Below the pieces are notes generated by a model. That model was not told the DNA's origin. It worked only from the letters and a program-made list of their open reading frames with translations, and made no database searches. From an uncultured Hyphomicrobiaceae bacterium (GTDB lineage: Bacteria; Pseudomonadota; Alphaproteobacteria; Rhizobiales; CALHAX01): a stretch of DNA of 39,820 nucleotides. The position numbers were made by a program, and so were the translations under genes. Positions within the stretch are counted from its first letter, which is position 1. Each line of letters begins with the position of its first letter. The stretch covers positions 1 to 39,820 of the forward strand of contig CALHAX010000079.1 in the NCBI GenBank assembly GCA_937931785.1, read 5' to 3'. Shown one piece after another: positions 1-39,820 of the stretch.

Positions 1-1
1 C

Positions 2-532
2 TTCATTGTTTTTGCCGGCTTCATGATGGTCGAGAAATTCGGTTACACTGTTGGCAACATCGTAATGCTGTTCGCGATCAATCACGCGTTCAACATGCTG
101 CTTGCTCCCCAAATCGGAAAACTCATCGGGTACGTAGGTGAGCGTAGCGCTCTGCTGTTCGAATACATCGGACTGGCACTCGTGTTCACGGCTTATGCGT
201 TTGTCGAAACACCCTGGGTGGCGGCATCGCTCTACGTCATCGACCATGCGTTCTTTGCGCTGGCGATCGCGATCAAGACCTATTTCCAGAAGATCGCATC
301 TCCGGAAGATATTGCACCAACAGCGGGTGTTGCCTTCACGATCAACCACATTGCGGCCGTTGGTTTGCCGGTGGCGCTTGGCTATGTCTGGCTACAGAAT
401 CCATCAGCTGTTTTCTTGCTTGGAACCGGTATGGCACTAATTTCATTCGTGCTCGCATTACTGATCCCGCGTGCACCGGTTGAGGGACATGAAACCATTC
501 TGTCGCGCAGTCGGCTGGTTCCGGCCGAATGA
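2..532 (+). CDS. MFS transporter, C-terminal part (5' end outside window)
   Basis: The frame is open from the left edge, so the start and the N-terminal half are missing. The visible part is about 176 residues and carries roughly five hydrophobic segments separated by short charged loops, such as the stretch around GKLIGYVGERSALL, which resembles the cytoplasmic loop between the helices of the second MFS bundle. It ends in a short polar tail. This fits the second six-helix bundle of a major facilitator superfamily permease. Nothing in the visible part fixes the substrate. A choline-kinase-like gene follows 140 bp downstream on the same strand, but no shared function can be claimed. Confidence 0.75.
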   Translation, partial: FIVFAGFMMVEKFGYTVGNIVMLFAINHAFNMLLAPQIGKLIGYVGERSALLFEYIGLALVFTAYAFVETPWVAASLYVIDHAFFALAIAIKTYFQKIASPEDIAPTAGVAFTINHIAAVGLPVALGYVWLQNPSAVFLLGTGMALISFVLALLIPRAPVEGHETILSRSRLVPAE

Positions 533-672
533 GCGGGGACACGGCGCGAAACAGACATGTCGCAATATAACGCCCCTGCGTCGGTGTTGCGCTCGACGTT
601 GACGGGTGAACGCGGCATCTGATCTGAGATCACGTAAACCCCACCTCCACTCACCAATTCCGGTATGCCATC

Positions 673-1566
673 ATGACCCGCTCAAACTCTCACGATCTCA
701 TTCGCTCGCTCCCGATCTGGCGCAGCGATCTGGACATCCAACCGCTCAAGGGGGGATTGAGCAACGAAGGTTACGTTGTCACCGACGACGGCACGCAACA
801 CGTCGTGCGGCTGGGTGACGATGTGCCCGTCCATCACGTGTCCCGTGCCAATGAGGTCATGGCATCAGCAGCGTCACATGCGGCCGGATTTGCGCCCGAA
901 CTGATCTACCATCAACCCGGTCTACTCGTTTTCCAGTTCATTGATGGCAAGACGTATGACGAAACCGACGTCCTCGCGAACACACCGCGCATCGTATCGC
1001 TCATGAAAGAGTTTCACACTCGCATGCCGCATCATGTGGGGGGACCCGGACGTCTGTTCTGGGTGTTCCATATCATCCGGGACTATGCCCGCACGCTTGC
1101 GACCGCTGGATCACGCTTTTCTGACGACTTGCCGCAATATCTCAATTGGTCTGAAGCGTTTGAAAGCGTCCAACCCGCTCTCCCTATTGTCTATGGTCAT
1201 TCGGATCTGCTTCCGGCGAACTTCATCGACGATGGAGAAAAAATATGGCTGATTGATTATGAATACGCAGCATATTCCACCCCGATGTTCGATCTCGCGA
1301 ACCTGGCCTCGAACGCCCGTTTCACGCCGGAGCAGGACATCGCGATGATGACAGACTATTTTGGAACCTCGCCAGACAGGGCGATGTTACAAGGCCTTTC
1401 TGCGATGAAGTGCGCCTCACTCTTGCGCGAAGCCATGTGGAGCATGGTGTCCGAACACCATCTCAGTGCGCCAGGCGTAGATTATGCGGCGTACGCCGAC
1501 GAAATCATGGGACACTTCATGACGGAGCTCGAAAGCTATGAAGACCGCTTCGGCCCGGCCCTATAG
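673..1566 (+). CDS. Choline kinase / aminoglycoside phosphotransferase family protein
   Basis: This 297-residue protein has the protein-kinase-like APH fold. The N-terminal glycine-rich loop is GGLSNEGY (27-34), and the catalytic segment is VYGHSDLLPANF, with His176, Asp178 and Asn183 in the HxDxxxxN Brenner motif. The metal-binding LIDYEYA follows, with Asp195 and Glu197. The spacing and the IDYEYA form match bacterial choline/ethanolamine kinase-like (LicA) and thiamine-kinase-like members better than antibiotic-modifying enzymes. The expected reaction is ATP-dependent phosphorylation of a small hydroxylated or amino compound in the cytoplasm. The ATG at 673 has only a weak upstream purine stretch. 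The substrate is unproven. Confidence 0.85.
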   Translation: MTRSNSHDLIRSLPIWRSDLDIQPLKGGLSNEGYVVTDDGTQHVVRLGDDVPVHHVSRANEVMASAASHAAGFAPELIYHQPGLLVFQFIDGKTYDETDVLANTPRIVSLMKEFHTRMPHHVGGPGRLFWVFHIIRDYARTLATAGSRFSDDLPQYLNWSEAFESVQPALPIVYGHSDLLPANFIDDGEKIWLIDYEYAAYSTPMFDLANLASNARFTPEQDIAMMTDYFGTSPDRAMLQGLSAMKCASLLREAMWSMVSEHHLSAPGVDYAAYADEIMGHFMTELESYEDRFGPAL

Positions 1567-1708
1567 CGCAAACCCACGTGAAACATCTTCGCAGCAAGCG
1601 GCCACGCAAGCCAGGACAACAAGAGCCAAAAGCCCCGCCGTGGCCACACTACGGTGTGAACCACGCGCAGAAGCCCGTGTGTAACAGCTTGCTGAACTTC
1701 AGGATTAT

Positions 1709-2365
1709 TCATCCTTGGAGCCGCGCGGAACCGACATAGTGGAAGCCGACGACCTCCGGCGTGAACCGTGGAACGTACGTGGCGCACTGTTCAATGATCA
1801 AACCGGATCCGGAGATGATATCGACCAAATTGCGATTGATGTTGCAACCTCCCGCCAAAGGCTTCCACCAGGGATTGAGGCGATCCTGAAGTGCCGCTGT
1901 TCGGGGGCTGTCGGACCGACCATGCTCACAGAACAGCAGACGACCCGATGGTTTGAGAATACGGCGCACTTCCATCATGGCTTCTGCTGCATTCGGGATC
2001 GTACAAAATGCGTAAGTTGTAACAACCGTGTCAGCAAATACCGTATCCAGAGAGACAGCTTCTGCGCTTTCAGTCAGAATTTCGACCGGGAATTGCGCTT
2101 CTGCAATCCTTGAAGCCCCCAGCGAGGTGAAGACAGGGTCAGGATCGACCCCGATAACCGCAGTCACTCTGGATGGGTCATACAAAGGAAGGTTGTGTCC
2201 GGATCCGATACCGATTTCGACAACCACACCCTCGGCCAGAGGGACAACTTTCATGCGTTGTCGCCCACAAAGCCGGCAACCGCAAACGGCGCTCACGACG
2301 CGTGGCGAAACGTAACGCTGGAAGAACCCGCGACTGTTGTCCGTCGGCGTACCTGATTCAGACAT
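1709..2365 (-). CDS. Class I SAM-dependent methyltransferase (METTL7/UbiE-like)
   Basis: This is a 218-residue methyltransferase. Motif I is VVEIGIGSGHN (48-58), followed by the acidic strand-2 end GVDPDP. The stretch VRRILKPSGRLLFCEHG is the post-strand-4 region seen in UbiE-like enzymes, and NPWWKPLAGGCNINR resembles the METTL7 group of thiol or lipid methyltransferases. Cys28, Cys30 and Cys33 precede motif I. The ATG at 2365 has GAGGAG about 13 bases upstream. It lies 35 bp after the ferredoxin reductase stop on the same strand and may be co-transcribed with the ferredoxin/reductase pair. The substrate is unknown; phospholipid amines, quinone precursors or thiols are all possible. Confidence 0.85.
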   Translation of the reverse strand: MSESGTPTDNSRGFFQRYVSPRVVSAVCGCRLCGRQRMKVVPLAEGVVVEIGIGSGHNLPLYDPSRVTAVIGVDPDPVFTSLGASRIAEAQFPVEILTESAEAVSLDTVFADTVVTTYAFCTIPNAAEAMMEVRRILKPSGRLLFCEHGRSDSPRTAALQDRLNPWWKPLAGGCNINRNLVDIISGSGLIIEQCATYVPRFTPEVVGFHYVGSARLQG

Positions 2366-2400
2366 AGGTGCTACGATACTCCTCTTTGGTAGAGGTTATC

Positions 2401-3477
<1,077 letters not shown>

Positions 3478-3502
3478 TCACACGTACACCAACGAGAGAG
3501 GA

Positions 3503-3988
<486 letters not shown>

Positions 3989-4073
3989 TTAAGACATTGC
4001 CCGTTGATCCACCAGACAAAAAACAATATCGACATGGCTGATACATGGACGGGTTAACAGTAACAGGCCGTAC

Positions 4074-4469
4074 TCAGTCTGCGTCATGCCGTTGTTCGAT
4101 TGCCGTATGTGTTGCCGCCAGTCGTTCCTGAAGCAGCTCGACATGGCGCATATGGATCGCAGCGCTTTCCTGCATGTCGCGCTCCGCATGTTCTGCGGCC
4201 TGAGCAAGGGCCCAGGCACCAACACCTCGTGCAGATCCCTTGATGCCGTGCGCCGCAGCGTACCACTGCACCGGAATGCCTGCAGCAGCACGCAACTGAT
4301 CCATTTGAACGTGCGAATGTGCGCAAAAAAGCTCAAGCACTTCATTCTGCAATGCCTGATCGCCCAAAGTATATTTGGCAAGATGTTCGAGATCGAGAAC
4401 AGACTGATCACTGGACGTTCCCGAGAAATTCAGCACCGTCTCAGTACGCTCTTTGAGAGTGACAGACAT
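4074..4469 (-). CDS. Histidine-containing phosphotransfer (Hpt) domain protein
   Basis: This 131-residue single-domain protein has the Hpt core AAAHGIKGSARGVGA. His74 is the predicted phosphoacceptor, and the Lys and Gly residues that follow are the usual ones. The rest is helical, as expected for a four-helix Hpt bundle. Such proteins relay phosphoryl groups between response-regulator receiver domains. The frame extends to a TTG at 4520, but the ATG at 4469 has AGGAG 11 bases upstream and is preferred. It is divergent from the GPR-like gene. No histidine kinase or receiver gene is in the window, so its partners are unknown. Confidence 0.82.
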   Translation of the reverse strand: MSVTLKERTETVLNFSGTSSDQSVLDLEHLAKYTLGDQALQNEVLELFCAHSHVQMDQLRAAAGIPVQWYAAAHGIKGSARGVGAWALAQAAEHAERDMQESAAIHMRHVELLQERLAATHTAIEQRHDAD

Positions 4470-4900
4470 GGACACAGACGCTCCTGAGGATTTGTAAAGT
4501 CCCCCCGAATCTGCGTTCAACCCTGCTAATTAAGGGTTAAAATGCCGGTTTCCAGCTACGCCCAAATCCCCTGCTTCGAAAGTCAAGACGCATCAGTGTG
4601 GGTGTGATCGCTATCCACCACAATCCTCATGAAGAGAAGATCGTACACCGGCGTGTTTTGGCCGCAAACGTTCCATAAGCCTGCTGGAATGGCGTAGAAG
4701 CGCATAAATGTGCGTTCTGCATTGGCAAGCTGGTACAACGACGGTAGATCAACTGTTGATGGCCGTCGTCCAACGATCTGCTTGCTGGGCCGCCTGAGTA
4801 TTTTGGGGTATGCAATCCTGACGGCAGAAAAAGTGTTGAGAGCCCTTTTATCTGTTATTACATAAGGTTGCAGCAGGGCAGGACTGGATTCGTCCGGGGC
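4470..4900. promoter_or_regulatory. Divergent intergenic region between hpt and GPR-like gene
   Basis: This 431-bp stretch holds no convincing gene. At 4530-4540 the sequence TTAAGGGTTAA contains, on the minus strand, TTAACC, which equals one half of the CtrA site TTAA-N7-TTAA. The second half is not at the right spacing, so this is only a half-site candidate. A sigma70-like promoter facing the GPR-like gene is listed separately. The overlapping minus-strand open frame at 4583-4921 starts inside the opposite gene and shows no family features. Confidence 0.4.
4836..4864 (+). promoter_or_regulatory. Candidate sigma70-type promoter for the GPR-like gene
   Basis: TTGAGA (4836-4841), a 17-base spacer and TACATA (4859-4864) lie 36 bp before the ATG at 4901. 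The -35 element is close to consensus and the -10 element matches it moderately. Position and spacing are right, but it was found by eye only. Confidence 0.35.
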
Positions 4901-7507
4901 ATGAGTCAAGACACACAACACGCGAAAGACGCAGACAGCGCGGCAGGTGATGCCGCTGCTGCCGTTTCTCTTGACGAACCGAAGCCCGAAACGGGTTTAG
5001 AGACATCATCCTTGCAATATGACACTTCTGCCGCGTCCTCATCCGATGCACTGGAACCGACCGTTGGTCCGGTCCCTGTTCGCCGCGTCGGGCGCCGGCG
5101 CGCAGCCGGGCCTTCGCGCACATCGGCTGCCGCAAACGACGATGTTCCGTCAATTGGCGGACTGATCTACGCACTGCAGCAAAAGCCCTCGCGTCGCCCG
5201 TTCAAGATTGCGATGATCATGTCGGCCATTTGGGCCGCAGTGGGCACCCTGCTCGTCTGGCTTACGATTGCATCTGACCTTGCGATCGACATTCCGCTAT
5301 CCGAAGTGCTTGCACGTCCACAAACCATTCTGATCGCAACGTCTCTACTCGCACCGATTGCATTATTCTGGTTCATGGCGGTGCTCGTCTGGCGCGCTCA
5401 GGAGTTACGCCTGATGTCATCAGCCATGACGGAAGTCGCTGTCCGACTGGCAGAGCCGGACAAAATGGCAGAGCAGTCCGTTGCATCCCTCGGCCAGACC
5501 GTTCGTCGACAGGTGATGTCGATGAACGACGCGATCAACCGGTCGCTTGGGCGTGCTGGTGAGTTGGAAGCCCTTGTGCACAATGAAGTGGCCGCACTTG
5601 AACGGTCGTATCACGAAAACGAAGTTCGCGTGCGCGGGCTGATCAACGAGCTTGTCAGCGAGCGCAAATCGCTTACCAACAATTCCGATCGAGTGAGTGA
5701 CACCATTCGTGGCATCGGGCTGGAAGTAACGCGGGAAATCGTGGCCGCCAGTGAAGTCGCTGCCAAAGCGCTGTCCGGCGCAACAACAACGTTGACGCAG
5801 GAAGTTCAGAAATCCGGCAGTCAGCTGACGGCACGCATCCAGGCAACAAACGATCAGACGGCGCACCTGATGTCAGAGAGTGGAAACTCGCTTCTCGCAT
5901 CGCTCGGCGACATGAACAAGCGGATCGGCGTCGAGGTTCCGGCACTTCTGGACAAGCTCTCCGGCGAGCAGACCCGCCTGACGAAGATTGTCGAGGGTGC
6001 TGGCCGTAATCTGGCCGCCCTTGAGACAGCACTTGGCGAACGCGTGGAAAGCCTGGAAGGATCGCTCGGTGAGAAGACCGAGGTGCTGCGTGATACGCTG
6101 CAAAACAAGCTCAAGGATTTCGACGACACATTTTCCGACAAGGCGCGCCAACTTGATGCTGCTATTGGCGAGAAAATGGGGCAATTCGACTCATCGATCA
6201 CCTCCAAGGCCAAGACATTCTACCAGGCTCTCGACAAGGCCGGCTCCGAGATCGATCGAACCATGCTGGAACGTACCCGCTCAATCGAAACGAACATGCA
6301 GCGCGCAGCAGGACAAATAGAAAGCCAAATCCAACGGCAGACGACGCATCTGGATGCCAGCATGCAACGCCAGGCTGCCCAGGTCGATGGGACCGTCGCC
6401 AAAGGTATCGAAGCGGTGCAGCGTTCAAACGAGAATATCACGACGCAGTCATTGCGCACACTCGATGGCCTGTCACAGCAGGGCGAATCGTTACGGGATA
6501 TTTCTGAAGGTCTCCTTGGGCAAATTCGTGATCTGACGGAACGCTTCGATCAACAAGGCCAGTCGATTATGCGTGCAGCCCATGATCTGGAATCCTCAAG
6601 TTTCAGGATTGATACCGTGCTCGAAGCGCGTCATGCAGAATTATCAACTCTGCTTGATGACGTTTCCTCCAAGGCAGAACTGTTGGACGGTGCGATGCGA
6701 TCGCAGAGTGATGGCCGCTTGAACAGCGGCGCAAACCTGCGCGAGCGTTATAACCGTGCCGCACAGGAAATGGTACGCGATCAACGATCAGCACCGCGCC
6801 CGACACGTACGTCCTCAAATACGAGCGAAATCGATCAGATGCGGTCGAAATTGCGCAGAGAACTGGATCACCGGCCTGAAAACGACGGAGGACCTTCGGA
6901 AGCCGCCCTGCAGGAACAATTGCACGCTCTCGAAGCGCTGTCGAATTTCAGTGCCGAACAAGCATCATCGCGACAAATACAACGCACAGCCCCTGCCCAG
7001 AGCACACGATCTGAGCAGAGGCAATCGCGCCCTGCCCCCCAGGACAACCGTAACGTATCGGGTGCCGCATCAAACGAACGCTGGAGCCTTGGCGATTTAC
7101 TCTCACGCGCATCTGACGACATGCCGATCCCCGCGCCCGTTGCGACAAGCAACCAGTCCAATAATGACAGCAACAACGTTGCACTTGATCTGAAAAACAT
7201 GGCCCGTGCCATTGATATGCAAACAGCCACCGACATCTGGTCACGCCTGAATGCCGGAGAACGCAATACGCTCAGTCGATCCATCTACACGATGGACGGT
7301 CAAGTAACGTTCGATGAGATCGGACGACGGTTCTCCTCTGACATGGCATTCCGCAATACCGTCAGCCGCTATCTCGTTGATTTTGAGCAACTGCTCCGCG
7401 AAGTTGACCAAAACGACCACGGTGGCAATATCGTGCGCAACCACCTGGTGTCAGACATGGGACGCGTTTATCTCCTTCTCGCACATGCGAGCGGCCGTCT
7501 GGCGTAA
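4901..7507 (+). CDS. Membrane-anchored coiled-coil protein, Growth Pole Ring (GPR)-like
   Basis: This 868-residue protein has four parts. Residues 1-95 are Ala/Ser/Pro-rich and include an Arg-rich patch RRVGRRRAAG. Two transmembrane helices lie near 101-125 and 141-164. A long helical coiled coil (about 190-600) contains Gln/Glu/Lys-rich repeats such as GEKTEVLRDTLQNKLKDF, of the kind databases label apolipoprotein A1/A4/E-like. A low-complexity Gln/Ser/Pro linker leads to a compact C-terminal domain (about 768-868) with GERNTLSRSIYT and FDEIGRRFSSD, ending LLAHASGRLA. That last domain resembles the C-terminus I recall for GPR proteins of Hyphomicrobiales, which mark the polar growth zone and are far longer (about 2,100 residues in Agrobacterium). 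The ATG at 4901 is preferred over an upstream TTG at 4868. The GPR link is inference from architecture and recalled motifs. Confidence 0.72.
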   Translation: MSQDTQHAKDADSAAGDAAAAVSLDEPKPETGLETSSLQYDTSAASSSDALEPTVGPVPVRRVGRRRAAGPSRTSAAANDDVPSIGGLIYALQQKPSRRPFKIAMIMSAIWAAVGTLLVWLTIASDLAIDIPLSEVLARPQTILIATSLLAPIALFWFMAVLVWRAQELRLMSSAMTEVAVRLAEPDKMAEQSVASLGQTVRRQVMSMNDAINRSLGRAGELEALVHNEVAALERSYHENEVRVRGLINELVSERKSLTNNSDRVSDTIRGIGLEVTREIVAASEVAAKALSGATTTLTQEVQKSGSQLTARIQATNDQTAHLMSESGNSLLASLGDMNKRIGVEVPALLDKLSGEQTRLTKIVEGAGRNLAALETALGERVESLEGSLGEKTEVLRDTLQNKLKDFDDTFSDKARQLDAAIGEKMGQFDSSITSKAKTFYQALDKAGSEIDRTMLERTRSIETNMQRAAGQIESQIQRQTTHLDASMQRQAAQVDGTVAKGIEAVQRSNENITTQSLRTLDGLSQQGESLRDISEGLLGQIRDLTERFDQQGQSIMRAAHDLESSSFRIDTVLEARHAELSTLLDDVSSKAELLDGAMRSQSDGRLNSGANLRERYNRAAQEMVRDQRSAPRPTRTSSNTSEIDQMRSKLRRELDHRPENDGGPSEAALQEQLHALEALSNFSAEQASSRQIQRTAPAQSTRSEQRQSRPAPQDNRNVSGAASNERWSLGDLLSRASDDMPIPAPVATSNQSNNDSNNVALDLKNMARAIDMQTATDIWSRLNAGERNTLSRSIYTMDGQVTFDEIGRRFSSDMAFRNTVSRYLVDFEQLLREVDQNDHGGNIVRNHLVSDMGRVYLLLAHASGRLA

Positions 7508-7881
7508 TCCGCGCAGTGAGATGACCTTTTGCACGCTCGAGCCTGCCACCGTTAAAATTGCAGTATCGAACATCACGCGCTTTGCCTGATATCAATTCCC
7601 GCCGATGTCCATGCGTGCAGCCTCTACAGAGCGTTTTGCTTTGGATATCAGCGTGGGTACGTCTGGCGCCAGAAAACAGGTATGCGGTTTATGTTCGAAG
7701 AGCACCTGTTTCAGCGATGCTGTGGCCTATAGCGCGTCTGATGCAAATGGAATCATGACGCGACGCCCAAGGTAACTCCACAGACATCCCGGTGCCTCCA
7801 TTTAAGTCGGACACACCCTGGGTCTTGAGAGCGGCATTTTTAATCCGGCTCACACTGCACCTCAGAACACCCTGACGACCG
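7508..7881. other. Intergenic region without a recognised gene
   Basis: These 374 bp separate the stops of two convergent genes. Short open frames in both strands have no start with a ribosome site and no recognisable composition. The only structure seen is an imperfect inverted repeat at 7733-7762. No U-tract terminator was found for either gene. Confidence 0.5.
7733..7762. repeat. Imperfect inverted repeat, possible dispersed intergenic element
   Basis: CGCGTC (7733-7738) pairs with GACGCG (7757-7762), and TGAT (7739-7742) pairs with ATCA (7752-7755), with one bulged base and a 9-base loop. Hairpins of this general form (CGCGTNCTGAT with a complementary arm) are common dispersed intergenic elements in Hyphomicrobiales, as far as I recall. 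No T-run follows, so it is a poor terminator candidate. Only one copy was noticed in the window. Confidence 0.35.
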
Positions 7882-8682
7882 TCACAAACGACCCGTACTC
7901 CCACGACGTCCTATTAACAAATCTGGACTGACAGGTGGACGTGCATTCGGGTCGGTTTCGCGTTCGTCGGTTTGCGTATCGCGTAACGGCAGATCGTTTT
8001 CATCAGGACGCTGCTGTTCCTCACGGCGGAACCGTGGACGTTGTGGGACCGAGCGCCGGGCGTTGACCTTCATGCGCACTCGACCAGCCCACGCGGCCAC
8101 ACGTGGTAAAACATCCCGCATACTCGCGTTCAACGCCAACACGCCGGATTCTGCATCATCACGCAGCGCACGTGTCTCATCCGTGAAATTTCGTTCGACA
8201 ATCACGCGGGCGCGTCGCTGATCGATAAGCCGCACATAAAGATTGACCTTGGCAACAGGCGCACTGTTTTCCAGCTCAACATGGAACGCGCGGATTTCAG
8301 TTGCCACAGACACATCCGCATCAAGTCGTTCGCTACTACTGGCAACAGCCGCGAATTTCCCAGACCGCCCCAGCGCTTCAATCATGCGCGCTTGCACCAA
8401 CCGTGGCAGTTGATCCGACCAGGACGCTTTGCCGAAATATCTGATTTCCGCTTGCGAGGGACGAATGGCAATTCGGTCCCCTGCGAGGGAGCGCAGAGCA
8501 ACAGGCTCGTTCACAACGAGCTGCAATCCACGGCCACGATGGTTCTGTGCTTGTACGGCACTGGCAACCGACATGAGGTCATAGGTTTGTGGCGGTTCAG
8601 CAGGACCAACGCGCGCAAGCGCACAACCAGCAAGCACAAGCGCTGCCGTCGCACATACCGTGACTGCACGCAAATTGCTCAT
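7882..8682 (-). CDS. ABC transport auxiliary lipoprotein, PqiC/YmbA-like
   Basis: This 266-residue lipoprotein has a signal peptide ending in the lipobox LAGC, with Cys20 as the lipidation site. The following region, with QTYDLMSV and LQLVVNEPVALRSLAGDRIAIRP, is typical of the auxiliary component found with MCE-type ABC systems (the PqiC/YmbA superfamily). It is expected to sit in the periplasm, anchored in the outer membrane, and to contact the MCE protein. The last 60 residues, from about 205, form a Pro/Arg/Asp-rich tail likely to be disordered. It is the last gene of the Mla-like operon, 59 bp after mlaD. Its ATG at 8682 fits the signal peptide exactly. Confidence 0.85.
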   Translation of the reverse strand: MSNLRAVTVCATAALVLAGCALARVGPAEPPQTYDLMSVASAVQAQNHRGRGLQLVVNEPVALRSLAGDRIAIRPSQAEIRYFGKASWSDQLPRLVQARMIEALGRSGKFAAVASSSERLDADVSVATEIRAFHVELENSAPVAKVNLYVRLIDQRRARVIVERNFTDETRALRDDAESGVLALNASMRDVLPRVAAWAGRVRMKVNARRSVPQRPRFRREEQQRPDENDLPLRDTQTDERETDPNARPPVSPDLLIGRRGSTGRL

Positions 8683-8741
8683 GCGTCTGTCTGTTGTCCC
8701 TGCCTACAGTGCGTGATTTCGCTCCGGCGCATCACGTGATT

Positions 8742-10067
8742 CTATTGGGGATTGTATTCTGGTACGGGGGAGCCACCAAACAGCAAACGCTGTGGATTAC
8801 GGTCTAATCCGTCAAGAACCCTATCGAGATTACGCGCGAGTCGGCGTCCGTCCCGCATGAACAGTTCCAACTCGGCAAGGCTGCGTTTGGTGGATCGTGT
8901 CAGGCTGTCGGCATTCTTGCCGAAACTGTTCTCGATCTGGCCCGAAAGCTTACGGAACGACGCGATGGCTTCGCGGGCATCAGCCAGCATTGATGTGCCG
9001 TCCTCGGAGCCCATGAACGTACTCACCTGATCGAGTGTACGATCCATTTTGACGGCGGTCAGCTTGAGTTGAAGTGACAACGCCTGCACATCCTTGAAAA
9101 TGTTGTCTACACTGCCTTTATTGCGATCCAGTGATGCCGTGAACGCTTCGACATTGCTGACAGTTTTGGTGATCCGGTCCGCATTTTCATCCACAAGCTT
9201 TTCGACCCGCGCAACCACTTTGCCCGCGTCCTTGAGCATCTGACCAGTGCCTTTGAGTTCTTCTGTCACCTGTCTGACGTTTCCGATCACCGTCGTTATT
9301 TCACTCTTGTTGGTAGCCAATTCCCCCGTGAACGCTTCAACATTGTCCAACGTCTTGGCGAGACGGCTTTCATTCGATGAGACAACGTTGTCGAGGCGAT
9401 CGACCAAAGCTTGTGCGTTATCCAGCAGTGGCTCGATCTTCTCGAACTTCTTTGCGAGGCTGCGCACGTCACGAATGACGCCGGTGATATTTCCCTTGTT
9501 GGCAGCCAGTTCACCAGAGACAGCCTCGATGTTGTTGATCGTGCGGCGTATGGGTTCACTATTGGCGAGCAGGATCTCGTTCATGCGGCTGATGGCGGTA
9601 TCCGCATTTCCAAGCACCTTCGGGGCAGCTTCAAACAGACCGGCTGCCGTGCCGGGTTCGACCGGAATGCGTGCCTCTCGACGTGACGTTGACGCTTGCA
9701 GGATCGGCATGTCCTGTGTGCCTGCCGTTAACTGGATCGATGCGCCTCCCGTCAACCCCTTGCGTGCAATCCGGGCGCGTGAGTTTTCACGTACAGGTGT
9801 CGATCGCGCAATCTCAATCATGACACGGACACGTGTTGTATCAACCGCATCGATATTCAACGCGCTAACGCGTCCAACGCGTACACCATTGAACAGAACT
9901 GTTGATCCCCTCACGACACCATCCACCGGACCAGGGAAAAGGATCGCGTAGGATTTTGCTCCAGCTCCGGCACCAAAGTTGTTGATCCAGTACAAAAAGC
10001 CGAATCCGGACGCCAAAAGTCCGAGCACGCTCAGGCCAATAAGAAAGTGGTTGGCACGGGTTTCCAT
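8742..10067 (-). CDS. mlaD: MCE-family lipid transport protein, MlaD-like with long helical tail
   Basis: This 441-residue protein carries phospholipids or related lipids across the periplasm as part of an ABC system. A single N-terminal transmembrane helix (about 8-28) is followed by one MCE domain (about 38-120) with the GSTVLFNGVRVGRV signature. After it comes about 280 residues of predicted coiled coil, far longer than the tail of E. coli MlaD (about 183 residues in total). The tail contains three copies of a 63-residue unit beginning near residues 167, 230 and 293, recognisable by TINNIEA, TLDNVEA and TVSNVEA. The ATG at 10067, with GGAG six bases upstream, is preferred over a GTG at 10070. 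It follows mlaF after 48 bp. Confidence 0.9.
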   Translation of the reverse strand: METRANHFLIGLSVLGLLASGFGFLYWINNFGAGAGAKSYAILFPGPVDGVVRGSTVLFNGVRVGRVSALNIDAVDTTRVRVMIEIARSTPVRENSRARIARKGLTGGASIQLTAGTQDMPILQASTSRREARIPVEPGTAAGLFEAAPKVLGNADTAISRMNEILLANSEPIRRTINNIEAVSGELAANKGNITGVIRDVRSLAKKFEKIEPLLDNAQALVDRLDNVVSSNESRLAKTLDNVEAFTGELATNKSEITTVIGNVRQVTEELKGTGQMLKDAGKVVARVEKLVDENADRITKTVSNVEAFTASLDRNKGSVDNIFKDVQALSLQLKLTAVKMDRTLDQVSTFMGSEDGTSMLADAREAIASFRKLSGQIENSFGKNADSLTRSTKRSLAELELFMRDGRRLARNLDRVLDGLDRNPQRLLFGGSPVPEYNPQ

Positions 10068-10115
10068 CACGGTCTCCGGTTCAAGTACTGTGGCATGGGA
10101 CGCAGAACATGGATG

Positions 10116-10919
10116 TCAGGACGCAACGGCACGGGCACGGGGTCCGCAGAAGTACTCTCGTATCCACGGATGAGACGGAGCGGCCTGTAACAAGCTCGGT
10201 GTCCCGGTACTCACGATTTTCTTGTCTGCCAGAACGGCGACGCGATCACACACCGCAAAAATACTATCGAGATCGTGGGTCACCATATACACGGTGAGTC
10301 CAAGCGCCCGCTGTAATTTTCGGATCAATTGGTCGAAGTCCGCGGCTCCTATCGGATCAAGGCCGGACGTCGGTTCATCAAGGAAGACAATTTCGGGATC
10401 GAGCGCAAGTGCCCGCGCCAACCCGGCGCGCTTGCGCATACCGCCAGATAGCTCGGAGGGATATTTACACGCGGCTTCCGGCGGCAGCCCCACAAGCGCA
10501 AGCTTCAGCATGGCGAGTTCGTCCCGCAGACGCTCCGGCAAATCCAGATGTTCCCGCATGGGCACCTGAATATTCTGCAGAACAGTCATGGCGCCGAACA
10601 AGGCACCGTCTTGAAATAGAACGCCCCATCGAGCATCCATATCAAGGCGTTCTGCAGATGTCAGACCGCTGGTATCACGTTCAAAGACCTCGATCACTCC
10701 GCCATCGGTCGTCTCAAGCCCAGTAATGCACCGTAATAATACGGACTTCCCCTGTCCCGAAGCCCCGACAATTCCCAAAACCTCACCACGTTGGACATCG
10801 AGATCCAGGTCATGAAAAATCACCTGGTTACCAAACCGTTTGACTAGGCCACGCACACTGAGAACGGGAGGCACGTTGTTCCCGGCACTCGGCGCGTTTG
10901 GGGACTCCATCGCAGTCAT
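10116..10919 (-). CDS. mlaF: ABC transporter ATP-binding protein, MlaF-like
   Basis: This 267-residue ATPase energises the lipid transporter. Walker A is GASGQGKS (52-59), the Q-loop region is LFQDGALF near 101-108, the ABC signature is LSGGM (157-161) and Walker B is VFLDE (178-182). The D-loop SGLDP follows, and the switch His lies in VTHDLDSIF. The LSGGMRKRAGLARAL form is characteristic of MlaF-type ATPases. The ATG at 10919 lies 3 bp after the mlaE stop, which indicates translational coupling with the permease it serves. Confidence 0.95.
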   Translation of the reverse strand: MTAMESPNAPSAGNNVPPVLSVRGLVKRFGNQVIFHDLDLDVQRGEVLGIVGASGQGKSVLLRCITGLETTDGGVIEVFERDTSGLTSAERLDMDARWGVLFQDGALFGAMTVLQNIQVPMREHLDLPERLRDELAMLKLALVGLPPEAACKYPSELSGGMRKRAGLARALALDPEIVFLDEPTSGLDPIGAADFDQLIRKLQRALGLTVYMVTHDLDSIFAVCDRVAVLADKKIVSTGTPSLLQAAPSHPWIREYFCGPRARAVAS

Positions 10920-10922
10920 CCC

Positions 10923-12113
10923 TCAAATACCAATCGCGGAGAGAAAGAGAGCAAAGACCGCATCAAGAATAATCACCACGAAGATCGATTTCACAACAGC
11001 ACTGGTCACGTGGAAACCGAGGGATTCGGCACTACCACGCACTTTCAAACCCTCAAGACATCCGATCAGTGCAATGCTGATGGCGGCAAGTGGCGTTTTG
11101 ATCATACCAACGAAGAAGTGCCGGGGTTCGATCGAATCGTTCATGCGGATGATGTAGTCGAGCGGCTCCATATCGAGCATCAGCACGGCAACGATGCCGC
11201 CACCCAGCAGACACATCATATCAGCGACAAATGTCAGAAGCGGCAAGGCGACAAGCAGTGCCAGCACACGTGGAACGACCAGCGTTTCAAGGGGATTAAT
11301 CCCTAGTGTCCGCATCGCATCGATTTCTTCACGCATTTTCATGGAGCCGATCTCTGCCGTGAACGCAGATCCAGACCGCCCCGCCACCATGATGGCCGTA
11401 AGAAGCACGCCGACTTCGCGTAGGGAGAGAATAGCGACGAGGTTCACCGCATAGGCCTGTGCGCCATAGTATTCCAACTGCACTGCGCCCTGCTGCATGA
11501 CGACGGCACCAATCAGAACGCAGATCAGCGAGATGATCGGAAGGGCGCGCAATCCGGCATGTTCAAGGTGGTGCACAAACGACGTTGCGCGAAATCGCCA
11601 GGGCCGCACAACCGTTGCCGCAATGCTGCCCGTCACCGCCCCCAGAAAACTCACGAGCGCATAGCTGAACGATGCAACATGCAAGGATGCACGTCCAAGA
11701 TCGGTAATGATGCTTTCCGGTTTCCCCTCACTTCTGATCAGATTATCCGGATCCGGACTATGCGCTCGCACCTCATCGAGCAGGATGCCGTGCGGTTCGA
11801 GAACTCCAACAAACCGGGATGGAAGGCCAAGATTGCTCCACAAATCCGCGGTCTTGTTCAACAGCCAAGCTCCGGCCGTATCGAGACGCTCGAGACCACT
11901 GAGATCAATTTCCCCACGCTCGGCTGAATGTGCCGCGCGATGAAGTCGCAATCCCGCGAGCACCTGTTCTATTCCGGCCACCTCGCGTACGGTCCAGCAG
12001 CCTGTGACAGCCAGCCTGAGCACATCGCCATCATCCATAAGCGCAACGCCCGGCGCGCACCCGCGCGATGGCAACCCTTTATGGGTTTTGAAACGGTTGC
12101 GCGACGCAGTCAT
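10923..12113 (-). CDS. mlaE: STAS-MlaE fusion permease
   Basis: This 396-residue inner-membrane permease has an N-terminal STAS domain (about 25-110, with EIDLSGLERLDTAGAWLL) fused to an MlaE domain (about 150-395). The MlaE hallmark is present: EVGVLLTAIMVAGRSGSAF, followed by EIGSMKMREEIDAM. In E. coli the STAS part is the separate protein MlaB, so the fusion covers both roles. The ATG at 12113 is taken over a TTG at 12116. An AGAGG lies 11 bases upstream. It is the first gene of the operon mlaE-mlaF-mlaD-lipoprotein. No mlaC or mlaA gene is in the window. Confidence 0.93.
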   Translation of the reverse strand: MTASRNRFKTHKGLPSRGCAPGVALMDDGDVLRLAVTGCWTVREVAGIEQVLAGLRLHRAAHSAERGEIDLSGLERLDTAGAWLLNKTADLWSNLGLPSRFVGVLEPHGILLDEVRAHSPDPDNLIRSEGKPESIITDLGRASLHVASFSYALVSFLGAVTGSIAATVVRPWRFRATSFVHHLEHAGLRALPIISLICVLIGAVVMQQGAVQLEYYGAQAYAVNLVAILSLREVGVLLTAIMVAGRSGSAFTAEIGSMKMREEIDAMRTLGINPLETLVVPRVLALLVALPLLTFVADMMCLLGGGIVAVLMLDMEPLDYIIRMNDSIEPRHFFVGMIKTPLAAISIALIGCLEGLKVRGSAESLGFHVTSAVVKSIFVVIILDAVFALFLSAIGI

Positions 12114-12344
12114 CAAAGTGACGGCCTCTTCAAGCTCACTCCAGCTCTCACATCAATTGTTGTTCAGATGCAAATGACCGGGAAGAGAAGGCGTTGATTC
12201 GATTGAACTTCAGTCTAACGCCTGCTGCCATCAGGCCTGCAGTAAAATAAAGATTTCCCCGACAATGCGCAGCGATTCATCAGCTCACGCGAACCGCAGG
12301 ATGTCCGTGCTGATCAATATTCGAAGCAAGCTATCATTGATGAT

Positions 12345-13568
12345 TCAAACGGCCAGAGGCGTGGTCTTGAGTTCGCGAATCAAAGCCAGCCCTAGCAGAA
12401 CAGCGGCACCTGCTACGAGAGCCATCGCAAGATAGGCACCACCACCGAATGCCCGATACAGTGGCCCGGACGCCGCGAACGCTGCTGCCATGAAAATTCC
12501 GGCGGCAAATGTTGCGTGCAGTCCTTGAGCCGTCGATGCACGGTCCTCACCCGCTAACTGGCTGATCAGGTGGATGGCTCCAAGATGAACCGCGCCGAAT
12601 GTCAGTCCGTGCAGAACCTGGATCAGACACAGCATGGCAAATGGCGGATCGAGCGCCACCAATGGCCAACGCAACACGCCAGCCGCGGCACCAATGACAA
12701 GCAGCCAGGCAGACGAAACACGTGCCGACACCCAACCCGACACGGCAAACAATCCAATCTCGGCGATCACACCGATAGACCAGAGCACACCAATGGATGT
12801 GGCGGGCAAACCGATGGCCTGCCAGTGAATCGTACCGAATGCATAGTAGACTGCGTGCGTGGCCTGCCCGAGCCCGCTGACCAGCAGCAACAGGAAAAAC
12901 GCCCGCGTTCGCAGGAGCATACCAACGTCCTGCCATTCGATTCCGGTGCTTGCGGTCGCTGGTCCGTTGGTGCTTTCCTGCTGATCAGGAAACGCAGATA
13001 TCGCCGTAACGGTTGCAGCAAGAACCAGTGCCGCAGATGCAGCGATCATCAAAGGCACAATCGGCCATGCTCCGTAACGTCCGAGTGTCCAGCCACCCAA
13101 CAACCCCGCGGCAATGAATGTCAGCGATCCCCACAACCGCATGCGACCGTAGTCAAGGCCATAGGCCCGGACCCCGCGCATGGCGAGAGCTTCCGTCAAC
13201 GGCATGATGGCCGTCCAGAAGGTCGCGAACACGATCATAGTCAGCAGGATAGGCCAGAAGCCTCGGACCTGTAGGAGGACGCACGCGCTTGCCAGCACAC
13301 CCCACGCCAAAATCACGACGGTCTGCCTCGGGCGGCGAAACCGGTCTGCCGCAAACGTAATCAGTGGCGTTGTTGCAACCCGCACCAGCATGGGGAGTGA
13401 CAAGACCATGGCAATGCCGGTTGCGTCGAGGCCACGCCCGAGCAACCATGTCGGCAGGTAGGCGGTTTGTATCCCGACGATGAAGAAGATTGCGCCATAG
13501 ATTGCGGCGAGCCGAAACGCCACGGCGCGGGCCTCCACCTGATCCTGCACATATGTGCCGTCTATCAT
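12345..13568 (-). CDS. MFS transporter, phenylpropionate-permease-like
   Basis: This 407-residue protein has twelve predicted membrane segments. The N-terminal part, with YLPTWLLGRGLDATGIAMVLSL and the MFS loop TFAADRFRRPRQ, resembles the 3-phenylpropionic acid transporter (HcaT/PPP) subgroup of MFS permeases. It is presumed to work in the inner membrane. The frame is open further upstream into the dehydratase gene, but the ATG at 13568, with CAGG eight bases upstream, leaves a 16-bp gap after the dehydratase stop and starts just before the first helix. It is the last of three closely spaced minus-strand genes. The substrate is not known. Confidence 0.8.
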   Translation of the reverse strand: MIDGTYVQDQVEARAVAFRLAAIYGAIFFIVGIQTAYLPTWLLGRGLDATGIAMVLSLPMLVRVATTPLITFAADRFRRPRQTVVILAWGVLASACVLLQVRGFWPILLTMIVFATFWTAIMPLTEALAMRGVRAYGLDYGRMRLWGSLTFIAAGLLGGWTLGRYGAWPIVPLMIAASAALVLAATVTAISAFPDQQESTNGPATASTGIEWQDVGMLLRTRAFFLLLLVSGLGQATHAVYYAFGTIHWQAIGLPATSIGVLWSIGVIAEIGLFAVSGWVSARVSSAWLLVIGAAAGVLRWPLVALDPPFAMLCLIQVLHGLTFGAVHLGAIHLISQLAGEDRASTAQGLHATFAAGIFMAAAFAASGPLYRAFGGGAYLAMALVAGAAVLLGLALIRELKTTPLAV

Positions 13569-13584
13569 TCGCATAACCTGAGCA

Positions 13585-14580
13585 TCATGCGATTGCAGCG
13601 CCCTGATCCGTGATAATCTCGGCAAACAAAGTGGCATCGATATTTCCCCCGGAAAGCAGCACGACGACAGATTGTCCTTCGACATTGACCTTGCGTGTCA
13701 GCACTGCAGCGAGAGCGACGGCACCACCGGGCTCAACGACGGTCTTGAGGGCATCCCAGGCGAACCGAACGGCAGTACGTGCCTCATCGTCACTGACAAC
13801 AAGGACATCATGAAGGTGTGCCGTGTTGATCGGGAATGTCAGCTCACCGGGTGACATCGACAGGAGCGAGTCGCAGATCGAACCGGCAGACGTACTGTTC
13901 CTTTCCCGCTTCCCGGAGGCCAAGGAGCGCGCGGTATCGTCAAAACCTTCCGGTTCGACGGCATAGATTTTCGCATGCGGAAAAAACGCATGGATCGCAA
14001 GACACGTTCCGGCCGTGAGCCCGCCGCCGCCGCACGGCACAAGAACGGTGTCAATCGCTTGGTTCGCCGCACGAAAGTCTTGCGCAACCTCAAGACCAGC
14101 TGTGCCTTGGCCTGCAATGATGTGCGGATTATCATACGGATGGATGAACACGCCGCCATCCTGTTCAAGCAGCCTGTGCGCGACGGCTTCCCGATCCTCA
14201 TTTGCCCGATCGTAGGTTACAATCTTTCCCCCGGATCGTTGTACGCCAGCCACTTTAATCTCCGGTGCATCTTCCGGCATCACAATGGTTGCCGGCATGC
14301 CGCACAAACGAGCCGCCTCCGCGATTCCTTGTGCATGGTTTCCGGATGAGGTTGTGACGATACCATCGCGCGCCGCATCTTCGGGTACACGCGAGACGGC
14401 ATTGTAGGCCCCGCGAAACTTGAAGGCCCCGACCCGTTGCATGTTCTCGGCCTTGAGATGGACGGTTCCACCGGTGAATGTGTCCAGCCTTGAACTTGTG
14501 AGCAGAGGCGTGCGCATAGCCTGCCCTGCAATTTGTTGTGCCGCAGCCTCTATGTCGGCAAATGTCGGGGGTGTCAGCAT
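13585..14580 (-). CDS. Threonine/serine dehydratase, PLP-dependent
   Basis: This 331-residue fold-type II PLP enzyme has Lys54 in GAFKFRGA as the Schiff-base lysine, the substrate-binding TTSSGNHAQG (76-85) and the phosphate-binding glycine loop CGGGGLTAG (183-191). It lacks the C-terminal ACT-like regulatory domain of biosynthetic IlvA, so it belongs to the short group: catabolic threonine dehydratases, serine racemases and hydroxyaspartate dehydratases. It should deaminate threonine or serine, or racemise serine. The ATG at 14580 has GGA about 10 bases upstream and is preferred over a GTG at 14607. It lies between a glycosyltransferase and an MFS gene. Confidence 0.9.
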   Translation of the reverse strand: MLTPPTFADIEAAAQQIAGQAMRTPLLTSSRLDTFTGGTVHLKAENMQRVGAFKFRGAYNAVSRVPEDAARDGIVTTSSGNHAQGIAEAARLCGMPATIVMPEDAPEIKVAGVQRSGGKIVTYDRANEDREAVAHRLLEQDGGVFIHPYDNPHIIAGQGTAGLEVAQDFRAANQAIDTVLVPCGGGGLTAGTCLAIHAFFPHAKIYAVEPEGFDDTARSLASGKRERNSTSAGSICDSLLSMSPGELTFPINTAHLHDVLVVSDDEARTAVRFAWDALKTVVEPGGAVALAAVLTRKVNVEGQSVVVLLSGGNIDATLFAEIITDQGAAIA

Positions 14581-14617
14581 GGCGATGGATCCGTTGGATT
14601 TTTTCACGACCGTCGTA

Positions 14618-15652
14618 TCATGACGGATCGCGCACGTCTCGGGATGACCAACCGTTGGCCACTGCTATTGTGTCGAGGAACTGCGATGCGCACACGTGCC
14701 AGGAGAAGGCTTCGGCAGAGTGACGTACGAGCGAGCGGTCGAGCCCGAACGCCCGCGTAACGGCGGCGCCAAGGTCGTCATCCAGCGCACCGTTGACGCC
14801 TTCCTCAACCACGTCGACCGGTCCAGTCACAGGGTACGCTGCGACGGGTATGCCGGACGCCATCGCTTCAAGCATGACGATCCCGAACGTGTCTGTGCGA
14901 CTTGGAAAGACAAAGACATCGGCGGACGCGTAAGCCGCTGCCAATGCTTCCCCTTCTAGTTTCCCCGTGAAGGTAACCATCGGGTGCATCTGTTTGAAAG
15001 ATTTCAGTGCTGGACCATCGCCGACAACAATCTTGCGTGCGGGATGAGAAATATCGAGGAACGCTTCGATGTTCTTTTCCACGGCGACGCGCCCGACATA
15101 GATCAGAACCGGACCATCGCCAAAGATGCGCACGTTGGACGGTCGATACATTTCAGTGTCGACACCGCGCGTCCAGGGCAGGATTTTTTCGAAGCCCCGC
15201 TGCCGCAACTCGTGGGCAAGGCTTGGGGTTGCGACGAGTGTGCCGTTGCCAGCATTATGGAAGCGCCGCAGCGCGGCGTAACTTACGCCCGGTCGGATGA
15301 ACGGCAGGCGTGCGGCAACGTACTCCGGAAAACGGGTGTGGAAGCAGGTGGTGTACGGCACATCATGACGCAGGCACCACCGTCGCGCAGCCCAGCCGAT
15401 CGGCCCTTCCGTGGGGATGTGGATGGCGTCGGCATTGCGGGCTTCGAACGCCCGCCAAATGTCGCGTGATCGGCACCAGGCGAGACGAATTTCAGGATAG
15501 GTTGGCAGAGGAACAGTGCGGAAGGCGTTGGGAGACAGCACCTCCAGACGAACATCTCGGGACGTCAGTTCCTGTTGCACGCGTTGATATGTGCGCACGA
15601 CTCCATTGACCTGGGGGAGCCAGGCATCTGTCGCAAGGAGGATCGTCTTCAT
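14618..15652 (-). CDS. Glycosyltransferase family 4 (GT-B)
   Basis: This 344-residue protein starts LLATDAWLPQVNGVVRTYQ, a form typical of GT4 mannosyl/glucosyl transferases of the MgtA/SqdX type that modify lipids. The donor-binding domain has YVGRVAVEKNIEAFL and then SRTDTFGIVMLEAMASG, the E-x7-E type motif of GT-B enzymes. It probably transfers a sugar from a nucleotide donor to a lipid or glycan at the cytoplasmic side of the membrane. The ATG at 15652 is chosen because the fold begins directly after it; the longer open frame upstream runs through a terminator hairpin. Acceptor and donor are unknown. Confidence 0.88.
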   Translation of the reverse strand: MKTILLATDAWLPQVNGVVRTYQRVQQELTSRDVRLEVLSPNAFRTVPLPTYPEIRLAWCRSRDIWRAFEARNADAIHIPTEGPIGWAARRWCLRHDVPYTTCFHTRFPEYVAARLPFIRPGVSYAALRRFHNAGNGTLVATPSLAHELRQRGFEKILPWTRGVDTEMYRPSNVRIFGDGPVLIYVGRVAVEKNIEAFLDISHPARKIVVGDGPALKSFKQMHPMVTFTGKLEGEALAAAYASADVFVFPSRTDTFGIVMLEAMASGIPVAAYPVTGPVDVVEEGVNGALDDDLGAAVTRAFGLDRSLVRHSAEAFSWHVCASQFLDTIAVANGWSSRDVRDPS

Positions 15653-15701
15653 GGTCGATGCACATTCACGATTCGGAGAGCAAATTCGTGACAGTCTTGA
15701 C

Positions 15702-15732
15702 AAAAAAAGCCCGATCGCGTGATCGGGCCTTT
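15702..15732 (-). terminator. Rho-independent terminator downstream of the FadL-family gene
   Basis: GCCCGATC (15709-15716) pairs perfectly with GATCGGGC (15721-15728) around a 4-base loop. On the minus strand the stem is followed by seven T residues (15702-15708). It lies 77 bp after the FadL stop and before the glycosyltransferase, so it separates the two units. Confidence 0.85.
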
Positions 15733-15768
15733 TGAGTGTTTGGGTCGTCGCAGGTCCCTCGCGGGATC

Positions 15769-15799
15769 GGGCTTGATCGGATCCAGTTCGATCAGGCCC
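15769..15799 (-). terminator. Second hairpin directly after the FadL-family stop
   Basis: GGGCTTGATCG (15769-15779) pairs with CGATCAGGCCC (15789-15799), with one G-T pair and a 9-base loop. There is no T-run. It may protect or pause the transcript ahead of the strong terminator at 15702-15732. Confidence 0.4.
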
Positions 15800-15809
15800 A
15801 GCCAAATTC

Positions 15810-17126
15810 TTACTGGAAGAAGCCGCCGAAGATCGGATGGTCTGCATCCAGTTTGGATTTCATGCTGAAAGAGATGATGTCGACCGACGCTTCGACATTA
15901 CCACTCAACGTCAATGCAGGGTTCAACGCCGTCGAACGCTCGAATCGCGCTTCATCGACGAACACATGCGTGTAAGCAAAATCGAGCGTTGTATGATGGT
16001 TCAGCTTGTATGTTGCGCCAGCACTTACCCAGAAACGATCAGAATCTGGAACAGGCGTCAGACGTTCTGAAGCATTCTGAATTGGCGATTCTTCGTACGC
16101 CAAACCTGCGCGGATCGTCAGTGAGTCGGACATATCATACTCCGCACCGATTGAGGCAAACCACGCATCGTGCCAATTGGCATCAATCGTCGCCGTACCA
16201 CCCGCGAGCATAGGGTTGATGCCGGTCAGGTCATTCAACGAAACCGCGTCGAAATCGGACCAATTCGTCCATTCAAATGTACCCATAAGGCGGAGACTTG
16301 GGGAAACCGCCTGACGAATGCTGAATGTAATAATGTCAGGCGTTGTGAGGTCCACATTGTTTGAAGAGGCAGGAAGCGGACTTCCAATTACTCTTAGGTC
16401 ACCCTCGAGTGTTTGTTTGATTTCAGAGCGGTACCCAATCCCGATCTGCGTGCCTTCTGCCGGATTCAAGTACAGTCCAAGTGTGCCGCCAAAGGCAATA
16501 TCGTCTCCTTCATAGACGGCGCTTGCAGCTCCCGGACCAACACCGGTTGCAAACTTGAGTTGCGCATCCATGTACTGGATTTGAACACCGGCACCAATCG
16601 TAACACCGGGCATAACCTGATAGGCGAGCGTCGGAGCCGCATTGACCGTGAAAATTTTCGAGCGCCGTGCAATAGTTGCACCCTGCCAGTCCCTGTCAGC
16701 TGGCTTTGTCACAAGACCAAACGGTGAGTTGATGCTCAGGCCAACCCATAAGTCGTTATTGAGCTGATGCCCGAAGTAGCTAGCAGGGATGACCGCATCT
16801 TCGGCAATATCACCACTGCTTGACCCGCCGGGACTTATGCCTGCCAGTGAATTATTGGCCCCCGGCACAGGGTCAGCTTCCAGATTGACCCGACCAATGA
16901 AGATGGCCGCATGGCTTTCCGTGTTCGTGCCTTCGGATGCGCCCAGTGCAGCCGGGTTCCAGAACATGGAGCTGAGATCACCACCAGCCGCGCTGCCAGC
17001 AAAGGATGCGCCTTGAGACGATGTCGACTGCTCGCGAACCGCGAAGCCGCCAGCATGTGCAACAGTCGTTGTTGCAATGACGCCCGCAGCCGTCGTCATC
17101 AGAAAAGTTTTGAAAGTCTTTTGCAC
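15810..17126 (-). CDS. Outer-membrane transport protein, OmpP1/FadL family
   Basis: This 438-residue protein has an N-terminal signal peptide (about 1-25, ending TVAHA). The mature start GGFAVREQSTSSQGASFAG is typical of the FadL N-terminal hatch, and SSMFWNPAAL follows. The remainder alternates polar and hydrophobic residues, as in a beta-barrel, and ends in FGGFFQ. FadL-type channels admit long-chain fatty acids and other hydrophobic compounds by lateral diffusion. The start is a GTG at 17126 with GGGGGAA seven bases upstream, which gives a clean signal peptide. An RND exporter gene lies 204 bp upstream on the same strand, and two terminator hairpins follow. Confidence 0.9.
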   Translation of the reverse strand: MQKTFKTFLMTTAAGVIATTTVAHAGGFAVREQSTSSQGASFAGSAAGGDLSSMFWNPAALGASEGTNTESHAAIFIGRVNLEADPVPGANNSLAGISPGGSSSGDIAEDAVIPASYFGHQLNNDLWVGLSINSPFGLVTKPADRDWQGATIARRSKIFTVNAAPTLAYQVMPGVTIGAGVQIQYMDAQLKFATGVGPGAASAVYEGDDIAFGGTLGLYLNPAEGTQIGIGYRSEIKQTLEGDLRVIGSPLPASSNNVDLTTPDIITFSIRQAVSPSLRLMGTFEWTNWSDFDAVSLNDLTGINPMLAGGTATIDANWHDAWFASIGAEYDMSDSLTIRAGLAYEESPIQNASERLTPVPDSDRFWVSAGATYKLNHHTTLDFAYTHVFVDEARFERSTALNPALTLSGNVEASVDIISFSMKSKLDADHPIFGGFFQ

Positions 17127-17186
17127 TGGTCTTCCCCCAACTCTCCACAGGCATGCACATTCGCACATCCCATTTTTGTTGGGAAA

Positions 17187-17215
17187 ATCTAGACACTGGC
17201 TAACGTAAGCGGCAA
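17187..17215 (-). promoter_or_regulatory. Candidate promoter for the FadL-family gene
   Basis: On the minus strand TTGCCG (17210-17215), a 17-base spacer and CTAGAT (17187-17192) lie about 60 bp before the GTG start. The match to sigma70 elements is moderate and was made by eye. Confidence 0.3.
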
Positions 17216-17267
17216 CTGATTGTTGCACCGTCATCTTTGGATTTTGTGAGCAGGCCCGAAGTCGTTG

Positions 17268-17286
17268 CAATTGTGTCACAAATGCG
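17268..17286. promoter_or_regulatory. Palindrome upstream of the FadL-family gene, possible operator
   Basis: GCAATTGTGTCACAAATGC is a 19-base palindrome around a central T with a single mismatched pair. It sits 45 bp after the RND stop and about 53 bp upstream of the candidate -35 box of the FadL gene. Its form fits a dimeric repressor or activator site, but not the CRP or FNR consensus spacing. Confidence 0.35.
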
Positions 17287-17330
17287 ACTTCGCCGCTACA
17301 ATGCAGGGGAACAAGAAATCAGGGCAGTCT

Positions 17331-19652
17331 TCATGAAGACGAATGCTGAGGTGCTTTATCACGCTCCCGCCTGGCTGTGACTTGGGCCGCCACCGCAATG
17401 ATCGCAGGCAGGATGATCAGATCAGCCAGTAAAGCGCCGATCAACGTCACCATAACAAGCGAACCGAACTGCCTCATGGCAGGCAAATCACTCAAACCCG
17501 TGACCGCCAACCCGACAATAAGCACCGCTGTCGTAAGAATCAGGACCGGACCAATGTGTGTCAGCGTTTCACGCAGGGCGGTTCTGACATCGGTCGTTTC
17601 TGTCTTCTCGATACGATAACGCGCAAGAAAATGGATGCAGTCATCCACGGACAAACCGAACGCGACAGTCAATGCGATAACGCTCGCATAACCAAGTCCA
17701 AGCCCTGACAAGTAGAGCGCCGTTCCAGCCGCAACGATAGGAAATATGTTCGGCAGAATGCTGATGCCCAGCACCCAGAGGGAACGAAACGCCAACGCCA
17801 TGATCAGGATCACCACGACAATCGCGACCATCAATCCGCGATTAAGTTGCGCGATCATGTTCGAACTCTGGTAGGCGGCAACGGCCGTCAGACCTGTCAC
17901 CTTCATGGTGATATCGGGATATTTCTCCTGCACACCCGCAAGGCTCGCCTCTAGGCTTCGCATAACGGGAACGGCACCGACGGCGTCAAGATTCGGAACC
18001 CGCCCGGTCACGAGTGTGCGGTTGGCTTTCTCGTTCAGGAAACGGCCCACAAGATTGTCAGGGAGGCGGTCGATATACGTCCCGATCTCCTTGACTTCGG
18101 TGACGCCAATACCTGCGAGCCATTGCCGAAGCGTATCAACAGACCAGACATTTCCGATACTGGGATGCTGTGTCATCACGCTGTGCACGTCCATGATGAT
18201 ATCCAGCATCTCCTGCGATCGAACGGTTTTATCACTTGGCCATTGCAGCATGACGTGAATAGGGTGTGCGCCGGTAAGACGCTCGTCCAACCGCTCCGAC
18301 GCTGAAACAGATTCCTTGTTGTTCGGGACCTGATCACTCAAGCGATAGTTCGGTACGAGTTGCCAATGCGCCAGCGCGAAAAGCGCAAAGAGTGCAAGGC
18401 CGACACGCATGACAGTGTGGTAATTGCCATCGAGCTTTTCCCCCAACCTGCGACACAGCCCCGTCAGCCAGACGATGCCCTGAGCCTTGCGTTCCTCGGT
18501 TTCGCGAAACTTTGTCTCATCACCGAGCGTCAACATACAAAGCGCCGGAACGACAAGGATCACAGCGACAAAGGCAAGGAGTGTCGCAACCGCACCCGCT
18601 CCTCCAAAGGTGGCGATCAACGCACTGTCCGTGAGCGTCAGCGTCAGCATCGCGATGGACGTGGAGATGGAGGTCAACGCGCAGGCGGGACCGACGGTGT
18701 GCACGGCGTGCAACACGGCGGCCTTGCGGGATCGCCCATCCCTGATCCCGCGCCGAACAGCAAAGATCATGTGCATGGCATCCGAAAAGGCAATCACCAT
18801 CACGAGTGCGGGCAGAACGTTGGTGAACGAATTCAGCTTGAAGCCGGTCAGGCCAAGCAGCCCCATGGTCCAGATGACTGCAAGCGCCGGGCACAGCGCT
18901 GCAATCATGACAAGGCCGACGCGGCGGAACAACGCCAGACAGAGCAGGATACCCATGGCGAAACCAGAAACGTTGTAGATGATCCTGTCGCGGGCGATGG
19001 CTTGGCGTATCTCAAGCTGCATCACCGGTGCCCCTGCGAGTTGCACGGAGAGCGGTTCACCATCGAGGATGTCTTCAACGGTGGTGCGGATTTCGCCAAC
19101 AGATTCTATCAAGCCACGTGACGCAAAATCCGCCTTGTTGAGACTGATAACGAACAAGACGAGATCACCCTGCGGGCCGGAAGCAACAAGTTTGCCCTCG
19201 ATGAGCGGGTTCTTGAGGATATTCTGGATAACGGCATCGTGCGCGGGACCGGCAACAAGATCATCGGGGATGAGCGGCGGAGCGAAGCCTTTCTCATTCG
19301 GTTTGTCCCGGACGGAAAATATCGAAATCACCCCCGCGGAGGAGTCGGTAAGTTCCAGGTCGAAATGCAGCAGACGCAGCTTTTCCAACCGCTCTGGTGT
19401 CAACAGATCCTTGCCTTCGATGATCGCCAGGACGTCGAATTCGCTCGCCGGGAAATGATCGCTCATTTCGTCATAGTTGCGGAATTCAACATTGGAGGAG
19501 CGGAACAATTCGCTGAGAGTGTCGACAGAGCCCAACCGACTAACGCCGTATCCACAAATGGCCGTGACAATCGCGAGCACAAGCAATGTGATGCGCGGAG
19601 CATGCACGGCCAGGCGGCCCAGACGTTCGAATCCGAATCCAATGGTTGACAT
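17331..19652 (-). CDS. RND superfamily exporter, MMPL type
   Basis: This 773-residue membrane protein has the two-fold RND layout. A first membrane helix near 18-38 is followed by a large periplasmic loop. A block of helices near residues 225-375 (with AFSDAMHMIFAVRRG) is followed by a second periplasmic loop, and a second block near 630-760 contains GLSVDDCIHFLARYR. The Asp-containing segments are the proton-relay positions of the family. MMPL-type members export lipids, hopanoids or hydrophobic compounds across or out of the inner membrane. The ATG at 19652 begins directly before the first helix. Its neighbour is a FadL-type channel, so a joint role with hydrophobic substrates is possible but unproven. 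Confidence 0.87.
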   Translation of the reverse strand: MSTIGFGFERLGRLAVHAPRITLLVLAIVTAICGYGVSRLGSVDTLSELFRSSNVEFRNYDEMSDHFPASEFDVLAIIEGKDLLTPERLEKLRLLHFDLELTDSSAGVISIFSVRDKPNEKGFAPPLIPDDLVAGPAHDAVIQNILKNPLIEGKLVASGPQGDLVLFVISLNKADFASRGLIESVGEIRTTVEDILDGEPLSVQLAGAPVMQLEIRQAIARDRIIYNVSGFAMGILLCLALFRRVGLVMIAALCPALAVIWTMGLLGLTGFKLNSFTNVLPALVMVIAFSDAMHMIFAVRRGIRDGRSRKAAVLHAVHTVGPACALTSISTSIAMLTLTLTDSALIATFGGAGAVATLLAFVAVILVVPALCMLTLGDETKFRETEERKAQGIVWLTGLCRRLGEKLDGNYHTVMRVGLALFALFALAHWQLVPNYRLSDQVPNNKESVSASERLDERLTGAHPIHVMLQWPSDKTVRSQEMLDIIMDVHSVMTQHPSIGNVWSVDTLRQWLAGIGVTEVKEIGTYIDRLPDNLVGRFLNEKANRTLVTGRVPNLDAVGAVPVMRSLEASLAGVQEKYPDITMKVTGLTAVAAYQSSNMIAQLNRGLMVAIVVVILIMALAFRSLWVLGISILPNIFPIVAAGTALYLSGLGLGYASVIALTVAFGLSVDDCIHFLARYRIEKTETTDVRTALRETLTHIGPVLILTTAVLIVGLAVTGLSDLPAMRQFGSLVMVTLIGALLADLIILPAIIAVAAQVTARRERDKAPQHSSS

Positions 19653-19722
19653 GACTACGGTCTAGCAGGCGATAGAACGAGGACAAGTCACAAAGATTTA
19701 CGGCGTTAAAGGTCTCAACCGT

Positions 19723-20529
19723 TCATGCCGATGGCGGGTTGTGGATGAGGGGGCCGTGGCCTGTGCCGACAGATTGTTTGGCTGCCCTGGCGATAGCCTC
19801 ATTGGTGAAGCGCTTGGCTTTGTCAATCGCGGCGACCAGATCAAGCCCTTGAGACAATCCGGCAGCGATGGCGGCCGAGAGCGTGCATCCCGTGCCATGC
19901 GTGTTCTTGCTGTCGACCCATGGACCTGAAAAATGCTGCATGGTTTTGCCGTCGTAGAACACATCTGTCGCGTCTTCGGCGATGGCGTGCCCCCCTTTCA
20001 GCAACACAGCCCCTGCGCCCAGAGCCTTCAACGCCTGTGCCTGCTCTTCCATGCCTGCGAGACTGTCAGCACGGTTACTGCCAAGGAGGCGCGCTGCTTC
20101 AGGCAGGTTCGGCGTGATCAGCGTGGCTCGGGGAACCATCTCGTTCTTCATCGCTGACTCGGCATCTGATTCCAGAAGCGGATCTCCACTTGTCGCGACC
20201 ATAACAGGATCAACCACAGTGTGCGGCGTCCTACGTGCATCGAGTGCGACACAGATTGCGGTGATGATTTCGGCATTTGCGAGCATGCCCGTTTTCACAG
20301 CACCAACATCAAGGTCGCAGAACACGCTCTCAAGCTGGGCTGATACGAACGCCGGTGGAATGGGATGTACGCCCTGCACCCCGGTTGTGTTCTGCGCCGT
20401 CAACGCGGTGAGCACGGAACAGCCGTAAACACCATATGCGGCGAATGTCTTCAGGTCGGCCTGAATGCCTGCCCCGCCAGACGAATCCGAGCCGGCGATG
20501 GTCAGAGCGATAGGGATGGGTTTGATCAT
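19723..20529 (-). CDS. thiD: Hydroxymethylpyrimidine/phosphomethylpyrimidine kinase
   Basis: This 268-residue ribokinase-fold enzyme phosphorylates HMP and HMP-phosphate in thiamine biosynthesis and salvage. The N-terminal signature GSDSSGGAGIQADLKTFAA (14-32) and the C-terminal anion-hole motif NTHGTGCTLSAAIAAGL are both complete. Length and start (MIKPIPIALTIAG) match the family. No other thiamine gene is nearby, and no TPP riboswitch was seen in the 62-bp gap upstream; the gene probably follows ccdA in the same transcript. Confidence 0.95.
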   Translation of the reverse strand: MIKPIPIALTIAGSDSSGGAGIQADLKTFAAYGVYGCSVLTALTAQNTTGVQGVHPIPPAFVSAQLESVFCDLDVGAVKTGMLANAEIITAICVALDARRTPHTVVDPVMVATSGDPLLESDAESAMKNEMVPRATLITPNLPEAARLLGSNRADSLAGMEEQAQALKALGAGAVLLKGGHAIAEDATDVFYDGKTMQHFSGPWVDSKNTHGTGCTLSAAIAAGLSQGLDLVAAIDKAKRFTNEAIARAAKQSVGTGHGPLIHNPPSA

Positions 20530-20591
20530 GCGCTGGAATATGCGCAGACCGCCTTGCTGCGCAAGACCCAGATTTCTGGTGGGTCACTCTG

Positions 20592-21395
20592 TTAGTTGCC
20601 CTGCCCCTTTTCGATCAGTTTTTCCTGAAAGCCTTCTGTCATGACAGCCCCTTCAAGCTCATTCAGCACCGGGAAGGTCTCAAGCATCCACTGGCCCATA
20701 TCGTTGATGGAGCCTGTGAGGAACAAGACGCCCGTCAGGACCAGCAGCCCGCCCATGATCTTCTCAACCGTTCCGAGATGGCGGCGGAACTTCGTCATGA
20801 ATCCAAGGAACGGCTTGATCGCCATCGCGGCCAGCAGGAACGGAATGCCGAGCCCAAGCGAATAGACCAGCAACATGCCCATGCCCGTGTAGAGACTGCC
20901 TTCACTGGCTGCGAGCGACAGGATCACAGCCAGAACGGGGCCAATGCACGGCGTCCAACCGAATGCGAATGCAAGGCCAATGACATAGGCACCGAGAGAC
21001 GACGCTGCATTCGCGTCCGGCGCCTGATAGCGGGCCTCGCGATAGAAAAGATTGATCTTGAAGAGTCCGAGAAAATGGAGTCCGAACAGGATAATCACTC
21101 CGCCCGCCACTTGCCCAAGTAGGATTTTATGTTCCTGAATGAACTGTCCCGCAACTGATGCTCCTGCACCAAGGAACACAAAAACAGTCGTAAACCCCAG
21201 GATGAAAAAGAGCGACGAAATGATAACCCGTCGAGAGACTTCGGCCGGCAAGGCGTTTTCCGTGCTCGACAACTTGTCCATGCTGGTGCCGCCCAGGTAG
21301 CAAAGGTAGGGCGGAACGAGCGGCAGCACGCACGGAGACAGAAAGCTGATAACGCCTGCAGCAGCGATGATAAGGTAGATTGTGATATCGCCCAT
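20592..21395 (-). CDS. ccdA: Cytochrome c biogenesis / thiol-electron transfer protein CcdA
   Basis: This 267-residue polytopic membrane protein carries reducing equivalents from cytoplasmic thioredoxin to periplasmic thiol proteins. The first helix contains SPCVLPLVPPYLCYLGG (Cys22, Cys32), and a later helix contains GWTPCIGPVLA; together they carry the cysteines of the CcdA/DsbD core. It lacks the extra periplasmic domains of DsbD. It lies 114 bp after soxA on the same strand. The Sox-linked homologue SoxV has the same function, so this copy may maintain the SoxXA pair or serve haem attachment in general. Confidence 0.92.
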   Translation of the reverse strand: MGDITIYLIIAAAGVISFLSPCVLPLVPPYLCYLGGTSMDKLSSTENALPAEVSRRVIISSLFFILGFTTVFVFLGAGASVAGQFIQEHKILLGQVAGGVIILFGLHFLGLFKINLFYREARYQAPDANAASSLGAYVIGLAFAFGWTPCIGPVLAVILSLAASEGSLYTGMGMLLVYSLGLGIPFLLAAMAIKPFLGFMTKFRRHLGTVEKIMGGLLVLTGVLFLTGSINDMGQWMLETFPVLNELEGAVMTEGFQEKLIEKGQGN

Positions 21396-21509
21396 GACGG
21401 TCTTTCTTCAGAAGGACACATCCAGTGCCGCATTTGTCGAGGTCTTTATTATGTCGTTCGCCCGACCTGTCGCCTCAAGTTTCCGCGATTTGACCATCGC
21501 GCCAGCATC

Positions 21510-22343
21510 TCAGTCCCGAACGGCAGGTGTTTCAACCGGCAACCCTTGTCCGCGCCACGACAGATAGAGTTCAAGATTAACGTACGCCTCGGACCCCAGG
21601 GGAAGCGGCTCTGCCCCAACACGCGCATTGCACCTTTGAAACTGCTGATGCAGCGTTGACACAGCCCCAAGCCCGAGATTGTAAGTCGGGAACCCGTTGC
21701 TTTGGCCCTGGCTGAGCGTCTGCGCACCAAGTCGTTTGTTCTGATACGTCTCGTGGCAATTTGCACACGACATGTTCGACTGCCCGATCCGTGTACGGTA
21801 CGCCAGCTCCCCACGCTTGAAGAAGGGGTTGGCTCGTCCGTCCGATTGAGGCCGCACCGGCGTTTTGCGCGATTGATGTCGCACAAACGTCGTCATCGAA
21901 ATCAATGATTTCGAACCCTCAGGCCAGGGCTTGGCGCGCATATAGGCAGTGCGGCAACGATTGATGCGTTGCCCGAGCGTCATCAACTTCTTCCACGGCT
22001 TATAGTAGCGCGGATATTTTGTTCCGGCACTTCGCATGGAAAACGATGGTTTGTTGTGACAGCTCTGACAGGATTTTTTTTCCTCCCCCGCCGTGCGGCG
22101 CCAAAGCAACGATCCATCAGCCATAACACCGTTTGCCGGGTTTTCCCCACTGACATCATGCAAGGCCCGCGCTGTTTCGCTTGCGTAGCGCTTGCCAGAC
22201 CAGATTTCGTTGAGAGGGTGGTTCCGGCTCCGGGGCGTGGCAGGTTCGGTAACTCCGTCCGCCGCAATCCCCCCATCAACTGAGAGGCAGATCGCAGTAG
22301 ACGCTACAACGCCCAACAGCAGCAATGCCCGCACGGCAGTCAC
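21510..22343 (-). CDS. soxA: Sulfur oxidation c-type cytochrome SoxA, dihaem
   Basis: This 277-residue periplasmic cytochrome has a signal peptide (about 1-28) and two haem motifs, CQSCH (92-96) and CANCH (193-197). Cys238 in QRCNARVGAEPLPLG is at the place of the active-site cysteine that ligates the second haem in SoxA. The tail YVNLELYLSWRGQGLP is characteristic of the family. With SoxX it covalently couples thiosulfate to the carrier SoxYZ. The start is a GTG at 22343 that overlaps the soxX stop by 4 bases (GTGA), with AGGAG about 8 bases upstream. SoxYZ and SoxB are not encoded in the window. Confidence 0.93.
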   Translation of the reverse strand: MTAVRALLLLGVVASTAICLSVDGGIAADGVTEPATPRSRNHPLNEIWSGKRYASETARALHDVSGENPANGVMADGSLLWRRTAGEEKKSCQSCHNKPSFSMRSAGTKYPRYYKPWKKLMTLGQRINRCRTAYMRAKPWPEGSKSLISMTTFVRHQSRKTPVRPQSDGRANPFFKRGELAYRTRIGQSNMSCANCHETYQNKRLGAQTLSQGQSNGFPTYNLGLGAVSTLHQQFQRCNARVGAEPLPLGSEAYVNLELYLSWRGQGLPVETPAVRD

Positions 22344-22918
22344 TGTTTTTTCTCCTTGAGAGTCATGAGATAGGCCACAACATCCTCTACCTCTTGCGCC
22401 GTGAGGATCGCGCGCCCCTCGCACTCTTTTTTCACCCGCGTGCGCCCAGCAGCATGATGATAGGCAGGCATGATGCTGTTGGCATTGGGCAGAGCAATCT
22501 GAGGATTAACCACCAGCAGACGTAACTCACCTTCCGTATACTTTGCCGCCACGCCATCCAGTGCAGGCCCGACAGTTCCCTGTATTCCGAACCGCGTCAC
22601 CGATGAGGAATCCGCCGTACGCGCCTTCTTGCGAATGTCCGCAACGGCATGGCATGTCGTACAATTTCCCCGATCAGCCCGCACCATGAGGTCGCGACCG
22701 TTCAATCGGTTGCCCTCCAGCGGAGTCAACCGCGTGTTGATCGCCTTGGCAAGACTGCTGCCGTTGCTCAGGACGTATTTTGCGATTTGCTCGGTTCCGG
22801 GACGGACGCAGGATTGTTCTTCATCCTGCTCCTTTGTAGCATCGGCCTGCTGCGCAAAAGCCCGTGAAGGGATTGCGCACAACATCAACGCGACCAGAAT
22901 ATGAATTGAACGAAGCAT
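22340..22918 (-). CDS. soxX: Sulfur oxidation c-type cytochrome SoxX
   Basis: This 192-residue protein has a signal peptide ending AFA near residue 22 and one haem motif, CTTCH (86-90). The axial Met150 lies in NSIMPAYHHAAGRTRV, and the C-terminal ILTAQEVEDVVAYLMTL is a strong SoxX signature. An N-terminal extension with the segment EQSCVRPGTEQI precedes the cytochrome domain. It partners SoxA. The ATG at 22918 is used because it opens the signal peptide, while an upstream TTG at 22969 would add a hydrophilic leader. It follows pgk after 51 bp on the same strand. Confidence 0.92.
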   Translation of the reverse strand: MLRSIHILVALMLCAIPSRAFAQQADATKEQDEEQSCVRPGTEQIAKYVLSNGSSLAKAINTRLTPLEGNRLNGRDLMVRADRGNCTTCHAVADIRKKARTADSSSVTRFGIQGTVGPALDGVAAKYTEGELRLLVVNPQIALPNANSIMPAYHHAAGRTRVKKECEGRAILTAQEVEDVVAYLMTLKEKKQ

Positions 22919-22969
22919 GGTACAGCGGTTCTCTGCCTGTGACTGTCGCAAGTCAACCGGTCCGAGCAA

Positions 22970-24181
22970 TCACGTCAGCGCGAGAATGCCAGGCAATTCA
23001 CGACCTTCAAGCCATTCCAGGAACGCACCGCCTGCAGTCGAAATATAGCTGAACTGCGCCGAAACCCCTGCCTGGTTGAGGGCAGCAACGGTGTCCCCGC
23101 CACCAGCGATCGTAACCAACTTGCCTTCGCCGGTCAGGCGTGCGGCTTTTTGAGCAAGCGCCACCGTGCCCTTGTCGAACGGCTCGATCTCAAAGGCGCC
23201 CATGGGACCATTCCAGAGCAAGGTTGCAAGGCCGGCAACGACCGTCTGCAGTTCCGCGATGCTGGCAGGGCCGATATCCAGCATCATGCTGTTTGCGGGG
23301 ATTGCGTCTATGGCGACAACGGATGCGTCTGCACCAGCCTTGAACTCGGTCGCAACATTTGCGTCAACCGGAAGTACGATCCGGCATCCTGCGCCTTCGG
23401 CCTTTGCCATGATCTCGCGTGCCGTGTCGGCAAAATCCGGTTCGCAGAGTGACGTGCCAACGTCATGGCCCTGAGCAAACAGAAACGTATTCGCCATACC
23501 GCCCCCGATGATGAGGACATCGACACGTTCCAGCATGTTCGTAAGCACGGGGATTTTGGTGGACACTTTCGCGCCACCGACCACCGCGCCGACGGGGCGT
23601 TTCGGACTTTCCAGCGCAGCGCGCAACGCATCGATTTCTGCTGCGAGCGACAGCCCCGCATAGGATGGCAGGTTGCGTGCAACCCCCTCCGTTGACGCGT
23701 GCGCACGATGGGAACACGAAAACGCATCATTGACATACATCGTGCCGAGAGAAGCAAAACGGATAGCCAGTTCAGGATCGTTCTTTTCTTCACCCGGATG
23801 AAACCGTGTGTTCTCGAACAGGAGAATATCGCCGGGCTTTGCGTCGTTCAGTTCATGCTGCACGCGTGTCATGTCGCGCCAGTCCGTTTCAACGAAGGAA
23901 ACCTCACGACCGATCGCAGCGGCCAGCGGACCTTCAACTCCACGCAGAGACATCGCTGGCACCACTTCACCCTTGGGACGAGCGAAATGGGAGAGGACGA
24001 CAACCTTTGCGCCGGCTTCCGCAAGCTTGCGTGCCGTTGGAGCAAAGCGATCCAGTCGCGTGGTGTCCGTAACGTGCCCGTTTTCCATCGGCACATTCAA
24101 ATCAGCACGCACGACCACGGTTTGTCCGGCGACTTGCGCCTGATCCATTGTCTTGATGCCAGACAGGTCAACATTGTACAT
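22970..24181 (-). CDS. pgk: Phosphoglycerate kinase
   Basis: This 403-residue glycolytic/Calvin-cycle enzyme interconverts 1,3-bisphosphoglycerate and 3-phosphoglycerate with ATP. The N-domain has [11 protein letters not shown] and SHFARPKG, and the C-domain has [10 protein letters not shown] and the nucleotide-binding [12 protein letters not shown]. The protein is full length. It begins 6 bp after the tkt stop on the same strand, so the two are almost certainly co-transcribed. The gapdh gene that usually separates tkt and pgk in related bacteria is not here. Confidence 0.97.
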
Positions 24182-24187
24182 GGATTT

Positions 24188-26194
24188 TTATCCGACTGCT
24201 TTCTTGGCCGCAGCAATGACCGCATCGCTCGTGATGCCAAAGTGCTTGTAAAGCGCGCTCGCGGGTGCAGAGGCACCGAAGCTCTTCATGCCAATGAAGG
24301 TTCCGCTGTCTCCGAGCCACTGGTGCCAACCACTTTCAACAGCGGCCTCGATGGCGATGCGCGGCGCCGTGGCAAGGACATCAGAGCGATAAGCCGCGTC
24401 TTGTGCGGCGAACAGTTCCCAGCACGGCATCGAGACAACTGCAGCCTTGATCCCGTCGCCTGCCAGAACATCCGCTGCTTCAACCGCCAATTCGACTTCA
24501 GATCCTGTTGCCAGAAGTGTAACGTCGCGCGCACCGTCTGTATCTCGCAATACATAAGCGCCTTTTGCAGAACGGTTCTCCGCATCATGCGTGGTCCGTA
24601 ACGGTGTCAAACCCTGTCGCGTGAGAACCATGATAGACGGCGTGTTTGCCGTACCGATCGCTTGTTCCCAGCATTCGGCAACTTCGACGGAATCTGCTGG
24701 GCGGTACACGTTCAGGTTCGGCATGCAACGCAGGGCTGCCAGATGTTCGACCGGCTGGTGGGTCGGACCATCTTCACCCAGGCCAATGCTGTCGTGTGTC
24801 ATCACATAGATGACCCGTTGTTCCATGAGTGCAGACAGGCGGATGGCCGGGCGACAGTAGTCGGTGAACACCAGGAACGTTCCGCTGTACGGCACGATAC
24901 CGCCGTGTAGCGCCATCCCGTTCATAGCCGCCGCCATGCCGTGTTCACGTACGCCATAGTAGATGTAGTTGCCGTCGTAGTTCTCCGGCGAAACAGTCGT
25001 GCTGTGCTTTGTGATCGTACCGTTCGATCCGGTAAGATCCGCCGAGCCACCGATCAGGCTTTCGACAGCAGGGATAATTTTCTCCAGCACCTTTTGCGAC
25101 GACTGACGCGACGCCAGCTTCGGTTGCTCGGAAGCAAACTCCTGCTTGATCTCGTTGACGGCTGCCGCCAGTGCAGTGCGTGCCGCATCGTCAACCGGAT
25201 CACCCAAACGCGCACGCGCCACAGCATCCATGCTGTTCGCGTTCTTTTCCCAGGCAGCCCTGGCTGCCGCACCAGCCGTACCGACTGCACGCCATGCCGA
25301 TACAATATGCTCCGGAACATCGAACGGTGGCGAAGACCAGCCAAGCGCTTCCCGTGTCAGTGCTATTTCCTCGTCACCAAGCGGGGCGCCGTGCGTTGCG
25401 GAGGTGCCTTGCTTGTTCGGTGCACCGTAACCGATCACTGTCTTGCATGCGATCAGAGAGGGTTTGTCGCTTTCGCGGGCCTTTTCAATGGCTCCGGCCA
25501 CCGCATCGTGATCGTGACCATCCACACGCACGGCATCCCAGCCACAGGCTTCGAAGCGTTTGACCTGATCGTCGGACACACTCATGCCCGCCTCGCCGTC
25601 AATGGTGATGTTGTTGTCGTCGAAGAGAATGATCAGTTTGCCAAGTTGCATGTGCCCGGCCAGCGAGATGGCCTCATGGCTGACGCCCTCCATGAGGCAA
25701 CCATCGCCTGCGATCGCATAGGTATAATGATCAACAACATCATCACCGTGGCGTTTGTTCAGGATACGTTCGGCCAATGCCATACCAACGGCTGTTGCGA
25801 TGCCCTGACCCAGCGGTCCCGTCGTGGTTTCGATACCGGGCGCATGGCCATATTCCGGATGCCCGGCTGTAGGCGCGCCCAACTGACGGAAGTTGCGCAA
25901 CGCATCCATCGTCATGCCGGGGTATCCGGTCAAGTGCAGCAGCGCGTACAGCAGCATGGAGCCGTGACCGGCAGACAGCACAAACCGATCACGATCCGTC
26001 CATTCCGGGGCTGACGCATCAAATTTCAGAAATTTCGAAAACAGGACGGTTGCCACATCGGCCATCCCCATCGGCATACCAGGGTGTCCGGACTTCGCAG
26101 CTTGCACCGCGTCCATCGACAAAACACGGATGGCATCCGCCATTTCCTTGGGCGACGCACCGGTTGTGGCCTCATTCGATTGAGCCTGCGCCAT
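24188..26194 (-). CDS. tkt: Transketolase
   Basis: This 668-residue TPP enzyme transfers two-carbon units in the pentose phosphate and Calvin pathways. It contains the TPP-binding motif beginning [13 protein letters not shown] and ending with DDNNITIDG, the substrate-contacting SGHPGMPMG near residue 35, and the pyrimidine-domain signature [20 protein letters not shown]. The ATG at 26194 is preceded by AGGAGGTG at ideal spacing, which settles the start over a longer open frame. It heads the minus-strand run tkt-pgk-soxX-soxA-ccdA-thiD. Confidence 0.97.
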
Positions 26195-26343
26195 AACGGC
26201 ACCTCCTGCTGACGGGGATTCGCGCACACAAAGCGCGCCAATTCATACATGAACCGTATGTTTCGCGAGCGGTGTAGCGCTCTCAAGCGAGCGAGTCGAC
26301 ACGCCAACCCCGTTAATTCACGGGCTTTCGTGTGGCAGGCTTG

Positions 26344-26643
26344 TCATATATTGCGCTTCGGACGTCCGCTTAGGGCTTGCCGCAGCATATCTGGCAGGTA
26401 TCGCTCAACCAGCATAAGTTTCCCGTCAATCCAGGGAGACCGCCGCCGGTAACTCCGAAACCAAACCTTTGCACGGCGCGACACGGTCAGCAGCAGGGCA
26501 AACCCAATGGCCAGCAAGATTGCGCCTGTCGGCAGGGGAAGCGGCAATGAGATAGCACCCAGGACCAGGCAAACAATCGCGACACAGGTGACCAGAACCC
26601 TGAGTACCGGATTTTTTCGTATCGGTGATTGCACATAAGCCAT
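26344..26643 (-). CDS. Small membrane protein, uncharacterised
   Basis: This 99-residue protein has two adjacent hydrophobic segments (about 15-35 and 38-55) joined by LPLPLPTG, then a basic segment AKVWFRSYRRRSP and an amphipathic C-terminal part with LVERYLPDMLRQAL. The hairpin with a Pro-rich turn is like the small PGPGW and DUF454 membrane proteins, but no motif is close enough to assign it. It is divergent from the MoxR-type ATPase, with 188 bp between the starts. Confidence 0.65.
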   Translation of the reverse strand: MAYVQSPIRKNPVLRVLVTCVAIVCLVLGAISLPLPLPTGAILLAIGFALLLTVSRRAKVWFRSYRRRSPWIDGKLMLVERYLPDMLRQALSGRPKRNI

Positions 26644-26831
26644 AACGGATACTGCCTTGCAGGTCTCACTTATCGAATCTCATACGCACAAAGCAGATGG
26701 GTTACGACAATTTTGCGGCGAATTCGCAAACCGATCCAATACGCCGTATTGCGAGGAGCGAATTGCGTGCTAAATGTGACGTGAACCGAGACACACGCGG
26801 CTTGCCCGCCCAAATCCCCTGGACATACCCT

Positions 26832-27674
26832 ATGAGTTTTGCCGGAACGGACACCTATGTCGCGACCGATGACCTGAAAGTGGCGGTGAATGCCGCTGTG
26901 ACACTCCAGCGTCCATTGCTCGTGAAGGGGGAACCCGGCACTGGCAAGACGGTTCTGGCCCATGAAGTCGCTCAGGCGCTCGGGGTTGATCTGCTGGAAT
27001 GGCATGTGAAATCCACGACGAAGGCGCAGCAGGGCCTCTACGAATACGATGCGGTAAGTCGGCTGCGCGATAGTCAGCTTGGCGATGAGCGCGTGAAGGA
27101 CATCGCCAACTACATCAAGCGTGGCAAATTGTGGGAAGCTTTCGTGCATCCAACGCGCGCCGTGCTGCTGATCGACGAAGTGGACAAGGCCGATATCGAG
27201 TTTCCGAACGACCTCCTGCAGGAACTCGACCGGATGGAGTTCAACGTCTACGAAACTGGCGAAACGGTGAAAGCGGATCACCGCCCCATCGTGATCATCA
27301 CCTCGAACAACGAGAAGGAATTGCCGGACGCATTCCTGCGTCGTTGTTTCTTCCACTACATCAAGTTTCCCGACGCGGACACGATGCGCGAAATCGTCGA
27401 TGTTCATTACCCAGACATCAAGCAGCGTCTGGTGAAGGAGGCGTTGAATGCCTTCTATAATCTCCGCGAAGTTCCGGGACTGAAGAAGAAGCCGTCCACA
27501 TCAGAACTGCTGGACTGGATCAAGCTTCTTTTGAACGAGGACATCGATCCGGAGACAATCCGCGAAACCGACCAGCGCAAGCTGATTCCGCCGCTGCATG
27601 GCGCCTTGCTGAAGAATGAGCAGGACGTGCACATCTTTGAACGATTGGCCTTTATGGCTCGGAGGGATGGCTAG
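26832..27674 (+). CDS. MoxR-family AAA+ ATPase
   Basis: This 280-residue ATPase has Walker A GEPGTGKT (33-40), Walker B LLIDE (112-116), the sensor-1 stretch IITSNNEKELP and an arginine-finger region DAFLRRCFFH. The opening MSFAGTDTYVATDDL is the usual start of this CoxD-like MoxR subgroup and supports the ATG at 26832; an in-frame ATG at 26697 would add 45 residues without family support. Such ATPases normally act with a von Willebrand factor A protein, encoded next door, to activate or metallate a partner. Here the next gene is on the opposite strand, 19 bp away, and is not a VWA protein. Confidence 0.9.
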   Translation: MSFAGTDTYVATDDLKVAVNAAVTLQRPLLVKGEPGTGKTVLAHEVAQALGVDLLEWHVKSTTKAQQGLYEYDAVSRLRDSQLGDERVKDIANYIKRGKLWEAFVHPTRAVLLIDEVDKADIEFPNDLLQELDRMEFNVYETGETVKADHRPIVIITSNNEKELPDAFLRRCFFHYIKFPDADTMREIVDVHYPDIKQRLVKEALNAFYNLREVPGLKKKPSTSELLDWIKLLLNEDIDPETIRETDQRKLIPPLHGALLKNEQDVHIFERLAFMARRDG

Positions 27675-27693
27675 CTGCTCGTAAGGGCCTGCG

Positions 27694-28710
27694 TCAGGCC
27701 GGGGCCTCAAGCACGAGTCGTTCTATGATGTGATCCCACATCCACATCGGCGCATCCGACGTTAAATGGACGCCACCAAGCCACATGTCCCGCTGAAGTG
27801 CTGTACGCGCATCGCGGTTGCCTGCAAGAATGTCCCGACCGACGGGCGTCAATGACAGCTCCTGTTCTCTCAATTCCGACATGGTGACATCATCGGTCGG
27901 TGGATATTTGAACCGCTCGTGCGGCGCGCATGACAGCAACGGTTCGTCCGCATCGCACAGGTTTGCAATATGAGAGAAGGTGCGCCAGTCACCGATGAAG
28001 AGCACATCCTCAAAGTTCATGTTATCGACGAACACGCGCCCAGGCTTTGATATGCCGCTCTGCACGAGGGAGAGGATTTGCCGTTCGGTGCGGGTCAACC
28101 CGTCCGATGTCCAGGGAAATTCCTCCAGGTAGCGTTTCAAGGCCGCCTTCAGGAAAGATAGCTCAGTCAAATCGCCGGTCATGAAGACTTCAAGCGTGGT
28201 GGGGTCAGACGATCGAAACGCGCCCCACCCGTCTTTCGCAAGTCTGAGTTGGGATGCCGTGACAGGTTTTCGGTCCGGGAACAGCGACGCCATCTGCATG
28301 GAATCGAGTTGACCGATGCCACGAAACCCATCGACACCTGGAAATGCGTTAATACAGATCATGCTCAGGGTTGGATGAGGATTGTCACTGAACCAATCAA
28401 GGATTTGCAAGATCTGGAGCTGATCCAGAAGGTCATGCTCGAACCAGAGAACAACCTCGTCAAAGTTGCCAGTCGCACGCAGACGGTCGTCTCGCTTTTG
28501 AAATTCCCGGCATACCTCCGCGACATCAATCCCGGGTCCCGACAGATACTCCGCCCGTACTTCACTGAGCGCCGCAAGATCCAGTTTCGCAGGCATCGGT
28601 CCGTGGTGCATCGGATCGCGCCACGGGAGAACGTCGCCACCCACAGCGCTCGCCTTGATGATGTTAGCGGCACCGTCGCCGTTCGTGATGTGAAGTGTGG
28701 TTTTGCTCAT
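27694..28710 (-). CDS. DUF1835 domain-containing protein
   Basis: This 338-residue cytoplasmic protein begins with a DUF1835 domain: HITNGDGAANIIK, DVLPWRDPMHHGP, and then VLWFEHDLLDQLQILQ. The C-terminal half has a helical segment DGLTRTERQILSL followed by a basic/acidic domain, as in proteins where DUF1835 is followed by a second conserved region. The function is unknown for the family. The ATG at 28710 is taken because the domain starts at residue 6; an in-frame ATG at 28746 is possible. It is convergent with the MoxR gene. Confidence 0.85.
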   Translation of the reverse strand: MSKTTLHITNGDGAANIIKASAVGGDVLPWRDPMHHGPMPAKLDLAALSEVRAEYLSGPGIDVAEVCREFQKRDDRLRATGNFDEVVLWFEHDLLDQLQILQILDWFSDNPHPTLSMICINAFPGVDGFRGIGQLDSMQMASLFPDRKPVTASQLRLAKDGWGAFRSSDPTTLEVFMTGDLTELSFLKAALKRYLEEFPWTSDGLTRTERQILSLVQSGISKPGRVFVDNMNFEDVLFIGDWRTFSHIANLCDADEPLLSCAPHERFKYPPTDDVTMSELREQELSLTPVGRDILAGNRDARTALQRDMWLGGVHLTSDAPMWMWDHIIERLVLEAPA

Positions 28711-28800
28711 CCAGCCGACGCCACTGAATTCGGATTTCAAGAGCATACATCTTATTGTCGAAGTACCAAAATTAACGCAGACGAACGCATGGAAACGACG

Positions 28801-29211
28801 CTATCGCGCAACCGTCAACTTCGATCGCTTCCACGCATCAAAGCCTCCACGCATGTGGACAATTCTGGTGAACCCCAGCTCGCGAAGAATTTTCAGAGAT
28901 CGTCGACTGCGAACGCCGGATTTGCAGTGCATGACATAGGTAGCTTTGGGATCCAGTTTCGCGAGCTTCTGCCTGAACTGTTTGGAGTAAAAATCCACAT
29001 TGATGGCGCTTTGGATATGTCCCGCACGAAACTCGCGCGGTGTGCGGATATCCAGAACCTTGACCGCCGCATCGCTCTTGAGCAGCTCCGCAGCTTGTGG
29101 TGCCGACACATTGCGAATGACCTGAGCCGCGCTCTGGGTTGGCAACAAGACAGGCGCGACCATCAGCGCAGCCCCCACAACGAACGCAATCAATTTCGAC
29201 GACATGTGCAT
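28801..29211 (-). CDS. Periplasmic rhodanese-like protein
   Basis: This 136-residue protein has a signal peptide (about 1-29, ending SAAQ) and one rhodanese domain. The active-site loop is CKSGVRS with Cys96, the expected persulfide carrier, and the CH2-like end GGFDAWKR is present. It probably moves sulfane sulfur or reduces a periplasmic thiol target. It is 90 bp upstream of the DUF1835 start on the same strand. The Sox genes are 6 kb away, so a link in sulfur metabolism is only suggestive. The ATG at 29211 or the one at 29205 could be used. Confidence 0.88.
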   Translation of the reverse strand: MHMSSKLIAFVVGAALMVAPVLLPTQSAAQVIRNVSAPQAAELLKSDAAVKVLDIRTPREFRAGHIQSAINVDFYSKQFRQKLAKLDPKATYVMHCKSGVRSRRSLKILRELGFTRIVHMRGGFDAWKRSKLTVAR

Positions 29212-29342
29212 GGCGGGACTCTTTCGCAGTGAGACAGATCTTTCGCTTACATATCACGCCTCATGTGGCGGCGTATTGACGAGGTGGCAACCTCAAGGTC
29301 TTGTGATCGGAAATGCGACTCCAAAGCACGGACCAACGAACT

Positions 29343-30416
29343 ATGACGCTCAAGACAAAAATAATAGAAAACTTCGGCACGCCCTGCCCTGTCATCGACA
29401 TGGATGTGGTTGAACGCAATATCGCGCGGGTTCAGGCGTTGTGCGACGATGCGGGGGTCGCCAACCGTCCGCACATCAAAACACACAAAAGTCCACGGCT
29501 TGCGAAGATGCAGATTGCAGCAGGGGCCAAAGGCATCACATGTCAGAAGCTCGGCGAAGCGGAAGTCATGGCGAATGCCGGGATCACGGACATCTTGATC
29601 GCAACCAATCTGCTGGGCGCCGCGCGATCCGGTCGGTTGGCGGCTCTGCAACGTCGTCTACCACTGAAAGTGTGTGCCGATAATCCCGTGACACTTGGGG
29701 CCTATGCGGCAGCGGCACAGGTTGCCGGGCGACCGCTCGACGTTGTTATTGAGTGCGACACGGGGCAGGAACGCGCCGGAGTGGAAACACCAAACGAAGC
29801 ACTGGAACTCGCAAAAATCATCAAGGACAATCCGTCGCTGCGATTTGCAGGGCTTCTCTTTTACCCTCCCCTTGAAGGTTGGCCCGCAACGCAAGTTTTC
29901 TGGAACAGCGTTTCTGCGGGGCTATCCGATCTCGCTCTCGAAGCAGAAATCGTATCGACCGGGGGCACGCCCAACTTCGTCAACATCGGGAAGCTGGAGG
30001 GCGCGACCGAACATCGCGCGGGGACCTGCATCTTCAACGACCGTATGATGATGGATGCAGGTGTCGCAGCACTCAGCGATTGTGCATTCAGCGTCTACAC
30101 AAGTGTCGTCAGTCGGGCTGGTGCGGAGCGCGGCATCCTGGACGCAGGTTCGAAAACCCTCACGTCAGATCAGGGCGGGCTCGACGGCTACGGTTTCATC
30201 CTTGAGCATCCCAATGCCAGAATTCACAAATTTGCCGAGGAACACGGATTTCTCGATCTGAGGGGTTGCAACGAGAAACCATCCGTCGGTGACATTGTGC
30301 GCGTAATCCCGAACCATGTGTGCGTCGCGGTCAATATGGTCGATCAACTCGTCGCCGTGCGCGGTGACGAGATCATTGAAGTCCTGCCAGTTGCTGCACG
30401 CGGCATGCTGGTTTGA
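29343..30416 (+). CDS. D-threonine aldolase / D-serine dehydratase-like PLP enzyme
   Basis: This 357-residue fold-type III PLP enzyme has an alanine-racemase-like N-terminal barrel with the Schiff-base lysine in RPHIKTHK (Lys46). The C-terminal domain has the metal ligands His325 and Cys327 in PNHVCVAVN, the hallmark of metal-dependent D-threonine aldolases and D-serine dehydratases. The predicted reaction is cleavage of a D-3-hydroxy amino acid, such as D-threonine to glycine and acetaldehyde. The ATG at 29343 gives the family-typical opening before TPCPVIDMDVVERNI; an ATG at 29313 is less likely. The specific substrate is not determined. Confidence 0.88.
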   Translation: MTLKTKIIENFGTPCPVIDMDVVERNIARVQALCDDAGVANRPHIKTHKSPRLAKMQIAAGAKGITCQKLGEAEVMANAGITDILIATNLLGAARSGRLAALQRRLPLKVCADNPVTLGAYAAAAQVAGRPLDVVIECDTGQERAGVETPNEALELAKIIKDNPSLRFAGLLFYPPLEGWPATQVFWNSVSAGLSDLALEAEIVSTGGTPNFVNIGKLEGATEHRAGTCIFNDRMMMDAGVAALSDCAFSVYTSVVSRAGAERGILDAGSKTLTSDQGGLDGYGFILEHPNARIHKFAEEHGFLDLRGCNEKPSVGDIVRVIPNHVCVAVNMVDQLVAVRGDEIIEVLPVAARGMLV

Positions 30417-30461
30417 AAAAAACGCCCCCGCGGACATTTGTCGACGGGGGCGTCTCATTTT
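30415..30461. terminator. Bidirectional terminator between the D-amino-acid enzyme and katG
   Basis: ACGCCCCCG (30422-30430) pairs perfectly with CGGGGGCGT (30445-30453). On the plus strand it is followed by CTCATTTTC. On the minus strand it is followed by a run of T residues (the A-tract at 30415-30422). It lies between two convergent stops 64 bp apart and can serve both. Confidence 0.88.
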
Positions 30462-30480
30462 CCTGTTCAGGCGACAGGCC

Positions 30481-32736
<2,256 letters not shown>

Positions 32737-32776
32737 CTAATTGTAATTTCTTGTGCTTTGCATTAGTTTTTCAAAT

Positions 32777-33679
32777 ATGCGAGCGGCACCTGATTTCACC
32801 TTGAAACAACTGACCTATTTACGCGCACTGGTCAACGCAGGCAGCTTTGGTGCCGCAGCGGCAGCATCCAACATTACACAACCGGCGCTTTCGCTGCAGA
32901 TCCAGACGCTGGAAGAGCATTTTGGCGGGCAATTGATCGAACGGCGCCGCAGTGGACTTTCGCTGACACCGCTTGGGGCTGCCGTTCTTGAGCGTGCTCA
33001 CGACATCTTGAACATCGCCGAAGACCTTGCAACGCTTGCAGTGCGGGCACACGAAGCTCCTATCGGCCCTGTTCGGCTCGGACTTATCCCGACGGTCGCG
33101 CCTTACCTTCTCCCGCGCATTCTCCCCGGTCTGAAGTCGAACTTCAGCGAACTTGCGTTCATCATTCGTGAAGGTCGCACCAGCACCTTGATTGCGGATT
33201 TGGAGAACAACGTCATCGACGTTGCGGTTCTGGCCCTTCCCCTGGAGACATCCAGCCTGGAAGCAGAACCCTTACTCGAAGAACCATTTGTGCTGGCAAC
33301 AGGCGCAGATTTCAAGGCGCCTAAAACCAAGACTGTTGCGGTGAGCGCGATTGCCGATCAGGATATTTTGCTGCTGGAGGAAGGACATTGCCTGCGTGAC
33401 CAGACCATCCAGGCATGTGGTATCAACGTCAGTCGCGCCCTCAACCAGTTTGGCGCAACAAGCCTCTCGACCATCATCGAGATGGTCGCCAGCGGCTATG
33501 GCGTCACGCTGCTGCCGGAAATGAGCCTGGAGAAAGAGGCGGCAGACAAACGTATTCAGTTGTTCAGGCTGCGAGCACCGTGTCCAACACGCGAACTGGG
33601 ACTGGTGTGGCGCGCCTCATCCCCATACGCTGAATTCTATCAACGCATGGCCAAGGCGATGCTGCCCAAAGGCGCATAG
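32777..33679 (+). CDS. oxyR: Hydrogen-peroxide-sensing LysR regulator OxyR
   Basis: This 300-residue LysR-family regulator has an N-terminal winged helix-turn-helix (about 8-66, FGAAAAASNITQPALSLQIQ). The effector domain contains GHCLRDQTIQAC. Cys205 and Cys214 have the same 9-residue spacing as Cys199 and Cys208, the peroxide-sensing pair of E. coli OxyR, and GATSLSTIIEMVASGYGVTLLP is also OxyR-like. It is therefore expected to form an intramolecular disulfide under peroxide and activate katG, which is divergent. The ATG at 32777 has no clear ribosome site; a GTG at 32753 is an alternative. Confidence 0.93.
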   Translation: MRAAPDFTLKQLTYLRALVNAGSFGAAAAASNITQPALSLQIQTLEEHFGGQLIERRRSGLSLTPLGAAVLERAHDILNIAEDLATLAVRAHEAPIGPVRLGLIPTVAPYLLPRILPGLKSNFSELAFIIREGRTSTLIADLENNVIDVAVLALPLETSSLEAEPLLEEPFVLATGADFKAPKTKTVAVSAIADQDILLLEEGHCLRDQTIQACGINVSRALNQFGATSLSTIIEMVASGYGVTLLPEMSLEKEAADKRIQLFRLRAPCPTRELGLVWRASSPYAEFYQRMAKAMLPKGA

Positions 33680-33693
33680 ATTGAGGAATTATC

Positions 33694-34299
33694 ATGCCCG
33701 AGAGTGACGACAACACGCTTGCATTCTACGATGCAGAGGCAAAATCGTATTCCGACGCCTTCATCGATCAGCGCGACACGAAACACCTCAAACAGTTCAT
33801 GGAAGAACTGCCGAAAGGCGGAACGGTTTGTGATCTTGGAAGTGGCAATGGATGGGCCGCCGTCGCACTGCGTGACGCCGGGTTCAATGTAACGGCGATC
33901 GACGGGTCAGCCGGCCTGGCACAGGAAGCCAAGGCGCGACACGGGCTGGACGTGAAGGTCATGCGCTTCGAGGATTTTACGTTCGTCGACACATTCGACG
34001 GCATGTGGGCCGCGTGGTCGCTGCATCATGCGCGACGTGCTGCGTTTCCGGATTTATTGCAACGCGTGGGAAAGTCCATCAGAGATGGCGGCATTCTGTT
34101 TCTGGGCATGAAAGGTGGGGACGGAGAAAAACGTGACTCGCTGGATCGCCTGTACGCATACTACCAGATAGATGAGTTGAAAACCCTCGTCGCTGACCGT
34201 GTCGGCGCAGACATTCTGCTTGCAGACACGCATGAGGGGTACGGATTCGACGGAACCGCCACACCGCTGCACTCGCTCATCGCCCGCAAGACCGGGTGA
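33694..34299 (+). CDS. Class I SAM-dependent methyltransferase
   Basis: This 201-residue enzyme has motif I VCDLGSGNGWAAVALRDAG (near 45-63) and the acidic loop TAIDGSAGL. The remaining region, WAAWSLHHARRAAFPDLL, contains the motif IV-like segment of small methyltransferases. It starts 14 bp after the oxyR stop with GAGGA at good spacing, so the two are likely one transcript. A role in oxidative-stress response is inferred only from this position. The substrate is unknown. Confidence 0.85.
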   Translation: MPESDDNTLAFYDAEAKSYSDAFIDQRDTKHLKQFMEELPKGGTVCDLGSGNGWAAVALRDAGFNVTAIDGSAGLAQEAKARHGLDVKVMRFEDFTFVDTFDGMWAAWSLHHARRAAFPDLLQRVGKSIRDGGILFLGMKGGDGEKRDSLDRLYAYYQIDELKTLVADRVGADILLADTHEGYGFDGTATPLHSLIARKTG

Positions 34300-34324
34300 G
34301 ACGAAACTGGCAACGGCCCTTACG

Positions 34325-34363
34325 AAAAATTCGGGAGGTCCTGTAACGCAAGCACCTCCCGAA
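34325..34363 (-). terminator. Terminator downstream of the glutathione transferase gene
   Basis: TTCGGGAGGT (34330-34339) pairs perfectly with ACCTCCCGAA (34354-34363) around a 14-base loop. On the minus strand it is followed by five T residues (34325-34329). It lies 6 bp after the GST stop and also separates it from the convergent methyltransferase gene. Confidence 0.85.
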
Positions 34364-34369
34364 AACGCA

Positions 34370-35068
34370 TTATCCGTTGCGAGCGAGCGCAACCTTCGCG
34401 CCATGCCCGTCGTACATGGCATTCAATCCGGCAAACCATTTCCCGACGGCTGTGGCCTCATCGATCGGATTGTACGGGGCGACAATATCGAGCCACTTCA
34501 ACATGCCGAACAAGGCATAGTCAGCGTAGGTCGCCTCGTCGCCACCAAGGTACGCGTTGCTGGCGAGAACCATCTCAAAGACAGCAAGGCCCTTGCCAAG
34601 ACCGGCCAACCCGGCTTCGGGTGAGACCTTCATATCTTCCAGCGACTTGCCCAGGACCTTTTCCCGTGTTTGTCGAAAATAGGCCTGATTGTCTTCATCG
34701 AGCAATCCGTGAACTTCGCTTACAGCGACCGGAATAGCGGCGGGCAGCAATTGCTTGGCAACAACTGCAATGACCAACTGCGCCTGAGCCCGCGCTGCTG
34801 CGTCCTTCATGAGCAACGGACGGTCAGGATACGTCTGATCGAGATACGTCGCGATGTCCCAACTGTCGGAAATCCATTTACCATCGTCGACAATAACGGG
34901 AACGGCCTTCTGGCCGGAGTCCGAGATCCGGTCTTTCTCGATAAAACGCCATGGCACAGACTCGAAATCGAGCCCCTTGTGGAGCAGCGACATGCGCGCA
35001 CGCCAGCAATAGGGGCTGAAGCGGAAACGGTCGTCCTTGGCCGTGAGGTCGAAAAGCTGAATGGTCAT
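34370..35068 (-). CDS. Glutathione S-transferase family protein, LigE/beta-etherase-like
   Basis: This 232-residue protein has a thioredoxin-fold N-terminal domain with FSPYCWRARMSLLHKGLDFE; Ser18 and Cys21 are candidates for the catalytic position. The glutathione-contacting QKAVPVIVDDG follows, then the SDSWDIATYLDQTYPDRP segment. The all-helical C-terminal domain (about 90-232) ends in LNAMYDGHGAKVALARNG. The long spacing before the SPYCWR motif and the EKDRI loop resemble LigE/LigF beta-etherase-like and fungal FuA GSTs. It conjugates or cleaves substrates with glutathione in the cytoplasm. Confidence 0.88.
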   Translation of the reverse strand: MTIQLFDLTAKDDRFRFSPYCWRARMSLLHKGLDFESVPWRFIEKDRISDSGQKAVPVIVDDGKWISDSWDIATYLDQTYPDRPLLMKDAAARAQAQLVIAVVAKQLLPAAIPVAVSEVHGLLDEDNQAYFRQTREKVLGKSLEDMKVSPEAGLAGLGKGLAVFEMVLASNAYLGGDEATYADYALFGMLKWLDIVAPYNPIDEATAVGKWFAGLNAMYDGHGAKVALARNG

Positions 35069-35197
35069 GTCGTGCCCTTGCGTCTGTTCTGTGCTTCACC
35101 ATCAAGTCCGCTGCCTAAACACACGCGTGATGTTTCACAACGACCAAGTGATCACGAACGTGACAACGGGACGGGTCGTCTGTTCTTGCAGGCAGCA

Positions 35198-35677
35198 CTA
35201 CGGCTTGAAATGCGAATGGAGCACGCGATCCCCGACGCGTATGCCAAGTGCCGCCGCGCGCCCACCACCAATCTCGAGGACACCGGTCACTTTGGCCCCG
35301 GACGAGATCGTTTCCTCGGAAAAGGGTTCTGTTTCCCTGGCAATACGGGCGATTCGACCGTCAGCAGCGATGAAAAGCATATCGAGTGGAATGTATGTAT
35401 TGCGCATCCACATATTGATGACCTGTTCTTCCTCATAGGCGAACAGCATTCCGGCATCGTCGGCAAGCGAGCGCCGAAACATGAGGCCACGTGCCTGTTC
35501 ACCGGGTGTCCGCGCGGTTTCGATCCGCAAAGTGATGTCACCCTTTTCAGACTTGATCACCAGCGTGTCATCCGGCTCCCCCGCACCGACAGCGCGCGCA
35601 CCAAGAACGATCACCAGAAACAGAAAAAGGGCCGCGTAAGCAGCCCTCTTCAAATCAGCAAATCCAATCCGCACCAT
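35198..35677 (-). CDS. DUF192 protein, exported
   Basis: This 159-residue protein has a hydrophobic N-terminal segment (about 10-32) that is a likely signal peptide or anchor, then a DUF192 domain: TPGEQARGLMFRRSLADDAGMLF, NMWMRNTYIPLDMLFIA and the closing GVLEIGGGRAAALGIRVGD. The function of the domain is not established. The ATG at 35677 with AGGG five bases upstream is used; a GTG at 35683 is an alternative. It follows the double cold-shock gene by 11 bp, an arrangement common in related bacteria and probably an operon. Confidence 0.9.
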   Translation of the reverse strand: MVRIGFADLKRAAYAALFLFLVIVLGARAVGAGEPDDTLVIKSEKGDITLRIETARTPGEQARGLMFRRSLADDAGMLFAYEEEQVINMWMRNTYIPLDMLFIAADGRIARIARETEPFSEETISSGAKVTGVLEIGGGRAAALGIRVGDRVLHSHFKP

Positions 35678-35688
35678 GTGCACCCTGA

Positions 35689-36291
35689 TTAGTGGGCCGG
35701 AGGAGGGAACCCACCGCCACTGTCACCATCTGGCCTCAGGTCCGCAGCCATCAGTCCCTTGGGTCCGTTGCCGTGCCGCACCTGCACCATCTGGCCAGGG
35801 CGAAGCTCGGTGAAACCATAGCGGCGCAGCGTTTCCATATGGACAAAAATGTCCGGAGTGCCTTCGCCACGTGTCAGGAAACCAAATCCACTGACCCGGT
35901 TGAACCACTTGACCATTGCTGGTTCCCAGTCGCTTTCCGGCTCCACACTCACATGTGTTCGTGGCGGAAGTTCGGACGGGTGGATCGCCGTCGACTCATC
36001 CATTTCGAGAATTCTGAACGCCTGCAATCCACGCGGCCGCTTGAGGACCTGGCAGTGAACCCGTGCGCCTTCGTAAGCTGTCTGGTAGCCTCCGGCTCGT
36101 AAGCACGTCACATGAAGCAGAATGTCATCGCCACCTGCTTCGTCCGGTATGATAAAGCCATACCCTTTGGACGCATCGAACCATTTAATGGCACCGACCA
36201 CCTCGAACACATCAACCGGCGTACCCTCATCGGTTGCTTGTCCTTCAAACCCGACTGGTCCAGCAGAACCGTCTGGTGGTACGTTATCCAT
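35689..36291 (-). CDS. Double cold-shock-domain protein
   Basis: This 200-residue nucleic-acid-binding protein has two cold-shock domains. The first (about 30-97) has [13 protein letters not shown] and ILLHVT. The second (about 120-185) has [13 protein letters not shown] and DIFVHMETL; these are the RNP1 and RNP2 motifs. It probably binds single-stranded RNA or DNA as a chaperone or antiterminator. The ATG at 36291 with GGGGGAT seven bases upstream is preferred over a TTG at 36402 further up. Two-domain forms of this kind are known from Alphaproteobacteria. Confidence 0.92.
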
Positions 36292-36908
36292 GCCGCATCC
36301 CCCGCATACATTGTTACATATTGCGCCGTGCACCGGTTTACCCTTCGCTGCACGTGCATGTCTCTTGGACGACTCAGACCATAGCATTTTGCCAATGGCC
36401 AACCATGCTCAATTTTCCGGATTTCCACGTTCTCCCCAAAAAGTGCCACAGCACTGGAGATCATGTGAACAATCCGCAACCCCTTGAATTACCGGTCAGA
36501 ATTTACGAACACTGCACAACCGTGTGGCCTTAAAGATACGATTGAGTTCGTGTCCCGTCCGATGCCGCAGACAATCGCAGACCCCGCAAATCACCACAAC
36601 CGACGATTAGTTGCATTGCCCTGATTCGCAAAAAATTTTCACGACAGACACCGGTCGGTCGATAACCCACTGAGTTTCGTGACAAGTTTGTGTCAACCAA
36701 TGGATTGTCGTGAAACCATCAACTCCCGGAGCTTTGGGCCTTTCAGAGATTACGCGTCTTCGACCAGAAGTTGCATAGCCAAAAGGAAAGCAGCCAGGGC
36801 CACGAAACTCACATCTGGACAGTGTCGCAGCCGGATCGCATATGACGCATATGAAGGCCGTCACGATCAGGCATCAGACCCAAGCCAACGCAGAACAGGA
36901 ACACCCCC
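36292..36908. promoter_or_regulatory. Intergenic region between the cold-shock gene and gloA
   Basis: This 617-bp divergent gap holds no convincing gene; an open frame on the minus strand at 36607-36864 has no ribosome site or family features. It is long enough for an extended cold-shock leader. A set of related motifs lies in it: TTTCACGACA at 36637-36646, TTTCGTGACA at 36675-36684, and TGTCGTGAAA (the reverse complement of the first) at 36706-36715. Confidence 0.45.
36637..36715. repeat. Three TTTCNNGACA-type motifs, possible operator cluster
   Basis: TTTCACGACA (36637-36646) and its exact reverse complement TGTCGTGAAA (36706-36715) flank the variant TTTCGTGACA (36675-36684). Start-to-start steps are 38 and 31 bases. 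They lie 194-272 bp upstream of gloA. The two outer copies form a 10-bp inverted repeat with a 59-base interval. Confidence 0.4.
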
Positions 36909-37349
36909 ATGCGCTATTTGCACACCATGGTTCGTATCAAGGACATCGACGCTTCACTTGATTTCTACTGCAACAAACTCGGCATGGAAGAAACACGCCG
37001 CATGGACAGCAAGGCCGGAAAGTTCACCTTGATTTTTTTGGCGGCGCCGCTGGACAAGGACCGGGGCAAGGCCGAACAGGCTCCCTTGCTGGAACTGACC
37101 TACAATTGGGAACCGGAAGAGTACGGTGAAGGTCGCAATTTTGGTCACCTGGCCTTCGAGGTCGATGACATCTACGCGACGTGCCAAAGCCTTATGGACA
37201 ATGGCGTCATCATCAATCGCCCACCGCGTGACGGTCGCATGGCGTTTATCCGCTCACCGGACAACGTTTCCATTGAGTTGCTGCAGAAGGGTGAGTCCAA
37301 ACCAAAAGCCGAACCATGGACATCCATGGAGAACACCGGCCACTGGTAG
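36909..37349 (+). CDS. gloA: Lactoylglutathione lyase (glyoxalase I)
   Basis: This 146-residue VOC-fold enzyme converts the methylglyoxal-glutathione hemithioacetal to S-lactoylglutathione. The metal ligands are visible at His5, Glu62, His80 and Glu123, matching the E. coli enzyme pattern (His5, Glu56, His74, Glu122), with GHLAFEVDD around His80. It is somewhat longer than E. coli GloA (135 residues), with a short loop insertion near 48-58 and a C-terminal tail. An AGGA lies about 9 bases before the ATG. It stands alone on the plus strand. Confidence 0.93.
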   Translation: MRYLHTMVRIKDIDASLDFYCNKLGMEETRRMDSKAGKFTLIFLAAPLDKDRGKAEQAPLLELTYNWEPEEYGEGRNFGHLAFEVDDIYATCQSLMDNGVIINRPPRDGRMAFIRSPDNVSIELLQKGESKPKAEPWTSMENTGHW

Positions 37350-37362
37350 CTCCAACGTAAAA

Positions 37363-37391
37363 AGCCGCCATTTCTCTCGAAAGTGGCGGCT
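37363..37391 (-). terminator. Terminator of tRNA-Glu
   Basis: On the minus strand AGCCGCCA and TGGCGGCT pair over 8 bp, with an inner TTTC/GAAA pairing closed by GAGA and one bulged base. Five T residues follow the stem. It lies 31 bp after the tRNA 3' end and also between it and gloA. Confidence 0.8.
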
Positions 37392-37422
37392 CATGCTATC
37401 TCGGGCATCGAAAGAACGGTGG

Positions 37423-37497
37423 TGGCACTCCCTAGGGGAATCGAACCCCTCTTTCCAGGTTGAAAACCTGGCGTCCTAACCGATAGACGAAGGGAGC
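37423..37497 (-). tRNA. tRNA-Glu (anticodon TTC)
   Basis: The minus-strand sequence folds as a tRNA. The acceptor arm GCTCCCT pairs with AGGGAGT (G-U at the end), the D-arm is GTCTATCGGTTAGGAC, the anticodon stem CCAGG/CCTGG encloses TTTTCAA with anticodon TTC, and the T-arm is GGGGTTCGATTCCCC. The 3' CCA is encoded (37423-37425) after discriminator G. This matches bacterial tRNA-Glu closely. Confidence 0.97.
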
Positions 37498-37737
37498 GCA
37501 GTCACCGAGCGCTCGTATAACCAAGGTTTGCCGTATATTGCAAGCCCATCTTGCTGCGATGCGACCGGAACGGTTCGGTTCCAACGATCCGGCTGCCGGA
37601 ACGACAGAAAGACCGGGCATCACACGCGATCCAGAGGACAGAATGGTGGGCGCAGCGAGGGCCACGGCGCGCAGCAATGTCAAAACCATTTTCAGCTCTG
37701 ATCGAACGAAGCAGGAAAAGGCAAACGCAGTTTCGTC

Positions 37738-38526
37738 ATGACACATGATCCTCTAACCACAATACGACCAGTCGAGTTGAGGCAACACCGCGATGCTCTC
37801 GATCGTGCTGTCTCGGAACTGTATGCGGCGTTCGCCAAACGCAAGCTTTCCGAGAATGGCCCGGACGCCTGCACGGCTTGCTGTGCGTCTCCCGAAGCAA
37901 TGGCACGCATTGCATCGGCGCAGAAACACACCATCAGCATCGACGACTTGAGCGAGTACCTTTCTGCAGCCAAAGGCGCTGGGGCGGGTGAGGATCTCGC
38001 CTATCTGTTGCCCCGGATCATGGCCGTAATCGCCATCGGGCAAGAACCCAAGTGCGCAGGTCTGTTTTCAATCTTCGCCCACTATTTCCCCCCAATGTGG
38101 ACGAAACTGACAGAACAGGAGCGGCAGGCTGCAACAACATGCGCGGTGGCCGTTACGCAATGGCGCATGAACGTGCCGCAAAGCCACGACTGCGCGTTTG
38201 AGACAGCCGATGTGCTCGAGATGCTCGCCTCGGGCGGTTTCGATACCGCGCCCGTGCTTGAAATACTTGCCCATCCACCCGCCACGCTGGAAGCAGCGCG
38301 CGTCCTGACACAGATAATCATCCACCATGCGGATCTCTGGCGCGACAATGGATGCGGCTTCTATAGTCTTCCGGACGAGGTCGCCGCGAACATCTCGAAA
38401 GATCTGCGAAAGTCATTAAGCTCTCCGGGCGTCCTTGCGCTTCTGGAAACGGCAGCCCTGTCGGAAAGTGATGAAGATTTCGCGGAGCAGGCCTCACTCG
38501 CCCATCACATCGCGGAAACGCTGTAG
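37738..38526 (+). CDS. Uncharacterised cysteine-containing helical protein
   Basis: This 262-residue protein was not recognised. It is predominantly helical, without a signal peptide or membrane segment. A short cysteine cluster CTACC (Cys45, Cys48, Cys49) lies near the N-terminus, and single cysteines are found later (in PKCAGLF, TTCAVAV, SHDCAFE and NGCGFYS). The Ala/Leu-rich C-terminal half reads like helical repeats, but no known motif is clear. The ATG at 37738 has a weak purine stretch well upstream. It stands between tRNA-Glu and a gap, with no close co-directional neighbour. A cytoplasmic role is likely; a metal or redox site is possible only by the cysteines. Confidence 0.7.
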   Translation: MTHDPLTTIRPVELRQHRDALDRAVSELYAAFAKRKLSENGPDACTACCASPEAMARIASAQKHTISIDDLSEYLSAAKGAGAGEDLAYLLPRIMAVIAIGQEPKCAGLFSIFAHYFPPMWTKLTEQERQAATTCAVAVTQWRMNVPQSHDCAFETADVLEMLASGGFDTAPVLEILAHPPATLEAARVLTQIIIHHADLWRDNGCGFYSLPDEVAANISKDLRKSLSSPGVLALLETAALSESDEDFAEQASLAHHIAETL

Positions 38527-38873
38527 GACAACCAGAGCCCCGAAACGTCATAGCGTCGTTATGGAGCTGCGCGCGCTTGGCGAATGACCAGCCTCCCGTT
38601 AAACGGACGGGACATCGTTGATCGTGACATCTGTTTTCGTCCGCCCTTGCCAGGCGTCGCGCTCGACTTGTCCCGCGATGTGCAGCGGACGACCGTCAGA
38701 TGTTGTTAACATGTTGACCCACAGCGTGATACGGACACAATAACACTCTGGTGCATGCAGCCGTGTTGTTTGACGATCTGGACAGAAGTCCGCTTTGCCC
38801 CTGAAGCTGCCATGACATCAATGACGCGAATGACCCATAGGCGACATCCGCCACAAGGTTAGCGCACAGGTTT
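38527..38873. other. Intergenic region without a clear gene
   Basis: These 347 bp separate two convergent genes. The left half has no structure that stands out. The right half, from about 38760 to 38873, resembles a degenerate dispersed intergenic element (listed separately). Open frames through this region on the minus strand have the low-complexity composition of non-coding DNA. Confidence 0.5.
38760..38873 (-). repeat. Probable degenerate dispersed intergenic repeat
   Basis: Read on the minus strand, one frame gives VADVAYGSFAS and then GQSGLLSRSSNN. That is like the false small peptides (for example ADVAYGSKADI...FTPESGH) that many alphaproteobacterial annotations contain because of a dispersed non-coding repeat. 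The plus-strand signature here is AATGACCCATAGGCGACAT. The assignment is from recalled sequence patterns, so it is tentative. Confidence 0.4.
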
Positions 38874-39818
38874 CTACCTTGCTTGTTTCCAAACATACTC
38901 GTCTCTTTCAAACATAAACACCGGACGGGCGCGACGCGATACAAAACGACCTGAAACATATTGACCTGTCCCATTGTTAAATCCGAGAGACTTTGGGGAA
39001 TCTGCGAAATAACCTCTTTCACCGCATTTGAGAAACCCTTTCGAAGCGTCTCGAAAGTCGATATTTTGAATTACCCTGCTAGGCACCGACGGGGTATGAA
39101 CATAAAATGATGGATAGTACTCACCAGCATGACGCGTTACATTATTTGGCTTGATAAAGCCTCCGCCTTGCCGATTGACAACGCCATATCTGCGCTGGAC
39201 GCCTTTACCTGCGTCTATGTGTCCGCCACGGTAGGCATTGCTCTTTAGGAGTTTCGCGAACACCTCGTAGTCTGTTGTACTCGCTTCGAATCGTGTCCAA
39301 AACTCTGGGCGACTGGCGGGCCAATATGGCCTTAGACGTTCCCTGACGTCCTCTGGCAATTTTATCCGATGGTAACCACCACAACTCATTCGCCCGGAGA
39401 ACTGCATGGGTTTGTTTTCTGGCTCGTCCCCTGCGTTACTAATGCCCCACGGACTGCGTATAAAGCCCACTGCCTTAAATACACTCAACTGCCTTCTGCG
39501 CCATGCCTTCCATTCTTGGTATGTAGACTGGCTGAACTTCGCGCCATGAAAACTAAGTTGCGACCACGGGCTTTCGTAAGCGTCCTCACTTGCATAGCCG
39601 AGCATCTGCGAGGCCATTATCTCGACGTTGTCGATCCAAGCGACAAATGGCATGAAGTCCGCTGGGATGGTTTTGCCAGATCCCAGATTCGTCTCGTCGC
39701 AAAGGTGAGGAACTACGATGGCAATCGCGCCGCCGTCTCGCGTTGCTTTAATAAAGTGTCGCGGAACAGGATCATGCGTTGATGTCACGGAACCGTCTGC
39801 GGACATCGTGACCCGCAT
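38874..39818 (-). CDS. Unrecognised protein, may extend beyond right edge
   Basis: The frame is open for 314 residues from an ATG at 39818, two bases from the window edge, so this ATG may be internal and the gene partial. No family was recognised. The product is basic and rich in aromatic residues and glycine, with segments such as PWSQLSFHGAKFSQSTYQEW, KLPEDVRERLRPYWPA and YRGGHIDAGKGVQRRYG, and it ends EYVWKQAR. No signal peptide or membrane helix is seen in the visible part. Its 3' half looks more AT-rich and has freer codon use than the genes to the left, which would fit acquisition from elsewhere. Confidence 0.55.
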   Translation of the reverse strand: MRVTMSADGSVTSTHDPVPRHFIKATRDGGAIAIVVPHLCDETNLGSGKTIPADFMPFVAWIDNVEIMASQMLGYASEDAYESPWSQLSFHGAKFSQSTYQEWKAWRRRQLSVFKAVGFIRSPWGISNAGDEPENKPMQFSGRMSCGGYHRIKLPEDVRERLRPYWPASRPEFWTRFEASTTDYEVFAKLLKSNAYRGGHIDAGKGVQRRYGVVNRQGGGFIKPNNVTRHAGEYYPSFYVHTPSVPSRVIQNIDFRDASKGFLKCGERGYFADSPKSLGFNNGTGQYVSGRFVSRRARPVFMFERDEYVWKQAR

Positions 39819-39820
39819 AT

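Follow-up and report, generated by a model that had tools for sequence, protein, structure and literature searches.

The described system closest to the locus analysed here is Mpc, the Mla-Pqi chimeric transporter (MpcEFDA) of Brucella abortus, which is needed for growth on deoxycholate, was recovered as a whole complex by pull-down, and has been modelled with a hydrophobic channel (PMC12436622). The B. abortus MpcD model in that paper has a length of about 25 nm. Mpc is conserved in Hyphomicrobiales, where its channel varies strongly in length, and its authors offer periplasm width or tilt as reasons for this variation (PMC12436622). The available part of their report mentions a repeating coiled coil, with neither a unit length nor a copy number.

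PqiABC of Escherichia coli also combines a coiled-coil needle MCE protein with an outer-membrane lipoprotein, PqiC (PMC10897342); it differs in the number of MCE domains, three in PqiB, and in having no ATPase domain on PqiA (PMC12436622). In Veillonella parvula, a long MlaD belongs to an MlaEFD system with neither MlaA nor MlaC, and this elongated helical protein has been proposed to bridge the envelope, its far end being an outer-membrane beta barrel, whereas the present locus has a separate lipoprotein (PMC10665443). Mycobacterial Mce1 (PDB 8FED) likewise carries a needle of helical repeats with a hydrophobic tunnel on its MCE ring, but it is a heterohexamer with a portal domain and eight kink-separated helical repeats per subunit (PMC9882608). 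The nearest solved sequence to MpcD is PDB 13HR, considered here through its sequences and molecule names: a 312-residue MlaD-type protein in 8 chains, deposited together with a lipoprotein that is named as ABC-type transport auxiliary component and has 16 chains across 13HR and 13HS. The length and alignment of this protein fit a tail with one of the units described below, versus three in the present protein.

The locus described here is an mpcE-F-D-A operon, and the tail of its MpcD protein is most probably a coiled coil of three 63-residue units that arose by an old, in-register tandem duplication. The probability assigned to this reading is roughly 80%.

An mpcEFDA operon

The window is a stretch of 39,820 nucleotides from an uncultured Hyphomicrobiaceae bacterium (GCA_937931785.1, contig CALHAX010000079.1). 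Its operon runs from an MlaE-like permease through an MlaF-like ATPase and a long MlaD-like protein to a PqiC-like lipoprotein (Table 1), sharing with B. abortus Mpc all four families, the gene order, the long-tailed MCE protein, and the PqiC-like lipoprotein (PMC12436622). The sequence-only reading had given an incomplete operon, overlooking the fourth gene. As a PqiC-like lipoprotein stands at the operon end, the system is of the Mpc type, with its outer-membrane end supplied. It is not a Pqi system, since the protein has a single MCE domain and its partners are an ABC ATPase and a permease. The mpcD gene reads from an ATG at 10067 to a stop codon finishing at 8742, and its product is the sole match to PF02470 in the genome at E <= 0.001. 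Compared with B. abortus Mpc, MpcD has 441 residues versus 331, and the STAS domain reported on the permease part of Mpc (PMC12436622) corresponds in the window to a weak N-terminal STAS_2 match (PF13466, residues 35-89, 21.1 bits, under the cut-off of 29.2). Promoter and terminator scans returned about as many sites as in shuffled sequence.

The MpcA model has a mean pLDDT of 81.7, and Foldseek places its fold with XCC0632 (2iqi, E 7.5e-17) and PqiC (8q2c, E 1e-11). A lipobox-like motif occurs in 106 of the 111 downstream relatives, and the lipobox cysteine is invariant in 26 aligned rows, the 25 relatives among them having been preselected for the motif. MpcA also has a C-terminal extension of about 61 residues, modelled with low confidence; two of the 25 aligned relatives have 24-34 residues there and the others 0-7. 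Two features lie outside the operon. At 4868-7507 on the plus strand, convergent with it, is a gene for an 879-residue long-coiled-coil protein with a weak ZorA-like match (19.2 bits against a cut-off of 190). A FadL/TodX-type outer-membrane protein adjoins an MMPL-type transporter on the minus strand (15810-19652), a few genes from the operon.

Table 1. Positions in the window of the operon genes and of the segments of MpcD
Feature	Position	Strand	Evidence
Long MlaD-type MCE protein (MpcD), 441 aa	8742..10067	-	PF02470, E 3.8e-13
Putative N-terminal membrane helix of MpcD (residues 4-31)	9975..10058	-	AlphaFold2 helix; membrane role by analogy with MlaD
MCE domain of MpcD (residues 48-116)	9720..9926	-	PF02470 match; confident beta domain in model
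Coiled-coil unit 1 (residues 145-207)	9447..9635	-	Unit HMM trained without the window: 145-206, 60.4 bits
Coiled-coil unit 2 (residues 208-270)	9258..9446	-	Unit HMM trained without the window: 214-269, 55.5 bits
Coiled-coil unit 3 (residues 271-333)	9069..9257	-	Unit HMM trained without the window: 276-331, 46.4 bits
Conserved C-terminal tip of MpcD (residues 424-441), proposed MpcA-docking end	8745..8798	-	P426 and G432 (P0001 numbering) invariant in 32 sequences
PqiC-like lipoprotein (MpcA), 266 aa, lipobox cysteine at residue 20	7882..8682	-	PF03886, E 9.4e-16
ABC ATPase (MpcF/MlaF-like)	10116..10919	-	PF00005, E 3.2e-29; NCBIfam MlaF 188.1 bits, under cut-off 441
Permease (MpcE/MlaE-like), start uncertain (TTG)	10923..12116	-	PF02405, E 2.2e-72; TIGR00056 above cut-off

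A 63-residue repeat in the MpcD tail

The MpcD tail contains a real tandem repeat of three 63-residue units. The motifs from which a 63-residue period had been proposed begin where claimed (TINNIEA at 176, TLDNVEA at 239, TVSNVEA at 302), and the neighbouring segments align as well, with a second motif set at 185, 248, and 311. At offset 63, 54 of 234 residue pairs in the tail (145-441) are identical. The best ungapped self-match sets 145-274 against 208-337, with 45 of 130 residues identical and a BLOSUM62 score of 225. Unit boundaries were drawn at 145-207, 208-270, and 271-333, the profile used for this purpose having the window's own units in its training set. A separate unit HMM, built from 19 one-unit relatives only and with the window excluded, nevertheless finds all three units (Table 1). 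The best score among 200 heptad-preserving shuffles of the tail was 16.7 bits, and the one unrelated control, the coiled-coil protein at 4868-7507, gave no real match (-3.7 bits).

Any coiled coil has a heptad background, and that background together with a few chance motif matches might imitate a period of nine heptads. The modest identity between copies (36, 30, and 25% in pairwise comparison) and the missing DNA repeat would fit such an origin. However, the maximum self-match score was 51 under full shuffling and 90 when each residue kept its position modulo 7, and none of 2000 shuffles of either kind reached 225; the periodicity therefore exceeds the heptad background. A second test against the heptad-preserving null gave z 8.9 at offset 63 and z 5.2 at offset 126, whereas the eleven other multiples of 7 tested stayed at z 1.5 or below. 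Between fixed anchors, moreover, the length difference among relatives is exactly 63 or 126 residues. Chance and heptad background are rejected on these four grounds (shuffles, offset z scores, unit profile, and anchor distances), and such an origin is extremely improbable.

The repeat had been called exact, which holds for its spacing and fails for its sequence. Across the self-match segment the DNA is identical at 191 of 390 positions, the codon is shared at 14 of the 45 identical residues (17.2 expected), and neither Tandem Repeats Finder nor a second repeat search reported a 189-base repeat. The proposed self-alignment of the DNA thus showed no repeat, and a recent DNA duplication is ruled out. 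Because the copies are 25-36% identical and have no repeat at the DNA level, the duplication is old.

The register of the tail agrees with the proposal of a coiled coil lengthened by duplication. A continuous hydrophobic stripe crosses 28 heptads: hydrophobic residues fill all 28 positions of one heptad phase and 17 of the 28 of a second. Its hydrophobic period, 3.505 residues, is near 63/18. Together with the three units found by a profile trained on one-unit proteins and the anchor spacings of 63 and 126 among relatives, this argues for duplication in register.

A possible alternative, though one that we doubt, is that the true module is about 21 residues long, a kinked stretch of helix that fits three times into 63, and that the tail stacks six-helix bundles rather than forming a classical coiled coil. 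The needle of Mce1, with kinks between its eight helical repeats (PMC9882608), offers a parallel. Within units, offset 21 is raised, being reached by 1 of 500 shuffles for the window and by 0 of 500 for the 19 related one-unit proteins, and the model places helices at 148-169, 171-190, 192-206, 213-232, 234-253, and 255-272 (P0001 numbering), with breaks about every 21 residues. These breaks, however, fall in a low-confidence region of the model, and offset 21 is not raised across 145-352, where 89 of 500 shuffles reach it. Moreover, a length step of 21 residues appears in the window's clade only in L062, a sequence with unread bases. The 21-residue sub-repeat is weak.

A ladder of lengths among relatives

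Comparison among relatives, which the sequence-only reading had proposed, draws on 172 loci with the gene in 171, giving 153 distinct proteins, 118 of them with the window's type of C-terminus. The loci came from the best 80 of 365 relatives in a scan of genome contigs and from a search of 297 genomes, in which 265 had a match and 60 were picked by hand among the matches listed for spread of family and length; the counts below describe this chosen sample rather than natural frequencies. Between an anchor in the MCE domain and one at the C-terminus lie 43 residues in 19 of the 118 proteins (18 complete ones of 311-316 residues, plus one truncated at the end of its contig), 106 in L025, and 169 in the window. 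The steps are exactly 63: one unit in the 19, 63 residues more in L025, and 126 more in the window. The 63-residue unit thus behaves as a module of length.

Other members of the clade were lengthened by other amounts. The distance is 176 in L004 (43 + 63 + 70), with the same match coordinates in L033 (a Methyloligella sp. MAG), and 149 in L005 and L035 (43 + 2 x 53), whose internal period is 53. In L015 and its kin it is 110, and 67 is among the top periods. L036, at 143, has an excess of 100 that its own periods of 32, 60, and 53 do not fit, and three shorter members (22, 5, and -3) do not differ by steps of 63. In five of six longer forms picked by hand from the clade (the window, L025, L004, L005, L015, and L036), the excess over 43 can be made up from the three top internal periods of the protein itself, as a multiple or as a sum. 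When periods were borrowed from other proteins the mean was 0.24, and none of 20000 draws reached five.

Outside the window's clade, a 61-residue period is frequent, with distances of 165 (43 + 122, nine proteins) and 226 (43 + 183, L149), and periods of 89 (from 282 to 371), 82, and 96 also occur. The hydrophobic period tracks the unit in the tested forms with units of 53 (3.53), 61 (3.575-3.58 for three units), 63, 89 (3.565), and 96 (3.555-3.56); L137, with a period of 85 and a peak at 3.445, is the exception. Across the order, 15 of 82 distinct length pairs fit the periods, which is above chance (500 random draws averaged 4.2 and never exceeded 11). No universal length rule is claimed for the order, as the top periods of the longer protein, whether multiplied or summed, do not account for the remaining 67 pairs.

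A quick-method tree of permease, ATPase, and MCE domain (71 rows) places the window in a clade of 31 that includes the 19 one-unit forms (SH-aLRT 97), with L005 as its nearest sister (support 86). The first copies of the repeat resemble one-unit proteins most closely in the N-terminal half, and the last copies in the C-terminal half. Units were likely gained in the lineage of the window. In this tree L004, L025, and the window stand apart, at SH-aLRT values of only 85-89, and the unit identities fit shared and independent duplication in these three alike.

The giant members

In three genomes the family reaches far greater lengths. The MpcD-type proteins of L117, L118, and L119 (genomes G099, G244, and G205) are 1508, 1234, and 1038 residues long; their period is 96 residues, and L117 holds a DNA array of 3.3 copies of 288 bases. 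These proteins are read as real because they occur in three genomes of one genus code (g59) and because of the DNA array in L117. If straight, they would measure 131-202 nm, far exceeding the periplasm, and so do not fit a simple straight rod from membrane to membrane. A straight helical part could reach at most 22.8 nm in a protein with one unit; the corresponding limit is 41.7 nm for the window's protein and 202 nm for L117.

The proposed rod and its probable docking end

The AlphaFold2 monomer of MpcD (mean pLDDT 67.8, pTM 0.36) is confident in the MCE domain and mostly below 70 in the tail; the Mpc authors' own MpcD model is likewise weak there (PMC12436622). Foldseek returns Mce1 and MlaD chains; the TM-scores, taken across the whole chain, are 0.18-0.26, and because they are so low only the MCE domain is counted in the matches. 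A rod or channel spanning the periplasm, as had been suggested from sequence, would agree with the published homologues (Mpc, the long MlaD of Veillonella, and Mce1). By the same analogy, MpcD would form a hexamer with a hydrophobic lumen that transports lipids, its tip docking to MpcA.

The distribution of the tip bears on this last point. The tip motif is found in 110 of the 118 proteins with the conserved C-terminus and in none of the 35 without it, and an MpcA-like gene lies downstream in 110 of the 118 and in 1 of the 35. Three of the eight that lack this downstream gene end at most 170 bases from the end of the locus. Of the 35 proteins without the conserved C-terminus, 34 are MCE proteins that carry a fused MpcA-like domain (L085:5001-6104 and 33 loci like it, about 360-390 residues, with Pfam run on one of them), and no separate lipoprotein gene was found downstream of these 34 loci; the record title names Bradyrhizobium in 18. 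L141 lacks the tip and has a separate lipoprotein gene. Isom and others had already noted fusions of MCE and MpcA-like domains and a DUF330 gene as a common downstream neighbour (PMC5561183). This co-occurrence in sequence supports a contact between MpcD and MpcA, for which the tip would be the probable docking end.

The question of a soluble carrier

The sequence-only reading had supposed that the lipid path needs no soluble MlaC. Consistent with this, no mlaC lies among the operon genes and no MlaA match was found in the genome, so that the locus is not a classical Mla system, which has MlaC in its operon and MlaA in its genome. The supposition needs qualifying at the level of the genome, which encodes one MlaC-family protein of about 209 residues (contig C85, 25992-26435, minus strand; L003), whereas MlaC is reported absent in B. 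abortus (PMC12436622). In a sample of 101 genomes of the order, MlaC-family matches occur in 28 and MlaA matches in 20. On this evidence the tail could act as a spacer or a tether, keeping the transporter attached to the outer membrane while another carrier, such as the MlaC-family protein, moves the lipids. Against such a division of labour, the MlaC-like gene sits on a different contig, where its neighbour encodes an ABC ATPase with an ABC_tran_Xtn domain, the genome offers no MlaA match, the hydrophobic stripe of the tail is unbroken, and the lumen in the published model of Mpc is hydrophobic (PMC12436622). A tether of this kind is unlikely, and a rod that works independently of MlaC is plausible.

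Implications for length in the Mpc family

The repeat, the unit ladder, the operon, and the fold of the lipoprotein model are directly supported here, and a mechanism can be proposed around them. An inner-membrane ABC lipid transporter would use the long helical tail of its MCE protein to reach a PqiC-like lipoprotein at the outer membrane. The ancestor of this tail would have been the one-unit form still seen in relatives, lengthened long ago by tandem duplication in register. Each added unit of nine heptads would lengthen the helix by up to about 9.4 nm (63 residues at 0.15 nm each) and would alter neither the MCE ring side at one end nor the tip that docks to the lipoprotein at the other.

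Tentatively, rod length in Mpc may be a digital trait, counted in whole coiled-coil units that keep one hydrophobic stripe in phase (63 residues being 18 turns, with units of 61, 53, 89, and 96 elsewhere), and copy number may serve as a ruler for envelope spacing. The run-up to 1038-1508 residues in one genus (131-202 nm extended) would then mean that such rods bridge something beyond an ordinary periplasm or are folded back. Neither unit length nor copy number was found for Mpc or for any MlaD-type tail in the literature searched, as far as those sources were available, bioRxiv preprints and most subscription journals lying outside its scope. The machine has already been described; a rod length that changes by whole segments seems to be new, and this unit-wise variation and the giant members are what the present analysis adds. 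These features bear on how lipids cross the periplasm and on how the length of a bridge comes to suit the envelope's width. A family with rods that can differ by whole, countable units offers a natural series of lengths, and its giant members put the straight-rod model to the test.
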